From the NCBI RefSeq assembly GCF_000970205.1, contig NZ_CP009512.1, forward strand, positions 2,976,001 through 3,040,000: DNA of 64,000 nt. Reading direction: 5' to 3'. Position 1 is the stretch's first letter, and the number at the start of each line of letters is the position of its first letter. Under the pieces are notes generated by a model that saw only the letters and a program-made list of their open reading frames with translations, did not search any database and had not been told where the DNA came from. A program made the position numbers and the translations under genes. Source of the stretch: Methanosarcina mazei S-6 (GTDB lineage: Archaea; Halobacteriota; Methanosarcinia; Methanosarcinales; Methanosarcinaceae). Shown here one piece after another: positions 1-64,000 of this stretch.

Positions 1-586
1 GGAAAATATCCTTAAAAGCCAGTTTTTTTGCCTCCAGAATGGTAAAGCCCGCCTTCTGTATATTTTTAACCGTCTGCCGTGTGGTATGGTCCCCAAGCAG
101 GAAAAACAGAAAAGGATCGATCATGTGCTCAAAAAGAGAAATAATTGAGTTACTGCTGTGCATGTGCTCAAGGGCTATAAGTTCACCTGAAGGTTTAAGG
201 ACACGCCTCATTTCTTTAAGAGCTATTACAGGATCAGGGATTGTGCAGAGGACAAAAGTCGCAATTACATAATCAAAGCTCTTGTCCGGAAATTCAAGAT
301 GTTCTGCGTCCATCAGAAGAAGATTGACGTTTTTCACTCCCCCGGTTTTCTGCCTGGCTTTTTCGAGCATACCCTCACTGGCATCGATTCCCGTTACAGA
401 ACAGCCTGCTGGATAGTATTTCAGGTTCCTTCCGCTTCCTACCCCGATTTCCAGAACTTTTCCGCTAAGGCCTGAAAGTGCTTCTTTTCTCCATTTCCGG
501 AAAAAGAAAAATTCAAGTGGCAGGTCTAGCAGTTCATAAACGGGCGCTATCCGGTTGTATTTTGAGGCTGCGGACATTGTGAACAT
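1..586 (-). CDS. Class I SAM-dependent methyltransferase (3' end cut off)
   Basis: I translated this reverse-strand frame directly; it runs off the left edge of the window, so about 195 residues are visible and the C-terminus is missing. The glycine-rich SAM motif I reads LEIGVGSGRN at about residues 45-54. It is followed by the acidic ribose-binding residue in VTGIDASEGML and by a motif II/III-like FDYVIATFVLCTIPDP. This is the UbiE/phospholipid-methyltransferase-like class I fold; the substrate cannot be read from the sequence. Two start codons are in frame, at 586 and 577; I used the first. It is divergent from argH, sharing a 216-bp AT-rich intergenic region. Confidence 0.8.
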   Translation of the reverse strand, partial: MFTMSAASKYNRIAPVYELLDLPLEFFFFRKWRKEALSGLSGKVLEIGVGSGRNLKYYPAGCSVTGIDASEGMLEKARQKTGGVKNVNLLLMDAEHLEFPDKSFDYVIATFVLCTIPDPVIALKEMRRVLKPSGELIALEHMHSSNSIISLFEHMIDPFLFFLLGDHTTRQTVKNIQKAGFTILEAKKLAFKDIF

Positions 587-802
587 CTTTAAGGGTGTGG
601 ATATTATAACAAAGTGCTCAGAATTAAACCTTTTACGGTTTTACCCGGAAAACTCCCGAAAACCGATTCATATTTAAGTATTTGAAATAATACCACGCTT
701 CATATTTAAGCCGTTATTACACATTTAAAATAGATATTCTCACAACATATAATATTCACAATTAGATAGAGGACATATTTAAAATTATACAGAGGACACC
801 CG

Positions 803-2278
803 ATGAGCAATATTTTAAGGAGAGGCAGGCTTGAAGCTGCCCAGGATGAGGAAATTTTACGCTACACCTCCTCTATGGAGGCCGACCGATGGATATTTAA
901 TGCCGACATAGTGGTTGACCTTGCCCATACGGTAATGCTGAGAGAGCAGGGCATTATAAAAGAAGAAGATTGCAGCAAAATCCTCAGCGGGCTTTTAAAG
1001 ATAAGGGAAGAAGGCATGGAAAAGCTCGACTTCAGCTATGAAGACATACACATCTCGCTTGAATCCAGGCTCATCGACATGGTAGGAGAGGATGTGGGAG
1101 GCAGGATGCACTCCGGGCGTTCAAGAAACGATGAGGTTGCAACCTGCATCAGGCTGACTCTCAGGGAAGAACTTCTCGGGCTGCTTGAAGAAATATTTGC
1201 ATTAAGAAAAACTCTTGTCAGCCTCGCAGAAAAACACAGTGAAACCCTTATGCCTGGCTTTACCCATCTCCAGCACGCCCAGCCGACCACTCTGGCTCAC
1301 CACCTCTGTGCACACGAATCTGCTCTAGGCAGGGATTTTGACAGGGTGCAGGACGCTTTTTCACGGGTCAACCTCTGCCCGCTTGGGGCTGCTGCATTTG
1401 CATCTACCGGCTTTAACCTCAACAGGAAAAGGACTCAGGAACTCCTGGGCTTTGAAGGGCTTCTGGAGAATTCTATGGATGCAGTCAGCAGCAGGGATTT
1501 CCTTATCGAATGCGCCTCTGTGTTTTCGAATCTCATGATAAACCTCAGCAGAATAGCTGAAGAACTTGTAATCTGGTCTTCATCAGAGTTCAATTTCATT
1601 GAGCTTGACGATATGTATGCTTCCACTTCTTCGATTATGCCCCAGAAGAAAAACCCGGATACTGCGGAATTAATGCGCGGAAAAACAGGAGTTTCTGTGG
1701 GCGCCCTTATGTCCCTGCTCACGATCTGTAAAGGCCTGCCCCTGAGTTACAATCGCGACCTGCAGGAAGCAACACCCAATATCTGGCGCTCGGTTGAAAC
1801 TGTAAGGGCTTCTGTCAGGGTAATGGAAGGAATGGTCAAAACCATGAAAGTCCATCCCGACGTGCTCGCAGCCGAATCAATAACGGGTTTTACAACAGCT
1901 ACCGAACTTGCGGATACCTTTGTCAGGGAAACAGGAATCCCCTTCAGGACTGCCCACCAGATAGTAGGAATGCTTGCAAAGGAAAGGGAAAAGCCAACAA
2001 TGGAAAAGATAGACTCTGCATCTGAGGTTGTTCTCGGGGAGTCGCTTTCAAGCAAAGGATTAACAGAAAATATGGTAAAGGAAGCTCTCAATCCTGAATC
2101 CAATATAAAAAGAAGAAAAATTCCTGGAGGCCCTGCTCCTGAGGAAATGAAAAATTATCTATCAAAAAGGAAGACTGAGCTTGAACTGAACGCACAGGAA
2201 ATTGCAACCCTGAAAGATATAATAGACTCGGCTTTTGAAAATCTGCTTTCAGTGGTTGAAGAATACAGAAAAATCTGA
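803..2278 (+). CDS. argH: Argininosuccinate lyase
   Basis: Cleaves argininosuccinate to arginine and fumarate, the last step of arginine biosynthesis, in the cytosol as a homotetramer. The 491-residue length is normal. The fumarase/aspartase superfamily signature SSIMPQKKNP lies near residue 280 and contains the catalytic serine loop. THLQHAQP near residue 152 carries the conserved histidine, and the N-terminal SRNDEV substrate-binding motif is present. The ATG at 803 gives a complete N-terminus with a purine-rich AGAGGAC just upstream. It stands alone: the next gene, gatD, is 316 bp away behind a repeat array, and the other arginine genes are not in this window. Confidence 0.97.
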   Translation: MSNILRRGRLEAAQDEEILRYTSSMEADRWIFNADIVVDLAHTVMLREQGIIKEEDCSKILSGLLKIREEGMEKLDFSYEDIHISLESRLIDMVGEDVGGRMHSGRSRNDEVATCIRLTLREELLGLLEEIFALRKTLVSLAEKHSETLMPGFTHLQHAQPTTLAHHLCAHESALGRDFDRVQDAFSRVNLCPLGAAAFASTGFNLNRKRTQELLGFEGLLENSMDAVSSRDFLIECASVFSNLMINLSRIAEELVIWSSSEFNFIELDDMYASTSSIMPQKKNPDTAELMRGKTGVSVGALMSLLTICKGLPLSYNRDLQEATPNIWRSVETVRASVRVMEGMVKTMKVHPDVLAAESITGFTTATELADTFVRETGIPFRTAHQIVGMLAKEREKPTMEKIDSASEVVLGESLSSKGLTENMVKEALNPESNIKRRKIPGGPAPEEMKNYLSKRKTELELNAQEIATLKDIIDSAFENLLSVVEEYRKI

Positions 2279-2396
2279 GTGCGGTGGTTTTAAGCGCAGA
2301 AAACACGTTTAATTTTAATATTATTTCAGACCTTTTAGTATTGCACAGATTATACAGAATAAAACTGCATCATCGGAACGGCACTAAAACGCTCTT

Positions 2397-2477
2397 ACAG
2401 CTTGAAACTCACTATTATAGATAACAGCTTGAAACATACTATTATAGATACCAGCTTAAAAAGCACTATTATAGATT
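2397..2477. repeat. 27-bp tandem repeat, 3 copies (argH-gatD intergenic)
   Basis: Three consecutive 27-bp units, each starting (A/C)CAGCTT and ending ACTATTATAGAT, fill 2397-2477. The first two units differ at only a few positions and the third is more diverged. The rest of the argH-gatD gap (2279-2594) is AT-rich with a looser echo (TCAGATTATATAC...TTACAATTAC) and has no credible ORF. Confidence 0.85.
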
Positions 2478-2594
2478 ATATACTAATTACAATGACTAAA
2501 ACTAAACTTTCAGATTATATACTTATTACAATTACCAAACTTACAGATTGTAACTCATTACTATGCTAAATGATCATAAGAAAAGGGATTATTC

Positions 2595-3872
2595 ATGGAA
2601 TTCAAACAGGGCGATCGGGTACGCATTGAAAAGAACGGCACTGTCTATGAAGGCAAAGTAATGCCTTCCATGGAGGGATATATCACAATAAAAATGAAAA
2701 GCGGTTACAACGCCGGTTTTTCCATAGATAAGGTCAGTATAACTCCCCTGGAAAATAACGGGGAAGCTGCAAACGGAGGAAATGGGGGAAAAAACGGGCA
2801 AAAAGAGCCTGAGCCGGCAAAAGAAAAAGTTTCTAAACCTGGGCTCCCGAAAGTTTCTATCCTTTCCACAGGAGGGACAATTGCCAGCAAAATAGACTAC
2901 AGGACAGGTGCGGTTACATCCCAGTTTACTGCGGACGATATCCTCGCTGCAATTCCTGAATTGAAAGAAATTGCAGACTTTAAAGGGAGGGCAATCTCAA
3001 GCATCCTTTCCGAAAACATGGACCCTGATTCCTGGCAAAACCTCGCCAGAGCAGTCGTTGAAGAAATCGAAGCCGGAGCTGATGGAATAATTGTCACTCA
3101 CGGGACGGACACCATGATGTATTCTGCTGCAGCCCTTTCTTTTATGATAGAAACTCCTGTGCCTATCGTTTTTGTAGGTTCCCAGAGAAGCGCAGACCGC
3201 CCCAGCAGCGACAATGCCATGAATGCCATCTGTGCAGCAAGGGTTGCCATAAGCGATATTGCCGAAGTTGTGGTGGTTATGCACGGCACAAGCTCGGATG
3301 ACTACTGTGAAATCCATAGAGGGACAAAGGTCAGGAAAATGCATACCTCCCGCAGGGACGCTTTCAAGTCAGTGAATTCTCTTCCGATAGGGACAGTGGA
3401 TTACGATACAGGAGAAATAAAGACATTTATCGAATACACCGGACGCGGAGAAAAGTCCCTGAAATTCAAACCCGGAATGGAACCGAAGTGCGCCATTGTG
3501 AAGTTTACTCCCGGAGCGGACCCCTCAGTCCTTGACTGTTATGTTGACGGCGGCTATAAGGGGCTTGTCCTTGAAGGTACCGGCCTGGGGCACGTTTCCA
3601 CAAAATGGATTCCTTTTATCCGGAGAGCTGTGGACGCAAAAATGCCTGTAATAGTCACATCCCAGTGCCTTAACGGCAGGGTTTGTGACCGTGTTTACGA
3701 TACAGGCCGTGACATGCTGAAAGCCGGTGCAATCGAAGGAGAAGACACTCTTCCCGAAACAGCCCTTGTAAAGCTTATGTGGGTACTCGGTCAGACAGAT
3801 GAGTTTGAAAAAGCTGTCAGTATGCTCGGAGAGAATCTCAGCGGGGAAATCAATGAGTGCACTCTGAGATAA
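2595..3872 (+). CDS. gatD: Glu-tRNA(Gln) amidotransferase subunit D
   Basis: Asparaginase-like subunit of the archaeal GatDE amidotransferase. It releases ammonia from glutamine, which GatE uses to convert Glu-tRNA(Gln) to Gln-tRNA(Gln). The 425-residue protein has an N-terminal beta-barrel domain (about 1-50) and then a low-complexity Gly/Asn/Lys linker (about 52-78). The L-asparaginase-type domain follows, with both catalytic threonine motifs: STGGTIAS near residue 91 and THGTDTM near residue 167. The linker is richer in Gly and Asn than the flanks, so it is probably flexible. The partner gatE is not in this window, although the two genes are often neighbours in archaea. A terminator-like hairpin follows the stop codon. 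Confidence 0.95.
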
Positions 3873-3902
3873 AATTCCCGAAAACTCTAAAAATCATACA
3901 AA

Positions 3903-3920
3903 GAACCCTGAATCGGGTTC
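3903..3920 (+). terminator. Hairpin after gatD
   Basis: GAACCC (3903-3908) and GGGTTC (3915-3920) form a perfect 6-bp stem with a 6-nt loop, 31 bp after the gatD stop. The T-rich repeat array follows immediately. This fits archaeal termination at T-rich tracts, but I infer it from sequence only. Confidence 0.5.
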
Positions 3921-3999
3921 ATCTTTAAGTTTTTTCATCTTTAAGCTCTTTCATCTTTAAGCTCTTTCATCTTTAAGCTTTTTCATCTTTAAGTTTTTT
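3920..3999. repeat. 16-bp tandem repeat, 5 copies, T-rich
   Basis: Five head-to-tail copies of a 16-bp unit, CATCTTTAAG followed by YTYTTT, with variation only in the last six bases. Each copy ends in a T run, so the array supplies several consecutive T tracts downstream of gatD. The rest of the gap to 4415 is AT-rich with no gene that I can support. Confidence 0.9.
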
Positions 4000-4415
4000 A
4001 TAATATTTTTTCTAGCTAATTTTATATTTTTTTAGCAGGTAGTCAGATAAACTGATAGATTTATTTTACGAGCAGATAATCGAGGATAGAAAGCTGTTCA
4101 GAGGTCAGCAGAGCTTTTTCTGGACCTGTTAAAACACTTTATTTAACAACTACTCTACTACCCCGATTATATTATTTTTAGTTACAGAGAGGGAAACGAC
4201 AATACTGCATATGTGCGAGAAAAGAGTGGGACTTAAATCTGGCTGCGTAAAGAGATCCGGATTAGAGAGCTATGAAAAATATTTGAATTCAGAGAGTTCA
4301 CTTCAATGTAAAATTCATTCCGCTCAACATATTTAAATAACAAAAAGCTATAATGTACTGTGCTAACAGGTGTCATGTTAGCTGATAGCAGGAAATTATA
4401 GACAGGTGGTAGTAC

Positions 4416-4577
4416 ATGTTAGTTTTAGGAATTGAGGATCCACAGATCTGGCTTGCATATTTGTTTTGTGTATTGAGCGCACTCGGATGCATGATTTACG
4501 GGGCATTGAACTGGAAAAGCGAAGAAGAAAAGGCAGTCAGAAGTGGAGCTCAGAAATCAGCAGCTCAGGATCAATAA
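4416..4577 (+). CDS. Symporter small accessory protein, 53 aa
   Basis: A 53-residue ORF with a strong ribosome-binding site (AGGTGG, 7 nt before the ATG). It has one hydrophobic segment (about residues 11-31, around IWLAYLFCVLSALGC) followed by a charged, Gln/Ala/Ser-rich cytoplasmic tail beginning NWKSEEEK. It lies 98 bp upstream of a sodium:solute symporter in the same direction. This layout, and the N-terminal pattern of an acidic-proline stretch followed by one membrane span, match what I remember as the small accessory protein family found next to SSS symporters in methanogens. That assignment is from memory. A role as a small subunit or stabiliser of the transporter is inferred. Confidence 0.8.
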   Translation: MLVLGIEDPQIWLAYLFCVLSALGCMIYGALNWKSEEEKAVRSGAQKSAAQDQ

Positions 4578-4675
4578 CTCAGGATTAAAACATCGATCCC
4601 GGGCTAAACTTAACTCTCGAGTTCAGGCGATCTTTTTAACATGCCTGTGAAAAACAGCAGTTAATCTATTCTGGA

Positions 4676-6340
4676 ATGGTCTTTATGGCAATCAGTACTT
4701 CAACTCTTATCCTGTTTGTAATTATTTATCTTGCAGCCACTTTCTATGTCGCTTACCTGGGATACAGGAAGAACTCCCAGACAGACGGGTATATGCTTGC
4801 AGGTAGAGGAGTTCACCCTGCGATCATGGCACTCTCGTATGGAGCTGCGTTTATCAGTACTTCCGCAATAATCGGGTTTGGAGGAGTAGCCGCTTCGTTA
4901 GGGATGGGGCTCCTGTGGCTTGTGTTTATGAATATCTTTTTTGGAATCTTCATTGCTTTCGTAGTTTTTGGTCCCCCAACACGCCGCATGGGACTGAACC
5001 TGGGAGCCATAACGTATCCCGAATTTATAGGAAAGCGCTTCCAGTCAAAGTTTATTCAGGCATTTTCCGGGATTTTAATAGGCATTTTCATGCCTCTTTA
5101 CGCTGCAAGCGTTATAATAGGAGCCGGAAGATTTCTTGAGACCAGCCTTGGGATCAATTACAATATTGCCCTTATAATTTTCACCATTATAATCGCTTCT
5201 TATGTGATAAAGGGCGGTCTTCTCTCGGTAATGTATGTGGATGCCATGCAGGCTATTCTTATGTTGCTTGGAATGGGTTTCCTGCTTGTCTTTACTTACG
5301 TTAAGCTTGGAGGAGTTGTTGAAGCCCACCAGGCCCTAACAAGTATGTTAAACCTTGTCCCTCAGGCACTTATAGATCAGGGGCATAGAGGATGGACTTC
5401 AATGCCTGAAGCTGGCTCCCCTATATGGTGGAACATGATTTCCACAATCATAATGGGAGTCGGAATAGGTGTTCTTGCACAGCCCCAGCTCGCAGTCAGG
5501 TTCATGACTGTAAAGGATGACCGTTCCCTGAAAAGAGCGGTTGCTGTTGGAGGTCCTTTTATCCTGATGATGGCAGGAGTCGCTTATGTTATAGGGGCTC
5601 TTTCGAATGTGTATTTCTACAGGACTATGGGCATGATTTCCCTTCAGGTTGTGCCGGATGGGAACACTGACCTTATAATGCCCACTTTCCTGAACCATGC
5701 CATGCCTGAAATGTTTGTAACGCTCTTCATGCTCAGCCTGCTTTCAGCTGCAATGTCCACAGCAGCTGCCCAGTTCCATACAATGGGCACAGCCATAGGA
5801 TATGACGTCTACCAGCAGAGCATTATGAAGGGCAAGTCTACAGCAACTGTCCATGTTACAAGATTGGGAATTACCTTTACCATCCTGGTTGCAGTCGTTC
5901 TTGCGTATATCCTGCCCGGAAGCATTATTGCCAGGGCTACTGCCATGTTTATGGGCCTTTGCACTTCTGCCTTCCTGCCCCTGTTCATCGGAGCACTTTT
6001 CTGGAAGCGCACAACAAAAGCCGGAGCAACTGTAAGCCTTGTAATAGGGTCTTTAAGCAGCCTGTTCTGGTTGACATTTGTCCATGCAAAAGAAGCAGTG
6101 CCCCTCGGGATCTGCCAGGCAATTTTCGGAAAAGAAACACTACTTGCAGGCACCTGGACTGTTGTAGACCCGATCCTGATCGCAACCCCTCTCTCTCTCC
6201 TTGCGCTGGTCGCAGTAAGCCTTATGACACCCCAGTTTTCACCTGAATTCCTGAAGAAAGCTTTCAGTAGAAGGTTTGAAGACGAAGAGGAAAAGTCAGA
6301 AGCAGCATCACAAAAGAAGGTTGAATCTACAGGCGTTTAA
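4676..6340 (+). CDS. Sodium:solute symporter (SSS family)
   Basis: A polytopic membrane protein of 554 residues with about 13 hydrophobic spans. The SSS-family features are present: an N-terminal YLGYRKNSQTDGYMLAGRG stretch, the helix-breaking SYGAAFISTSAIIGFGG sodium-site region, and the later LSAAMSTAAAQFHTMGTAIGYD segment. It should couple sodium influx to uptake of a small organic solute; the substrate is not readable. The frame has two possible starts, 4676 and 4688. The second (MAISTS) is as likely, and no strong ribosome-binding site decides between them. The C-terminus is a charged Glu/Lys-rich tail of about 30 residues. It probably forms a unit with the 53-residue protein just upstream. 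Confidence 0.92.
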   Translation: MVFMAISTSTLILFVIIYLAATFYVAYLGYRKNSQTDGYMLAGRGVHPAIMALSYGAAFISTSAIIGFGGVAASLGMGLLWLVFMNIFFGIFIAFVVFGPPTRRMGLNLGAITYPEFIGKRFQSKFIQAFSGILIGIFMPLYAASVIIGAGRFLETSLGINYNIALIIFTIIIASYVIKGGLLSVMYVDAMQAILMLLGMGFLLVFTYVKLGGVVEAHQALTSMLNLVPQALIDQGHRGWTSMPEAGSPIWWNMISTIIMGVGIGVLAQPQLAVRFMTVKDDRSLKRAVAVGGPFILMMAGVAYVIGALSNVYFYRTMGMISLQVVPDGNTDLIMPTFLNHAMPEMFVTLFMLSLLSAAMSTAAAQFHTMGTAIGYDVYQQSIMKGKSTATVHVTRLGITFTILVAVVLAYILPGSIIARATAMFMGLCTSAFLPLFIGALFWKRTTKAGATVSLVIGSLSSLFWLTFVHAKEAVPLGICQAIFGKETLLAGTWTVVDPILIATPLSLLALVAVSLMTPQFSPEFLKKAFSRRFEDEEEKSEAASQKKVESTGV

Positions 6341-6400
6341 ACCTGTATCTTAAGAAGCAGGCGTATTTTTATACGTCTATTCTTTTTCAATTTCATGCTA

Positions 6401-6469
6401 TTTTAGTCTGGCTTTTATTCTAATTTTAGTCTGGTTTTTATTCTAATTTTAGTCTGGTTTTTATTATTA
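6401..6469. repeat. 23-bp tandem repeat, 3 copies
   Basis: Three successive copies of a 23-bp unit, TTTTAGTCTGG followed by YTTTTATTCTAA, lie between the convergent symporter and larA-like genes. A small inverted repeat (CGTAT/ATACG, about 6362-6376) precedes them. The T-rich units on both strands could serve as bidirectional terminators. The rest of the gap is AT-rich. Confidence 0.8.
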
Positions 6470-6623
6470 ATCCCAAATTAGAGATTTAGAGAAGTAGTTT
6501 TGAGTTTTGGGATTGGATTATAAATAACTGCCAGTTCAGAAAAGATAAATCAGACAAAGATAAAATAAGAATAAAGAAAAAGACCTTTTTGAGAGATCTT
6601 TTTGATGCAAGGCTTGGAAATTT

Positions 6624-7883
6624 TTAATTTTCTTTTCTCACAGGCAGGGTTTGCCCGCCATGAGGCATAACGTGGATCTTTGCTTCAGGGTTGTCCGAAA
6701 GGACTGCAGACAGGGCTTCCTGAACGCTCCCCATAGGAATAAAGAATGCATCTCTGGCTTTTTCTTCCGGAAGCTTCGAGACAAGGTAAAGCCTGAACTT
6801 TTTTGCAGCGATTGCAACGATTGCACTCTTGTGCCCTCCGAACTCAAAGCAGTGCTTGAAGCGCTCTATTGCATCATCAGGATTTTTGCACTGCATGTTC
6901 CAGCACTCATAGACCTGGTTTCCTATTCCTTCCTCACATTCCGCTACAAGGATGATAGAGCCTCCTTCCTTTACAGCCTGAGTTGCATTATCAAGGGCTT
7001 TGTTTGCCTGGTAGAGGTTGATGTCTTTGGGATAGCCGCCGCAGGAAACGACAACAGCGTCTGCAGGCTCTACAGGCGCTTTATACATGGCATCCACAAA
7101 CTCAATCCCTTTCCTGTGGGCAGCAATGAAATCGCCTGCAACTGCGGCAACGATTCCTTTCTTGCTGTCAAGTATGACATTAAGAATGAATTTAAGACCA
7201 AAGGCCTCTGCAGCTTCCTCCATATCCTGCCTGACAGGGCTGTCTACCCTTCCGGAAACTGCATTTTCTTCGATCATCATTTTATGGTTTGTAAGCACGG
7301 ATTCCTCGGAACTTACTCCCGGGAGTATGGACTTTGCCCCTCCGCTGTACCCTGCATAATAATGGAATTCAATTCCACCGGTACCAATGACAAAATCAGC
7401 ATCGAGAACTTCCTCAAAGACCTCAATAGGAGTGCCACGGCTGGTTACCCCTATCCTCCTGCACCTGGAAGTGTCGTGCTGGATGCAACGGATTTTTTTG
7501 TAAATATCTTCCCCGACCAGCTTCTTAGATTCCTCTTCAGTCTGCTGGCGGTGAAGCCCGAGAGCAAATACAATGGTAATGTTCTCATCTTTTGCCCCGC
7601 AGAGGTAAAGCTCTTCGAGCAGGGGAGGAAGAATCTTTGCTGTAGGAGTGGGCCTTGTGACATCACTCACAATAATTGAAATTTTCGAATCCGAATTTAC
7701 AATCTCGGATAATCTCCTGCTTTTTACTGGATTTTCGAGAGCCTTTTTGATTAAGAGGGCTCCATCCTCCCTTTCTTCAGGTTCAGAAGGAAGGATTATA
7801 CTGGAGAAGTTTTTTTCGGGGATACTCAGCTCAGAAAAACCATTTCCGAAAGCAAGTGGAATCTTTTTTATATTTGTCATCAT
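6624..7883 (-). CDS. LarA-family nickel-pincer racemase/epimerase (copy 1)
   Basis: Member of the lactate racemase LarA (DUF2088) family, which uses a nickel-pincer nucleotide cofactor to racemise or epimerise 2-hydroxy acids. The metal and cofactor residues known from LarA are all present. They are a His in GLHR, a His in FHYYAGYSGG, the tethering Lys in SGGAKSILPG, and a His in LTNH. The N-terminal SDVTRPTP motif is also intact. The frame could be extended to 7934, but that would place the TATA box inside the gene. The ATG at 7883 aligns exactly with the start of the neighbouring paralogue and gives 419 residues. The cofactor genes larB, larC and larE are not in this window. The substrate may not be lactate. 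Confidence 0.88.
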   Translation of the reverse strand: MMTNIKKIPLAFGNGFSELSIPEKNFSSIILPSEPEEREDGALLIKKALENPVKSRRLSEIVNSDSKISIIVSDVTRPTPTAKILPPLLEELYLCGAKDENITIVFALGLHRQQTEEESKKLVGEDIYKKIRCIQHDTSRCRRIGVTSRGTPIEVFEEVLDADFVIGTGGIEFHYYAGYSGGAKSILPGVSSEESVLTNHKMMIEENAVSGRVDSPVRQDMEEAAEAFGLKFILNVILDSKKGIVAAVAGDFIAAHRKGIEFVDAMYKAPVEPADAVVVSCGGYPKDINLYQANKALDNATQAVKEGGSIILVAECEEGIGNQVYECWNMQCKNPDDAIERFKHCFEFGGHKSAIVAIAAKKFRLYLVSKLPEEKARDAFFIPMGSVQEALSAVLSDNPEAKIHVMPHGGQTLPVRKEN

Positions 7884-7908
7884 GTTCGTGCCGGTGATTT
7901 CGTATTGA

Positions 7909-7918
7909 TTATATAAAA
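7909..7918 (-). promoter_or_regulatory. TATA box of larA-like copy 1
   Basis: On the reverse strand the sequence reads TTTTATATAA, centred about 30 nt before the start codon at 7883. With the usual archaeal TATA-to-start spacing of about 26 nt, transcription would begin within a few bases of the ATG, giving a nearly leaderless mRNA. The flanking bases are shared almost completely with the promoter of copy 2. Confidence 0.6.
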
Positions 7919-8057
7919 CCATATAGGTAAACAATAACCGAGATTAAAATTACGCTTCAAACTTCAGTTGAATAAACAGTTCAGTTTTTACCAGGACATT
8001 AACAGTTTTCAATTTCTACCAGTATGTTTCATTATTGCGGCTTCCCTTACTATTTCC

Positions 8058-9320
8058 TTATTTACGTACTGGAAGAGTCCACCCTCCATCGGGTATTATG
8101 TGAACTTTTGCTTCAGGGTTTTCGGCAAGAATGGTTTCAAGGGCTTCCTGCACACTTTTTGCAGGAATGAAAAAAGCTTTTATGCTTTCATCCTCGGAAA
8201 GTTTTGAAACAATATAAAGCTTGAACTGTTTTGCAGCTTTTGCAACTATCGCGCTCTTGTGCCCTCCAAACTCAAAGAAGTTCTTGAAGCGTTCTATGGC
8301 GTCATCAGGGCTCCTGCACTCCCTATTCCAGCACTCGTATACCTGGTTTCCGATTCCTTCCGCACATTCAGCTACGAGTACTATGGACCCTCCTGCTTTT
8401 ACAGCTGGGACGGCATTTTCCAGAGCCTTTGTTGCCTGGTAAAGGTTGATGTCTTTAGGGAAGCCTCCGCAGGAAACAATGACCGCATCTGCAGGTTCAA
8501 CCTTTACTTTGTACATGGAATCTACATATCCTGCCGCTTCCCTATGAGCCTGGATGAAGTCTCCGGCAACGGCAGCAACGATTTCTTTTTTGCTGTTGAC
8601 CACTACATTCAGGATAAAGCGAAGGCCTGCAATCCCTGCGGCTTCTTCGATATCCTTCCTTGCGGGGCTGTCAGCTCTCCCCAGAAGAGGGTCACCTTCG
8701 AAGAGTTTGCTATAATGGCTATGGAATGAAAGTACCGATTTTTCCGAACTTACTCCCGGAAGGATAGACTTTCCTCCACCGCCATAGCCTGCGTAATAAT
8801 GAAATTCCACGGTCCCGATACTGATTATCAGGTCTGTATTCAGAGCATCTTCGAAAACCTCGACAGGTGTGCCAAAACTAGTCTCTCCTATATGAACACA
8901 CCTATTCCTGTCGTGCTGCACAAACCGGATATTTCGAGAAACATCATTCCCCAGAAGCTTTCTGCACTCTTCTTCAGTCTGCTGGCGGTGTAGCCCGAGA
9001 GCAAATACAATGGTAATATTCTCGTCTTTTGCCCCGCCGAGGTAAAGCTCTTCGAGCAGGGGAGGAAGAATCTTTGCCGTAGGAGTGGGTCTTGTGACAT
9101 CACTCACAATAATTGAAATTTTTGAATCCGGATTTACAATCTCGGATAATCTCCTGCTTTTTACGGGATTTTCGAGAGCTTTTTTGATTAAGAGAGCTTC
9201 ATAATCCTTTTCTTCAGGTTCAGAAGGAAGGATTATACTGGAGAGGTTTTTCTCGGGAATATTCAGCTCAGAAACGCCGTTTCCGAAAGCAAGCAGAATC
9301 TTTTTTAAGTTTGTCGTCAT
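8058..9320 (-). CDS. LarA-family nickel-pincer racemase/epimerase (copy 2)
   Basis: Paralogue of the preceding gene, 420 residues, in tandem on the same strand and sharing most of its sequence. The first 110 residues are almost identical, including SDVTRPTPTAKILPPLLEEL. All key residues are kept: GLHR, FHYYAGYGGGGKSILPG with the cofactor-tethering Lys, and the later His in LSFH. Divergence is concentrated in the middle of the protein (about residues 110-250). There this copy has FVQHDRNRC where copy 1 has IQHDTSRC, and it carries a short insertion after LSFHSHYS. The copies could therefore differ in substrate. This is the upstream copy, with its own promoter. Confidence 0.88.
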   Translation of the reverse strand: MTTNLKKILLAFGNGVSELNIPEKNLSSIILPSEPEEKDYEALLIKKALENPVKSRRLSEIVNPDSKISIIVSDVTRPTPTAKILPPLLEELYLGGAKDENITIVFALGLHRQQTEEECRKLLGNDVSRNIRFVQHDRNRCVHIGETSFGTPVEVFEDALNTDLIISIGTVEFHYYAGYGGGGKSILPGVSSEKSVLSFHSHYSKLFEGDPLLGRADSPARKDIEEAAGIAGLRFILNVVVNSKKEIVAAVAGDFIQAHREAAGYVDSMYKVKVEPADAVIVSCGGFPKDINLYQATKALENAVPAVKAGGSIVLVAECAEGIGNQVYECWNRECRSPDDAIERFKNFFEFGGHKSAIVAKAAKQFKLYIVSKLSEDESIKAFFIPAKSVQEALETILAENPEAKVHIIPDGGWTLPVRK

Positions 9321-9345
9321 GTTCGTGCCGGTGATTTCGTATTAA

Positions 9346-9356
9346 TTGTATAAAAT
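9346..9356 (-). promoter_or_regulatory. TATA box of larA-like copy 2
   Basis: Reverse strand ATTTTATACAA, centred about 30 nt before the ATG at 9320. It lies in a block of about 50 bp nearly identical to the promoter of copy 1, including the segment between TATA box and start codon (GGCACGAACATG at the start). Confidence 0.55.
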
Positions 9357-9360
9357 CATA

Positions 9361-9854
9361 TAGGTAAACGATAGTAAAAGTATGTATGAAATCAATAGTA
9401 AAAGTATGTATGAAATGAAATTTAAATTTGCTTATTTAAACCGGTGTTCTGCCCCTTTCTGAACTTCTGGAAAGTATTGGATTGGCTTTACCAATTCTCA
9501 TAATATTATAAGTCCTTTACTTTTTGATCCAGGCAAAAATATGTAGAAGGAAAAACCAGCGAGCTTCATCCGGCAATACGAGATCAAGATACTGAAAAAT
9601 CGTGTATGTTACATCCTGTAACCCTCTTTTTTCAACTAACTTTCAATCCTGGAATCTCTATTTTCAGTCCTGACACCTGCTGTTCTTTTAATTAATTGTA
9701 AATATTTCCTGCGCTTATATACTGATAACTGCAAACAGGTCTGGAACGAACATCTGCTTCACGGGAAAATGTTCAGACATTTCACAATATGAAGGGAACT
9801 TCTGACCTGTTAGGAAAGAAAAAGGAGTAGCAGTTATCCGGGGAGTGTTATAGC
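9361..9854. other. Divergent intergenic region, larA-like copy 2 / cooS
   Basis: About 490 bp of AT-rich sequence between divergent genes. A short direct repeat (AGTAAAAGTATGTATGAAAT, twice around 9372-9420) is visible. No credible ORF or RNA was seen. Promoter elements for cooS should lie in its right half, but I cannot pick one TATA box with confidence. Confidence 0.5.
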
Positions 9855-11759
9855 ATGGATAAAGAGAGGATTTCCTATCACGAATCCGTTCAAAAGATGT
9901 ATGAGCGGATAAAGGCAGACAATATGACAAATGTCTGGGACCGTTATGAGGCTCAGGGAATAGGAGGGGTCCCTGACAGAAGATGCACTTTCTGTATGGC
10001 AGGAGCCCGCTGTGACCTGTGTTCGAATGGTCCCTGCCGTTCGGACGCTTCAAAAGACAAAAGAGGGGTTTGCGGGATCACTGCCGACGGAATGGCAATG
10101 AGGATGATGCTACTCAGAAACGTAATGGGGGCTTCGACCTACCACTACCACACAGATCAGACCATCCGGACTTTGAGAGAAACTGCAAGGAATAAAACTC
10201 CCTACAGCATCAGGGAGCCTGAGAAACTAAAAACATTCGCCAACAGGTTGGGAATAGATATTTCAGGAAGTGATGCTGAAATTGCCCTTAACCTGTGCGA
10301 ATTTGTTGAAAAAGACTTTAACCGGCCCGCGTATGAGCCAAGCAGAATAGTTGAGATCCTTGCCCCTCCTGAAAGAAAGAAGAGGTGGGAAGAACTGGGG
10401 ATATTTCCGGGAGGAATCTACGGGGAAATGATGCTTTCCACAAGCTCCTGCCTCACAAACGTAGACGGGTATTATGTAAGCCTTGCCCTGAAAGCAATGC
10501 GCCTTGGAATTGCAATGGCATACCAGAGCCAGATAGTAAACGAATACTGCCAGGACGTCCTTTTCGGGATTCCAAGACCCCACACTATGAGGGTGGACCT
10601 CGGGGTTCTGGACCCTGAATATGTAAATGTGCTGCCTAACGGGCACGAGCCTTTCCTGGGATTTGCCATGGTACAGCTTGCGAGAAAACCTGAGTGGCAG
10701 GAAAAAGCAAAGGCGGCGGGGGCAAAAGGTCTCAGGGTCATTGCCAGTATAGAAACCGGGCAGGAAATGATCCAGAGGTGGGAGGAAGACGATGTATTTT
10801 ACGGTTTTACAGGGAACTGGATTTCCCAGGAAGCGGTGCTTGCGAGCAGGTGTGTTGACCTTTTTGCCGCAGACATGAACTGTTCACTTCCAGTTGCTCC
10901 GCTTTACGCCGAGAAGTACAATTTTAAACTTATGCCTGTGAGCGACCTTGTGGCCTTCGAGGGGATAGAAGAGCGCCTTAATTATGACCCTGTAGAAGCT
11001 GAAGAGCAGGCAGCAAAGCTTCTGGATATGGCAGTTGAAAATTTCAAGAATAGAAACAGCTCAGGAGAAGCGGCACTGAATTTTCCAGCAGGAGAAGCTG
11101 TTGTCGGATTCTCAACTGAAAGTATCCTTGATGCCCTTGGAGGCACCCTTGACCCGCTACTGGATGCCATAAAAAGCGGCGCAATCAAAGGAGTTGTCGG
11201 GATGGTATCCTGCACCACATTACGTGACTACGGGCAGGACGTGCACAGTGTTGCCGTGGTAAAAGAACTGATCAAAAGGAATATCCTTGTCCTTTCCATG
11301 GGTTGCGGGAACGCAGCCATGCAGGTGGCAGGCCTCTGCAGCCCCGAAGCCAGAGAATATGCTGGAGACAGCCTTAAGGCTGTTTGTGAAGCACTTGGAG
11401 TCCCGCCAGTGCTAAGTTACGGGACATGCACCGACACCGGTCGGCTTGCTGATCTCCTTGGAGCTATATCCGGAGCCCTTGGAGGAGTGCCCGTTCCTGA
11501 CCTACCTGTTGCTGCCGCAGCTCCCGAGTACATGGAGCAGAAAGCTACAATAGATGCTATCTTTGCTCTTGCGCTGGGGCTCTATACATATGTAAACCCC
11601 GTACCTACCGTTACCGGGGCACCGAACCTTGTCAAATTGCTTACAGAAGACTGCCGGGAAGTCACAGGAGGCCTCCTGAATGTAGAAACGGATGCATTAA
11701 AGGCAGTTGACGGGATAGAACAGCATATAATGGAAAAGAGAAAAAAGCTTGGGATCTGA
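9855..11759 (+). CDS. cooS: Anaerobic CO dehydrogenase catalytic subunit, variant CooS
   Basis: Monofunctional Ni-Fe carbon monoxide dehydrogenase family protein, 634 residues, full length. B-cluster cysteines are at C53, C56, C61 and C73. The D-cluster motif is C44-x2-C47 rather than the C-x7/8-C of the classical enzyme; the CX2C form is known from Desulfovibrio vulgaris CODH, where it binds a [2Fe-2S] cluster. C-cluster positions that align are His264 (in NGHEP), C343 (in DMNC), C453, C484 and C525. However, the ligand equivalent to Cys295 of CODH-II falls at E300, in SIETGQE instead of CCTGNE. The catalytic-region Lys (EQKA) and a His-rich TYHYH segment are kept. No cooF, cooC or hydrogenase genes adjoin it. 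CO oxidation, another redox reaction or a sensing role are all possible. Confidence 0.9.
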   Translation: MDKERISYHESVQKMYERIKADNMTNVWDRYEAQGIGGVPDRRCTFCMAGARCDLCSNGPCRSDASKDKRGVCGITADGMAMRMMLLRNVMGASTYHYHTDQTIRTLRETARNKTPYSIREPEKLKTFANRLGIDISGSDAEIALNLCEFVEKDFNRPAYEPSRIVEILAPPERKKRWEELGIFPGGIYGEMMLSTSSCLTNVDGYYVSLALKAMRLGIAMAYQSQIVNEYCQDVLFGIPRPHTMRVDLGVLDPEYVNVLPNGHEPFLGFAMVQLARKPEWQEKAKAAGAKGLRVIASIETGQEMIQRWEEDDVFYGFTGNWISQEAVLASRCVDLFAADMNCSLPVAPLYAEKYNFKLMPVSDLVAFEGIEERLNYDPVEAEEQAAKLLDMAVENFKNRNSSGEAALNFPAGEAVVGFSTESILDALGGTLDPLLDAIKSGAIKGVVGMVSCTTLRDYGQDVHSVAVVKELIKRNILVLSMGCGNAAMQVAGLCSPEAREYAGDSLKAVCEALGVPPVLSYGTCTDTGRLADLLGAISGALGGVPVPDLPVAAAAPEYMEQKATIDAIFALALGLYTYVNPVPTVTGAPNLVKLLTEDCREVTGGLLNVETDALKAVDGIEQHIMEKRKKLGI

Positions 11760-11772
11760 AGATCCCGGCTTC

Positions 11773-11854
<82 letters not shown>

Positions 11855-11864
11855 GTTCTGGAAA

Positions 11865-12557
11865 TTAAAGCTGTATTGACTCTCCGGGACTCATGATAAT
11901 TACTTTCGTATCAACCTTTGCTTCCACGGCTTTTCGGAACTCTTCAGGGTCCTGCCTGATGACATCAAACGTATTATAGTGCATCGGCACAACGATCCGG
12001 GGCTCGATAAGTTCAACAGCTTTTACAGCTTCCTTTATGCCCATGGTAAATCTGCCCCCTATAGGCAGCAGGGCAATTTCGGGTTTGTAAAGCTCTCCAA
12101 TGAGCTGCATATCTCCAAAAACTCCAGTATCCCCAGAATGATAAACAGAATATCCTCCGATATTTATTACAAAACCTGCAGGGCTTCCTCCATCGAAGCT
12201 GAAACCGGAGGCATCAATTGAAGAAGAATGAAGTGCATGCGTCATTGTAAGGGCTATGCCTTCCACTTCTACTGTGCCTCCCTTGTTCATGCCTTCGGCA
12301 AAGACACCTTTTGATTTTATATAATTTGCAACTTCATGAATCGAAATAATCCTGCAGCCTGTCCGGGCTCCGATCTCGATAGTGTCTCCAAGGTGATCCC
12401 GGTGGCCGTGGGTTACGGCTATTATGTCCGGGTTAAGGTTTTCAGGGCTGCAAGGAGCTTTCGGGTTTTCTGAAATAAAAGGGTCTATCAGGAGTTTCTT
12501 TTCAGCTTCGAGCAGAAAAGCAGCATGCCCGAGCCAGGTAATTTTCAAATCAGCCAT
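11865..12557 (-). CDS. UPF0173 metallo-beta-lactamase-fold hydrolase
   Basis: A 230-residue single-domain protein of the metallo-beta-lactamase superfamily. The zinc-binding [10 protein letters not shown] motif is near residue 50, and later ligands are HSGDTG and PMHYNTF. The opening [12 protein letters not shown] is typical of the UPF0173/UlaG-like family of metal-dependent hydrolases. The physiological substrate is unknown. The start at 12557 is preceded on the reverse strand by GAGGAAGAGAA. It is convergent with cooS across the tetranucleotide repeat and divergent from the next gene. Confidence 0.92.
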
Positions 12558-12754
12558 TTCTCTTCCTCAAAGTCAGTCATTTTTCGTCAAGACGTAACAA
12601 TGTGTAATGTAATTTTCGATAATGACCGGAGAGTTAGTATTAAATTACCGGATGAGGGACATACAGGAAACAGGTTATGTTTGAAGAAAAACATAAGAAG
12701 AATACCAGCTGTAATAAAGGGTCATAATAATATGTTCCTCTCAGTTAAAATCAA

Positions 12755-13948
12755 ATGAAAATGAAGATGGAAATGAAAATCAGCCTTGTAATCCACGGAC
12801 CCGAAGTAATCGATTCGGGAGAAACTAAAATAGTTCTGGAAAAACTTTCCTGCCTCGGCGAAGTAAAAGCGGAGCTTGGCGGAACCATGGGAAAAACAGC
12901 CGTAATTGACGCCGGGCTTGAAGTAATCATAGATACAGGCAGGCACTTAAAGCCAAGCGTCTGCATAGAATCTTTTTTTGAAACAGCCGACCTTATTTGC
13001 CTTCTGAACCGGGGAAAAACTCTGGAAACAGGCAAAATCTTCGGAGCAAAGGTCGCTGCCCGCCTGAAAGATCCCGAAAAGAAGCCCCTGGTTCAGATCG
13101 AAAGCCCTGGCTGTTCCTGTGGAAAGCTTATTCCCCTGAATAAAAAAGCTGAAAGCTTTATTGAAAAACTCTCCGAAACCCTCGGGGTTCCTGCAGAAAG
13201 CCCTCTGATTTTCCACAACCCGATTTCCACAGAAACTTGCGCAAAAACCGGAATAACCAGAATAATCCGCGAAATCTCAGGGGTTCTTCCGGGAGAAAAT
13301 ATCTTTGTAAATGGGATTGTTATCGGAAAAGCATCATCTTCAAAAATAAGGATAATCTCCGAAAACGGCTTCATCACTGCAATCGAAGGCGGAGAAATAA
13401 AAGATCACGGTCTAGAAAAGTTACACAATTACAAAAAAAGAGACCCTGTAGACCTTGCAGGAGCCTGGATAAAAAGCGGAGACATCAGAAGAAGCATTCC
13501 CTCACTTCCGGAGGTCCGGGAACAAAACTCCAGCGCCATCAAATCATATTTTATTTCCGAAGACAGGGCGGGGAGTATCATACCTGGAAAAGTTGTGCTT
13601 ATTGACCATGAAGCTGAGAAATCCTACGAACTTTCTGCAGGGGCTGAGCTTGTGGTTACGGTTGGGGATGACACTACAGCCATAGCAGGAGATGTCCTCT
13701 ACAGGCTTGGCATCCCTATCATCGGGATCACAGACGGAGACTGCGACAATGTTACCTGCGAGCCAAAAACCTTTTCGGGATCGATTATCCTCAGGCTGGA
13801 ACCTGGAAACGATGATATCGTGGGCATGAGGATAAAGAAGGAGCTTTTAAAAGGACAAAATTCGGCTGTTTTTGAGGATCTTCTAGCTTTTAAAGAAGAG
13901 GTTCTGAAACTGGCAGAGCCTTCCATTGAGGCTGTTTTTAAATATTGA
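12755..13948 (+). CDS. Conserved archaeal protein of unknown function (DUF2117-like)
   Basis: A 397-residue soluble protein. It opens with ISLVIHGPEVIDSG, and has a glycine-rich ELGGTMGKTAVIDAG segment, a Cys cluster SPGCSCGKL near residue 115, and a C-terminal domain with VVTVGDDTTAIAGD and GIPIIGITDGDCDN. From memory this matches the methanogen family DUF2117; no function is established that I know of. The GDDTT and TDGDCDN acidic clusters look like metal- or nucleotide-binding loops (inference). Four in-frame ATGs (12755, 12761, 12767, 12773) start the gene and none has a clear ribosome-binding site. The last gives MKISLVIHGPE and may be the real start. Confidence 0.75.
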   Translation: MKMKMEMKISLVIHGPEVIDSGETKIVLEKLSCLGEVKAELGGTMGKTAVIDAGLEVIIDTGRHLKPSVCIESFFETADLICLLNRGKTLETGKIFGAKVAARLKDPEKKPLVQIESPGCSCGKLIPLNKKAESFIEKLSETLGVPAESPLIFHNPISTETCAKTGITRIIREISGVLPGENIFVNGIVIGKASSSKIRIISENGFITAIEGGEIKDHGLEKLHNYKKRDPVDLAGAWIKSGDIRRSIPSLPEVREQNSSAIKSYFISEDRAGSIIPGKVVLIDHEAEKSYELSAGAELVVTVGDDTTAIAGDVLYRLGIPIIGITDGDCDNVTCEPKTFSGSIILRLEPGNDDIVGMRIKKELLKGQNSAVFEDLLAFKEEVLKLAEPSIEAVFKY

Positions 13949-14245
13949 AAAACCCTGACCTGCACAGCAATATTTGATATATCGGATCATTCCTGTCCTA
14001 CTCAACGAGGAAGAGTGACCAGTCAGGTAGAGTGTTTGAGCACTCACTTTGAATTTTTAGCTATATGAATGAGATAGTAGTAACTATCAGAGTCAACTGA
14101 AAATATTTCCTGAAAGTATTCCCCGAATATTATAATGAATCCAAACATAGAAAGACGATAACGTTCATTAATAGAAAATCTTTAATACATTTGAACATAA
14201 GTTATGAAGTAATCAGGGGAAAAGGGGGTTTGAATTCTGGACATA
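13949..14245. other. Intergenic region before the secretion ATPase
   Basis: About 300 bp without a gene. Two small inverted repeats are visible: GAGTG/CACTC (14030-14045) and GATAGT-AGTA-ACTATC (around 14070). A purine-rich AAAAGGGGG lies 18 nt before the next start codon. Confidence 0.4.
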
Positions 14246-17116
14246 ATGCTAAAACTTCATGACGCCGCCAGCAGCTTGCAGGAAACTGCTAAAAGCCTGA
14301 CTAAGGGAGCAGTTCAGGACAAAAAGAAAGAGGAAGAGGAAACCTGTCCTCACAGGATAAAACAGACGAAAAACAGGAAGACAATAATTATTAACTGCCG
14401 TGAATGTGAAGCCGGGTCTTCACTTAACGACCCGCACTGCAGGAGGAACATTTTCGGAATCCTGCAAAAAGAGATTCATGCCGACTGCCTTGTGCTCTCA
14501 AGGCTTTATGAACGGGACTACGAAGGAAAATCCCTGTCCCTGCTTTATGCTCTGGCAGGCTTTAAGGGAACTATTGCAGCATACAGGAGTATTGAAACTG
14601 TCCCCGAATCCTGTACCAGGCAGGAAAAGAGAAAATGTGAGCTGGAAAGAAAAGAAATAATTGATTTTCTTTCCGAAACCGTGGAAACAGATCCTTTAAA
14701 AGCCAGGTTCGAGCTCAGGGAGATAATTCGTGAAAAGAAGAGGGCAAAAGTTCCAGATACTACTCCGGATACTATCCGAGATGGCACGTCAGATACCATT
14801 TCAGATACCATTTCAGATACCATTTCAGATACCATATCAGCCTGTCTTATGTGCTCCGAATCCTTCTACCGGACCCTGAATGAAATAGAAGAAAAAATAT
14901 CCTGTTTTCCTGAAATTTCTGAATTTCCTGTTATCAAAAAAGCCGGTTATGAATCCGGTTTTTTCCCGGCATCAGGCAGGTCAGAAGGTCATGAAGATGA
15001 AAACAAAAAGATAAATTTCCAGGAAGAAAAAACAGGAAAAAGCCCAAAGGTCAATTTAAAAGGAAGAAAAGCTGGGAACAGTGTTGGAAGCCTGATTGAA
15101 AACACCTCTGGAAAAGCATCTCCTGCCTCTTTATCGGGGATCTCCCTATCCAGGCATTTCCTGGATTCGGTTAAAGGGAAGGGTAAGAAAAAGGAGAAAA
15201 CAGAGGAAAGCAAAAAGGACAAATTTGTAAATAATTCCGCAATCTCTACAGATTTCACAGACACTTTTTTTGACTATGAAAGCAGGATCAAATCTCACGT
15301 CAGACCACCTTTTTCCAGTTCGAGGATTTATACCGAGGCTCCGGAAAATACCGAATTTCTCGAATGTTACGACATAAATGGCAGGGAAGGAAGAAACCTT
15401 GAAGTCTCCATTTACCGCTACACAGACAGGCCGGAAAAGCTGTATATGATTCGGCCTCCGGAATACAACCTCAGGCAGGAAGAACTCAGGCTTCTTGAAA
15501 AAGTCAGGAGGAAGATGATCAGGCACAGGCCAAAAGACCTTGCTTTTGCAGACCCGACAGGAGCAAGGGAATACTTTAAGCGCATGGCAAAATCCCTCCT
15601 GGGAGAAGAATTGCTTGAAAGCGGGAAATCCTGCAGTCCGAATGAACTTGAAAGTTATGCCGACCTCCTTGCAAGGTATACAAACGGGCTCGGGATCGTA
15701 GAAGACCTCCTTTCAGATCAGAGAATAACGGATGTATACATCAATGCCCCTGCTGATACCAACCCGGTGCATGTTGTAATGGAAGGGGAGGAATGTACGA
15801 GCAATGTTTTCCTTTCGCAGGACGACCTGGATGCCCTTGTCTCAAGGTTCAGGACAATCAGCGGAAGGCCCTTTGGAGAAGCGATTCCCGTGCTTGAGCT
15901 TAACCTAGAGGCTTTCGGGGTAAGGGTATCAGTAATAGGGGACCCCCTCAGTGCAAACGGGCTTGCCTACGCTTTCCGAAAACATTCCCTTACACCCTGG
16001 ACTCTGCCAAAACTGATCAATACAGGCTCGATTTCTCCTTTTGCAGCCGGGCTTTTAAGCTTCCTTATGGATGGGCAGGCTTCTGTCCTTGTTGCAGGAG
16101 AGGTGGGAGCCGGAAAAACATCTCTTCTATCGGCAATGCTGCTTGAAATCCCGCAAAAATACAGGATTTTGACAATAGAAGATACTCACGAACTCCCTAC
16201 AGAAGAACTCCAGGAACTGGGCTGGAAAGTGCAGGGCATGAGTTCTCAGTCTTCAGTCCTGAAGTCCGGCGCGGAAATGAGCCCTGAAACTGCACTTCGG
16301 GCTGCTTTGAGGCTTGGGAGCTCATCTCTTGTGCTCGGAGAGGTAAGGGGACCTGAAGTTAAAGTGCTTTATGAAGCCATGCAGGTGGGAAATGCCGGAA
16401 ACTCAGTTATAGGCACAATCCACGGCTCATCCGTTGAGAACGTTTATGAAAGAGTCGTACACACCCTTGGTGTCCCTCCTGCATCTTTTAAAGCTACGGA
16501 CGCCGTAATAATCTGTTCAGGCATCAGGCCGGGTGGAAGCATGAGAAAAGTAAAAAGGGTCAGCAGAATTGCAGAGGTTACCTGTGCCTGTATAGAAGAA
16601 CTTGAACCCTCTGAAATCTTTACCGACATCATGTATTACGATCCTTCTCAGGACTGCCTGCTTGCAGGAGAGGCTCTCGAACAGGGGCAGTCCGAACTTA
16701 TAGGAAAAATTGCCCGGAAATGGGGAGTCACCATTGATACTGCCATAAAAAATATTGAACTCAGGGCCAGGATAAAAGAAAAAATTGCAGTTGAAGGAGT
16801 TAAAATGCCATTCCTGCTCGAAGCAGAAGCTGTAAGTGAAGCAAATAATATGTTCTGGCTGCTTTCGGATTCGACCAAAACAAATAGCAGGACTGGAACA
16901 GAAAACAGGACAGCGCGCAGAGCTGGTTTTGAAAATAGCCCGGATTCCGGTTCAGAAGTCTACCTTGAAGAGCTGTACACGCTATGGGAATTGTGGTTTG
17001 AGGATTTTATTAGAGAGCTGAGCGGAAAAGGAAAGCAGAGATTGGGAGTTCATCTGTCTGGAGAAAAAGCACTATCAGAGGAAAAACAGAGTCCAGAAAC
17101 AAAAATAATTGCCTGA
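14246..17116 (+). CDS. tadA: TadA/VirB11-like type II/IV secretion ATPase
   Basis: Cytoplasmic motor ATPase for assembly of a type IV pilus-like structure, 956 residues. The C-terminal half holds the ATPase core: Walker A GEVGAGKTSL near residue 618, Asp-box EDTHELP, Walker B LVLGEVRGPEV near residue 695, and His-box GTIHGSS. The N-terminus has a four-cysteine motif (C34, C51, C54, C65), a likely metal site resembling N-termini of other archaeal pilus ATPases. Between them (about residues 175-370) is a long low-complexity region rich in Lys, Glu and Ser, carrying an SDTI repeat. That extension makes the protein far longer than the usual 500-600 residues. The membrane partner follows 13 bp later. 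No pilin or prepilin peptidase is nearby. Confidence 0.92.
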   Translation: MLKLHDAASSLQETAKSLTKGAVQDKKKEEEETCPHRIKQTKNRKTIIINCRECEAGSSLNDPHCRRNIFGILQKEIHADCLVLSRLYERDYEGKSLSLLYALAGFKGTIAAYRSIETVPESCTRQEKRKCELERKEIIDFLSETVETDPLKARFELREIIREKKRAKVPDTTPDTIRDGTSDTISDTISDTISDTISACLMCSESFYRTLNEIEEKISCFPEISEFPVIKKAGYESGFFPASGRSEGHEDENKKINFQEEKTGKSPKVNLKGRKAGNSVGSLIENTSGKASPASLSGISLSRHFLDSVKGKGKKKEKTEESKKDKFVNNSAISTDFTDTFFDYESRIKSHVRPPFSSSRIYTEAPENTEFLECYDINGREGRNLEVSIYRYTDRPEKLYMIRPPEYNLRQEELRLLEKVRRKMIRHRPKDLAFADPTGAREYFKRMAKSLLGEELLESGKSCSPNELESYADLLARYTNGLGIVEDLLSDQRITDVYINAPADTNPVHVVMEGEECTSNVFLSQDDLDALVSRFRTISGRPFGEAIPVLELNLEAFGVRVSVIGDPLSANGLAYAFRKHSLTPWTLPKLINTGSISPFAAGLLSFLMDGQASVLVAGEVGAGKTSLLSAMLLEIPQKYRILTIEDTHELPTEELQELGWKVQGMSSQSSVLKSGAEMSPETALRAALRLGSSSLVLGEVRGPEVKVLYEAMQVGNAGNSVIGTIHGSSVENVYERVVHTLGVPPASFKATDAVIICSGIRPGGSMRKVKRVSRIAEVTCACIEELEPSEIFTDIMYYDPSQDCLLAGEALEQGQSELIGKIARKWGVTIDTAIKNIELRARIKEKIAVEGVKMPFLLEAEAVSEANNMFWLLSDSTKTNSRTGTENRTARRAGFENSPDSGSEVYLEELYTLWELWFEDFIRELSGKGKQRLGVHLSGEKALSEEKQSPETKIIA
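14789..14836. repeat. 12-bp in-frame repeat inside the secretion ATPase gene
   Basis: Four copies of TCAGATACCATT, the last ending in A, encode a four-residue SDTI/ISDT unit in the disordered N-terminal extension. The unit is a multiple of three, so copy-number change would alter length without a frameshift. Confidence 0.9.
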
Positions 17117-17129
17117 GGGGTCATGAAAG

Positions 17130-19067
17130 ATGGAAGAAAGCGGCTGGTATGTAAGAGCCTGTAAATCCACAGCAAAACAATGGGAATGGGCTATCCCTAA
17201 CCCTCAGGCCTTCAGCAGGAAATGTGAAAAAAGCGTGAGCCCTGAATACAGGGATGCCCTCAGGTTTACAGGTTTTGATCTGGAAGCCTTTGAGACCGTA
17301 CTGTTTTCTTACGCCGGGACATTTGTGGCTTTAATCCTGCTGCTCGGGATAGATTTTTTCCTGCTCCTTTCCAGAAGTTTTGATTCTAAATCTCTTTTCA
17401 TAATGGGGACCCTGACTTTTATTATTCCGCTGATAGTTCTCTACTACCTTAGCGAATATGTGAAGATAAAAGCCGGATTGATGAAAATATCCTCTCTTGG
17501 AGATATTCCGGAAATACTGAGCTATATTATCATGTCAATGAAGCTGGTCCCAAACCTTGAACACGCCGTCCTTTTTGCAGCCCGGAACTCCGGGAGACCT
17601 CTTGCCACGGACTTAAAAAAACTTACCTGGGACCTGAATTTAAGAATCTACAGCAGCATGGACGATGCCCTTCTATCTTTTGCCGACCTGTGGGGCAGAA
17701 ACAGCGAATACTTCAAGCGTTCCCTGCACCTTATCAAGAGCTCAACAGCCGAACCCGACGAAGCCCAGAGGGTCATTACCCTGAACCGCGCCCTCGATAT
17801 TAGCCTTGAAGGGACTGAAAACCTGATGGAAGCTTTTGCCGAAAAGCTGAAGACTCCAAGTTACATCCTCTACTCAATTTTTATCCTGATCCCGCTCGCC
17901 CTTGTTGCACTCCTGCCTGCAGTAACGGTTGTAGGGATGAAACCAAAAACCTCTGACCTTGTCCTTCTCTACGACTTTATTTTTCCACTCCTTGCAGCGG
18001 TCTATTCAGAGTATATCCTGATGCAGAGACCTGTCGCATTTGCCCCGAGAAAAATTCCAGACACCCATCCCGATCTTGCAGATATAAAGCAGAAGAAGCG
18101 AACTGCCATACTCACAGGAGCCCTGGTCTGTGCATTGACGGCTCCTCTGGGCTATATTCTTCTGGCTTCGGGAAACCCCGGTGGAATAGTTTCCACAAAC
18201 CCTCTAGAGGGATACCTTCTTCCAGCCCTTCCTTTAGTTATTGGAGGAACTGCGGGACTTTCAATCTACCTGTACTTTTCATCTCTTCCGTACAAGAAAA
18301 TAAGAGACAGAATAAAACAGATGGAGCAGGAGTTTGCAGACTCCCTTTTTGTGCTCGGCAGAAGGATTTCGGAAGGGAAAGCACCTGAAGAAGCCTTTGC
18401 CCATACTGCAAGGACGATGGAAGGCTCAAAAATAGGGGAAGCCTATGAGGGAATTTCCATGAACCTGCTCAGTATGAGGACAAACCTCAAAGACGCCGTT
18501 TTTGACGAAGAATTTGGGGCTTTCAGGCACGTATATTCCGAGAGGATAAGGAACACCATGCTCCTCTTTACGGAAAGCGTCCACAAAAACCACGAGGCTG
18601 CAGGTGCTTCGATTATCAAGCTTGCAGACCATTTAAAAGAACTCAGCGACGTAGAAGAGCGAATCAGGCGTTCCCTTTATGACGTCACCTCAACAATGCG
18701 TACCACCGCTGCGATTTTTGCGCCCCTTATTGCAGGAATTACCCTTGCCCTTTCCGAAGTTATTACAAAAATCCTGAACCAGGTAGCAGAAAGGGTGAGC
18801 AGGGTCCCGGCAGACCTTTCCGGAATGCCCGTAGAAATCAGCCCTGAAACTTTCTCTCAGTCAATTCCTCCGGACCAGTTCCTGCTTACGATAGGTGTCT
18901 ACATTGTCCTTATCAGTGCAATCCTTACCCGCTTTGCAGGAGCCATAGAATATGGAGGAGAACGTGCGCAGTTGAAATACGACCTCGCCTGTATGCTTCC
19001 GGTAACTGTGGTCATCTTTGCGGTTTCAGCTGCTGCTTCAAGGGTTATTTTCGAAGGGCTGGTATGA
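17130..19067 (+). CDS. tadC: TadC-like type II secretion system F-family membrane protein
   Basis: Inner-membrane platform protein partner of the TadA-like ATPase, 645 residues. It contains two T2SSF-type modules, each a cytoplasmic helical bundle flanked by transmembrane segments. Hydrophobic spans occur at about residues 58-80, 85-108, 250-275, 325-345, 360-380, 525-550, 590-610 and 620-642. The helical stretch AGLMKISSLGDIPEILSYI begins the first T2SSF domain, and EQEFADSLFVLGRRISEGK begins the second. The gene starts 13 bp after the ATPase gene and is surely cotranscribed with it. The protein ends VSAAASRVIFEGLV, a tail that recurs as a decayed copy at 20910-20991. Confidence 0.9.
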   Translation: MEESGWYVRACKSTAKQWEWAIPNPQAFSRKCEKSVSPEYRDALRFTGFDLEAFETVLFSYAGTFVALILLLGIDFFLLLSRSFDSKSLFIMGTLTFIIPLIVLYYLSEYVKIKAGLMKISSLGDIPEILSYIIMSMKLVPNLEHAVLFAARNSGRPLATDLKKLTWDLNLRIYSSMDDALLSFADLWGRNSEYFKRSLHLIKSSTAEPDEAQRVITLNRALDISLEGTENLMEAFAEKLKTPSYILYSIFILIPLALVALLPAVTVVGMKPKTSDLVLLYDFIFPLLAAVYSEYILMQRPVAFAPRKIPDTHPDLADIKQKKRTAILTGALVCALTAPLGYILLASGNPGGIVSTNPLEGYLLPALPLVIGGTAGLSIYLYFSSLPYKKIRDRIKQMEQEFADSLFVLGRRISEGKAPEEAFAHTARTMEGSKIGEAYEGISMNLLSMRTNLKDAVFDEEFGAFRHVYSERIRNTMLLFTESVHKNHEAAGASIIKLADHLKELSDVEERIRRSLYDVTSTMRTTAAIFAPLIAGITLALSEVITKILNQVAERVSRVPADLSGMPVEISPETFSQSIPPDQFLLTIGVYIVLISAILTRFAGAIEYGGERAQLKYDLACMLPVTVVIFAVSAAASRVIFEGLV

Positions 19068-19498
19068 AAAGAGAAAAATAAGTCGGAAATAAATAGCAGC
19101 AGCTTCCTGAACTATTATAAATTCGAACCAAGTTTCTATACATGATATATTAAATCGGTCAATTTAGGTCGGATTTTCGATTCGAGAACTTCTTAAATAC
19201 TCCTAAATTCGTAATTTTATGGAAAAAATTTACCTGCTACCCTAAATTACGAATTCAATCAAAAGTATTTGGCGAATTATAAATTAGAGAATTTGCGCGA
19301 AGCTTGAAAGGAGACTTTACATCTGATACTAAATTTTTGGTTTGAATACCTTTGTTTTAATCAGTTTCGCTGGTATACTATTATTGCCGATATAAATCCA
19401 TTTTTCGTTACAAATTTTATAAATTTAGAATATAAATAAAAAAATTTAAATTAGTTGTAAAGTTTTAGCATTAAATTACAAAATAATAAAGAGGTATT
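19068..19498. other. AT-rich intergenic region with a 12-bp inverted repeat
   Basis: No gene was found. A perfect 12-bp inverted repeat is present: AATTCGTAATTT (19206-19217) and AAATTACGAATT (19244-19255), separated by 26 nt, each arm preceded by CCTA. The last 100 bp are extremely AT-rich (TTTATAAATTTAGAATATAAATA) and probably hold the promoter of the following surface-protein gene. Confidence 0.6.
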
Positions 19499-20677
19499 AT
19501 GAAAACTAATGAAACCTCATATTCAATATTGCTGACATTAACAGTATTGATATTATTTTTAATTCTTGTATCATCTACGGCATCAGCAGCTGCCGGACAA
19601 AGAGTTTCACCTGAGCTCAATGAAACTAAGCTCACTACAAGCGGATCAGCGGGTTTTCCTGACATCTACGGCGACAGGATAGTGTATATGGATTGGCGCA
19701 ATAAAGCCGAGATCTCTGATATCTATGTGTACGATCTTTCTACAGGAAAGGAAATTAAGATTACTACCAGCGAATTAGCACTCAATCCCAAAATCTATGG
19801 TGATAGGGTAGTGTATTGTAATATGAGTGGTGAAATGAGTGGTATTTACCTGTATAATCTCTCCACTAATAATGAAACTCGAGTTTCTACCAGCGGAATG
19901 GGAATATACACCTCTATCTATGGAGATAGGATAGTTTATTTGAATGAACTAGCTGGAAATGATATCTACACCTATGATCTTTCTACAAAAAAGGAAACCC
20001 GAATAACTACCAATGGGTCAGCAGCAATTCCTTCCATTTACGGTGATAAAATAGTATACCACGATTGGCGCAATGGATTCCTCAAATACTCTGATATCTA
20101 CATGTATGATCTCTCCACTTCCACGGAAACTCGAATCACCAGCAGTGGATCAGCATTACTTCCTGCTATCTACGATGACAGGATAGTGTATTATGACCAG
20201 AGTAATGGAAAATACGATATTTACATGTACGATCTCTCTACAAATAAAGAAACTAAAATTACCAACAATGAAACTGCAAATGGAACTCATCCCCTGTATG
20301 GTACTCTTGCCATGTATGGTGACAGGATAATATGGCTGGAGCGGTCATCAGTTGAGGATTTGCAGCCCGGTGAAGACCTGTATTTTAATATCCATATTTA
20401 CGATCTCTCGACTTCCAGTGGAGTCCGGATCTCCACCAGTAGAGATCTTATTAATTATCTTGATATCTACGATAACAGGATAGTATGGAGTAGCGATAAT
20501 CGGACTGACATTAGCAATTCAACAGTTGATATCTATATGTGCACCATTTCAGAAGAGGATAAGGGATCGAATGACAAACGGCAATCCCGGATGGAAAAAA
20601 ATAAAAGTATGCCTGGGTTTGACATTGTTGGTTGTATTACCTGTCTCTTTGGAGTATTCATGTACAGGAGAAAATAG
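19499..20677 (+). CDS. Secreted beta-propeller-type surface protein with PGF-CTERM tail
   Basis: A 392-residue exported protein. It has an N-terminal signal peptide (hydrophobic core about residues 9-27, then SSTASAAAG). Next come about seven repeats of roughly 45 residues built on IYGDRIVY...DIYxYDLSTxKExxITT, a TolB/beta-propeller-like pattern. The C-terminal anchor is MPGFDIVGCITCLFGVFMYRRK, where a PGF motif, hydrophobic span and basic end match the archaeosortase-processed PGF-CTERM signal. It is therefore probably cell-surface attached. The ATG is preceded by AAAGAGGT. The ligand or role is unknown. Codon use looks more AT-rich than neighbouring housekeeping genes, which suggests recent acquisition or rapid evolution. 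Confidence 0.85.
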   Translation: MKTNETSYSILLTLTVLILFLILVSSTASAAAGQRVSPELNETKLTTSGSAGFPDIYGDRIVYMDWRNKAEISDIYVYDLSTGKEIKITTSELALNPKIYGDRVVYCNMSGEMSGIYLYNLSTNNETRVSTSGMGIYTSIYGDRIVYLNELAGNDIYTYDLSTKKETRITTNGSAAIPSIYGDKIVYHDWRNGFLKYSDIYMYDLSTSTETRITSSGSALLPAIYDDRIVYYDQSNGKYDIYMYDLSTNKETKITNNETANGTHPLYGTLAMYGDRIIWLERSSVEDLQPGEDLYFNIHIYDLSTSSGVRISTSRDLINYLDIYDNRIVWSSDNRTDISNSTVDIYMCTISEEDKGSNDKRQSRMEKNKSMPGFDIVGCITCLFGVFMYRRK

Positions 20678-20909
20678 AGATAAAGTAAATTATAGGCAGG
20701 TAGCGAGATTGTTAAGTCTATCAAAAAAGGCTTTAATTTTGAGAACCAAGTAAAAAACAGAAAACGACTTCTCATCTTACTACTACCTATTTTATCTGCA
20801 TATCTTAAACAGAGAATAGAAGGCAAAGTTCATTATTGGAAAAGACGTTGTACAATGATACCCCTCTTTTCAGGTTCACAAACATTTGGTTCACAAACAT
20901 TTACTATTC

Positions 20910-20991
20910 GCCTGCATGTTCCCGATTATTGTAATCATCCTTTGGGGTCTCAGCTGCGGCTTCAAGTGTAATTTTCGGCGGGCTGGTGTGA
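20910..20991 (+). pseudogene. Decayed copy of the tadC 3' end
   Basis: These 82 bases align with the last 81 bases of tadC (18987-19067), with one single-base insertion and scattered substitutions. After the shift the frame reads VSAAASSVIFGGLV-stop, against VSAAASRVIFEGLV-stop in the intact gene. There is no start codon or complete domain, so it is a remnant. A 15-bp direct repeat (TTCACAAACATTTGG and its echo) lies just upstream, around 20876-20903. Confidence 0.75.
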
Positions 20992-21077
20992 GATAGAACA
21001 GCCTGCTGAAAATAAAAAAGATAAGGGAATTAATTCCCTGTCTGTTTTTTATATCAAACCTATATTCAGACTTCTTT

Positions 21078-23381
21078 TTACTTTCTTCTATACAGGAACA
21101 CTGCGAGCAGACCGGCTAACCCATAAATAGCTACAAATCCGGGGGTGTTCACACTTTCTTTCTGGACAGTTCCCGATTCTGGTTCATCCTCTATATTCTC
21201 AGCATCAGCTAACGCTGCCTCGGATCCAAAATTTGATCCTGTTTCAGTTCCCTTATCAATGTCTGCTGCTTTCGCCGTAATAGCAAATGAAGAAAATCCA
21301 GGAGTTTCGGCGGTGAAATACAGGAACTCATCATCCTCTTCAGATAGAGACACTGGCAGCTGTTCCCATTTTTTATCCCTGTATGTGTTAAGGGTGATGG
21401 AAGCCTGATCCATATCTTTCTCCTGTACCCAGGACTTTTCAACTTTAAAGCAGACTTCAGAGTTTTCGATATTCTTTGGAGTTGCATATCCGCTGTTGCC
21501 TACCCAGACATTGAAAGACTTATAGACTTCTCCTTCAGGAAGTTCGGAAACAAGTGCAGATCTTCCCTTTAATTCCTCGGCAATAGTTGTGGTCTTACCT
21601 GCAGTCTTTTTTGCGTCAAAGCTCGCGTAAACAACACATGTTGCCTTCTTTGTAAAGTCAAACTTAACTTCTTTTCCGTTTGTGATAAAGACCTGGCAAA
21701 GTTCTTTCACTTTAACGTTCTTTGCAGGTTCCGGGGAACCTCCTCCACCACCGCTGCTGCCGCTGCTGCCTCTCTTACTGCTTCCTCCACTGCCTGAGCT
21801 GCTATCGTCTCTGGAACCGTCCAGTACGGTTATCGTATCAATTTTATAGGAGAGCCCGTTCGGATTGGTTATGGTCAGGTTAACAAAATACGTACCTGGA
21901 GATTTATAAACGTAAACAGGGGCCAGGCCATCAGAATCAATCACCCCGTCGTTATTGAAGTCCCATGTTCTTGATGCCGCATTCTGGGAAGAGTCATTAA
22001 ACTGTACCGCAAGAGGTGCATAACCCTCAGTTACATTGCAGCTGAAGTCTGCGATGGGAACTCCAGGAACCACAACATCCGAATCTGTAACGACTATGTA
22101 ATTTGTTTTTACCACTGTACTGTTGCCTGCACTATTTTCTACAATCAGACCGACCGTATAAGTGCCAGGATCCGTAAATGTGTGCGTTGCGTTCATTGCA
22201 TGTTTTGAATTTATGCCGTCGCCAAAGTCCCAGAGCCAGGAAGCTGAAGATCCTCCGGTACCACTTGCAGTAAATAACACAACCAGAGGTGCAGTTCCGG
22301 AAGTTACGTTGGCTGTGAAGTCGAAAACAGGCAATACCGGGTTGTACACGGCTGTGAGTGGCAGGTAGTCGTAGTTCTTTTTAGAAATTGCATAAGCTGA
22401 ATCTGCAATACCATCTCTATTTGCATCAACAGCAGTCTGAGAGAACCCTGTTCCATCCGGCTTTGCCCAGTAATTGCCTCCCATATATGGGCCACCAATT
22501 ATGTTTGTACCCTCAGTGCGTGAACTGTTCCAGACATATGTCTCTTCAAACTCTCCAAATTTCACATTCACTGTGTTGTTGAAATAATTGTTATAGGCTC
22601 CTTTTGATTCTATAGAACCGGTAACTTTAAGCCCACAGTCTGAACAGTAGGTGATTTTATTTCCAGTTAAATTTGCACCACCGGTTTCCCCAGCCAATAC
22701 CCCTACACCACAATTTGTGATTTCGTTGTTTTCGAGATCATAAGATAAGCCAGAAACATGTATTCCGACATCACAGTTTCTTATTTTGTTACCACTAATA
22801 GGCGGTACATTTCTTTCATCGTAAACATAGATTCCTGTTGAGCAATTAGAAACTTCATTATTTGTTATTTCATTGTAATCCCCACAACAGGCTACATCTA
22901 TACCATATCCTGAAATTATGTTTCCAGATATAGTAACAGCAGAACTTTCAGATTGTACAACAACACCACCATCTTCAATAATGTTGTTTGTTATGTGAGT
23001 AGGATTGTTAATTTGGTACTCAGAACTTCTATCAGAAGCCCAAATATTTGCAATCACATTTCCGCGTATATTAAAGCCAGTTAGTGTTGTACCAACATTG
23101 CTTAGAATGATAGTTGCCACAGTGCTGTCTTTTGGCCCAATAAACACGTTATTTGTTTCTGGTTTAATTGTTAGCCTTTCTTTTGAAACGTTTATGTTTT
23201 CAACATACGTTCCGGGTTTTATTAAAATTACATCTCCAGCTTCTGCAACATCTACAGCTTCCTGTATCGTAGAAATTTGTCCACTTCCACTGCCCACTAT
23301 AATATCTCTTGCCGATACTGTGGACGGTATTCCTATCAGGAATACTAAAGTAAAAACTATAAGTAGAGTTTTACCCTTCAC
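21078..23381 (-). CDS. Surface protein: beta-helix, two PKD domains, PGF-pre-PGF, PGF-CTERM
   Basis: A 767-residue exported protein. Order: signal peptide (1-24, ending TVSARD); NosD/CASH-like right-handed beta-helix with many N/G-rich turns (about 30-330); PKD domain 1 (about 350-430, with ASWLWDFGDG); PKD domain 2 (about 440-520, with ASRTWDFNNDG). Then come a Ser/Gly linker (about 522-550), a PGF-pre-PGF domain (about 555-700, containing the ETPGFSSFAI motif) and a PGF-CTERM anchor TPGFVAIYGLAGLLAVFLYRRK. The domain set is typical of Methanosarcina surface-layer-associated adhesins. The start has a strong GGGGGAGAT ribosome-binding site. It is convergent with the propeller protein, and both should be archaeosortase A substrates. 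The beta-helix ligand is unknown. Confidence 0.92.
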   Translation of the reverse strand: MKGKTLLIVFTLVFLIGIPSTVSARDIIVGSGSGQISTIQEAVDVAEAGDVILIKPGTYVENINVSKERLTIKPETNNVFIGPKDSTVATIILSNVGTTLTGFNIRGNVIANIWASDRSSEYQINNPTHITNNIIEDGGVVVQSESSAVTISGNIISGYGIDVACCGDYNEITNNEVSNCSTGIYVYDERNVPPISGNKIRNCDVGIHVSGLSYDLENNEITNCGVGVLAGETGGANLTGNKITYCSDCGLKVTGSIESKGAYNNYFNNTVNVKFGEFEETYVWNSSRTEGTNIIGGPYMGGNYWAKPDGTGFSQTAVDANRDGIADSAYAISKKNYDYLPLTAVYNPVLPVFDFTANVTSGTAPLVVLFTASGTGGSSASWLWDFGDGINSKHAMNATHTFTDPGTYTVGLIVENSAGNSTVVKTNYIVVTDSDVVVPGVPIADFSCNVTEGYAPLAVQFNDSSQNAASRTWDFNNDGVIDSDGLAPVYVYKSPGTYFVNLTITNPNGLSYKIDTITVLDGSRDDSSSGSGGSSKRGSSGSSGGGGGSPEPAKNVKVKELCQVFITNGKEVKFDFTKKATCVVYASFDAKKTAGKTTTIAEELKGRSALVSELPEGEVYKSFNVWVGNSGYATPKNIENSEVCFKVEKSWVQEKDMDQASITLNTYRDKKWEQLPVSLSEEDDEFLYFTAETPGFSSFAITAKAADIDKGTETGSNFGSEAALADAENIEDEPESGTVQKESVNTPGFVAIYGLAGLLAVFLYRRK

Positions 23382-23576
23382 TTTATCTCCCCCACATAGA
23401 TTTTATTTTTCAAAGCTAAAATTAAAATAGTACATCCCGTACTATCGACGCTATTAGACCCACAATATTAAATTATTTTGAGTTAATATATTTATATTTC
23501 TTTAAATGTAAATTATATATGATTAATTACACATTCTATAAATAACTAGACTATCCCCTCAATATATAATTCTACA

Positions 23577-23601
23577 AGCAAAATTTCTTCTGAATTTTGC
23601 T
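23577..23601. other. Perfect 9-bp hairpin in long intergenic region
   Basis: AGCAAAATT (23577-23585) and AATTTTGCT (23593-23601) pair perfectly around a 7-nt loop. It lies in the 730-bp gap between the surface protein gene and the PHP hydrolase gene; its role is not evident. Confidence 0.5.
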
Positions 23602-23771
23602 ACTTACTCGTTTTGATTCAAAACTAAAATAGTTGAAAAAAAGACTATTTATGGTATTCGAGTGGTGCAGCAGGAACCGGCTTATAAACAAAAATCAAAG
23701 ATTTTTAAAAATTCTGTTGAAATTTAAATGCTATACAAATTTAAGGCGATAAATCAAAATGGAATTTACTC

Positions 23772-23942
23772 TTGTCCTATAAGAGAGTCTGGTTTGCAGG
23801 GGTTACCCTGCATCTCGCAGTAAAAGGGCAGTTTCCAGCCCATGGACATGTATTTGCTGCGATATTCCTGAGCTTTATCATAGGAGACCTGATAGCCATA
23901 CCCTTCGGCTACTTATCTGGAAAAAATGCGGCGAATAATTGA
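23772..23942 (+). CDS. Possible 56-aa small membrane protein or gene fragment
   Basis: An open frame from a TTG (23772) to TGA (23942), reading VWFAGVTLHLAVKGQFPAHG, then a hydrophobic stretch FAAIFLSFIIGDLIAIPFGY and a short polar end. The composition looks protein-like: a clear membrane span, high-quality codons and G+C above the flanking DNA. There is no ATG or convincing ribosome-binding site, and a stop lies just upstream, so it may be the surviving 3' part of a larger gene. I do not recognise the family. Confidence 0.4.
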   Translation: MSYKRVWFAGVTLHLAVKGQFPAHGHVFAAIFLSFIIGDLIAIPFGYLSGKNAANN

Positions 23943-24107
23943 AAGTTTCGGCTTTTGTAAAGAGATTTTTGAATTGTAACATCTTATATTTTTTCAACCT
24001 GACATAGACGGATCAGTAGTTATTATTTCTACCCATAACGCTTTAATTTTTAAGTCCATCACAGCTTAAACTATCTTTGCTATATAGCTTAAACTATCTC
24101 TGCTATC

Positions 24108-24755
24108 TCAAACTATCTCCGCTACCTTCTTTTTCGAAGCCTTAAAAGCTTCCTTTGCCCTTGACTCAGTAAGGCCGGCCCCCATTGCAATTTTCAGAGC
24201 TGTTTCGTCAGTTATCAGGTTCTCAGGGGCATGAGTATCCGTATTCACGACAAGCGTTGCCCCGAATTCGACAGCAAGCCTTGCAACATGCCCGTTTGTC
24301 CTGTTGTGACCGTTCCTTGCAGTGATTTCAAGAAATACATTATTTTCTGCCGCAGTCCTGACATCTTCCTCAGAGATCAGGCCCGGGTGAGCCAGAATGT
24401 CCACATATTCACAGGCGACTGATGCCGCATTTGTACCTTGAGCTACAGGCTCTGAAATTGTTTCCCCGTGCACGACCACGATTTCTGCTCCCAGCTCTTT
24501 TGCCTTCTTTGCCATGGGAGCAATCTTTCTTGGAGGGACGTGCGTCAGCTCAACTCCGGAAAGGACGCGGATATCCCATTCTTCCTCCAGGTATTTTGCT
24601 TTTTTTGCAGCATCAAGAAGCTGTTCAAGGTTTGTATAGTCTGCGTGGTCCGTAAGTGCGATAGCCTCGTAACCGTGAATAACAGCCCGCCTGACGAGTT
24701 CGCTGGGGAGCAGTTCCCCATCACTGAAAATAGTGTGAGTGTGAAGGTCAATCAC
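24108..24755 (-). CDS. PHP-domain metal-dependent phosphoesterase
   Basis: A 215-residue PHP-domain protein related to histidinol-phosphate phosphatase and PHP hydrolases. Metal ligands are visible in order: HTHTIFSDGE at the N-terminus, TDHADY near residue 38, a Glu in SGVELTH, HGET, DILAHPG near residue 137, and NTDTHAPE near residue 190. It probably hydrolyses a phosphate ester; whether it serves histidine synthesis or another pathway cannot be told. The start is a GTG at 24755, preceded by GGTGATCTCAG, a good match to the archaeal ribosome-binding site. It is downstream of rlmE on the same strand with a 153-bp gap. Confidence 0.88.
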   Translation of the reverse strand: MIDLHTHTIFSDGELLPSELVRRAVIHGYEAIALTDHADYTNLEQLLDAAKKAKYLEEEWDIRVLSGVELTHVPPRKIAPMAKKAKELGAEIVVVHGETISEPVAQGTNAASVACEYVDILAHPGLISEEDVRTAAENNVFLEITARNGHNRTNGHVARLAVEFGATLVVNTDTHAPENLITDETALKIAMGAGLTESRAKEAFKASKKKVAEIV

Positions 24756-24908
24756 CTGAGATCACCGTGTTTGAAAAAAACTTAAACTTTTTTCACTGCC
24801 ATATAGATTTTCCCTTACAGATATATACTTTCCTCATGAGGTATGGTTCTGGCACAATAATACTTACTAAAACCATAAGAGCCTGTCCCATATCCTTACA
24901 TCCTGAGG

Positions 24909-25715
24909 TTAGTCAGATTTTTCACGGTTTTCGGTTTCAGAGCTTTCAAGCCTTTCTTCTACATCGGCAAATGCAAAGTTAGGTTTTACGTCCGAGATTT
25001 TTATGCGTACCTTTTCTCCGACTTCAACTTCCTTTACAAAGACCACAAAGCCCTCAATAAGTACAGCCCCGTCTCCACTTGAGCCAAGCTTCTCGATATC
25101 CACCACGAATTTGTCTCCTTTCCTGAGGGGAGCTGTAAGGAATTTCTTTCCGATAATATAAATCTCCGCACTCTGCGACCTTGACGCCTGAGGGGAGTAA
25201 GCCTTGACGCGGACAAAATTGTTTCTTACTTCGTCAAGGTAATCGTTGAACATATCTCCCTGGAAGACCTTAACAGCAAAGTTTCCTTTTGGTTTCAGGA
25301 TCTTCTTTGCACATTCAAGAGCTGAAGTTGCAAGCTCAATTGACCGTGCATGGTCATATGACCAGTTACCTGACAGGTTCGGGGCTGCATCACAGAGCAC
25401 CACATCTGCCCCTTTTTCTCCCACGATTTTAATGATTTTCTTTATTGTGGATTCTGCATTTATGTCGCCCTGGATGGTCTCGACTCCTTCGATAGGGTCT
25501 ATCCTCTGCAGGTCAACACCGAGGACCTTCCCTCCGGAAAGCTGTTTTGCGACCTGAAGCCACCCTCCCGGAGCTGCACCTAAATCCACAACCGAGTCCC
25601 CCCGCTTGATAACATTATGTTTCTCATTGATCTGCTTGAGCTTGAAGGAAGCCCTGGACCGGTAACCTTCCTCTTTTGCCTGATGATAATAATAATCTCT
25701 TCTATCTCTTGCCAT
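24909..25715 (-). CDS. rlmE: 23S rRNA 2'-O-methyltransferase RlmE/FtsJ with TRAM domain
   Basis: Methylates the ribose of the conserved uridine in the ribosomal A-loop, using SAM. The 268-residue protein starts MARDRRDYYYHQAKEEGYRSR. The SAM motif VVDLGAAPGGW is near residue 43, and the K-D-K-E catalytic set is visible in ASFKLKQ, CDAAPNLSG, NFAVKVFQG and SAEIYIIGKKF. The C-terminal 70 residues form a TRAM-like beta-barrel (VGEKVRIKISDVKPNFAFADV), as usual in archaeal FtsJ, followed by an acidic tail. The ATG has GGAAGGTAAGC upstream. Confidence 0.94.
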   Translation of the reverse strand: MARDRRDYYYHQAKEEGYRSRASFKLKQINEKHNVIKRGDSVVDLGAAPGGWLQVAKQLSGGKVLGVDLQRIDPIEGVETIQGDINAESTIKKIIKIVGEKGADVVLCDAAPNLSGNWSYDHARSIELATSALECAKKILKPKGNFAVKVFQGDMFNDYLDEVRNNFVRVKAYSPQASRSQSAEIYIIGKKFLTAPLRKGDKFVVDIEKLGSSGDGAVLIEGFVVFVKEVEVGEKVRIKISDVKPNFAFADVEERLESSETENREKSD

Positions 25716-25772
25716 TGCTTACCTTCCCTGCACTGAAAGCTCATATAGCTTGCGCAGAAATCGTTTTGTCAA

Positions 25773-26606
25773 TTATTCACTTAATCTTTTATTAATAATA
25801 CCTGAATCTTTTTTGTTAATAGTACCGGAATCCTTTTTGTTAATAGTATCGGAATCCTTTTTGTCAATGATCCCTGAATCTTTATACTCAAATAACAGGT
25901 TCTTATTCTCATTTTCGTCCGCACTGAACAAAATTACAGAGCAAATTAGCACAATTACAGCAATCCACACTGCTTTAACGCCAATAACCGATGTAAGTAA
26001 CCCTCCCGAGATAGCTCCTGCCAGGAACGAGAGGTTAATCGTAGAGAACCGGAAGGCTTGCAAAGCCGATTCACTGTCTTTTTTTGTGACAGCAGTATAA
26101 ACTTCCTGTGTAGCTGACCTTAAGTTTCCGGTAATCATAGTTGTGTTATACGTGGAACCGGCAAGTTTACGGAATGAAGAAACCTGGACTGCTGAGACAA
26201 ATGAGATTGCAACAGTCACAATGATGTTCGGGCTTGTATAGGGTATAAAACCTATGATAAAGAGGACTGCAATTTCAAGAATTAAAACTGCCTTTCCGGC
26301 ATCCTGTACGAACAGGCGCATTGAAGGTTTTTTAATTATCTCGGCAGTTATTACTCCGAGAATGAATGCCAGAACAGGAACTGCATGAAGCATTGCTCTT
26401 CCCCATTCTCCTGTTGCAGCTTCTATGCCCATAAGCACGACGTTTCCGGTCTGGGCATTGGCGAAAACACCGCCTCTCCCCACAAATGTATAAGCGTCCA
26501 GGAATCCTCCCACAATTGCAAGGAGTATTCCAAGCTCTACAGATTCTGGGGTAAAACTATGTAAACGTGTTTTTCTTTCATTTTTTAATGTTTGAATTTT
26601 TTTCAT
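25773..26606 (-). CDS. DUF1275 (YoaK-family) membrane protein with repetitive tail
   Basis: A polytopic membrane protein of about 277 residues. The DUF1275 pattern is clear: ILLAIVGGFLDAYTFVGRGG at the start, then ANAQTGNVVLMG, a long hydrophobic core of about six spans, and STYNTTMITGNLRSATQE. The function of the family is unknown. The tail after about residue 235 is unusual: four copies of an 8-residue unit INKKDSGT. The frame extends to 26648, but the AGGGAGGT ribosome-binding-like sequence lies inside that extension. I therefore placed the start at the ATG at 26606 (MKKIQTL), although the spacing of about 25 nt is long. Confidence 0.85.
   Translation of the reverse strand: MKKIQTLKNERKTRLHSFTPESVELGILLAIVGGFLDAYTFVGRGGVFANAQTGNVVLMGIEAATGEWGRAMLHAVPVLAFILGVITAEIIKKPSMRLFVQDAGKAVLILEIAVLFIIGFIPYTSPNIIVTVAISFVSAVQVSSFRKLAGSTYNTTMITGNLRSATQEVYTAVTKKDSESALQAFRFSTINLSFLAGAISGGLLTSVIGVKAVWIAVIVLICSVILFSADENENKNLLFEYKDSGIIDKKDSDTINKKDSGTINKKDSGIINKRLSE
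25789..25884. repeat. 24-bp in-frame tandem repeat, 4 copies
   Basis: Four consecutive 24-bp units at the 3' end of the DUF1275 gene. On the coding strand each encodes a variant of INKKDSGT; the middle two units are nearly identical. The unit keeps the reading frame. Confidence 0.92.
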
Positions 26607-26648
26607 TATGAATTCAAAATTCCTGTATAATACCTCCCTAAAAACCAC

Positions 26649-27122
26649 ATTAATATAGCTCTATATTATAAAAAGATACCTGATGAATTCTTTTTCGATG
26701 AGGGAGCTTTTCTCTGGCGTTTTTGGGAACTTTAGAGTAGTTACAGCTTCGCAGGGAAAAAACGTAAGCATACGCAAGTTAAATGCGTGTATGTACGAAC
26801 ATATGCAAGTATAATGAGTTCGAAAACAGAGTCAAAAAGAGAAACAAAACAAGATTCATCCTCTGTAATTAAGGAGGTTTTTTAAATATTATTGTCAGGT
26901 GTGGAGCAGAATAAGTCCCTTATTGGTTTACAGGATTGCCGTAATTATAATTGGCGAAAGTGTAATTGGCGAAAGTGTAATTGGCGAAAGTGTAATTGGC
27001 GTAATTATAATATTCAATAATAGATGTGAACTTCTCTGCTTCCATATTTTTCAGCTTTTTACATATGTTTATCAGAATCTACAGCAAATTTTTCAGTATT
27101 TTACAGTAAATATCTCCCAGTT
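26649..27122. repeat. Intergenic region with 15-bp tandem repeat (26949-26993)
   Basis: This 474-bp gap holds three perfect copies of AATTGGCGAAAGTGT at 26949-26993 and a fourth, partial copy. The array is flanked on both sides by GTAATTATAAT. Near 26763-26797 there is an imperfect inverted repeat (arms CGTAAGCATACGCA and TGCGTGTATGTACG). The gap lies between two reverse-strand genes. The forward open frame crossing the repeat is a shadow of the gene at 27123-28166. Confidence 0.85.
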
Positions 27123-28166
27123 TCATAGCAGATACCTTCTGGAGCTCAAAACCGTTCTGAGAATCTCCTCTCCACCCGTTTTTTCAACCTTAATATCAGC
27201 CGGCTTCTCAATAATCTCAGGGCTCAGAGGCAGGCGCTTCTCAGCTTCCCTTATAAGTGGAGTATCCCCGTTCAAAACAACGAAATCTACAGGGGAATTT
27301 TCTTCGAGTACTTTGTCCAGAGCCTCAAAGACTTTGTCCATGTGGTGGGCAATATCTTCTTCCCTGAGGCGTTCGAAACGGCGCTGGGAGAAACCCCCTT
27401 TGCTGTGTTTTTCTTTGACGCTGCTTTTGATGAATTCCTCCGTATCAAAAACACGGGCATCAGGAGCAAAGCCTATGAAAGACTCGCCTGCATGCAGGAC
27501 AAGTATAAGCATGCGGCAGGAGGTATCCAGGTTTTCCTCAAGCGGAGCGGTCTCAAAGCTGTCCTTGATGTACCAGACAGCAGAGGAGACAGGGAAAGGA
27601 GGGACTATGGCTTCCGAGATCATGCTGTGCAGGTCGTAAAAAAAGACCATGCCTGTCTCAGTGTTGAGCCTGTCAAGAAGAGAGCAGGTTTCTTCTTCGA
27701 CCAGCTCAAGAGTTTTTTCAGGAACTATAGCTAAAAGGCGAGTTCCGGCGGGCAGATATACAGTTAATAGATCCTCAGAAGGGGAACGGAAAGAACTGAG
27801 TTTTGAAAGGTAAGCCTGAACGGCAGAAGGGCTCAGGTTTTCAACCCCGCGGAACTCGAGCCTGTTCTGTGATTCAGTACGCATTTTATCAAGTTCATGC
27901 GAAAGGGTCTGAGTCCTTACACGTTCCTGGTTCAAGCGGGATTCAGCTTCCTGTCTGTCTGCAACTGCCTGTCTTGCAAGTGCTTCTTTCTTTTCAAGCT
28001 GGTTTTTTGTATTCTGCAAGCCCAGTTCGAGCTCGTCTACTCTTGAAGCAAGCCTCTCAACCTCCGTTTCCAGCCTGCCCTTTCCGGAGATTTTTCCTAT
28101 AATGGTGCCCAGACCTTTTTTCCCGTCTGCGGCAACTTCTGTTTTTGAAGCCTTTTTGTCGGTCAT
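27123..28166 (-). CDS. Vms1/Ankzf1-like peptidyl-tRNA hydrolase (eRF1-like fold)
   Basis: A 347-residue protein with an N-terminal basic segment, a coiled coil (about residues 30-100, rich in Glu/Lys/Arg/Leu) and a VLRF1/eRF1 domain-2-like fold. The diagnostic catalytic loop is KGGFSQRRFERLREED near residue 255, equivalent to the Gly-Gln motif of Vms1 and its archaeal relatives. In eukaryotes Vms1 releases nascent chains from stalled ribosomes; the archaeal protein probably frees peptidyl-tRNA on stalled 50S subunits (inference from family). The frame extends to 28187, but the ATG at 28166 has AGGCAGGTAGGCAG immediately upstream. It is next to rlmE-type ribosome functions on the same strand. 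Confidence 0.82.
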   Translation of the reverse strand: MTDKKASKTEVAADGKKGLGTIIGKISGKGRLETEVERLASRVDELELGLQNTKNQLEKKEALARQAVADRQEAESRLNQERVRTQTLSHELDKMRTESQNRLEFRGVENLSPSAVQAYLSKLSSFRSPSEDLLTVYLPAGTRLLAIVPEKTLELVEEETCSLLDRLNTETGMVFFYDLHSMISEAIVPPFPVSSAVWYIKDSFETAPLEENLDTSCRMLILVLHAGESFIGFAPDARVFDTEEFIKSSVKEKHSKGGFSQRRFERLREEDIAHHMDKVFEALDKVLEENSPVDFVVLNGDTPLIREAEKRLPLSPEIIEKPADIKVEKTGGEEILRTVLSSRRYLL

Positions 28167-28453
28167 CTGCCTACCTGCCTTATTCATAAAGTCTCATACT
28201 AACCTGAAAATTCCAGAAAGTAATTTGACTGTATAATATTAGCAATACCTTATTAAACATGCGAACCACAACCGCGAGATAAGACAGTTATGGATTTCAG
28301 AAAATGATTTCCAGTTTTGGGATCGGTTCAATATTTGTTGAGGCAGCTCTATCGGCAACTCTATCAGGTCATAAATGACAAAAATTTATTAAGATACTAT
28401 CGAACTCATGAAATTGTCCGTCCAAATAACTATACCCGAAACCTGGCATCCCT

Positions 28454-29005
28454 TTACTTTGTCGCACGAAGCAAGAAACTTAGTCCTACAATTGGCATCA
28501 CAGCAAACCAGTAAAGGAAATAAATCGCTATGAGACCGTTACTAAAAGATGCTTCGTGCGGGGACCTTGATGAAAGTTCCCAGATTGCAAAGAAAAGGGA
28601 AAATATAGAGATAATACTCGCTATAGATGAAACTGCAAGATATGCTTTCATCGAGTACGGATGTCCATGCAAAGATAAAAAGACCAGTAAAGAGAACGGG
28701 GACAGTAACGCCAGAAGTGTTATCACGACGGGAGTTACAAGATACCTGTAGCCATTCAGAAATTCTTCACCGCTAACTTTCCAAAAACTTATTATAACCA
28801 GTAAAAATAGAGAAATACAAAACGGGATTGCCAGATACCATCCGGGAAGTACTTTCCTTCCTTCTAATAAGAAAAGTACAGAACCAAAAAAAGAGATGAA
28901 GCTCATTAATTCTAAAAGGACATCTTCATCGGTACCGGGAAGCAAGTAAAATCCATTTGATAGAATTCCAACCACAAACATAAAGATAAAAGACATCAAT
29001 GCCAT
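28454..29005 (-). CDS. Membrane protein of unknown function, 183 aa
   Basis: An unrecognised polytopic protein with about six hydrophobic segments: residues 2-20, 30-48, 55-75, 88-112, 122-145 and 158-180. Charged loops such as EGRKVLPGW and ELSSRSPHEASFSNG lie between them. No transporter or enzyme motif was seen. The ATG at 29005 is used. An AGAGGTGAT ribosome-binding sequence lies about 20 nt upstream, closer to in-frame non-canonical codons, so the N-terminus may be a few residues longer. It is followed by about 290 bp of low-information sequence before the next gene on that strand. Confidence 0.65.
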   Translation of the reverse strand: MALMSFIFMFVVGILSNGFYLLPGTDEDVLLELMSFISFFGSVLFLLEGRKVLPGWYLAIPFCISLFLLVIISFWKVSGEEFLNGYRYLVTPVVITLLALLSPFSLLVFLSLHGHPYSMKAYLAVSSIASIISIFSLFFAIWELSSRSPHEASFSNGLIAIYFLYWFAVMPIVGLSFLLRATK

Positions 29006-29340
29006 CGCAATTTTTATCCTGATAAAATCACCTCTGTAAGATAAAAAATCGGATGAAAAGTTATAGTGACTGTTCCTCCAATATAGAATACCAATATGAA
29101 TATAAAACTATTAATTACTTATAATTATTACAAGTTCAATTATACAAAATAGGAAAGTACGAATACTAATAAAATCAGACGCAAAATAATCACTCATACA
29201 AGAACCCGTCATTCAATTCATATCTTTATATTTCGAAAGTTTTAAGAATATCATATTTAATGTCACTGTGATTTCAGGATTTTTTCAAAAAAGCGAGATC
29301 ATTTCCATAATTAATTCTTATTGATTATTTCGGTGCCTGA
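29006..29340. other. Divergent promoter region before coaBC
   Basis: About 335 bp, AT-rich, between a reverse-strand membrane-protein gene and coaBC. No ORF or repeat stands out. It must carry promoters for both directions, but no single TATA box can be chosen. Confidence 0.4.
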
Positions 29341-30654
29341 ATGAAAAAACCATTGAAAGAGTCTAAAAATGAGAAGGATCAAACGAATCCTGACCAGCAA
29401 AACCCTTCCCGGAGTAAAGCTGAAAAAATCCATCCTACCCTCTGGATTCAGGGGCACAGGAGTTCCTCTCTTGCCGGAAAAACCATAGTCCTTGGCGTTA
29501 CAGGAAGCATAGGAGCGATCAGGGTAGTTGAACTTTCAAGGGAACTGATCCGGAACGAGGCAGAAGTCCATGCAGTCATGACAGAGGCTGCAAAGCATAT
29601 CCTGCACCCTGATGCCCTGCATTATGCCACGGGAAACCCTGTAATTACCGAACTGGGCGGCAGGGTTGAGCATGTGGAGTTCTGCGGGTTCAAGGGCAGG
29701 GCAGACCTTCTTTTAATAGCGCCGGCAACCGCGAATACCATAGGGAAAATCGCATACGGCATAGATGATACCACAGTCACCTCTTTTGCGACAACGGCTC
29801 TCGGTTCAGATGTCCCTGTCATGATTGTCCCTGCAATGCACGAGTCCATGTACAGGCACCCTGCCGTAACTGAAAATATAGCGAGGCTGAAGAGCTGGGG
29901 GATCTCCATGGTGGGCCCCAGGTTCGAGGAAGGCGTTGCAAAAATCGCTTCAAACGAAGAAATAGTCCTCGAGGTAGAAAGGGCTCTTGGTGACCGTAGC
30001 CTGGAAAACCTGAAGGTAATTATTACAGGCGGCTCAACTGCAGAAAGCCTTGACCCGATAAGGGTCCTTACAAACAGGGCTTCGGGAAAGACCGGCAGGG
30101 AGCTCGCCCTTGAAGCTTACCGCAGAGGCGCTGATGTAACCCTTGTGCATAGGGACAGGCTGGGGTTTGCTGGCATCAGGGAGATTTTTGCAGAAAGTGC
30201 TGCTGAAATGACAGAAGCTGTGCTTTCGGAACTGGAAAAAGGGTATGATGTCCTGATAAGTTCTGCAGCGATTGCAGACTACACAGCAGAACCTTCTCCT
30301 GAGAAAATCAAATCCGGAGGGGAGTTTATTCTGAAGCTGAAGCCCACCCGGAAATTGATAAAGGAATGCAGGGAAAAATATCCCGAACTCGTGATAATAG
30401 GTTTTAAAGCCGAAACAGGCATCGAAAAAGAAGAGCTTCTAAGAAGGGCAGCTGCAACCCTTGAAGGGACAGAACTCGACATGATCGCAGCAAACGATGT
30501 AGGAAAAGGCGGAATGGGTACTGAAGAAAATGAACTTTACCTGCTTGGGAAGGGAAAATCCGGGCCCAGGCACGTAAGTGGAAACAAGCGTAAACTTGCA
30601 GCCAGTATCCTTGAGGAGGTTTCCGAAATTTTAAATTCACGGCAGGTTCTCTGA
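29341..30654 (+). CDS. coaBC: Phosphopantothenoylcysteine decarboxylase / phosphopantothenate-cysteine ligase
   Basis: Bifunctional CoA biosynthesis enzyme (Dfp), 437 residues: it joins 4'-phosphopantothenate to cysteine, then decarboxylates to 4'-phosphopantetheine. The FMN-dependent CoaC domain (about 45-215) shows VLGVTGSIGAIRVVEL, the active-site region LLIAPATANTIGKIAYGI and VPAMHESMYRHPAV. The CoaB domain (about 225-437) shows IITGGSTAESLDPIRVLTN, the dinucleotide-fold GKTGRELALEAYRRGADV and AAIADYT. The first 40 residues are a polar N-terminal extension that is probably not structured. It leads a three-gene run of the archaeal CoA pathway. Confidence 0.95.
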   Translation: MKKPLKESKNEKDQTNPDQQNPSRSKAEKIHPTLWIQGHRSSSLAGKTIVLGVTGSIGAIRVVELSRELIRNEAEVHAVMTEAAKHILHPDALHYATGNPVITELGGRVEHVEFCGFKGRADLLLIAPATANTIGKIAYGIDDTTVTSFATTALGSDVPVMIVPAMHESMYRHPAVTENIARLKSWGISMVGPRFEEGVAKIASNEEIVLEVERALGDRSLENLKVIITGGSTAESLDPIRVLTNRASGKTGRELALEAYRRGADVTLVHRDRLGFAGIREIFAESAAEMTEAVLSELEKGYDVLISSAAIADYTAEPSPEKIKSGGEFILKLKPTRKLIKECREKYPELVIIGFKAETGIEKEELLRRAAATLEGTELDMIAANDVGKGGMGTEENELYLLGKGKSGPRHVSGNKRKLAASILEEVSEILNSRQVL

Positions 30655-30832
30655 GAGCCTTGTCGCCCTCTGGAAATAAAGACAAAATGAAACCGGAGCC
30701 GGTAGAGTGGTCAATCTGCTATATCGGCTAGTTATGCAAACAGACCTGCGCAATATTTTACAAAACAGGAACTTCAATAAAGCAAAAATTGACTTTGAAA
30801 AATAGCTTAAACAATAAAAAAAGGCGTTTTCT

Positions 30833-31735
30833 ATGTATACATACGAGAGTGAAGGGGCAGACTTTTTCGCAAAAGCATATGCTCCAGGGCATATCACAGG
30901 TTTTTTTCAGATCCATGAGCATAACGACCCCCACCGCAAAGGATCTACAGGCTGCGGAATTGTTCTCAACGGAGGAGTTACGACCGAAGTAAAGGTCGGG
31001 AAATCCGTGGAAAATACCGAGATATTCCTCAATGGAAAAAAAGTTGAAGGCAAAACCACCCGCACGGTTGTGGAAATGATGACAGATGAGCCTGTAAGGG
31101 TGAAAAGCTGGGCAGAAATCCCTGTAGGGTGCGGGTTCGGAGCATCCGGGGCAGGAGCTCTCGGGGCAGCTTACGCTCTTAACAGGGCACTTTCCTTGAA
31201 CAGGACTGTAAACGGCCTGACAGAATACTCTCACGTAGCTGAAGTTGTCAACCGCAGCGGACTTGGGGATGTTGCTGCCCAGTCCAGCGGCGGAGTGGTA
31301 ATCAGGCTGCATCCCGGAGGACCACAGTTTGGAAGCGTGGACAGGATTCCTGCCCCTGAAGCAAGGGTTTTCTGTATTGTACTTGGAGAGATTTCTACGG
31401 ATTCTGTTCTGGCAGACGAGACTGCTGCAGGAAAAATCAATGCCGCAGGCAAAGCTGCAATGCTCGAGCTGCTTAAAACCCCGACTCTTGAAAACTTTAT
31501 GCATCAAGCGAAAAATTTTGCCAGCAGCACAGGACTTATGAGCAGCACGGCACAGGACGTTATTGAGGCTGCATATGCAAATGGGGGGCTGGCTTCTCAG
31601 GCAATGCTCGGGGATACTGTCTTTGCAGTCGCCCCTTACAGCCAGGAGTTTCCCCTTTACGAAGCCCTTCAGGAGTTTGGCCAGGTTCTGGAATACGGCA
31701 TCAGCACCTGTATACCCAGATTACTCTATGACTGA
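30833..31735 (+). CDS. Pantoate kinase (GHMP family)
   Basis: Archaeal-specific step of CoA synthesis: ATP-dependent phosphorylation of pantoate to 4-phosphopantoate. The protein has 300 residues. N-terminal FFAKAYAPGHITGFFQIHEH is typical of COG1829 pantoate kinase. The GHMP ATP-binding loop reads PVGCGFGASGAGALG near residue 95, and the C-terminal region has ASSTGLMSSTAQD. The start ATG at 30833 gives a family-length product. It lies 178 bp after coaBC and 428 bp before the phosphopantothenate synthetase gene, all in one direction. Assignment is from sequence pattern plus neighbours. Confidence 0.92.
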   Translation: MYTYESEGADFFAKAYAPGHITGFFQIHEHNDPHRKGSTGCGIVLNGGVTTEVKVGKSVENTEIFLNGKKVEGKTTRTVVEMMTDEPVRVKSWAEIPVGCGFGASGAGALGAAYALNRALSLNRTVNGLTEYSHVAEVVNRSGLGDVAAQSSGGVVIRLHPGGPQFGSVDRIPAPEARVFCIVLGEISTDSVLADETAAGKINAAGKAAMLELLKTPTLENFMHQAKNFASSTGLMSSTAQDVIEAAYANGGLASQAMLGDTVFAVAPYSQEFPLYEALQEFGQVLEYGISTCIPRLLYD

Positions 31736-31776
31736 GTTTCAGATAGAGATTCAGACCTTAACTCCTTATAAATTAT

Positions 31777-31848
31777 ATATGCTGTATCCGGAATATATGC
31801 TGTATCCGGAATATATGCTGTATCCGGAATATATGCTGTATCCGGACA
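31777..31848. repeat. 18-bp tandem repeat, 4 copies
   Basis: Four copies of ATATGCTGTATCCGGAAT (the last ending CA) lie 41 bp after the pantoate kinase stop. The unit contains TCCGGA, a palindrome. The rest of the gap to 32163 has no gene that I can support. Confidence 0.93.
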
Positions 31849-32163
31849 GAGCCTTTCAGGGAACAAAAAAGACATAAAAGATACAAAAATAGACGTCAAA
31901 AATGGAAAAATTACGGAGAATAAAAATCCGATTTTTGGAAATAACGTGTCTGGAAAACTGAAACCTGTAAGAGGTTCCGGAGAATGCTTTTGAGGCAAAA
32001 AAATTAACGGAAAGGTCTTTGCTGAAGAAAACACCCAGAACTTAAATATTATTGAAATTAAAGAGTACTGAACCGCATAAAATGCCCTTAGATCAGGGCA
32101 AAGCCCTTAAAATTCCAGATAGCAGGAATGAAAGTAACACAAGTATAAAGGTAAGCGACCTAC

Positions 32164-32925
32164 ATGACAGATATACCGCACGACCACCCGAGGTACGAAT
32201 CCCTGCTCGCCCGTGAAAAGGTTGCAGCAGGGGTAAAAATGGGAATTACAAGTATCCAGGGACTTATTGCCCAGGGTAGAGGCGAGAGTTTTGATTACCT
32301 TATTGGTGAAAGAAGCACAGAGTCCGCCCTGTATGCAGAGAGAGCTGCAGTTGCTGCGCTTCTCCTCGCTGAGAATCCGGTAATTTCAGTAAATGGTAAT
32401 GTTGCAGCCCTGGCACCTGATAAAGTAGTTACCCTTGCAGATATCACCGGAGCCAGGATTGAAGTAAACCTTTTCCACAGGACTGACACACGGGTACATC
32501 TCATAATAGAACAGCTGAAAGCAAGCGGGGCTGCTGAGGTGCTTGGAAAGAACCCGGATGCGAGCCTTGAACTCTCACACGACAGAAGGCTTGTGAGCAG
32601 CAAAGGGATCTATACCGCAGATGTCGTGCTCGTCCCCCTGGAAGACGGAGACCGCTGCGAGAAGCTTGTAGAGATGGGAAAGACTGTGATAACAATCGAC
32701 CTGAACCCTCTTTCACGGACCTCGAAAACAGCCACGATATCTATTGTTGACAACCTTACGCGAGCCCTTGGAAATATGGCAAAATTCGCGCAGGAAATGA
32801 AAAAGGAAAGGAAAGAAGAGCTTGTGAAGCTGATAACCACCTACGATAATAAAAGGACCCTTTCCGAAGCGATTTCCGAAATCCAGGAACACCTCAAGAC
32901 CATGGCCGCAGAAACAGGGTACTGA
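32164..32925 (+). CDS. 4-phosphopantoate--beta-alanine ligase (phosphopantothenate synthetase)
   Basis: Second archaeal-specific CoA step: condenses 4-phosphopantoate with beta-alanine using ATP to give 4'-phosphopantothenate, the substrate of the CoaBC protein encoded 1.5 kb upstream. The protein has 253 residues. The COG1701 pattern is clear: N-terminal IPHDHPRYESLLAREK, GLIAQGRGESFDYLIGE, the central ALAPDKVV region, and TIDLNPLSRTSKTATI ending in VDNLTRAL near residue 200. The start is the ATG at 32164 with AAGGTAAGCG upstream. With pantoate kinase and coaBC this gives three consecutive pathway enzymes. Confidence 0.94.
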   Translation: MTDIPHDHPRYESLLAREKVAAGVKMGITSIQGLIAQGRGESFDYLIGERSTESALYAERAAVAALLLAENPVISVNGNVAALAPDKVVTLADITGARIEVNLFHRTDTRVHLIIEQLKASGAAEVLGKNPDASLELSHDRRLVSSKGIYTADVVLVPLEDGDRCEKLVEMGKTVITIDLNPLSRTSKTATISIVDNLTRALGNMAKFAQEMKKERKEELVKLITTYDNKRTLSEAISEIQEHLKTMAAETGY

Positions 32926-32955
32926 AAGCCAATAATTATCCAGAACAGGCAACAT

Positions 32956-33609
32956 ATGGACCTTATAGAAAAAACGAGGGAATTTGCAGCCACTTTTCAG
33001 GAAGGAGAGCCCAGTTCCCACGATATGTCCCACATAAACCGCGTAGAAGCCCTCTGCATGGAAATCCAGAAAGAAGAGGGAGGAGACCTTCTCATTTTAA
33101 GTCTCGCCGCCCTTCTGCATGACGTTGGGGTTATCAAAGAACATGAAGAGGGGGGAGACCATGCTCTCTACAGTTCTGAGATAGCCACCGAGTTCCTGTC
33201 GAGGGCAGGCGTTGAAATGAAAACTGTTGAAGCTGTGGCATACTGTATCCAGACTCACAGATTCAGCGGGGGGAAACGCCCGGAAACAGTAGAAGCCAGG
33301 ATCCTGCAGGATGCAGACAGGCTTGATGCCCTCGGCGCGATTGGGATTTTCAGGTCTATCCTGGCAATGGGAGCTCTCAGGATGCTGAAGCACACAACAG
33401 GGCTTGACAAAGGGAGTTCAAAAAAGACTGTATATATAGAGGATCCTGTTGAAGGTTTTAATGAATACATGCGCTACAAGCCTTTTACAATCCCCGAAAG
33501 GTTGAATACAGTCACGGCAAAGAGGATTGCAGGAGAAAGGCTGAAGATAATGCACATTTATCTTGAAGCTCTGAACCTTGAAGCTGGAAACGGCAAACAT
33601 AAACCTTAA
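32956..33609 (+). CDS. HD-domain phosphohydrolase
   Basis: A 217-residue HD-superfamily metal-dependent phosphohydrolase. The metal-binding set is visible: SHDMSHINRV near residue 22, LAALLHDVGV with the HD dyad near residue 53, and QDADRLDALGAIG near residue 120. It resembles the YedJ-type HD subgroup. Substrate unknown; nucleotides are the usual guess. It starts only 30 bp after the phosphopantothenate synthetase stop and is probably cotranscribed with the CoA genes, though no functional link is established. Confidence 0.9.
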   Translation: MDLIEKTREFAATFQEGEPSSHDMSHINRVEALCMEIQKEEGGDLLILSLAALLHDVGVIKEHEEGGDHALYSSEIATEFLSRAGVEMKTVEAVAYCIQTHRFSGGKRPETVEARILQDADRLDALGAIGIFRSILAMGALRMLKHTTGLDKGSSKKTVYIEDPVEGFNEYMRYKPFTIPERLNTVTAKRIAGERLKIMHIYLEALNLEAGNGKHKP

Positions 33610-33624
33610 AAATAACCTTTTAAG

Positions 33625-33708
33625 CCCAAGAATTTAAATCCAAATTTTTGAACCCAAGCATTTGAATCAAACTTTTGAATCCAGGCATTTAAATCCAAAC
33701 TTTTGAAT
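33625..33708. repeat. 28-bp tandem repeat, 3 copies
   Basis: Three 28-bp units, consensus CCCAAGCATTTAAATC followed by CAAACTTTTGAAT, start 16 bp after the HD gene. Between this array and the next one (34011) the DNA is AT-rich; a 68-codon open frame at 33750-33956 looks like chance. Confidence 0.85.
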
Positions 33709-34010
33709 ATGAAAGTCTAAATCAGAAACCTCGCTGAAGTAAAGAGCCTGTGGAAAAGAGTTTAAAAACATTAAATATGGTTTTTTCGGAAATAATGATG
33801 GTTTTTCACTTTCCAGACTATTTCAGGTCAAGAGCTCAGGCAAAAATGTTTTATAAAGACTCGGCACTTTATAATGAAAATTCTAAGAAAATTTTCGGGT
33901 ATTCTAAAAAGTGCATGAGGATTTTCAGGACAACTTTTTTTATGATAACCTCATAAACTCGTGTTCATCATCTGACAGGTTCAGTTTACAAGTTCAGTTT
34001 AGTAGATAAA

Positions 34011-34148
34011 GTTCAATAAAAGGCGGTTCAACAAAAGCGAAGTTAGCAAAATTTCAGTTCAATTAAAGGCTGTCTAATAAAAGCGAAGTTAACAAAGTTG
34101 CAATTCAATAAAAGGCAGTTCAATAAAGGCGCAGTCGACAGAGTTGAA
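34011..34148. repeat. 46-bp tandem repeat, 3 copies, before the deaminase gene
   Basis: Three 46-bp units of the type GTTCAATAAAAGGCGGTTCA followed by ACAAAAGCGAAGTTAGCAAA, about 75-80% alike. They end 24 bp before the start codon of the deaminase gene, so its promoter or leader lies within or right next to the array. Confidence 0.88.
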
Positions 34149-34172
34149 ATTCAAACCTCAGGATATGATGAT

Positions 34173-35471
34173 ATGGCTGACATAATAATAAAAAATGCTT
34201 ATGTTTTAACAATGGACCCTGACGCAGGAGATATTAAAAAAGGGACTGTTGTTATTGAAGATGGAAAAATCACGGAAATAGGAGTGAAAACAAAAGAAAG
34301 TGCCGATACCGTGATTGACGCAAAAGGCTCTGTAGTGATGCCGGGGCTTGTAAATACGCATACCCATGCAGCAATGACCCTCTTCCGGGGTTATGCCGAC
34401 GACCTTCAGCTTGCAGAATGGCTCGAGAAGCATATCTGGCCTGCCGAAGCCCAGCTTACGGCAGAAGATGTTTACAGAGGAAGCCTGCTCGCGTGCCTTG
34501 AAATGATCAGATCCGGGACGACCTCATTTGCAGATATGTACTTCTTTATGGACGAGACTGCAAAGGCTGTAGAGGCATCCGGACTCAGGGCTTCGCTTTC
34601 TCACGGTCTAATCGAACTCTGGAACGAAGAAAAAGGGGAAAATGACCTGAAAGAAGGAAAACGCTTTGTACGCGCCTGGCAGGGAGCAGCGAAAGGCAGG
34701 ATAAAAACAATGTACGGCCCTCATGCTCCGAATACCTGTTCTGATGAGTTTCTTGCAAAGGTGAAGGAGGCAGCCAGACAGGACGGAGCGGGGCTTCACA
34801 TTCATGTCCTGGAAACCGAAGCCGAACTCCTGGCAATGAAAGAAAGGTACGGGAAATGCTCGGTACATATGCTCGATGATATCGGGTTTTTCGGTCCAGA
34901 CGTGCTTGCCGCCCACTGTGTGTGGCTTTCTGACGGGGATATAGAGGTCTTAAGGGAAAAAGGGGTAAATGTGTCCCATAATCCCATAAGCAATATGAAA
35001 CTGGCTTCCGGAACCGCTCCCGTGTATAAGATGCTCGAAAGAGGAGTAAATGTCAGCCTCGGGACTGACGGCTGTGCCTCAAACAACAACCTTGACCTGT
35101 TTGAAGAAATGAAAACTGCTGCCCTTCTCCACAAACTGAGCACATGCAACCCCACTGCCCTTCCTGCCCGCCAGGTGCTGCAGATGGCAACCGTTAATGG
35201 AGCAAAGGCTCTTGGAACGGAAACCGGCATGTTGAAGACCGGAATGAAGGCAGACATGATCATAGTTGACATGAAAAAACCGCACCTCACTCCCTGTTTT
35301 GACGTGCCATCCCATCTTGTGTACTCTGCAGGAGGAAGCGATGTCAGGACAACAATCGTGGACGGAAAAATCCTTATGCAGGACTACAGAGTTATGGTGC
35401 TGGACGAGCAGAAAGTCATCGAAGAAGCCCAAAAAGCCGCAGAAGAGCTGGTAGCAAGGGTAAATTCCTGA
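34173..35471 (+). CDS. dadD: SAH / 5'-deoxyadenosine deaminase (amidohydrolase)
   Basis: Zinc-dependent amidohydrolase of the MtaD/DadD family, 432 residues, which deaminates the adenine ring of S-adenosylhomocysteine, 5'-deoxyadenosine or methylthioadenosine. Metal ligands: HTHAAM near residue 63, HIHVLETEAE near residue 211, AAHCVWLSD near residue 246, and the catalytic Asp in SLGTDGCASNNN near residue 297. An upstream ATG at 34098 is in frame, but the extra 25 residues are encoded partly by the tandem repeat. MADIIIKNAY at 34173 is the family-like start. The next gene is an AhcY homologue, which suggests SAH is first deaminated to S-inosylhomocysteine, as shown in Methanocaldococcus. Confidence 0.88.
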   Translation: MADIIIKNAYVLTMDPDAGDIKKGTVVIEDGKITEIGVKTKESADTVIDAKGSVVMPGLVNTHTHAAMTLFRGYADDLQLAEWLEKHIWPAEAQLTAEDVYRGSLLACLEMIRSGTTSFADMYFFMDETAKAVEASGLRASLSHGLIELWNEEKGENDLKEGKRFVRAWQGAAKGRIKTMYGPHAPNTCSDEFLAKVKEAARQDGAGLHIHVLETEAELLAMKERYGKCSVHMLDDIGFFGPDVLAAHCVWLSDGDIEVLREKGVNVSHNPISNMKLASGTAPVYKMLERGVNVSLGTDGCASNNNLDLFEEMKTAALLHKLSTCNPTALPARQVLQMATVNGAKALGTETGMLKTGMKADMIIVDMKKPHLTPCFDVPSHLVYSAGGSDVRTTIVDGKILMQDYRVMVLDEQKVIEEAQKAAEELVARVNS

Positions 35472-35532
35472 AAACAATCCGGCATGAAAATCGTCCGGGG
35501 TATAATGCATAATGCATGATACATAATAATAC

Positions 35533-35613
35533 AGGAAAAGTGAATATTGACAGAATTACAGAAAAAGTAAGTATTGACGGAAATACGGGAAAAGTAAATA
35601 TTGACGGCAGGAT
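35533..35613. repeat. 27-bp tandem repeat, 3 copies
   Basis: Three 27-bp units of the type RGGAAAAGTAAATATTGACGG plus six variable bases lie between the deaminase and ahcY-like genes. The remaining gap to 35759 shows no gene. Confidence 0.88.
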
Positions 35614-35759
35614 TTAATTACCGGTCTACATAAAGTTTCAGCAGCCTGAGTTACAGGTGTAATTGCAGAGTAACCGATATAAGCCATATTCGGTCATTTC
35701 ATTCAAAAATTCTATCTACTTCATTCTATCAATCATTTATCCAGTATAACGGGATCACC

Positions 35760-36995
35760 ATGACAGAAAAAGAACTCATAGAATCCGGAAACATGAAAAT
35801 GGAATGGGCAAGAAACCACATGCCCGTTCTTGCAATCATCAGAGAAAAGTTTGAGAAAGAAAAACCCCTCAAAGGGCTCAAAGTAGGAATGGCACTGCAC
35901 GTGGAAGCGAAAACCGCAGTCCTTGTCGAGACTCTCGCTGCTGGAGGTGCACAGGTAGCAATTTCAGGTTGCAACCCCCTGAGCACACAGGATGATGTGG
36001 CAGCTGCTTTAGATACTCGAGAAAACATAAACTGTTTTGCTAAGTACGGGTGCTGCACGGGCGAATATTACGAAGCAATTGACAGAGTCCTTGATATTGA
36101 GCCTGACATCACAATCGACGATGGTGCAGACCTGATTTTTAAGCTTCACAAAGAAAGGCAGGAAATGCTTCCGAAAATCCTCGGAGGCTGCGAAGAGACC
36201 ACCACAGGGGTACACAGGCTTCATGCCATGGAAAAAGACGGCGCACTCAAGATGCCGGTAATAGCAGTAAACGATGCCATGACCAAGTACCTTTTTGACA
36301 ACCGCTACGGGACAGGCCAGTCAGCATGGGACGGTATAAACCGTACTACAAACCTGCTTGTTGCAGGCAAGAATGTTGTTGTTGCAGGCTACGGCTGGTG
36401 CGGGCGCGGGGTTGCAATGCGGGCTACAGGCCTTGGAGCAAGCGTAATCGTCACTGAAATAGATCCCATAAGAGCCCTTGAGGCAAGAATGGACGGGCAC
36501 AGGGTTATGAAAATGTCAGAGGCTGCAAAAATCGGGGACCTCTTTGTCACTGCAACAGGAAACCGCGATATCCTCACAGCAGACCACTTTAAGGTAATGA
36601 AAGACGGGGCAATTTTAGCAAACTCAGGCCACTTCAATGTGGAAATTGACATGGAAGCCCTTGATTCTCTTGCAAAATCCACACGGACTGTCAGGCATAA
36701 TATCAAAGAATATGACATTGGCAACAGGCGCATTAATGTGATCGCAGAAGGAAGACTCGTAAACCTGGCTGCGGGCGACGGGCACCCTGCCGAGGTTATG
36801 GATATGAGTTTTGCAAACCAGGCCCTCTGTGTCCGTTATATTGCAGAAAATAAGCTTTCGAGCGGAGTCCACGGGGTCCCGAGAGAACTTGATACCTATG
36901 TTGCAAAACTGAAGCTTGAGTCTATGGGCATAGCCACCGATGAGCTTACTTCCAAGCAGGAATGCTACATGAGCGGCTGGGAATGTGGAACGTAA
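35760..36995 (+). CDS. ahcY: Adenosyl/inosyl-homocysteine hydrolase
   Basis: NAD-dependent hydrolase that splits S-adenosylhomocysteine, or its deaminated form S-inosylhomocysteine, into homocysteine and the nucleoside. The protein has 411 residues. Clear family motifs: [11 protein letters not shown] near residue 43, [35 protein letters not shown], the NAD loop [15 protein letters not shown] near residue 205, and [13 protein letters not shown]. It lacks the C-terminal Lys/Tyr tail of long bacterial and eukaryotic enzymes, as other short archaeal forms do. The deaminase gene just upstream favours an inosylhomocysteine hydrolase role (inference). The ATG at 35760 gives a normal-length product. 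Confidence 0.93.
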
Positions 36996-37050
36996 TTTGA
37001 AATAAGCTACAGAAGATAATTTCAGTAATTTTAAAATGTTGATTCACAGG

Positions 37051-37103
37051 TGCAATGAATGCAGGCAGTTCTCCATCTTCAGAAATGCAGTACATTCATT
37101 GCA
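37051..37103. other. 11-bp inverted repeat after ahcY
   Basis: TGCAATGAATG (37051-37061) and CATTCATTGCA (37093-37103) are perfect inverted arms separated by 31 nt, about 55 bp after the ahcY stop. It could be a 3'-UTR hairpin or a protein site. Confidence 0.55.
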
Positions 37104-37163
37104 TTTGATTCTATGCCCATTAGATAAAAATATTGAGAGTTTTTATTATTTATACGGAAAAGG

Positions 37164-37180
37164 ACTCGGGTTTCCCGAGT
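37164..37180. terminator. Perfect 7-bp hairpin ACTCGGG-TTT-CCCGAGT
   Basis: A strong GC-rich stem with a 3-nt loop in otherwise AT-rich DNA. It immediately precedes, and overlaps by four bases, the first unit of the 22-bp repeat array. A transcription or processing stop is plausible. Confidence 0.45.
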
Positions 37181-37329
37181 TTAGAGTATATATTTCCTGA
37201 GTTTAAAGGGTATATTTACTGAGTTTAGAGGATATATTTACTGATTTAAAGGATATATTTACTGAGTTTAGAGGATATATTTACTGAGTTTAGAGGATAT
37301 ATTTACTGAAGTTAGACGGACATATTATC
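37177..37329. repeat. 22-bp tandem repeat, about 7 copies
   Basis: Consensus GAGTTTAGAGGATATATTTACT. Units 1, 2 and 7 are diverged, unit 4 is one base short, and units 3, 5 and 6 are identical. The units resemble TATA-box-like sequence (GGATATATTT). The gap continues to 37748 without a gene. Confidence 0.93.
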
Positions 37330-37748
37330 AAAACTGTACTCATTCGGGGTCTGTTGCGTTTAATTTTAGAACCTTGATTTCTTCAAAACATCCATGAACT
37401 ATTTTAGGATTAAAATACGGGCTTCTTTTAAGGGAATAACTGGACTTTACGTAAAAGTCACTGCATAAAGTCACTGCATAATAAGATAGCTGACCAGGGT
37501 GCTACCAGATATTTATTTTTTTAAACTAATAAAATATATATAACCATACTGAGTTTTTTTATATCTTGAAAATATCTTATAAATAGAACTATGTTGCCTT
37601 AAAAATCAACCCTCGGGATGAAGAAACTTAAGGCGGGGAACAGGTTCGTTATAACTTTTTTAAATGGGGAAGGAAAAACACGAAAAACTGAAAGCCTGCT
37701 AGAAAACAGGATGAAATTAATTCTGACAACCGGAGAAAGGGGTAGGTA

Positions 37749-40700
37749 ATGGATGAAAAACTAAGGACTTCTGGAGTTCAGGTTATCGGAGATATTGCCT
37801 GGGGCACACATTTCTGCCAGTTCTACCGGACGCAGGAAGAACTGGTGAATGTAGTATGTCCTTATTTGAAAGCCGGACTGGAAGGTAACGAACTTTGCAT
37901 ATGGGCTTTGCCGCGAGATTTTGAGACGAAAAAAGAAGCAGAAGGACCTCTGAGAAGAACTATTCCCAAACTTGATATTTATCTGGAAAAAGGACAGATG
38001 GAAATAATTTCTTACAAAGACCGGTATGCAGAAAAAGAGATTCCTGACTCAAAAAAAGCCCTGGGAAACTTGATTAAAAAAGCAGATTATGCTTTGCTTA
38101 ATGGCTATAGTGGTCTGAGACTGGTTCAGGACACTTCATGGCTGAAAAATGACTGGAAGAACCTCACCGGTTATGAAGAAGAACTGGACATTGCCATTGA
38201 AAACCGACGCATAACAGCTCTTTGTACTTATTCCTCCGGCAAATTTGACACCGATGAAACTATATACGCGGCTTTGAGCCATCGATTTGTTCTGGTTAAA
38301 AAGGAAGGGAACTGGGAAAAAGTTGAAAACCCCAGGCTTAAAAAGGCGGAAGAGAGAGTTATCCAGCCCTCAGGGGAAGTAGAAACCAAAACAGAGGAAG
38401 AAAACGAGAACCTGAAGAAATTACTTGAAGAAAGGACAGTAGAGCTTACAGAAGCTTACAAGTCACTGAAAGTAAATGAAAAGCAATTTCTTCAAATCCG
38501 GAAAATGACTCATATCGGAAACTGGAAATGGGATATTTTGACCGGGGAATTACACTGGTCTGATGAAGTTTACAGGATTTTCGGACGTGACCCTGAGAGG
38601 TTCAAAGCAACCTGTGATGCCTTTTTAGGCTCCGTGCACCCTGATGACCGGGAATATTTGATTAATTCCATTAAGAAGGATTTTGATGAGCAGTTCCGGA
38701 ATATTGATTATCGGATAGTCCTGCCTGACGGAGAAGAACGCACAGTCCGTACACGGGTAGAAATCACTTTTGATGAGGAAAACCAGCCTGTACGAGCCGA
38801 AGGAATAGTTCAGGATATTACGGAACTTAAAAGAATAGAAAAAGCTCTGCAAGAACGGGAAGAGCAGTACAGGGCTTTCTTCGAGAACAGCATGGATGCC
38901 GTTCTTTTCGCATCACCAGACGGGACTATCCATGCAGCCAATAAAGCCGCCTGTAAGACATTCGGAATGACCGAGAAAGAGATAATCAGGGCTGGCAGAA
39001 ATGGAATAGTGGATCAATCTGATCCAAGGCTCAAACCTTCCCTTGAAGAGAGAAACAGCACAGGCAGGTTTAAAGGTGAAATCAATCACAAACGGAAAGA
39101 TGGCACGATTTTTCCGGGGGAAGTGTCTACTGCGCTCTTCAAAGACAAAAACGGTCTTATGAAAATAGTTATAATTATCAGGGACATTACCGAACGCAAG
39201 AAGGCAGAAGAGGTTCTTCGGAAGAGTGAAGAACATTACCGAATGCTCTTTACAAATATGACAGAAGCTTTCTTCCTTGGAGAAATTATCCTTGACAGGG
39301 ATGGTAAGCCCTATGATTATCGCTTCCTTGAGGTAAATCCAGCCTTTGAATTCCATGCAGGAGTAAAGGGAGAAAAGGTTCTGGGCAGGTCTCATCTGGA
39401 AGTATTCCAAAAAGCGGACCCGACAGTTATCGAAAAATACGGACAGGTGGCTTCTTCAGGCAAACCAGCTCATTTTGAATTTTTTACACATTTAACTAAC
39501 AGGTTTCTCGATATTTATGCTTTCAGCCCTGAGAAAGGAAAGTTCGCAGCGATCTTCAGGGATATTACAGGGAGGAAGAAGATAGAAGAGAAAACTCGCC
39601 AGCGGGCAGAAGAGATGGAGACATTGATGGAAGTCACGCCTGTTGCCATCTGGATTGGCCATGACCCGCAATGCCATAACATAACAGGCAACAGGATGGC
39701 AAATGAGTTATATGAATCTGAAGTCGGAGAAAATGTCTCTGTGAATTCCAATCCTGTGCGGCGTTTCTTCAAGAATGGTCACGAATTGACTGTGGACGAG
39801 TTACCAATGCAGAAAGCCGCCCTTAAAGATATCAATGTGCGTGACGAAGAGATAGATGTACTGCTGCCGAGCGGAGAATTGAGGACTCTTCTGGGATCAG
39901 CCAGCCCGTTACATGATGCAGACGGCAATGTGCGCGGAAGTATTTCCGCATCTATAGATATTACTCAGAGGAAAAAAACAGAAACTGAACTGAAAGAAAC
40001 CCTTGACAATTTAGAAAACCTGGTTAAAGGACGCACAGAAGAACTCGAGAAAGCTTACAGTTCCCTGAAGGAGAGCGAAAAAAGACTTGCCGAAGCTCAG
40101 AAGATGGCTCATATTGGGAACTGGGACTGGGATCTTGTAACTAACAAAATTTACGCATCTGATGAGATGTGTCGAATTTTTGGACTTGGCCCCCAGGAAT
40201 TCGATGCAAATTACGAGGCATTTTTAAATTACGTGCATCCGGCCGATCGAGACCATATTAATGCAGTCTATAGGGCTGTATTAAACGGAAAAGAACTTGT
40301 TGGTATGGATTATAGAATAATCTCAGCTAATGGGCAGGAGCGCGTGGTCCACGGTCAGGGTGAAGTTACTTTTGACAGGGAAAATATTCCGGTCAGAATT
40401 AGAGGGACAGTCCAGGATATCACAGAACGTAAAAGAACAGAAAAAGCACTTGAGTTAAGCGAAGAAAGATATCGCATAATAGCCGAACAGACAGGGCAGC
40501 TTGTCTACGACTACAATGTTGAGGAAGACACCGCTGACTGGGCAGGAAATATAGAAGAAATTACAGGATATAATCCAGATAAGTTCAGAAACATGAACCT
40601 GCAGTCCTTAATATCCCTTATTCATCCCGAAGACGAGAAAAAATTTCTGGAAAAATATGAAAGATTTCGGACTTATGGAGGCACTTACAGGTCAGAGTAC

Positions 40701-41528
40701 CGCTTTAAAAAAGAAAATGGGGAGTATATTTACGTTGAAGATCAGGGAGTTGGCTTGAAAGATGAAAAAGGTGAGATAAAAAGAATTCTTGGTACAATTA
40801 AGGACATTACTGAAAGAAAAAAGGCAGAAAAATCCCTTGCAAATATCGAGGCCGCACGCAAAAGGGAAATCCATCACCGCATTAAAAATAATCTTCAGGT
40901 CATCTCGTCTTTGCTTGATCTTCAGGCTGAAAAATTCAAAAACAAAAAAAATACTGGAGATGTTGACGTTCTCACAGCCTTAAAGGAAAGTCAGGATAGA
41001 GTAATGTCTATTGCTTTGATCCATGAAAAATTGCATGAGAGTAAAGGAACCGATAAACTGGATTTTTCTCCTTACCTTATGAAACTTGTTGAGAGCCTTT
41101 TCCAGACTTACAATCTTGGAAATAAAGATCTCAGCCTGGACATGGATCTTGAAGAGAATATTTTCTTTAATATTGATGTCGCAGTTCCTCTCGGGCTAAT
41201 AGTCAACGAAATTGTTTCGAACTCTCTAAAATATGCATTCAGGGATAGAGATAGAGGAACGATCAGGATTAAACTCTGCAGGGAAGAGAATGAGAAACCA
41301 GAACACCAAAAACATGAAAACAGCAAAGGAGACCGTAAAAGCAGTATCAATAATTTTATTTTAGCAATCTCGGACAATGGTGCAGGCCTGCCTGAGAAGT
41401 TAAACGTGGAAAATGCAAGTACACTTGGGCTTCAAATCATAAATATCCTGGTAGAGCAGCTGGATGGAAAAATAGAGTTAAGCAGGAGTTCTGGAACTGA
41501 ATTTACTATAAGGTTCCCGATAGCATAA
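37749..41528 (+). CDS. MEDS/multi-PAS sensor histidine kinase 1
   Basis: Cytosolic sensor kinase of 1259 residues with no membrane span. Order: MEDS domain (about 8-190, with GDIAWGTHFCQFYRTQEEL), short coiled coil, and about six PAS domains between 240 and 1030. The PAS domains are recognisable by repeated closing motifs of the type DITERKKAE. A coiled coil sits near 750-775, then HisKA_2 with HHRIKNNLQVISSLLDLQ near residue 1041 as phospho-acceptor, and a HATPase with ISDNGAGLPE near 1205. One PAS (about 625-740, IWIGHDPQCHNITGN) is nearly identical in kinase 2. MEDS is a putative one-carbon ligand sensor of methanogens and methylotrophs. No response regulator is adjacent, so the output partner is unknown. 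Confidence 0.92.
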   Translation: MDEKLRTSGVQVIGDIAWGTHFCQFYRTQEELVNVVCPYLKAGLEGNELCIWALPRDFETKKEAEGPLRRTIPKLDIYLEKGQMEIISYKDRYAEKEIPDSKKALGNLIKKADYALLNGYSGLRLVQDTSWLKNDWKNLTGYEEELDIAIENRRITALCTYSSGKFDTDETIYAALSHRFVLVKKEGNWEKVENPRLKKAEERVIQPSGEVETKTEEENENLKKLLEERTVELTEAYKSLKVNEKQFLQIRKMTHIGNWKWDILTGELHWSDEVYRIFGRDPERFKATCDAFLGSVHPDDREYLINSIKKDFDEQFRNIDYRIVLPDGEERTVRTRVEITFDEENQPVRAEGIVQDITELKRIEKALQEREEQYRAFFENSMDAVLFASPDGTIHAANKAACKTFGMTEKEIIRAGRNGIVDQSDPRLKPSLEERNSTGRFKGEINHKRKDGTIFPGEVSTALFKDKNGLMKIVIIIRDITERKKAEEVLRKSEEHYRMLFTNMTEAFFLGEIILDRDGKPYDYRFLEVNPAFEFHAGVKGEKVLGRSHLEVFQKADPTVIEKYGQVASSGKPAHFEFFTHLTNRFLDIYAFSPEKGKFAAIFRDITGRKKIEEKTRQRAEEMETLMEVTPVAIWIGHDPQCHNITGNRMANELYESEVGENVSVNSNPVRRFFKNGHELTVDELPMQKAALKDINVRDEEIDVLLPSGELRTLLGSASPLHDADGNVRGSISASIDITQRKKTETELKETLDNLENLVKGRTEELEKAYSSLKESEKRLAEAQKMAHIGNWDWDLVTNKIYASDEMCRIFGLGPQEFDANYEAFLNYVHPADRDHINAVYRAVLNGKELVGMDYRIISANGQERVVHGQGEVTFDRENIPVRIRGTVQDITERKRTEKALELSEERYRIIAEQTGQLVYDYNVEEDTADWAGNIEEITGYNPDKFRNMNLQSLISLIHPEDEKKFLEKYERFRTYGGTYRSEYRFKKENGEYIYVEDQGVGLKDEKGEIKRILGTIKDITERKKAEKSLANIEAARKREIHHRIKNNLQVISSLLDLQAEKFKNKKNTGDVDVLTALKESQDRVMSIALIHEKLHESKGTDKLDFSPYLMKLVESLFQTYNLGNKDLSLDMDLEENIFFNIDVAVPLGLIVNEIVSNSLKYAFRDRDRGTIRIKLCREENEKPEHQKHENSKGDRKSSINNFILAISDNGAGLPEKLNVENASTLGLQIINILVEQLDGKIELSRSSGTEFTIRFPIA

Positions 41529-41689
41529 AGAGAATATTGAGGATAAGAAAAACGGACTTATTTTCAAAAATGTGATATGAAAAGCTGGAAACTCAGGGCC
41601 TGGTTTTGAGAAAAAGCAAAAGAGGCGGCTTCAAATAATTTTAACTTCTGAACAAATAATGCGGTAAGAGGCATGAAGAGGTAAATAGG

Positions 41690-41875
41690 ACTCTATTTCC
41701 ATTCATAGAAAAGTGAGAATATTTACCCGCTTTAATTACAAAACAAGATAAAAAAATAATTAGTTACTAATACCCGAATAGCATTTTTTATAAACTGGAG
41801 TTTTCATTAAGAAAAACATAAACCTGTGATTCATATTGGGAGAGCATTTACAATTCTGTTTTCTTTCACAAATAT
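41690..41875. promoter_or_regulatory. Upstream block shared by kinases 2 and 3 (first copy)
   Basis: About 190 bp that align with 45610-45795 upstream of kinase 3. Shared strings include AAAAAAATAATTA, TTACTAATACC, and the pattern AAAAGTGAGRATATTTA followed by GCTTTAATTACAA. The block ends about 190 bp before the kinase 2 start. Conservation in non-coding DNA suggests duplicated promoter or regulatory sequence. Confidence 0.6.
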
Positions 41876-42063
41876 CCAGATCAAGCATGAAGGTCAAATT
41901 ACCTTATTTTGAGGAAATCTAAAACTTCTAAATCTAAGACTTCTTTTACTGAAAGGGGATTTACATAAAATCATAAAACCGGGTAAAATCTGAGAACTGG
42001 CCAGACTCTTATAAAAAGAGTGTTGCAAAGGTGGTGCAGGGATGAGCCAGGAGAAGGTATGGG

Positions 42064-45000
42064 ATGAAAGGACAATTGAGAAAATCTGGAATTGATGCAA
42101 TTGGGGATATCCCATGGGGGACTCACTTCTGCCAGTTTTACCAGACAAAAGAAGATTTGATAGAGATAATTGTTCCTTATTTGAAAGCAGGTCTGGAAAA
42201 CAACGAGCTTTGCCTGTGGATTACTTCAGACACTCCGGGTGTGGAAGATGCGAAGGAAGCCCTGAAAAAGAGTGTTCCTCATATTGATACATATCTGAAC
42301 AGGGAACAGGTTGAGATCATTCCGGAAACTCTTTTTTATCTGGAAAAGGGTGCTTTCGACCAGAAGAAAGCACTGAATATGGGGACTGAAAAGTTTCTCC
42401 GCGCCGCAGAAGAAGGATACTGTGGCTTGAGAACTATTGGAAACCTTTCCTGGCTGAAAAAATCAGATTGGGATAATTTCGCTGATTACGAAGAAAAAGT
42501 AGATAGTGCTATTGGTAACTGCAGGATAATATCGATGTGTGCTTATTCTCTTGATAAATGCAATGCAACCGATATTATCGATGTTGTTGCCAACCACCAA
42601 TTTACCCTGATTAAAAGGGAAGGAAACTGGGAGCGGATAGAAAGTCCCAGACGCAGGAAAGCAGAAGAAACAGCTGTTCAGGCCACAAAGAACTGGGAGT
42701 ATACATTTGATGCTGTCCCTGACCTTATAGCCATACTTGACACGGAATACAGGATTGTCCGTGCTAACAGGGCAATGGCTGCAAGACTGGGCATAACACC
42801 GGAAGAGTGTGTGGGTTTAACCTGTTACCGTGTTATCCACGGGACGGACGAGCCTCCTTCTTTTTGTCCTTACAGGCAACTGCTTAAGGACGGAATTGAG
42901 CACACAGAAGAAGTCCGTGAAGATTCCCTGGGTGGCGATTTTATATTGAGCGTCCTGCCTCTTCACGATTCAAAAGGAAAAATTATAGGGTGCACTCATT
43001 TTGCCCGTGACATAAACGAAAGAAAGAGATTGGAAGAGCAAACCCGTCAGCGGGCAGAAGAGATGGAAACAGTAATGGAAATCGCGCCTGTTGCAATCTG
43101 GATAGGCCACGACCCGCAGTGCCATAACATAACAGGCAACAGGATGGCAAATGAGTATTTTGAGTCCCGATCAGGAGAGAACGTCTCACCGAAAGTAACA
43201 TCATTAAGGCGTATTTTCTGTAAGGGCAGCGAACTGGCTGTAGACGAATTGCCCATGCAAAAAGCTGCCTTAAAAGGTATCGAAGTGCGCAACGAAGAGA
43301 TAGACGTGTTATTGCCCAGCAGGGAATGGAGAGTATTACTTGGATCAGCAAGTCCTCTGCACGATGCCAGAGGTAATGTGCGCGGCAGTGTAAGCGCTTT
43401 CATTGACATAACCGAGCGCAAGAAGGCAGAAGAGGCGCTTCGCAGGAGCGAAGAAAAGTACCGCAACCTCATAGAGACAGCAAATGAAGGGATATGGATA
43501 CTTGAATGGGTACCTGATACTGGAGCCAGGACCATTTATGTTAATAAAAAAATGGCAGAGATGTTAGGTTGCAGCCGGGAAGAAATGATTGGAAAATCTG
43601 TGAGGGATTTTACCGACGAAGAGGGTAAAGCTATTTTCGAGCTAAATATGAAAAGGAGGGAGCAGGGAATCAATGAGAGCCACGAATTCAAACTGCTGCG
43701 TAAAGACGGCTCACCTTTATGGGCCCTTGTAAATTCCAAATCCCTTTTTGATGAAACTGGCAAATTCACGGGTTCCATAAGCATGCTCACCGACATTACC
43801 GGGCGGAGAGAAGCGGAAACTAAACTCAAAGAAACACTGGAGAACCTGGAAAAGCTGGTTGAAGATCGTACATTAGAGCTGGAAAAGGCTTATAAATCGT
43901 TAAAAGAAAGCGAAACACGGCTTTCCGAAGCTCAAAGAATAGCTCATATAGGAAACTGGGACTGGGACCTTCTAACCTGTGAAATTTACTGGTCCGAGGA
44001 AATGAGCCGTATTTTCGGGCGTGACCCTCAGAAATCAGGCGCAAGTTATAGCGAATTTTTGGATTACATACATCCTGATGACCGGGACTATGTGAAAAAT
44101 GCCATGAAAAGAGCGATAAAAGGAGAGCTTCTTGCAATAGACTACAGCATCCTTCTGGAAGATGGGGAAGAGAGCACAGTACATATGCGGGCACAGGCTG
44201 TTTTTAATGAGAAAAATATCCCCATTAAAATAAAAGGAACGGTTCAGGACATTACTGAGCGCAAAAAAGCTGAAAAAGCTCTTGAGTTAAGTGAGGAGAG
44301 GTACCGGATAATAACAGAGCAGACAGGGCAGTTAGTATACGATTATAACATTGAGAAAGATATTGCTGATGTAGCGGGAAATATTGAAGAGCTTACAGGA
44401 TTCACTTCTGAAGAACTGGGAAATATTAACCTGAAATTGTGGACCTCCCGCATCCACCCAGAAGACCTGAACAGGTTCCTGGAAAATCATAAAAAATATT
44501 TAGAACCGGATAGAAAATCTTACAGAATAGAATACCGTTTCAGAAAAAAGAACGGAGAATACATTTACCTCGAAGAGAACTGGGTCTCTCCAGAAGGTGA
44601 TAGGAAAAGCAGTGTGAAAAGAGTACTTGGGGTAATTAAAAATATTACGGAAAGAAAACAGGCAGAGAAAATCCTTGCAAACATAGAAACCGCACGCAAA
44701 AAAGAGATCCATCACAGGATAAAGAATAACCTTCAGGTGATTTCTTCCCTTCTTGACCTCCAGGCTGAAAAGTTCAGAGCCAGAGAACATTTTAAGGATC
44801 TGGAAGTCCTTAACGCTTTTCGGGAAAGCCAGGACAGAGTGATATCCATTGCCCTGATTCACGAAGAGCTTCACGAAGGCAAGGGAAAAGACACATTGAA
44901 TTTTTCCCCGTACCTCCACAGACTTGTTGAGAACCTTTTCCAGACCTATACCCTTGGAAATGCGGATATCAGTTTAAACATGGATCTGGAAGAAAATATT

Positions 45001-45369
45001 TTCTTTGATATGGATACCGCAGTCCCGCTGGGACTTATTGTGAACGAACTTGTTTCAAACTCCCTCAAATATGCATTCCAGGGACGGGATAAAGGGATAA
45101 TCCGGATCAGGCTGAACAGGGAAGAAAATGGAAAAACTGTAAGCAGCAAGCATGAAAACAGGAAAGAAGGATACAGGAGTACAAATTTTATTTTAACGGT
45201 TTCGGACAATGGAGTTGGCATTTCCGAAGGCTTCAGTATGGAAGACTCTGATACGCTTGGAACGCAGCTCGTAACAGCTCTTGTGGACCAGCTTGACGGC
45301 AAAATCGATTTGAAGAAGGATTCCGGAACCGAATTCATCATAAGATTCTCAATACCAGAGAAAAAATGA
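42064..45369 (+). CDS. MEDS/multi-PAS sensor histidine kinase 2
   Basis: Paralogue of the flanking kinases, 1101 residues, soluble. Order: MEDS (about 1-190, GDIPWGTHFCQFYQTKEDL); PAS (about 215-325) with a Cys-containing LTCYRVIHGTDEPPSFCPY loop; PAS (about 345-460) shared with kinase 1; three further PAS domains; HisKA_2 near residue 882; HATPase with SDNGVGISEG near 1055. The first PAS is shared with kinase 3 and the second with kinase 1, so it is a mosaic of its neighbours. The two cysteines in the first PAS could bind a metal or haem or act as a redox switch (speculative). The ATG at 42064 is preceded by GGAGAAGGTATGGG; the same context precedes kinase 3. Confidence 0.92.
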   Translation: MKGQLRKSGIDAIGDIPWGTHFCQFYQTKEDLIEIIVPYLKAGLENNELCLWITSDTPGVEDAKEALKKSVPHIDTYLNREQVEIIPETLFYLEKGAFDQKKALNMGTEKFLRAAEEGYCGLRTIGNLSWLKKSDWDNFADYEEKVDSAIGNCRIISMCAYSLDKCNATDIIDVVANHQFTLIKREGNWERIESPRRRKAEETAVQATKNWEYTFDAVPDLIAILDTEYRIVRANRAMAARLGITPEECVGLTCYRVIHGTDEPPSFCPYRQLLKDGIEHTEEVREDSLGGDFILSVLPLHDSKGKIIGCTHFARDINERKRLEEQTRQRAEEMETVMEIAPVAIWIGHDPQCHNITGNRMANEYFESRSGENVSPKVTSLRRIFCKGSELAVDELPMQKAALKGIEVRNEEIDVLLPSREWRVLLGSASPLHDARGNVRGSVSAFIDITERKKAEEALRRSEEKYRNLIETANEGIWILEWVPDTGARTIYVNKKMAEMLGCSREEMIGKSVRDFTDEEGKAIFELNMKRREQGINESHEFKLLRKDGSPLWALVNSKSLFDETGKFTGSISMLTDITGRREAETKLKETLENLEKLVEDRTLELEKAYKSLKESETRLSEAQRIAHIGNWDWDLLTCEIYWSEEMSRIFGRDPQKSGASYSEFLDYIHPDDRDYVKNAMKRAIKGELLAIDYSILLEDGEESTVHMRAQAVFNEKNIPIKIKGTVQDITERKKAEKALELSEERYRIITEQTGQLVYDYNIEKDIADVAGNIEELTGFTSEELGNINLKLWTSRIHPEDLNRFLENHKKYLEPDRKSYRIEYRFRKKNGEYIYLEENWVSPEGDRKSSVKRVLGVIKNITERKQAEKILANIETARKKEIHHRIKNNLQVISSLLDLQAEKFRAREHFKDLEVLNAFRESQDRVISIALIHEELHEGKGKDTLNFSPYLHRLVENLFQTYTLGNADISLNMDLEENIFFDMDTAVPLGLIVNELVSNSLKYAFQGRDKGIIRIRLNREENGKTVSSKHENRKEGYRSTNFILTVSDNGVGISEGFSMEDSDTLGTQLVTALVDQLDGKIDLKKDSGTEFIIRFSIPEKK

Positions 45370-45609
45370 GAAGTCCTCTGAGCTAGGAGATCCTTTCAGA
45401 ATGATAATTTTATATATATCTCCATGTGCTGAACCGGTGAAGGAAAAAGAACTTCAGAATTACACCTTAACAGGAATGCTGTATAGGATGATGAAGTATG
45501 AGATGAAGTATGAGATGATGAAGTTCGGGACAGGACATGGAGAGGAAACGAAAGAGTTTGTCCCCAGATATTTTAAACTCTTGAATTTATTGCTGTAGGA
45601 AAAATGATT

Positions 45610-45795
45610 CCATTTTCACTATGGAAAAGTGAGGATATTTAACTGCTTTAATTACAAGACAAAATAAAAAAATAATTAATTACTAATACCTATAATAACA
45701 TTTTTACAATCTGGGAATTTGTATTAGAAGGCACTTAAAACGAAAATTCATTATGGGATGACATTTTCATTCTTATTTCTTTCACGAAATATTAA
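45610..45795. promoter_or_regulatory. Upstream block shared by kinases 2 and 3 (second copy)
   Basis: Counterpart of 41690-41875. It includes GAAAAGTGAGGATATTTAACTG, AAAAAAATAATTAATTACTA and the ATTTCTTTCACGAAAT region. The rest of the gap between the two kinases contains no convincing gene; the 65-codon frame at 45401-45598 is built on short repeats. Confidence 0.6.
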
Positions 45796-45886
45796 AATCA
45801 CAGATAGCACTACATTATTTTTGGAGATATAACTCTTGGAGATATAACTCTTGTAATGATGGAACAGGCCCGGAGAAGGGGATGGG

Positions 45887-48800
45887 ATGAAAGGACAAAA
45901 CAGGGAGTCTGGAATTGATGCAATTGGGGATATCCCATGGGGGACTCATTTCTGCCAGTTTTACCAGACAAAAGAAGATTTGATAGAGATATTTATTCCT
46001 TATTTTAAAGCGGGACTCGAAAACAATGAATTATGCCTCTGGATTACTTCAGAACCTCTGGGCATAGAAGAAGCAAAAAAATTCCTGAAAAAAGCGGTTC
46101 CTGATATTGAGATTTATCTTGAGAAAGGACAGATAGAGATTATTCCGGAAACCTTTTTTTATCTGGAAAATGGTGCTTTTGACTCTTCCAGGGCTTTAAA
46201 TAAAGGGACTGAAAGGTTCAATCGTGCCATAGATAATGGATATTGCGGTTTGAGGTCAGGCGGAAATATTTCCTGGCTGAAAAAAGCAGATTGGGACAAT
46301 TTCACTGGTTACGAAGAAAAAATAGATAGTGCCATTGGTAACTGCAAGATAATATCGATGTGTGCTTATTCTCTCGATAATTGCAATGCAACCGATATTA
46401 TCGATGTTGTTGCTAACCACCAGTTTACGTTAATTAAAAAAGGAAGAAGATGGGAGAAGATAGAGAGTCCAAAACGCAAAAAAGCAGAAGAAACAGTTAT
46501 TCAGGCCACAAAGAACTGGGAGTATACATTTGATTCTGTCCCGGACCTTATAGCCATAATTGATACCGAGTACAGGATTGTCCGGGCAAACAGGGCAATG
46601 GCAGCAAGGCTCGGCATGGAAGCGAAAGAATGTACAGGCCTGACCTGTTATCGCGCTATCCATGGGACAGACGGACCTCCCTCTTTTTGCCCTTACAGGC
46701 AACTGATTAAAGATGGACTTGAACATACCGCAGAGGTTTTTGAAGACTTTTTAAAAGGTTATTTTTTAGTAAGTGTGTCTCCACTCCATGATTTAGAAGG
46801 AAAACTCATTGGGAGCGTTCATGTTGCCCGTGATATAAATGAACGCAAAAAGGCTGAGGATGCACTTCGCCGGAGTGAGCAACACGCCAGGCTAAAGCTT
46901 GAGAAAATTCTCTCGCCTGTAAATGACACATACGACTTTGAGCTTTCTGAGATTATAGACGTCCCGGTAATTCAATCGCTTATGGATGATTTTTATAAGC
47001 TTACTTCCTTCCCTGCAGGTCTGAACGACCTCAAAGGCAATGTTCTGGCATGTGTCGGATGGCAGGAGATCTGCACCAGATTCCACAGAGTTCACCCCGA
47101 AACATGCAGGCACTGCATAGAAAGTGACATGGAGCTGTCCAGGGGCCCTACTCCGGGAAAATACAGGATGTACAAATGCAAGAACAACCTGTGGGATGTG
47201 GTAACTCCTATCATGGTGGCAGGTCAGCAGGTCGGCAGTATCTTTTCAGGGCAATTTTTCTTTGAAGATGAGTCTCTGGACTACGAATTCTTCCGATCTC
47301 AAGCCCGGAAATACGGCTTCGATGAGGATGAATACATATCAGCGCTTGAAAAAGTTCCGAGGTTAAGCAGGGAGACTGTTGACGCAGGTATGGCTTTTTT
47401 GATGGGGTTCGCCAATATACTCTCACAGTTGAGCTACGGCAATCTCAAACTGGCACAGTCCCTTGCAGAATGCGATTCTCTGGTTGCTGCTCTGCAGGAA
47501 AGCGATGAGCGGTTTCGCTCAGTTCTAGAGAACTCTCTCGATTCTGCATATCGCATGGATTTCCAGAATAACCACTTCGATTATATGAGCCCTGTGATAG
47601 AGCAGATTACAGGCTTCTCTGTCAGGGAAATAAATGCAATGACCATCAATAATGGTCTTCTGAACCGAATTCACTCCGATGATCGTCCTCTTGTCGATCA
47701 GGAAAGTGCTCAATCGTTAGTTGAGGGTTTTGGGGCACAAGAGTACCGTTTCAAATGCAAGGACGGAAAATACCACTGGTTAGCCGATCATTTCTCGATC
47801 ATTAGGGATAAAACCGGCACGACTCGTTTTAGAGCAGGTATTGTCCGCGATATCACCGAAAAAAAGCAGGCTGAAGAAGCCCTTATAAGAAGTGAGAACA
47901 ACTTCCGTACACTGGCGGAAAATTCCCCGGACATAATTTCCCGCTTTGATAGACAGAACCGCCACATCTATGTAAACCCTGCTGCTGAGGAACCTTATGG
48001 GCGTCCTCCGGAAGAAATCATCGGGAAAACTCACAGTGAGCTGGGCATGGATCCTGAGAAGGTAAAGCTCTGGGAAAGCCACCACGAAAAAGTTTTTGCC
48101 ACTGGAAAGCCCGAATCAATGGAATTCGGGTATACGTCATCTCAAGGAAAAGAATACTACTTTAATACACAGGTAGTACCAGAGTTTATTGATGGCAAAG
48201 TAACCTCTATCCTTGTAATTTCCCATAACATTACGGATATAAAAGAAGCAGAATCCCGGTTGAAAAATACCCTGGAGAATCTGGGAAATCTGGTTAAAGA
48301 GCGCACAGTAGAACTTGAAAAAGCATATGTGTTATTGAAAGAAAGAGAAGAGAGTCTTGCTGAAGCTCAAAATATGGCTCACATAGGTAACTGGGAATGG
48401 GACATTGTGGCTGATAAAGCGTACTGGTCCGAAGAGATGTATCGAATTTTCAAACGTGATCCTCAAAAATTAGCACCATCTCTAGATGAATATTTAAACT
48501 ATATTCATCCCGACGACCTTGACTACTATTGTAAAGTCAATGATTATACAAGAAATATACGTACTTCTGGACTTGATTTTAGAATTGTTTTAGCTAATGG
48601 AGAAGAACGTACACTTCACATAAAATCAGATTTTATATATAAGGATGAAAATCTCCCTGTTCGAGTAAAAGGAATAGTTCAGGATATTACCGAGCGTAAA
48701 AAGGCTGAAAAAGCCTTTGTAAACCTTGAGATTGCCCGCAAAAAAGAAATTCACCACAGGATCAAGAATAACCTGCAGGTAATTTCTTCCTTACTCGACC

Positions 48801-49402
48801 TCCAGGCTGAAAAGTTCAGAGACAGGAAATACGTTGAGAATTCGGAAGTTCTGAACGCTTTTCGGGAAAGCCAGGACAGAGTGATATCTATTGCCCTGAT
48901 TCACGAAGAGCTTCATGAAGGCAGGGGAAAAGATACATTGAATTTTTCCCCGTACCTCCAGAGACTCGTTAAGAATCTATTTCATACTTACACCCTTGGA
49001 AATGCGGATATCAGTTTAAACATGGATCTGGAAGAAGATACGTTCTTTGACATGGATACTGCCATCCCTCTGGGGTTGATTATCAATGAGCTTGTTTCTA
49101 ACTCTCTCAAACACGCATTTCCAGAGAGAAAAGGAGAAATTAAAATTAAACTTTACAGGGAGTTAAATGGGAAATATAATACAGGAGCTGAAAGTAAAAA
49201 CGAAGATCGTAAAGGCACCATCTTCATTTTGAAAGTTTCGGATAACGGAACAGGCCTTCCTGAAAACCTTGATCTGGAAAATCCTGAAACTCTTGGTATG
49301 CAGCTGATTACTGCCCTTGTAGACCAGATGGACGGGGAACTTGGAGTAAACGGGGATTGTGGAACGGAGTTCTGCATAAAATTTGCAATAAAAGAAAAAT
49401 AA
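45887..49402 (+). CDS. MEDS/PAS/PocR sensor histidine kinase 3
   Basis: Paralogue of kinases 1 and 2, 1171 residues, soluble. Order: MEDS (about 1-190), PAS with the LTCYRAIHGTDGPPSFCPY loop (about 215-325), then a PocR ligand-sensing domain (about 336-528). PocR is recognisable by LNDLKGNVLACVGWQEICTR, a Cys/His group CRHCIES near 410, and WDVVTPIMVAGQQVGSIFSG. Three more PAS domains follow, then HisKA_2 (HHRIKNNLQV near 954) and a HATPase (SDNGTGLPEN). The PocR module replaces the PAS that kinase 2 has at the same place. PocR domains bind small diols or hydrocarbon-derived ligands in bacteria; the ligand here is unknown. It is the last gene before the tRNA-Lys/RNA polymerase cluster, 520 bp away. 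Confidence 0.92.
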   Translation: MKGQNRESGIDAIGDIPWGTHFCQFYQTKEDLIEIFIPYFKAGLENNELCLWITSEPLGIEEAKKFLKKAVPDIEIYLEKGQIEIIPETFFYLENGAFDSSRALNKGTERFNRAIDNGYCGLRSGGNISWLKKADWDNFTGYEEKIDSAIGNCKIISMCAYSLDNCNATDIIDVVANHQFTLIKKGRRWEKIESPKRKKAEETVIQATKNWEYTFDSVPDLIAIIDTEYRIVRANRAMAARLGMEAKECTGLTCYRAIHGTDGPPSFCPYRQLIKDGLEHTAEVFEDFLKGYFLVSVSPLHDLEGKLIGSVHVARDINERKKAEDALRRSEQHARLKLEKILSPVNDTYDFELSEIIDVPVIQSLMDDFYKLTSFPAGLNDLKGNVLACVGWQEICTRFHRVHPETCRHCIESDMELSRGPTPGKYRMYKCKNNLWDVVTPIMVAGQQVGSIFSGQFFFEDESLDYEFFRSQARKYGFDEDEYISALEKVPRLSRETVDAGMAFLMGFANILSQLSYGNLKLAQSLAECDSLVAALQESDERFRSVLENSLDSAYRMDFQNNHFDYMSPVIEQITGFSVREINAMTINNGLLNRIHSDDRPLVDQESAQSLVEGFGAQEYRFKCKDGKYHWLADHFSIIRDKTGTTRFRAGIVRDITEKKQAEEALIRSENNFRTLAENSPDIISRFDRQNRHIYVNPAAEEPYGRPPEEIIGKTHSELGMDPEKVKLWESHHEKVFATGKPESMEFGYTSSQGKEYYFNTQVVPEFIDGKVTSILVISHNITDIKEAESRLKNTLENLGNLVKERTVELEKAYVLLKEREESLAEAQNMAHIGNWEWDIVADKAYWSEEMYRIFKRDPQKLAPSLDEYLNYIHPDDLDYYCKVNDYTRNIRTSGLDFRIVLANGEERTLHIKSDFIYKDENLPVRVKGIVQDITERKKAEKAFVNLEIARKKEIHHRIKNNLQVISSLLDLQAEKFRDRKYVENSEVLNAFRESQDRVISIALIHEELHEGRGKDTLNFSPYLQRLVKNLFHTYTLGNADISLNMDLEEDTFFDMDTAIPLGLIINELVSNSLKHAFPERKGEIKIKLYRELNGKYNTGAESKNEDRKGTIFILKVSDNGTGLPENLDLENPETLGMQLITALVDQMDGELGVNGDCGTEFCIKFAIKEK

Positions 49403-49789
49403 GAAGAACTATCAGTTAAAGTCCTTAAGTTAAAATTCCCTTAACAGGTAGAACAACTACTTAAGTATGGAGACTTTCAGTTTAATTCTCACAGATGTGT
49501 CTCTTTTTTAGAAAGCGATGCTTTGTTAATTGATGCTTCATTTTAGAGGGTGACTATCGGGAAATCGGGAGGTTATTTAAAATCAGGGCAAAAGTTTCAG
49601 TTTACCCGAAAATATGGAGGAATTATTCAGTTTATTCAGTTTTTGGCCTTACTTTTAAAAAAGTGAAAATAATCGTACATATATTTTACTGGAAAAATCA
49701 GAAAAATATTTGTATAAAATCCCCACATTACAAATAAATTTACGAAAGATTTTCAAAAATTTAGGGATAAAAACGGAACTCACCATAAG
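49403..49789. other. Intergenic region before the tRNA/RNA polymerase cluster
   Basis: About 390 bp with no credible gene. It is AT-rich with T-runs after kinase 3 that could serve as termination signals, and it ends at the promoter for the tRNA-containing transcript. Confidence 0.4.
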
Positions 49790-49798
49790 TTATAAATA
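49790..49798 (+). promoter_or_regulatory. TATA box for the leader RNA / tRNA-Lys transcript
   Basis: TTATAAATA, centred at about 49794. Archaeal transcription normally starts about 26 nt downstream, predicting a start near 49820. That is exactly where the inverted repeat of the structured leader begins. Confidence 0.55.
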
Positions 49799-49818
49799 GT
49801 ATAGCTATAATTAGAGGG

Positions 49819-49898
49819 TTGCACCGGTGAAAGAGGTGCTCCCTGATGCAGCGGGGCAGCAGGGTTGCATGCTGAGAAATTGGCATTCAGTGGTGCAA
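49819..49898 (+). ncRNA. Candidate structured leader RNA before tRNA-Lys
   Basis: An 80-nt segment with a closing stem TTGCACC (49819-49825)/GGTGCAA (49892-49898). Inside are a stem TGC-CCCTG (37-39, 41-45)/CAGGG-GCA (60-64, 67-69) and a short stem CTGA (72-75)/TCAG (87-90); positions are the last two digits after 498. This gives a three-stem layout. GCACC can alternatively pair with GGTGC at 49835-49839. It begins at the predicted transcription start and is G+C-rich against its surroundings. It could be a small RNA or a processed leader; no known RNA family was recognised. Confidence 0.45.
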
Positions 49899-49926
49899 AA
49901 CATAGAGGTGGAGAGATAAACAAACT

Positions 49927-50003
49927 GGGCCCGTAGCTCAGTCAGGCAGAGCGACTGGCTTTTAACCAGTCGGCCTAGGGTTCAAATCCCTACGGGCCCG
50001 CCA
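49927..50003 (+). tRNA. tRNA-Lys (anticodon TTT), with encoded CCA
   Basis: A full cloverleaf can be drawn. The acceptor arms are GGGCCCG (49927-49933) and CGGGCCC (49993-49999). The D-arm is AGCTCAGTCAGGCAGAGC, and the anticodon arm GACTGGC-TTTTAAC-CAGTC has TTT in the loop. The T-arm is TAGGG-TTCAAAT-CCCTA, with discriminator G at 50000. The following CCA (50001-50003) is encoded in the DNA. There is no intron. The tRNA reads AAA/AAG lysine codons. It lies in the same direction as, and directly ahead of, the RNA polymerase genes. Confidence 0.97.
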
Positions 50004-50089
50004 TGTTCTTTATTATGACTGGCGGAAAGGCCATCCGCTGGAGAAATCTAATCAAGTTTTTTGAATGCTTTATTTTTGGAGGAAAGGAT

Positions 50090-50326
50090 TTGACAAAGTT
50101 CAGCCTGCTCGACCATGAGGCGGTCCCCAAGCATGAAATCATGTCTGAGGGCGAGTTAAAGTCTGTTTTAAGCAAATATTTTATTGAAAAGGAACAACTT
50201 CCGAAAATCAAAGTGCAGGATCCTGTTTGTAAAGAAATAGGAGCTGTCGTCGGAGATGTCGTGAAAATAACAAGAAAAAGTCAGACTGCAGGGGAGGCAG
50301 ATTATTACAGACTCGTGATTGAGTAA
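50090..50326 (+). CDS. rpoH: DNA-directed RNA polymerase subunit H (Rpo5)
   Basis: Small subunit of archaeal RNA polymerase, homologous to the C-terminal domain of eukaryotic Rpb5; it binds at the jaw of the enzyme. Recognised by FSLLDHEAVPKHEIMS at the N-terminus and the C-terminal LPKIKVQDPVCKEIGA and GDVVKITRKS. An ATG-started frame runs from 50003, at the tRNA CCA end, but its first 29 residues do not look like RpoH. The TTG at 50090 has GGAGG a few bases upstream and gives the family-typical 78 residues. It is the first polymerase gene of the cluster. Confidence 0.93.
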   Translation: MTKFSLLDHEAVPKHEIMSEGELKSVLSKYFIEKEQLPKIKVQDPVCKEIGAVVGDVVKITRKSQTAGEADYYRLVIE

Positions 50327-50491
50327 GCGGAGGGGAGTTAAAACCGCTTTCAAAATCATATTTTTTTCACTGAATATCTTTTTGAATCCCATGCACCATC
50401 ATACGGAAAGATTCAACGACTGCATAAGATCCAGACATGAAGGATCACCATTTATTGATTTTCATTTTACCAAAGCAAAGAGGGTGCTATC

Positions 50492-52141
50492 ATCGCGTTA
50501 GAAAGCAGTATACTGTCGCAGGCCTATTTTACACGGGACAAGATAGTGCAGCACCATATAGACTCATTTAATAAGTTTATAGACTATGGGCTGCAAAAGA
50601 TCATTGATGAACAGAGAATAATAGAAACCGACATTGAGGACACTTATCTCAAGCTCGGCAAGATCCGGGTAGAGCATCCGGTGGTGAAGGAGGCAGACGG
50701 AGCGATTGAAAAGCTTTACCCGAATGAAGGGAGGCTCAGAAACCTTTCGTATTCAGGCCCCCTCTACCTTGAAATGAGTGTCGTAAAAGACGGGATAGAG
50801 TCAGAGGCAATGGAAGCAAAAATCGGGCAGCTTCCTGTTATGGTCAAGTCCAAAATCTGTAACCTCCTCGGACTCAGTGAGGTAGAGAAAGTCCGCTATG
50901 GAGAAGACCCTCTTGACCCCGGGGGATATTTCATCATCGGTGGTACGGAAAGGGTAGTTATGACCCTTGAGGACCTTGCTCCCAACAAAATCCTTGTTGA
51001 ATTCGGAGAGCGCTACGGTGATGAAATAGAGGTTGCAAAAGTATTCTCACAGAAGAGAGGATACAGGGCACTCGTAATTGTGGAGAGAGGCAGGAAGTCC
51101 CTGCTTGAGGTTTCTTTCCCATCGATATCCGGCAGAGTGTACTTTATTACACTTATGAGGGCTCTCGGGATAGTAACTGACGAAGATATCGTAAATGCGG
51201 TTTCGAGCGATCCCGAAATTATCAAGTTCATGCTGGAAAACCTTGAAGAAGCCGAAGTCGAAACCCAGGAAGAGGCAATCGAGAAGATCGGGGCAAGGGT
51301 TGCTGCAGGGCAGGCCAAGGAATACCAGATAAAAAGGGCAAACTACGTAATTGACAGGTATCTTTTCCCACACCTTGGAAACGACGTCAGAGACAGGGTC
51401 TCAAAAGCTCATTTCCTCGCAAGAATGGCAGAGTCCTGTTTTGAGCTGGCACTTAAAAAGCGTACCGAAGACGACAAAGACCACTACGCAAACAAAAGGC
51501 TTAAACTCGCAGGCGACCTGATGGAAGACCTTTTCAGGGTATCCTTTAACAGGCTTGCAAGGGACATAAAGTACCAGCTCGAACGCGCAAACATGAGGAA
51601 CAGGGAACTTAATGTTGCCACAATTGTAAGGGCAGACGTTTTAACTGACCGCCTGCAACACCCGCTGGCAACAGGAAACTGGGTAGGAGGCAGGACAGGT
51701 GTTTCCCAGCTCCTTGACAGGAACGATTACATTTCTACACTTTCTCACCTTCGCCGCGTAATTTCACCACTTTCCCGTGCCCAGCCTCACTTTGAAGCCC
51801 GTGACCTGCACGCAACTCAGTGGGGGCGTCTCTGTCCTTCCGAAACTCCAGAAGGTCCGAATTGTGGCCTTGTGAAGAACTTTGCAGAAATGGTCGAACT
51901 CTCAACCGGGACAGAAGAAATAGAGAACATGAAAAAAATACTCTACGACCTTAATGTCGAAAAAGTGGTTGTGAAAGTGCCAGAAATCCCGGCAAAAATA
52001 AAAGAAATATTACTCGATGAATTCGGGGAAGAGATTGTTGAAGAGTTTGAAGAAACTCCTGAACCCGAAACCAAATTCAAAGATGATGATTTCTACGATT
52101 ATTCAGATATGGACGACTCTGGATCTATGTATGGTGACTGA
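50492..52141 (+). CDS. rpoB2: DNA-directed RNA polymerase subunit B'' (Rpo2N)
   Basis: N-terminal half of the split second-largest polymerase subunit, about 549 residues. It contains the protrusion and lobe domains, ending in the fork region with ATQWGRLCPSETPEGPNCGL near the C-terminus. The first canonical start in frame is the GTG at 50546. However, the frame is open upstream and encodes SILSQAYFTRDKIVQ, which fits the conserved start of B''. I therefore placed the start tentatively at the ATC codon at 50492, behind a GAGGGTG ribosome-binding-like sequence; 50546 is the conservative choice. The C-terminal tail is very acidic (DDDFYDYSDMDD). rpoB1 follows after 14 bp. Confidence 0.88.
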   Translation: MALESSILSQAYFTRDKIVQHHIDSFNKFIDYGLQKIIDEQRIIETDIEDTYLKLGKIRVEHPVVKEADGAIEKLYPNEGRLRNLSYSGPLYLEMSVVKDGIESEAMEAKIGQLPVMVKSKICNLLGLSEVEKVRYGEDPLDPGGYFIIGGTERVVMTLEDLAPNKILVEFGERYGDEIEVAKVFSQKRGYRALVIVERGRKSLLEVSFPSISGRVYFITLMRALGIVTDEDIVNAVSSDPEIIKFMLENLEEAEVETQEEAIEKIGARVAAGQAKEYQIKRANYVIDRYLFPHLGNDVRDRVSKAHFLARMAESCFELALKKRTEDDKDHYANKRLKLAGDLMEDLFRVSFNRLARDIKYQLERANMRNRELNVATIVRADVLTDRLQHPLATGNWVGGRTGVSQLLDRNDYISTLSHLRRVISPLSRAQPHFEARDLHATQWGRLCPSETPEGPNCGLVKNFAEMVELSTGTEEIENMKKILYDLNVEKVVVKVPEIPAKIKEILLDEFGEEIVEEFEETPEPETKFKDDDFYDYSDMDDSGSMYGD

Positions 52142-52155
52142 GGGGTTGATGTCAG

Positions 52156-53970
52156 ATGGCTAAAGCAAAAGTATTCATAAACGGAGAGCTCGTCGGGACT
52201 CATGACAACCCTGCGGAACTCGTAGAAGAGCTCAGAAAAATGAGGCGGCAGGGATTCATATCCAGACAGGTCAATATAGCTCTAAATGACAGTACCAGGG
52301 AAGTAATTATAAATTCCGATATGGGCAGGGCAAGAAGACCTCTTCTGGTTGTGGAAAATGGTTCTCCCAAAGTAACCGAAGAGCATGTACAGAAACTGAA
52401 GAACAAGGAAATCAGTTTTGACGACCTTGTGAAAGAAGGCTGTGTGGAGTATCTGGATGCCGAAGAAGAGGAAAACGCATACATTGCCCTCTATGAGTCC
52501 GACATTACTGACAGGCATACCCATATGGAGATCGACCCCGAAATGATGCTCGGCATCTGTACCGGGATGGTTCCTTACCCGGAACACAACGCATCTCCGC
52601 GTAATACCATGGGTGCAGCCATGATCAAACAGTGTATAGGAGTTTCCACAGCAAACCAGAAGTTAAGGCCGGATACCCGTGCCCACGTCCTTCACTATCC
52701 TCAGAGGGCACTCACCAGAACAAGAACATCCGAAGCAATAGGCTTCGATGACAGACCTGCAGGCCAGAACTTCGTAGTAGCAATTCTGTCTTATGAAGGA
52801 TATAATATTGAAGACGCCCTGATCTTCAACAGGGGTTCAATCGACAGAGGGCTCGGGAGAAGTCATTTCCTCAGGACTTTTGAGGGTGAAGAAAGAAGGT
52901 ACCCCGGTGGACAGGAAGATAAATTCGAAATTCCTGACTCCGAATACCGCGGAGCCCGCAGTGCAGAAGCATATGCAAACCTTGACGTGGATGGGCTTGT
53001 GAACCCTGAGACCCCTGTAGGTCCCAATGACGTGCTTATAGGAAAGACCAGCCCTCCCAGGTTCCTTGAAGAGCCTTCTGATTTCGGGATTGCAGTAGAA
53101 CAGAGAAGAGAAAGCTCTGTTACCATGCGGTCTAACGAAACAGGGATTGTGGACACAGTAATTCTTACAGAATCCATTAACGGAACCCGCCTTGCCAAAG
53201 TAAAGGTAAGGGATGAGAGGATCCCGGACATAGGGGATAAGTTCGCTTCCAGGCACGGGCAAAAAGGAGTTATCGGCTTAAAAGTCCCTATTGCGGACAT
53301 GCCTTTTACGGAATCAGGTCTCACCCCCGATCTGATGATTAACCCGCACGCAATTCCTTCACGTATGACTGTAGGACACGTCCTGGAAATGATCGGCGGG
53401 AAAGTGGGCTCAATGGAAGGCAGAAGAGTAAATGCAACAGCCTTCTCAGGAGAAAAAGAGGACGATTTAAGAGAAGCCCTGAAAAAACACGGCTTTGCCC
53501 ACACAGGAAAAGAGGTTTTCTATGACGGAGCAACAGGCAGGATGATCCCTGCAGATGTCTTCGTTGGTGTAATCCTTTACCAGAAACTTCACCACATGGT
53601 TACTTCCAAGATGCACGCAAGGTCTCGCGGACCCGTACAGGTGCTTACCCGTCAGCCGACTGAGGGTCGTGCAAGGGAAGGTGGTCTCAGGTTCGGGGAA
53701 ATGGAGCGTGATGTTCTGGTAGGGCACGGAGCAGCCATGTCCTTAAAAGAAAGATTGCTTGACGAGTCTGACAAAGTGGTTGAACTTGTCTGCTCGCACT
53801 GTGGAATGGTTGCAACATACGACAAGCAGAGGAACGTAGCTTTCTGTTCGGCCTGCGGTGCTGACACTGATATATATCCTGTAGAGATGAGCTATGCTTT
53901 CAAGCTGTTACTTGACGAAATTAAGTCTCTTGGAGTCGCTCCCAGGCTTAACCTTGAAGATGCTGTATAA
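52156..53970 (+). CDS. rpoB1: DNA-directed RNA polymerase subunit B' (Rpo2C)
   Basis: C-terminal half of the second-largest polymerase subunit, 604 residues, covering wall, hybrid-binding, anchor and clamp parts. Recognised by [33 protein letters not shown], the nucleotide-binding [16 protein letters not shown], and [16 protein letters not shown]. Near the C-terminus there is a four-cysteine zinc site: CSHCG near residue 555 and CSACG near 578. The split between B'' and B' is characteristic of methanogens and other euryarchaea. The ATG at 52156 has a GAGGGGTTGATGT region upstream and lies 14 bp after rpoB2. Confidence 0.97.
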
Positions 53971-53983
53971 GTGAGGTGGACAT

Positions 53984-56626
53984 ATGGCAAACGTACCTCC
54001 AATTCCTAAAAGAATTTCTTCTATCAAATTCGGCTTAATGTCCCCAAAAGAAATCCGTAAGATGAGTGCAACCCCCATTATCACGGCTGACACTTATGAT
54101 GACGACGGGTTTCCAATTGACATGGGGCTTATGGACACAAAACTCGGGGTTATTGACCCCGGGCTTCGCTGCAAGACCTGCTCTGGCAGGGCGGGTGAGT
54201 GTCCTGGACACTTCGGGCACATTGAACTTGTTGCCCCTGTTGTCCATGTAGGTTTTAACAAAGTAATCAGAAAACTTCTCAGGGCAACCTGCAGGAAATG
54301 CAGCAAGATCCTTCTGGAACCGGCACAGAAGCAGCAGTTTCTGGACCAGCTTACTGCAGTCGAAGAGATCGGGCACATGCCTGATGACCTGATTAATGAA
54401 GTATATAAAGAAGCCAGCAAGGTGAAAAACTGCCCTTACTGCAATGAAGAACAACTTGAAATCAAGTTCGAAAAGCCCAGCGAGTACCTGGAAAACGGAG
54501 AGAAGCTGACCCCTACCGAGATAAGGGACCGCTTTGAAAACATCCCTGACGAAGATATAAGGGTTGTAGGGATGGACCCGAAAAACGCAAGGCCTGAATG
54601 GATGATCCTTACAGTCCTGCCGGTACCCCCTGTTACCGTACGTCCTTCAATTACACTGGAATCCGGGCAGCGCAGTGAAGACGACCTGACCCACAAGCTG
54701 GTAGACATTATCAGGATCAACCAGCGGTTCCAGGAAAACAGGGAAGCAGGAGCTCCACAGCTTATCATTGAGGACCTCTGGGAACTTCTCCAGTATCACG
54801 TTACCACATTCTTTGACAACTCGGTTTCAGGAATTCCGCCTGCAAGGCACAGGTCTGGAAGGCCTCTCAAGACCCTCTCCCAGCGTTTAAAAGGTAAAGA
54901 AGGGAGGTTCAGGGGAAGCCTGTCAGGTAAGCGTGTTAACTTCTCAGCCCGTACTGTTATCTCCCCTGACCCGAACCTCAGCATAAACGAAGTCGGTGTG
55001 CCCATGCCCATTGCAAAGATCCTGACAATGCCTGCAGTGGTGACCCCAAGGAACATCGAACAGCTCAAGGTCTATGTAAGGAATGGTGAAGATATCCACC
55101 CGGGAGCAAACTACGTTTTCAGGTCAGACGGCAGGCGCATAAAAGTAACCAATATGAATAAGGAAGACCTCGCCGAGAAGCTGGAATTCGGCTGGACTGT
55201 GGAGCGCCAGTTAAAAGACGGCGATACTGTGCTTTTCAACAGGCAGCCGTCTCTTCACAAAATGAGTATCATGGCACACTCAGTAAAGGTGCTGCCGAAC
55301 AAAACTTTCAGGCTGAACCCTGCTGTCTGTCCTCCGTATAACGCTGACTTTGACGGGGACGAAATGAACATGCACGCCCTCCAGACAGAAGAGTCAAGGG
55401 CTGAGGCAAAGATCCTCATGCAGGTCCAGGAGAACATCCTTTCCCCGCGTTTCGGAGGTCCCATTATCGGAGGGATCCACGACCACATTTCGGGTCTTTT
55501 CCTGCTGACCCGTTTTGAAAACAGAATTTCCAGTTTTGATGCTTACGACCTTCTCAGGAAGAGCAGCGCACGCAGCCTGCCTGAACCTGCAGGGCATGAT
55601 GAGTACGGAAAACCGTACTGGACAGGAAAACAGATCTTCAGCCAGATCCTGCCTGAAGGTCTCAATGCAGAGTTCTCAGCTCAGGTCTGCTCACACTGCG
55701 ATACCTGCAAGAAAGAAGAATGCCCGAACGATGCCTATGTGGTAATCCGGGATGGAAAACTCATTACAGGTACCGTAGACGAAGCGGCAATAGGGGCTTT
55801 CAAAGGAAAGATTCAGGACCGCATCATCAAGGAAATTGGCCCCGAAGCAGGAGCCCGCTTTGTGGATGACATGACTAAACTGGCAATCAGGGCAATCATG
55901 CGCACGGGACTGAGTTTCGGAATTGCTGATGAAGATATCCCGAAAGAAGCCAGGATCCAGATCAATGAGGTCCTCACAGAGGCTGAAGATGCCGTGCAGA
56001 ACCTTATCAAGTCATACATAAATAAAGAGCTTGACCCCCTCCCGGGAAGGACCCTTGACGAAACAATTGAAATGAGTATCATGCAGAAGCTGGGTAAAGC
56101 CAGAGACAAGACTGGTAACATAGCAGACAGCCACATGGGTCTTGAAAACTCTGCAGTTATTATGGCTCGTTCGGGAGCCAGAGGTTCTATCCTCAACCTT
56201 ACTCAGATGGCAGCCTGTGTCGGCCAGCAGGCAGTGCGTGGTGAGCGCATCCGCAGAGGGTATGCAGGCAGAACCCTGCCCCACTTCCTTGAAGGTGACC
56301 TGGGATCAGATGCCCACGGATTCGTTAAGGCAAGCTACAAGAGCGGGCTCAACCCGACCGAGTATTTCTTCCACGCCATCGGTGGTAGAGAAGGTCTTGT
56401 GGACACTGCGGTCAGGACATCGCAGTCAGGTTACCTGCAGAGAAGACTTGTCAATGCCCTTCAGGACCTTGAGGTCCAGTACGACCTTACAGTAAGGGAT
56501 ACAAGAGGTGTGCTTGTACAGTTCAAGTACGGGGAAGATGGAATTAACCCGACAAAGAGTGATTTCAGCAAACCCGACACTATCCACAGGATTGTCCGTT
56601 CCGTAGTAAACAAGGAGGTGGCATGA
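53984..56626 (+). CDS. rpoA1: DNA-directed RNA polymerase subunit A' (Rpo1N)
   Basis: N-terminal part of the largest polymerase subunit, 880 residues. It carries the catalytic magnesium site YNADFDGDEMNMH near residue 455 and the clamp zinc motifs (CKTCSGRAGECPGHFGH near residue 60; CRKCSK). RHRSGRPLKTLSQRLKGKEG marks the lid/rudder region. Bridge-helix-region sequence (GREGLVDTAVRTSQSGYLQRR) lies near the C-terminus. The protein is complete. A GTGAGGTGG ribosome-binding site precedes the ATG. The last codons overlap the start of rpoA2 by 4 bp, which suggests translational coupling. Confidence 0.98.
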   Translation: MANVPPIPKRISSIKFGLMSPKEIRKMSATPIITADTYDDDGFPIDMGLMDTKLGVIDPGLRCKTCSGRAGECPGHFGHIELVAPVVHVGFNKVIRKLLRATCRKCSKILLEPAQKQQFLDQLTAVEEIGHMPDDLINEVYKEASKVKNCPYCNEEQLEIKFEKPSEYLENGEKLTPTEIRDRFENIPDEDIRVVGMDPKNARPEWMILTVLPVPPVTVRPSITLESGQRSEDDLTHKLVDIIRINQRFQENREAGAPQLIIEDLWELLQYHVTTFFDNSVSGIPPARHRSGRPLKTLSQRLKGKEGRFRGSLSGKRVNFSARTVISPDPNLSINEVGVPMPIAKILTMPAVVTPRNIEQLKVYVRNGEDIHPGANYVFRSDGRRIKVTNMNKEDLAEKLEFGWTVERQLKDGDTVLFNRQPSLHKMSIMAHSVKVLPNKTFRLNPAVCPPYNADFDGDEMNMHALQTEESRAEAKILMQVQENILSPRFGGPIIGGIHDHISGLFLLTRFENRISSFDAYDLLRKSSARSLPEPAGHDEYGKPYWTGKQIFSQILPEGLNAEFSAQVCSHCDTCKKEECPNDAYVVIRDGKLITGTVDEAAIGAFKGKIQDRIIKEIGPEAGARFVDDMTKLAIRAIMRTGLSFGIADEDIPKEARIQINEVLTEAEDAVQNLIKSYINKELDPLPGRTLDETIEMSIMQKLGKARDKTGNIADSHMGLENSAVIMARSGARGSILNLTQMAACVGQQAVRGERIRRGYAGRTLPHFLEGDLGSDAHGFVKASYKSGLNPTEYFFHAIGGREGLVDTAVRTSQSGYLQRRLVNALQDLEVQYDLTVRDTRGVLVQFKYGEDGINPTKSDFSKPDTIHRIVRSVVNKEVA

Positions 56627-57849
56627 TGAGCATCAGCGAAGCCACAGTAGACAGCATGATAAAGGACCTTCCACTTCCTTCTAACATTTTAAAAACTCTG
56701 AGGGACGATGTTATCAAGGCAGGGGTAAGCAAAAAAGAAATGGAAGAGATTATAGAAAGGGTAATGGAAGAATATACGGTCTCGTGCATTGAGCCCTGTG
56801 ACGCTGCTGGAGTTGTTGCAGCCCAGTCAATAGGAGAACCGGGCACTCAGATGACGATGCGTACCTTCCACTACGCCGGTGTGGCTGAGATTAACGTTAC
56901 CCTGGGTCTTCCTCGTTTGATTGAAATCGTGGATGCAAGGAAGATTCCGAGCACTCCTATGATGACAATTGCCCTTTCCAAAGAACACCCGGAAGACTAT
57001 GCTTACGACAGGGAAAAGACAAGAGCCCTTGCATGGGAGATTGAAGCAACCAAAATAGACCATATCGCTGACGTTACCACTGACCTTTCCCAGATGAAGC
57101 TTATAATAGACCTGCACGAAAAAGCAATGGAAGGCAGGAATATTACAATAGACCGGGTAAAGGAGAAGTTCAATGAAGAGCTCAATGTCCTGGTCAGCAT
57201 CTCTCCTGATATAGACAACCAGATTGTTATCACTCCCGGAGAGCCTTCTTACAGGGAACTGCTCCAGCTTGCAAAGAGCATCCATAATGTTACCCTCAAA
57301 GGCATAGAAGGGATCAAAAGAGTCGTGGTCCGAAAAGAGGGCGAAGAATATACCCTGTATACAGAAGGGTCGGCTCTTCGTGAAGTCCTGCAGTTTGAAG
57401 GCGTGGACAGGACCAGAACCAGCACAAACAACATTAACGAAATTTACGAAGTGTTGGGGATCGAGGCTGCAAGAAACGCAATCATCAAGGAGGCTACGGA
57501 TACCCTGCGTGAACAGGGTCTTACCGTGGACATCAGGCACATCATGCTTGTGGCAGACCTTATGACTTCGGACGGGGAAGTAAAACAGATAGGCAGGCAC
57601 GGTATTTCAGGTGAAAAGGCAAGTGTATTTGCCCGTGCGGCTTTCGAAGTTACTGTGAACCATCTTCTCGATGCAGGTATGCGCGGATACGTGGACCAGC
57701 TGCAGGGTGTTACGGAAAACATCATTGTCGGCCAGCCGATCCGCATGGGTACGGGAGACGTACACCTTATAAGCAGAAAAGCAGAGAAAGTGGTGGAAGT
57801 ACCACCGGAAATCGAAACAGCAGAAGAAATTGAAGTCGAAGAGGGGTGA
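56623..57849 (+). CDS. rpoA2: DNA-directed RNA polymerase subunit A'' (Rpo1C)
   Basis: C-terminal part of the largest polymerase subunit, 408 residues. It holds the trigger loop and jaw: EPCDAAGVVAAQSIGEPGTQ, MTMRTFHYAGVAEINVTLGL and the later GRHGISGEKASVFARAAFE. The start ATG at 56623 overlaps the rpoA1 stop; a second ATG follows directly at 56626. Archaeal A'/A'' splitting explains the two genes. The C-terminal tail is rich in Glu. A GC-rich hairpin follows the stop codon. Confidence 0.97.
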   Translation: MMSISEATVDSMIKDLPLPSNILKTLRDDVIKAGVSKKEMEEIIERVMEEYTVSCIEPCDAAGVVAAQSIGEPGTQMTMRTFHYAGVAEINVTLGLPRLIEIVDARKIPSTPMMTIALSKEHPEDYAYDREKTRALAWEIEATKIDHIADVTTDLSQMKLIIDLHEKAMEGRNITIDRVKEKFNEELNVLVSISPDIDNQIVITPGEPSYRELLQLAKSIHNVTLKGIEGIKRVVVRKEGEEYTLYTEGSALREVLQFEGVDRTRTSTNNINEIYEVLGIEAARNAIIKEATDTLREQGLTVDIRHIMLVADLMTSDGEVKQIGRHGISGEKASVFARAAFEVTVNHLLDAGMRGYVDQLQGVTENIIVGQPIRMGTGDVHLISRKAEKVVEVPPEIETAEEIEVEEG

Positions 57850-57850
57850 A

Positions 57851-57868
57851 GTCCGGTAAAACCCGGAC
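57851..57868 (+). terminator. Hairpin after rpoA2
   Basis: GTCCGG and CCGGAC form a 6-bp GC-rich stem around a 6-nt loop, starting just after the rpoA2 stop. No T run follows directly, so it may be a processing or attenuation structure rather than a terminator. A 230-bp gap precedes rpl30e, and a fresh promoter there is likely. Confidence 0.4.
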
Positions 57869-58098
57869 ACGACCTATAATTATTTAAATGTATAATCTGA
57901 TACAGGACGGGTCCATATCGGACACATATTACCTTAATAAACTTCATCAAATCCTGCTGCAGAAACTTGAGTCCGCGAGGCTCATAACCAGAAAATTGAT
58001 ATAAGGCATCAGGTATTTAGAGTACCATATACTCACCGAGCTTGGAATCTTTATTTAGAAAGAGATAGAGTAGACGAGCGAATTTGAGACGAGAGTTG

Positions 58099-58395
58099 AT
58101 GAAAATGAAGATTAATGTTGATAAATCTCTTATTAAGGCTGTGAAAACAGGAAAAGTAATAATCGGAGCCAACAGGACCGTTGATGCAGCAGAAAATGGC
58201 TCAGCAAAAATGGTGGTTCTGGCATCAAACTGCCCGGCAGATATTAAGAAGAAAGTTCAGGAAACAAATGTTCCGGTTCTTGAATACGAAGGCACAAGTG
58301 TGGAACTCGGGCCCGTATGCGGAAAGCCGTTCACGATTGCAGCCATGGCAATCCTTGATGCAGGCGAATCAGATATACTTGCAGCTACAGCTTGA
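58099..58395 (+). CDS. rpl30e: Ribosomal protein L30e
   Basis: Large-subunit protein of the L7Ae/L30e RNA-binding family, 98 residues. The family pattern is clear: [20 protein letters not shown] at the N-terminus, [30 protein letters not shown] and a C-terminal [10 protein letters not shown]. An in-frame TTG at 58084 would add five residues, but ATG 58099 (or 58105) fits the family. It sits between the polymerase genes and nusA, the standard archaeal order. Confidence 0.95.
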
Positions 58396-58415
58396 GAAAA
58401 AGGAGTTGCAGCGTC

Positions 58416-58841
58416 TTGGGTGAAATAAGACTTACTGCAGAAAGCATCCAGTACATTGCATTGTTTGAAAACATGACACGGGCCAAGATACTTGACTGTA
58501 TCCCGGAAGAGGAAAGGCTTGTGTATGTTGTAAAGCAGGGCGATATGGGGCTTGCAATAGGCAAAAACGGAGAAAATATAAACCGTGTTAAAAAAGCCCT
58601 GGACAAACCCATTGAGCTTGTGGAGTATTCAGAGGATCCTGTAACTTTTATCAAGAACGCCTTCGGACCGGTATCTGTAAGTTCAGTGAACCTTACAAAT
58701 AAAAATGGCAAGCGATTAGCTTATGTAGAGGTACCCAATAAAGAGAAGGGACTTGCCATCGGTCGCAACGGTAAGAATATAGAGAAAGTGAAAATGCTTG
58801 CACGTCGTCATCACAATATAGAAGACGTGATCCTGCAGTGA
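58416..58841 (+). CDS. nusA: NusA-like KH-domain transcription elongation protein
   Basis: Short archaeal NusA of 141 residues, containing only the two KH RNA-binding domains and lacking the bacterial N-terminal domain. Both GxxG loops are visible, AIGKNGENIN near residue 51 and AIGRNGKNIE near residue 117. The open frame starts at 58392, but the TTG at 58416 (MGEIRLTAES) has AAGGAG about 10 nt upstream and gives the family-like N-terminus. It probably binds nascent RNA during transcription of the ribosomal genes. It lies 20 bp after rpl30e. Confidence 0.92.
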   Translation: MGEIRLTAESIQYIALFENMTRAKILDCIPEEERLVYVVKQGDMGLAIGKNGENINRVKKALDKPIELVEYSEDPVTFIKNAFGPVSVSSVNLTNKNGKRLAYVEVPNKEKGLAIGRNGKNIEKVKMLARRHHNIEDVILQ

Positions 58842-58922
58842 TATCCCTTTAATTTACGTTGATCCATTAATCCGGCGTTGAAGGACAATTCTTGCATTTG
58901 ATGCAAAATCAGGAAACTGTGA

Positions 58923-59941
<1,019 letters not shown>

Positions 59942-60004
59942 TCGTTTACGGGCCTTTCCTGAATAAACATATAAACATTCACATTTTGCTTAAAAGGTAT
60001 TAGC

Positions 60005-62197
60005 ATGGGACGAAGAAAGAAAATGGTCGAGCGTGTGACAACGCTCATGAACGATCCGCAGAGGATCAGAAACATAGGAATCGTTGCACACATTGACCAC
60101 GGTAAAACCACATTATCGGACAACCTGTTAGCAGGCGCAGGCATGATTTCCAAGGAACTTGCCGGAAGACAGCTATTCATGGACTCCGATGAAGAGGAAC
60201 AGGCAAGAGGTATTACAATTGATGCCTCCAACGTTTCCATGGTTCACACATTCGATAATGAAGACTACCTGATCAACCTTATAGACACACCGGGTCACGT
60301 TGACTTCGGTGGAGACGTTACCCGTGCCATGAGAGCAGTAGACGGTGCGGTAGTGGTAGTTGACGCAGTAGAAGGCACTATGCCCCAGACCGAGACTGTG
60401 CTGAGGCAGGCTCTCAGGGAACACGTAAGGCCCGTGCTTTTCGTTAACAAGGTAGACAGGCTCATCAATGAGCTGCAGGTCGATTCCCAGGAAATGCAGG
60501 TCCGCCTCGGAAAGGTCATTGACCACGTTAACAAACTCATCAAGAACATGAACCCCGAAAAGTTCAAGGCAGGCTGGAAAGTAGATGCTGCAGCCGGAAC
60601 CGTAGCTTTCGGGTCAGCCCTTTACAACTGGGCAATCAGCGTTCCTATGATGAAGAAGACCGGGGTTTCCTTTAATGATGTATATGAATACTGTAAAGCC
60701 GGAGATATGAAGACCCTGGCAGAAAAGTGCCCTCTGCACGAAGCTGTCCTTGACATGGTTATTCACTTCCTGCCAAACCCTCTTGTAGCTCAGCAGGGAA
60801 GAGTGAAGGTCATCTGGCACGGAGACGAGAACTCCGAGGTCGGAAAGTCCATGACCCATGCACATGCAGATGGAGACCTCGCATTCATGGTAACCGACAT
60901 TTCCGTTGACCCCCACGCAGGAGAAGTCGCAACAGGAAGGCTGTTCAGCGGATCTCTTACCCGTGGTATGGAAGTTTACACCTCAGGGACTGCAAAGAAG
61001 AGCAGAGTCCAGCAGGTAGGCATCTTCATGGGTCCGGAAAGGCTTGAAGTGGACAAGATCCCTGCAGGAAACATTGCTGCAGTTACCGGATTAAAGGACG
61101 CAATCGTAGGTTCCACCGTAACAACTCTTGACGGAATGACTCCTTTCGAAAGCATCAGGCACGTAAGCGAACCTGTGGTGACAGTGGCTGTAGAAGCAAA
61201 ACACACCAAAGACCTCCCCAAGCTTATTGAGGTTCTCAGGCAGGTAGCAAAGGAAGACCCGACTCTCCAGATTACTCTGGACGAGGAAACCGGGGAACAC
61301 CTGATGGCAGGTATGGGTGAACTTCACCTTGAAGTCATTGCCCACAGGATCGAAAGGGACAAGAACGTGGAAATCACCACAAGCAAGCCTATTGTCGTTT
61401 ACCGGGAAACAATAAAGAAGAAGACTGAACCCATTGAAGGGAAGTCTCCGAACAGGCACAACAGATTCTATATCTCTGTTGAGCCCCTTGACCTCGAGAT
61501 TGTCAGCGCAATCAAGGAAGGGGAAATCACTATGAACATGCCTGAACTTGAGAGGAGACAGAAACTTATTGAGCTCGGCATGGACAAAGAACAGGCAAAA
61601 GGCATTGCCGGCATCTTCAATTCCAATATCTTCATCGATCAGACCAAAGGTATCCAGTACCTTAATGAAACCATGGAACTGGTGCTTGACGGGTTTGAAG
61701 AGGTTATGCGTGCAGGCCCGCTTACCAGGGAACCTGTGGCTAATGTAAAATGCGTACTTGTAGATGCAAAGCTCCACGAAGACGCAATCCACAGAGGTCC
61801 TGCTCAGATTATCCCTGCATCAAGGCAGGCAATCCAGGCTGGTATGCTCATGGCAGAGGACAGCCTTCTTGAACCTTACCAGAAGGTCTTTGTCCAGGTA
61901 CCCCAGCTCCTTATGGGTGGTGCAACAAAGGAACTTCAGGGCCGCCGTGGTGTTATCCTTAACATGACCACAGAGGGAGACCTGGCAATTATCGAAGCAA
62001 GAGTACCTGTGGCTGAGATGTTCGGATTTGCCGGAGAGATAAGGTCAGCAACCGAAGGACGTGCCATGTGGAGCACTGAGTTCGGAGGCTTTGACGTTGT
62101 GCCGTCAAGCATCCTGACCGAAATTGTTGGCCAGATCAGAGAAAGGAAGGGTCTGAAGAAGGATCTTCCCAAAGCTTCTGACTACCTTTCAATGTAA
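60005..62197 (+). CDS. fusA: Elongation factor 2
   Basis: GTPase that drives ribosomal translocation, 730 residues. G-motifs: [12 protein letters not shown] near residue 27, [17 protein letters not shown] near residue 95, and NKVDR near residue 150. The diphthamide histidine lies in [15 protein letters not shown] near residue 597, so modification by the diphthamide pathway is expected. All five domains are present and the protein ends ASDYLSM. The ATG at 60005 follows AAAGGTATTAGC. A strong hairpin starts at the stop codon. Confidence 0.98.
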
Positions 62198-62216
62198 GCG
62201 GAACTATTTTCCGCTT
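62196..62216 (+). terminator. 8-bp hairpin at the fusA stop
   Basis: AAGCGGAA (62196-62203) and TTCCGCTT (62209-62216) pair perfectly around a 5-nt loop; the left arm overlaps the fusA stop codon. This separates fusA from the tuf transcription unit. Confidence 0.55.
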
Positions 62217-62551
62217 CACCTTATTCAGGCATAAACCGGATCACAAACTTTCCTGTCCGTTCACAGGAGAAAGATAAGGATGTCTTCAAAGAGAAGAGTC
62301 CAGAAATCTTTTGATGGTTAAGTCGATGGGAAAGGTTTAAAACAAGGTATGCCTATAATGGGGAAAACAGTCCAGGCCGCTGGAAATTCAAATCAATTTG
62401 ACCCGATAAATGTTCGAATCGGGAAATTTTAAGTAATGGTTGAAAGAAGACCGGAGAAGGTCTGATCATTACGAGATCTGCCCTAATATTAATATACTAT
62501 GATTAGATATAGCATTGAAACTCATCCAGAATTTATAAAGGAGAATAATAA
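62217..62551. promoter_or_regulatory. Leader/promoter region of tuf
   Basis: A 335-bp gene-free region. It contains a hairpin CCCGAT (62402-62407)/ATCGGG (62418-62423) whose loop reads AAATGTTCGA, followed by AAATTTT. A TATA-like TTAATATACTATG lies near 62490, which would start transcription close to the hairpin-free last 40 bp. The ribosome-binding site AAAGGAG precedes the tuf ATG. Confidence 0.45.

Positions 62552-64000
<1,449 letters not shown>

Follow-up and report, generated by a model that had tools for sequence, protein, structure and literature searches.

The window analysed here, a 64,000-nucleotide stretch of the Methanosarcina mazei S-6 genome, contains a cooS-like gene whose product carries Glu where CO dehydrogenases (CODHs) have a C-cluster cysteine, which raises the question of whether it encodes a CODH at all. 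The open reading frame (positions 9855-11759, + strand) starts with ATG, encodes 634 amino acids and has no internal stops. Its product scores 758.6 bits against NCBIfam TIGR01702 (cut-off 478) and also matches Pfam Prismane, while the HCP (hydroxylamine reductase) profile TIGR01703 gives just 29.5 bits against a cut-off of 360.8. In a PDB sequence search CooS-V (7b7q) came first at 1.6e-200, followed by canonical CODHs from 1e-115; identity to CooS-V is 50% over the whole length. Structural group D-1 of the clade D Ni-CODHs was defined by Inoue et al. 2019, with M. acetivorans among the carriers named (PMC6344411). All features tabulated for this group are present in the M. mazei protein, with no difference found among them: a type III D-cluster, the ligand series H-E-C-C-C-C, Tyr, Lys and Glu two residues before Lys. 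The gene is a member of an already described and crystallised class (CooS-V, or group D-1), known from that study and from Jeoung et al. 2022. The sequence-only reading that drew attention to the gene was unaware of both the description of the class (PMC6344411) and the solved structure of CooS-V. The gene and its key residues are as follows (positions in the window).

9855-11759, + strand: gene of the cooS-V type (structural group D-1), assigned from the open reading frame, TIGR01702 (758.6 bits) and the best PDB match (7b7q, 1.6e-200)
9984-9995, + strand: D-cluster pair C44-x2-C47, corresponding to CooS-V C38/C41, [2Fe-2S] (cluster type from PMC9311411)
10011-10073, + strand: B-cluster cysteines C53, C56, C61 and C73, invariant in 187 aligned rows and corresponding to CooS-V C47/C50/C55/C68
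10140-10142, + strand: Y96 at the acid-base His position (CODH-II His93), from the alignment; Tyr in group D-1 (PMC6344411)
10644-10646, + strand: cluster ligand H264 (CooS-V H259)
10752-10754, + strand: E300, replacing Cys295 (CooS-V E295)
10881-10883, + strand: cluster ligand C343, preceded by N342 (CooS-V C338 and N337)
11211-11213, + strand: cluster ligand C453 (CooS-V C449)
11304-11306, + strand: cluster ligand C484 (CooS-V C480)
11427-11429, + strand: C525, aligned with C521, which forms a persulfide in CooS-V (PMC9311411)
11535-11543, + strand: E561-Q-K563, Glu two residues before Lys, at the HCP Glu494 position (CooS-V E556/K558)

The ligands were placed in an alignment of 190 CooS-type rows, including CooS-V (7b7q), Desulfovibrio vulgaris CODH (6b6v) and Thermococcus CODH (6t7j). 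C44, C47, H264, E300, C343, C453, C484 and C525, named earlier by eye, proved right residue for residue: they fall on C38, C41, H259, E295, C338, C449, C480 and C521 of CooS-V, so that the CX2C pair of the D-cluster and Glu300 both have their counterparts there. Comparison with D. vulgaris CODH, proposed in the sequence-only reading as a structure-guided check, left this numbering in place, with the same ligands on cognate residues and Cys310 opposite E300. Another cysteine that might occupy the Cys295 position was looked for in the alignment, and none fits, SIETGQE standing against CCTGNE.

The canonical C-cluster set of one His and five Cys is interrupted by Glu at the Cys295 position, and Tyr96 replaces the acid-base His93 of canonical CODHs. 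Y96 is one of two signature residues beyond those recognized at first; the other is E561 in the segment 'MEQK', at the position of HCP Glu494 and CooS-V Glu556, where canonical CODHs read 'SEK'. The EQKA motif is also present in both HCPs of the same genome. Judged through CooS-V and PMC6344411, H264, E300, E561, C343, C453, C484 and C525 make up the hybrid-cluster ligand set (His, two Glu, four Cys). Glu occupies position 300 in 133 of the 190 rows, a sample weighted towards the relatives of the query, and the residues at 11 key positions are identical in 132 of them. With canonical CODHs (CODH-II, the D. vulgaris enzyme and the second CooS of the genome) the protein shares the fold, the B-cluster, the His and four C-cluster cysteines, and with the D. 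vulgaris enzyme also the CX2C D-cluster; it differs in Glu for Cys295, Tyr for the acid-base His and the lack of cooF and cooC beside its gene. Two candidate markers were rejected. CX2C does not mark an altered catalytic cluster, since 18 Cys295-bearing rows have it too, and Glu561 is not unique to group D-1, as four clade C-like rows (Tyr and Gln at the acid-base positions) carry this Glu.

Some rows depart from these patterns. One (L123) keeps Glu300, but has Gly in place of Cys47. Another (L168, genome G059) is a CooS with Asp at position 300 (MDTGQE), neither Glu nor Cys; its D-cluster region is without the second CX2C cysteine, and it has Tyr and Glu-x-Lys like group D-1. A third CooS type, found in two Methanosarcina genomes (L203 in G007 and L204 in G020), carries Asp at the second C-cluster Cys (343), in agreement with the clade B pattern of PMC6344411.

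To see whether a whole clade shares the substitution, a tree was built from 132 representatives of the CooS-type proteins. In it all 88 rows with Glu300, among them CooS-V and the query, group together with an SH-aLRT support of 100, and the Glu300 state corresponds to one change on the tree; the Asp-bearing L168 is sister to the entire group. Archaeal members come from Methanosarcinaceae, Archaeoglobus, Asgard archaea, Bathyarchaeota and Thermoplasmatota, and bacterial ones from Chloroflexota, Actinomycetota, Thermodesulfobacteriota, WOR-3 and others. The predicted structure of the M. mazei protein has a mean pLDDT of 85, with values below 50 for residues 40-63 of the D/B-cluster region. Foldseek with this model ranked CooS-V first (TM 0.95). 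The second aligner, VIA-align, tied Thermococcus CODH (Z 55.0) with CooS-V (Z 54.7), so the fold alone is non-discriminating and was rejected as evidence for CooS-V over CODH.

The chemistry of the class has been measured on CooS-V of Carboxydothermus hydrogenoformans (629 aa; 7b7q, 7b7t, 7b95, 7b97, 7b9a), a bacterial protein from a different branch of the Glu clade. It has the same CODH scaffold and the same cluster ligands as the query throughout, including E295, E556, Tyr91 and the CX2C D-cluster. CooS-V contains a Ni-free Fe/S/O hybrid cluster, with Cys295 changed to Glu, and a bridging [2Fe-2S] D-cluster; it catalyzes neither CO oxidation nor CO2 reduction, is a very slow NH2OH reductase, and NO reduction by it was not detected (Jeoung et al., 2022; PMC9311411). 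Its channel opens solely in the reduced state of the cluster, the structure changes strongly with the redox state, and the potentials of CooS-V are about 300 mV lower than in E. coli HCP (PMC9311411). The altered active-site cluster suggested in the sequence-only reading thus agrees with a solved relative, and homology strongly supports an Fe/S/O hybrid cluster without Ni, in place of the [Ni-4Fe-4S] C-cluster, in the M. mazei protein.

Taken as a whole, the protein is probably a CooS-V-type homodimer with such a cluster; it would be HCP-like, probably acting under nitrosative or redox stress and uninvolved in CO metabolism. Both subunits would contribute C44 and C47 to a bridging [2Fe-2S] D-cluster, while C53, C56, C61 and C73 would hold a [4Fe-4S] B-cluster and H264, E300, C343, C453, C484, C525 and E561 the hybrid cluster. 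Low-potential electrons would enter via the D-cluster and pass through the B-cluster; the hybrid cluster, once reduced to its [4Fe-3S] form, would open the channel to the substrate, a small oxidised molecule that could then be reduced at the site. A reductase role is moderately supported by the gating of CooS-V and by partner genes in relatives, and the most likely function is that of a low-potential reductase akin to HCP and without relation to CO, its substrate and physiological role being inferred. Observed directly here are the set of ligands, the clade, an intact and conserved gene, the lack of an adjacent CooF and, in relatives, the cupin and ferredoxin in common with HCP; cluster chemistry and channel gating are borrowed from the 50%-identical crystal structure. 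HCP has the same cluster-ligand set and EQKA motif, whereas the query as a whole is CODH-like. The analogy may not reach as far as the substrate, because no reduction of NO by CooS-V was detected, its NH2OH rate is very low and it has potentials about 300 mV lower.

Prismane-family matches in the genome comprise the group D-1 protein, a second, canonical CooS, two HCPs and two CdhA-type proteins. The canonical CooS (L213:7871-9757) has all ligands, is followed directly by cooF and is 37% identical to the D-1 protein. Genome G001 has the same layout, with a canonical CooS and cooF and a separate D-1 gene lacking cooF. In terms of the literature, 'CooS1F' probably denotes the canonical pair and 'CooS2' the protein of group D-1. 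One HCP gene of the M. mazei genome is followed by a cupin of the same family as the D-1-linked cupin discussed below.

Within the window, neither cooF nor cooC adjoins the gene. As throughout Methanosarcina, it stands by itself, flanked on one side by two divergently oriented LarAH6-family racemase genes and on the other by a convergent gene for a UPF0173-type hydrolase. The tandem LarAH6-family nickel-dependent malate racemase genes (6624-7934 and 8058-9320, both on the - strand) score 581 and 550 bits against an NCBIfam cut-off of 500; an SSS-type sodium symporter gene (4676-6340) lies near the pair, and this layout is conserved in Methanosarcina. A 397-aa open reading frame (12755-13948, + strand) without NCBIfam matches is kept beside the hydrolase gene across the genus. 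No functional tie to the racemase pair, the symporter or the hydrolase is claimed, because this arrangement is confined to Methanosarcina, its spacing varies, the nearest neighbours lie on the opposite strand, and it is absent from other D-1 loci.

Partner genes were compared between 107 D-1 loci, 92 of them outside Methanosarcina, and 22 canonical cooS loci. Previously, D-1 genes were linked to COG1063 and HypA/B (PMC6344411), and a 2026 study of genomic context saw no clear pattern among the neighbours of clade D genes (PMC13056359). The lack of nearby cooF noted in the sequence-only reading is a property of the whole group: cooF is adjacent in 0 of 107 D-1 loci vs 13 of 22 canonical ones. 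Outside Methanosarcina, D-1 cooS often has partners on its own strand, namely a 4Fe-4S protein of ~260-320 aa, small cupins and a regulator of the Rrf2 family. For HCP itself, hcp-frdX operons (PMC545781) and an NO-induced hcp-cupin pair in D. desulfuricans (PMC5701242) have been described. Profiles of the cupin and the FrdX-type ferredoxin were built solely from HCP-adjacent genes, and 'FrdX-type' accordingly denotes a link through those ferredoxin genes and not directly to published FrdX. The cupin profile identified an adjacent gene in 13 of 107 D-1 loci and the ferredoxin profile in about 14-15 of 107, each against 0 of 22 canonical loci; 9 D-1 loci have an Rrf2 regulator next to them. At least one of cupin, ferredoxin, second cupin or Rrf2 lies on the same strand in 38 of the 92 non-Methanosarcina D-1 loci vs 0 of 22 canonical loci (p 7e-5), and within the phylum of the window the counts are 9 of 20 vs 0 of 22 (Fisher p 4e-4); these p-values are indicative and overstate independence, since the loci share ancestry. 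None of these HCP-type partners adjoins the D-1 gene in Methanosarcina itself. Homologues of the HCP-side cupin of the M. mazei genome lie 4 and 77 bp from D-1 cooS in a related genus of Methanosarcinaceae, and one compact locus (L044:1984-5674, + strand) has the full set in the order Rrf2, 4Fe-4S ferredoxin, D-1 cooS, cupin. A relative of the L044 regulator, in L069, has cysteines in close succession, which might bind an Fe-S cluster.

In 12 of about 60 D-1 genomes the D-1 protein is the sole Prismane-family protein, with no HCP, CdhA or other CooS found. Four of these genomes are single-contig (L067, L068, L070 and L080), while most of the 12 are metagenome assemblies, some of them incomplete. 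These CODH-free genomes are at odds with the published view that such genes are confined to genomes with more than one CODH gene (PMC9311411), and they argue against a role dependent on CO metabolism. As far as the literature was searched, neither the partner-gene result nor the CODH-free genomes have been reported.

Several other explanations of the unusual active site have to be weighed against a hybrid-cluster reductase. That the gene is a decaying CODH paralogue, its site lost by mutation, might be supposed from an active site that lacks one of its cysteines as well as the catalytic His. This is refuted by the conservation data, and its probability is close to nil: 15 further Methanosarcina genomes carry a full-length, unbroken copy (87-92% identity), dN/dS of 0.04-0.06 for group D-1 cooS within the genus indicates strong purifying selection, and the same key residues recur in 132 sequences, with the Glu proteins forming one clade. 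The intact copies, the dN/dS values and Glu in 133 of 190 rows show that the gene is neither an error nor a product of decay. A genuine CODH in vivo, taking up Ni despite Glu300 with the help of host maturation factors and giving, for example, protection at high CO, is very unlikely, yet it is the main rival. M. acetivorans genetics cited in reviews (PMC4652020, PMC6344411), in which CooS1F and CooS2 help to remove CO, speaks for a CO role, and CooS-V was produced in E. coli and not in its native host. The proposal of the sequence-only reading that the protein is no conventional CO oxidase is supported by the inactivity of CooS-V towards CO, but meets contrary evidence in this genetics. On the other hand, the CODH-II variants C295A and C295E are Ni-deficient and do not oxidize CO (PMC9311411), Tyr occupies the acid-base His position, and cooF and cooC are not adjacent, with a separate canonical CooS and cooF in the genome. 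Nor does a CODH function fit the occurrence of D-1 genes without any other CODH, the cooS of A. fulgidus (clade D per PMC13056359), which is not CO-regulated, or the little effect of a clade D deletion in C. autoethanogenum (PMC13056359).

A redox or gas sensor, in which the redox-dependent rearrangement of the cluster would signal to a regulator and turnover would be incidental, is unlikely, although redox sensing has been proposed for clade D (PMC13056359). The very slow turnover of the sole known substrate, together with the big redox-driven change in CooS-V, would suit a sensor, as would the Rrf2 regulator adjacent in 9 loci. In most loci, however, no regulator is adjacent; a channel gated open in the reduced state alone points to substrate reduction, and the 14-15 loci with a ferredoxin partner are in keeping with an enzyme that receives electrons from it.

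Group D-1 CooS could be a CO-independent counterpart of HCP with the same accessory genes (cupin, FrdX-type ferredoxin and Rrf2-type regulation), replacing HCP as a stress reductase in lineages without HCP or CODH. This broader proposal is tentative, with the balance slightly against it. An absence of HCP where D-1 has HCP-type partners was rejected as a statistic, although 22 of 25 such genomes have no HCP over the cut-off: HCP is over the cut-off in only 34 of 120 genomes of the phylum of the window, so there is no clear excess of absence, and HCP-free genomes are used here as individual cases. If true, the proposal would give group D-1 a function and contradict the published restriction to genomes with other CODH genes. 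Group D-1 genes are annotated as CO dehydrogenase in archaea and bacteria and are easily miscounted as CO oxidation capacity, as which they should not count. Through the HCP-type partners and the genomes with a D-1 protein as sole family member, an HCP-like role can be tested directly, and a D-1 gene is present in Methanosarcina that are amenable to genetics.

Three further cooS observations concern other loci. A D-1 cooS from a different genus of Methanosarcinaceae (L294:248-2152, - strand; G052) has an in-frame TAG at Leu position 86, and a canonical Methanosarcina cooS (L296:247-2154, - strand; G013) has one at a Glu position. Methanosarcinaceae use pyrrolysine, and these codons may be either disabling mutations or sites of pyrrolysine read-through. 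A 1377-aa open reading frame (L295:664-4797, - strand; G031) encodes a canonical CooS fused to an apparent acetyl-CoA synthase (CdhC/AcsB-like) part, and similar 1378-aa frames are present in G272 and G290.
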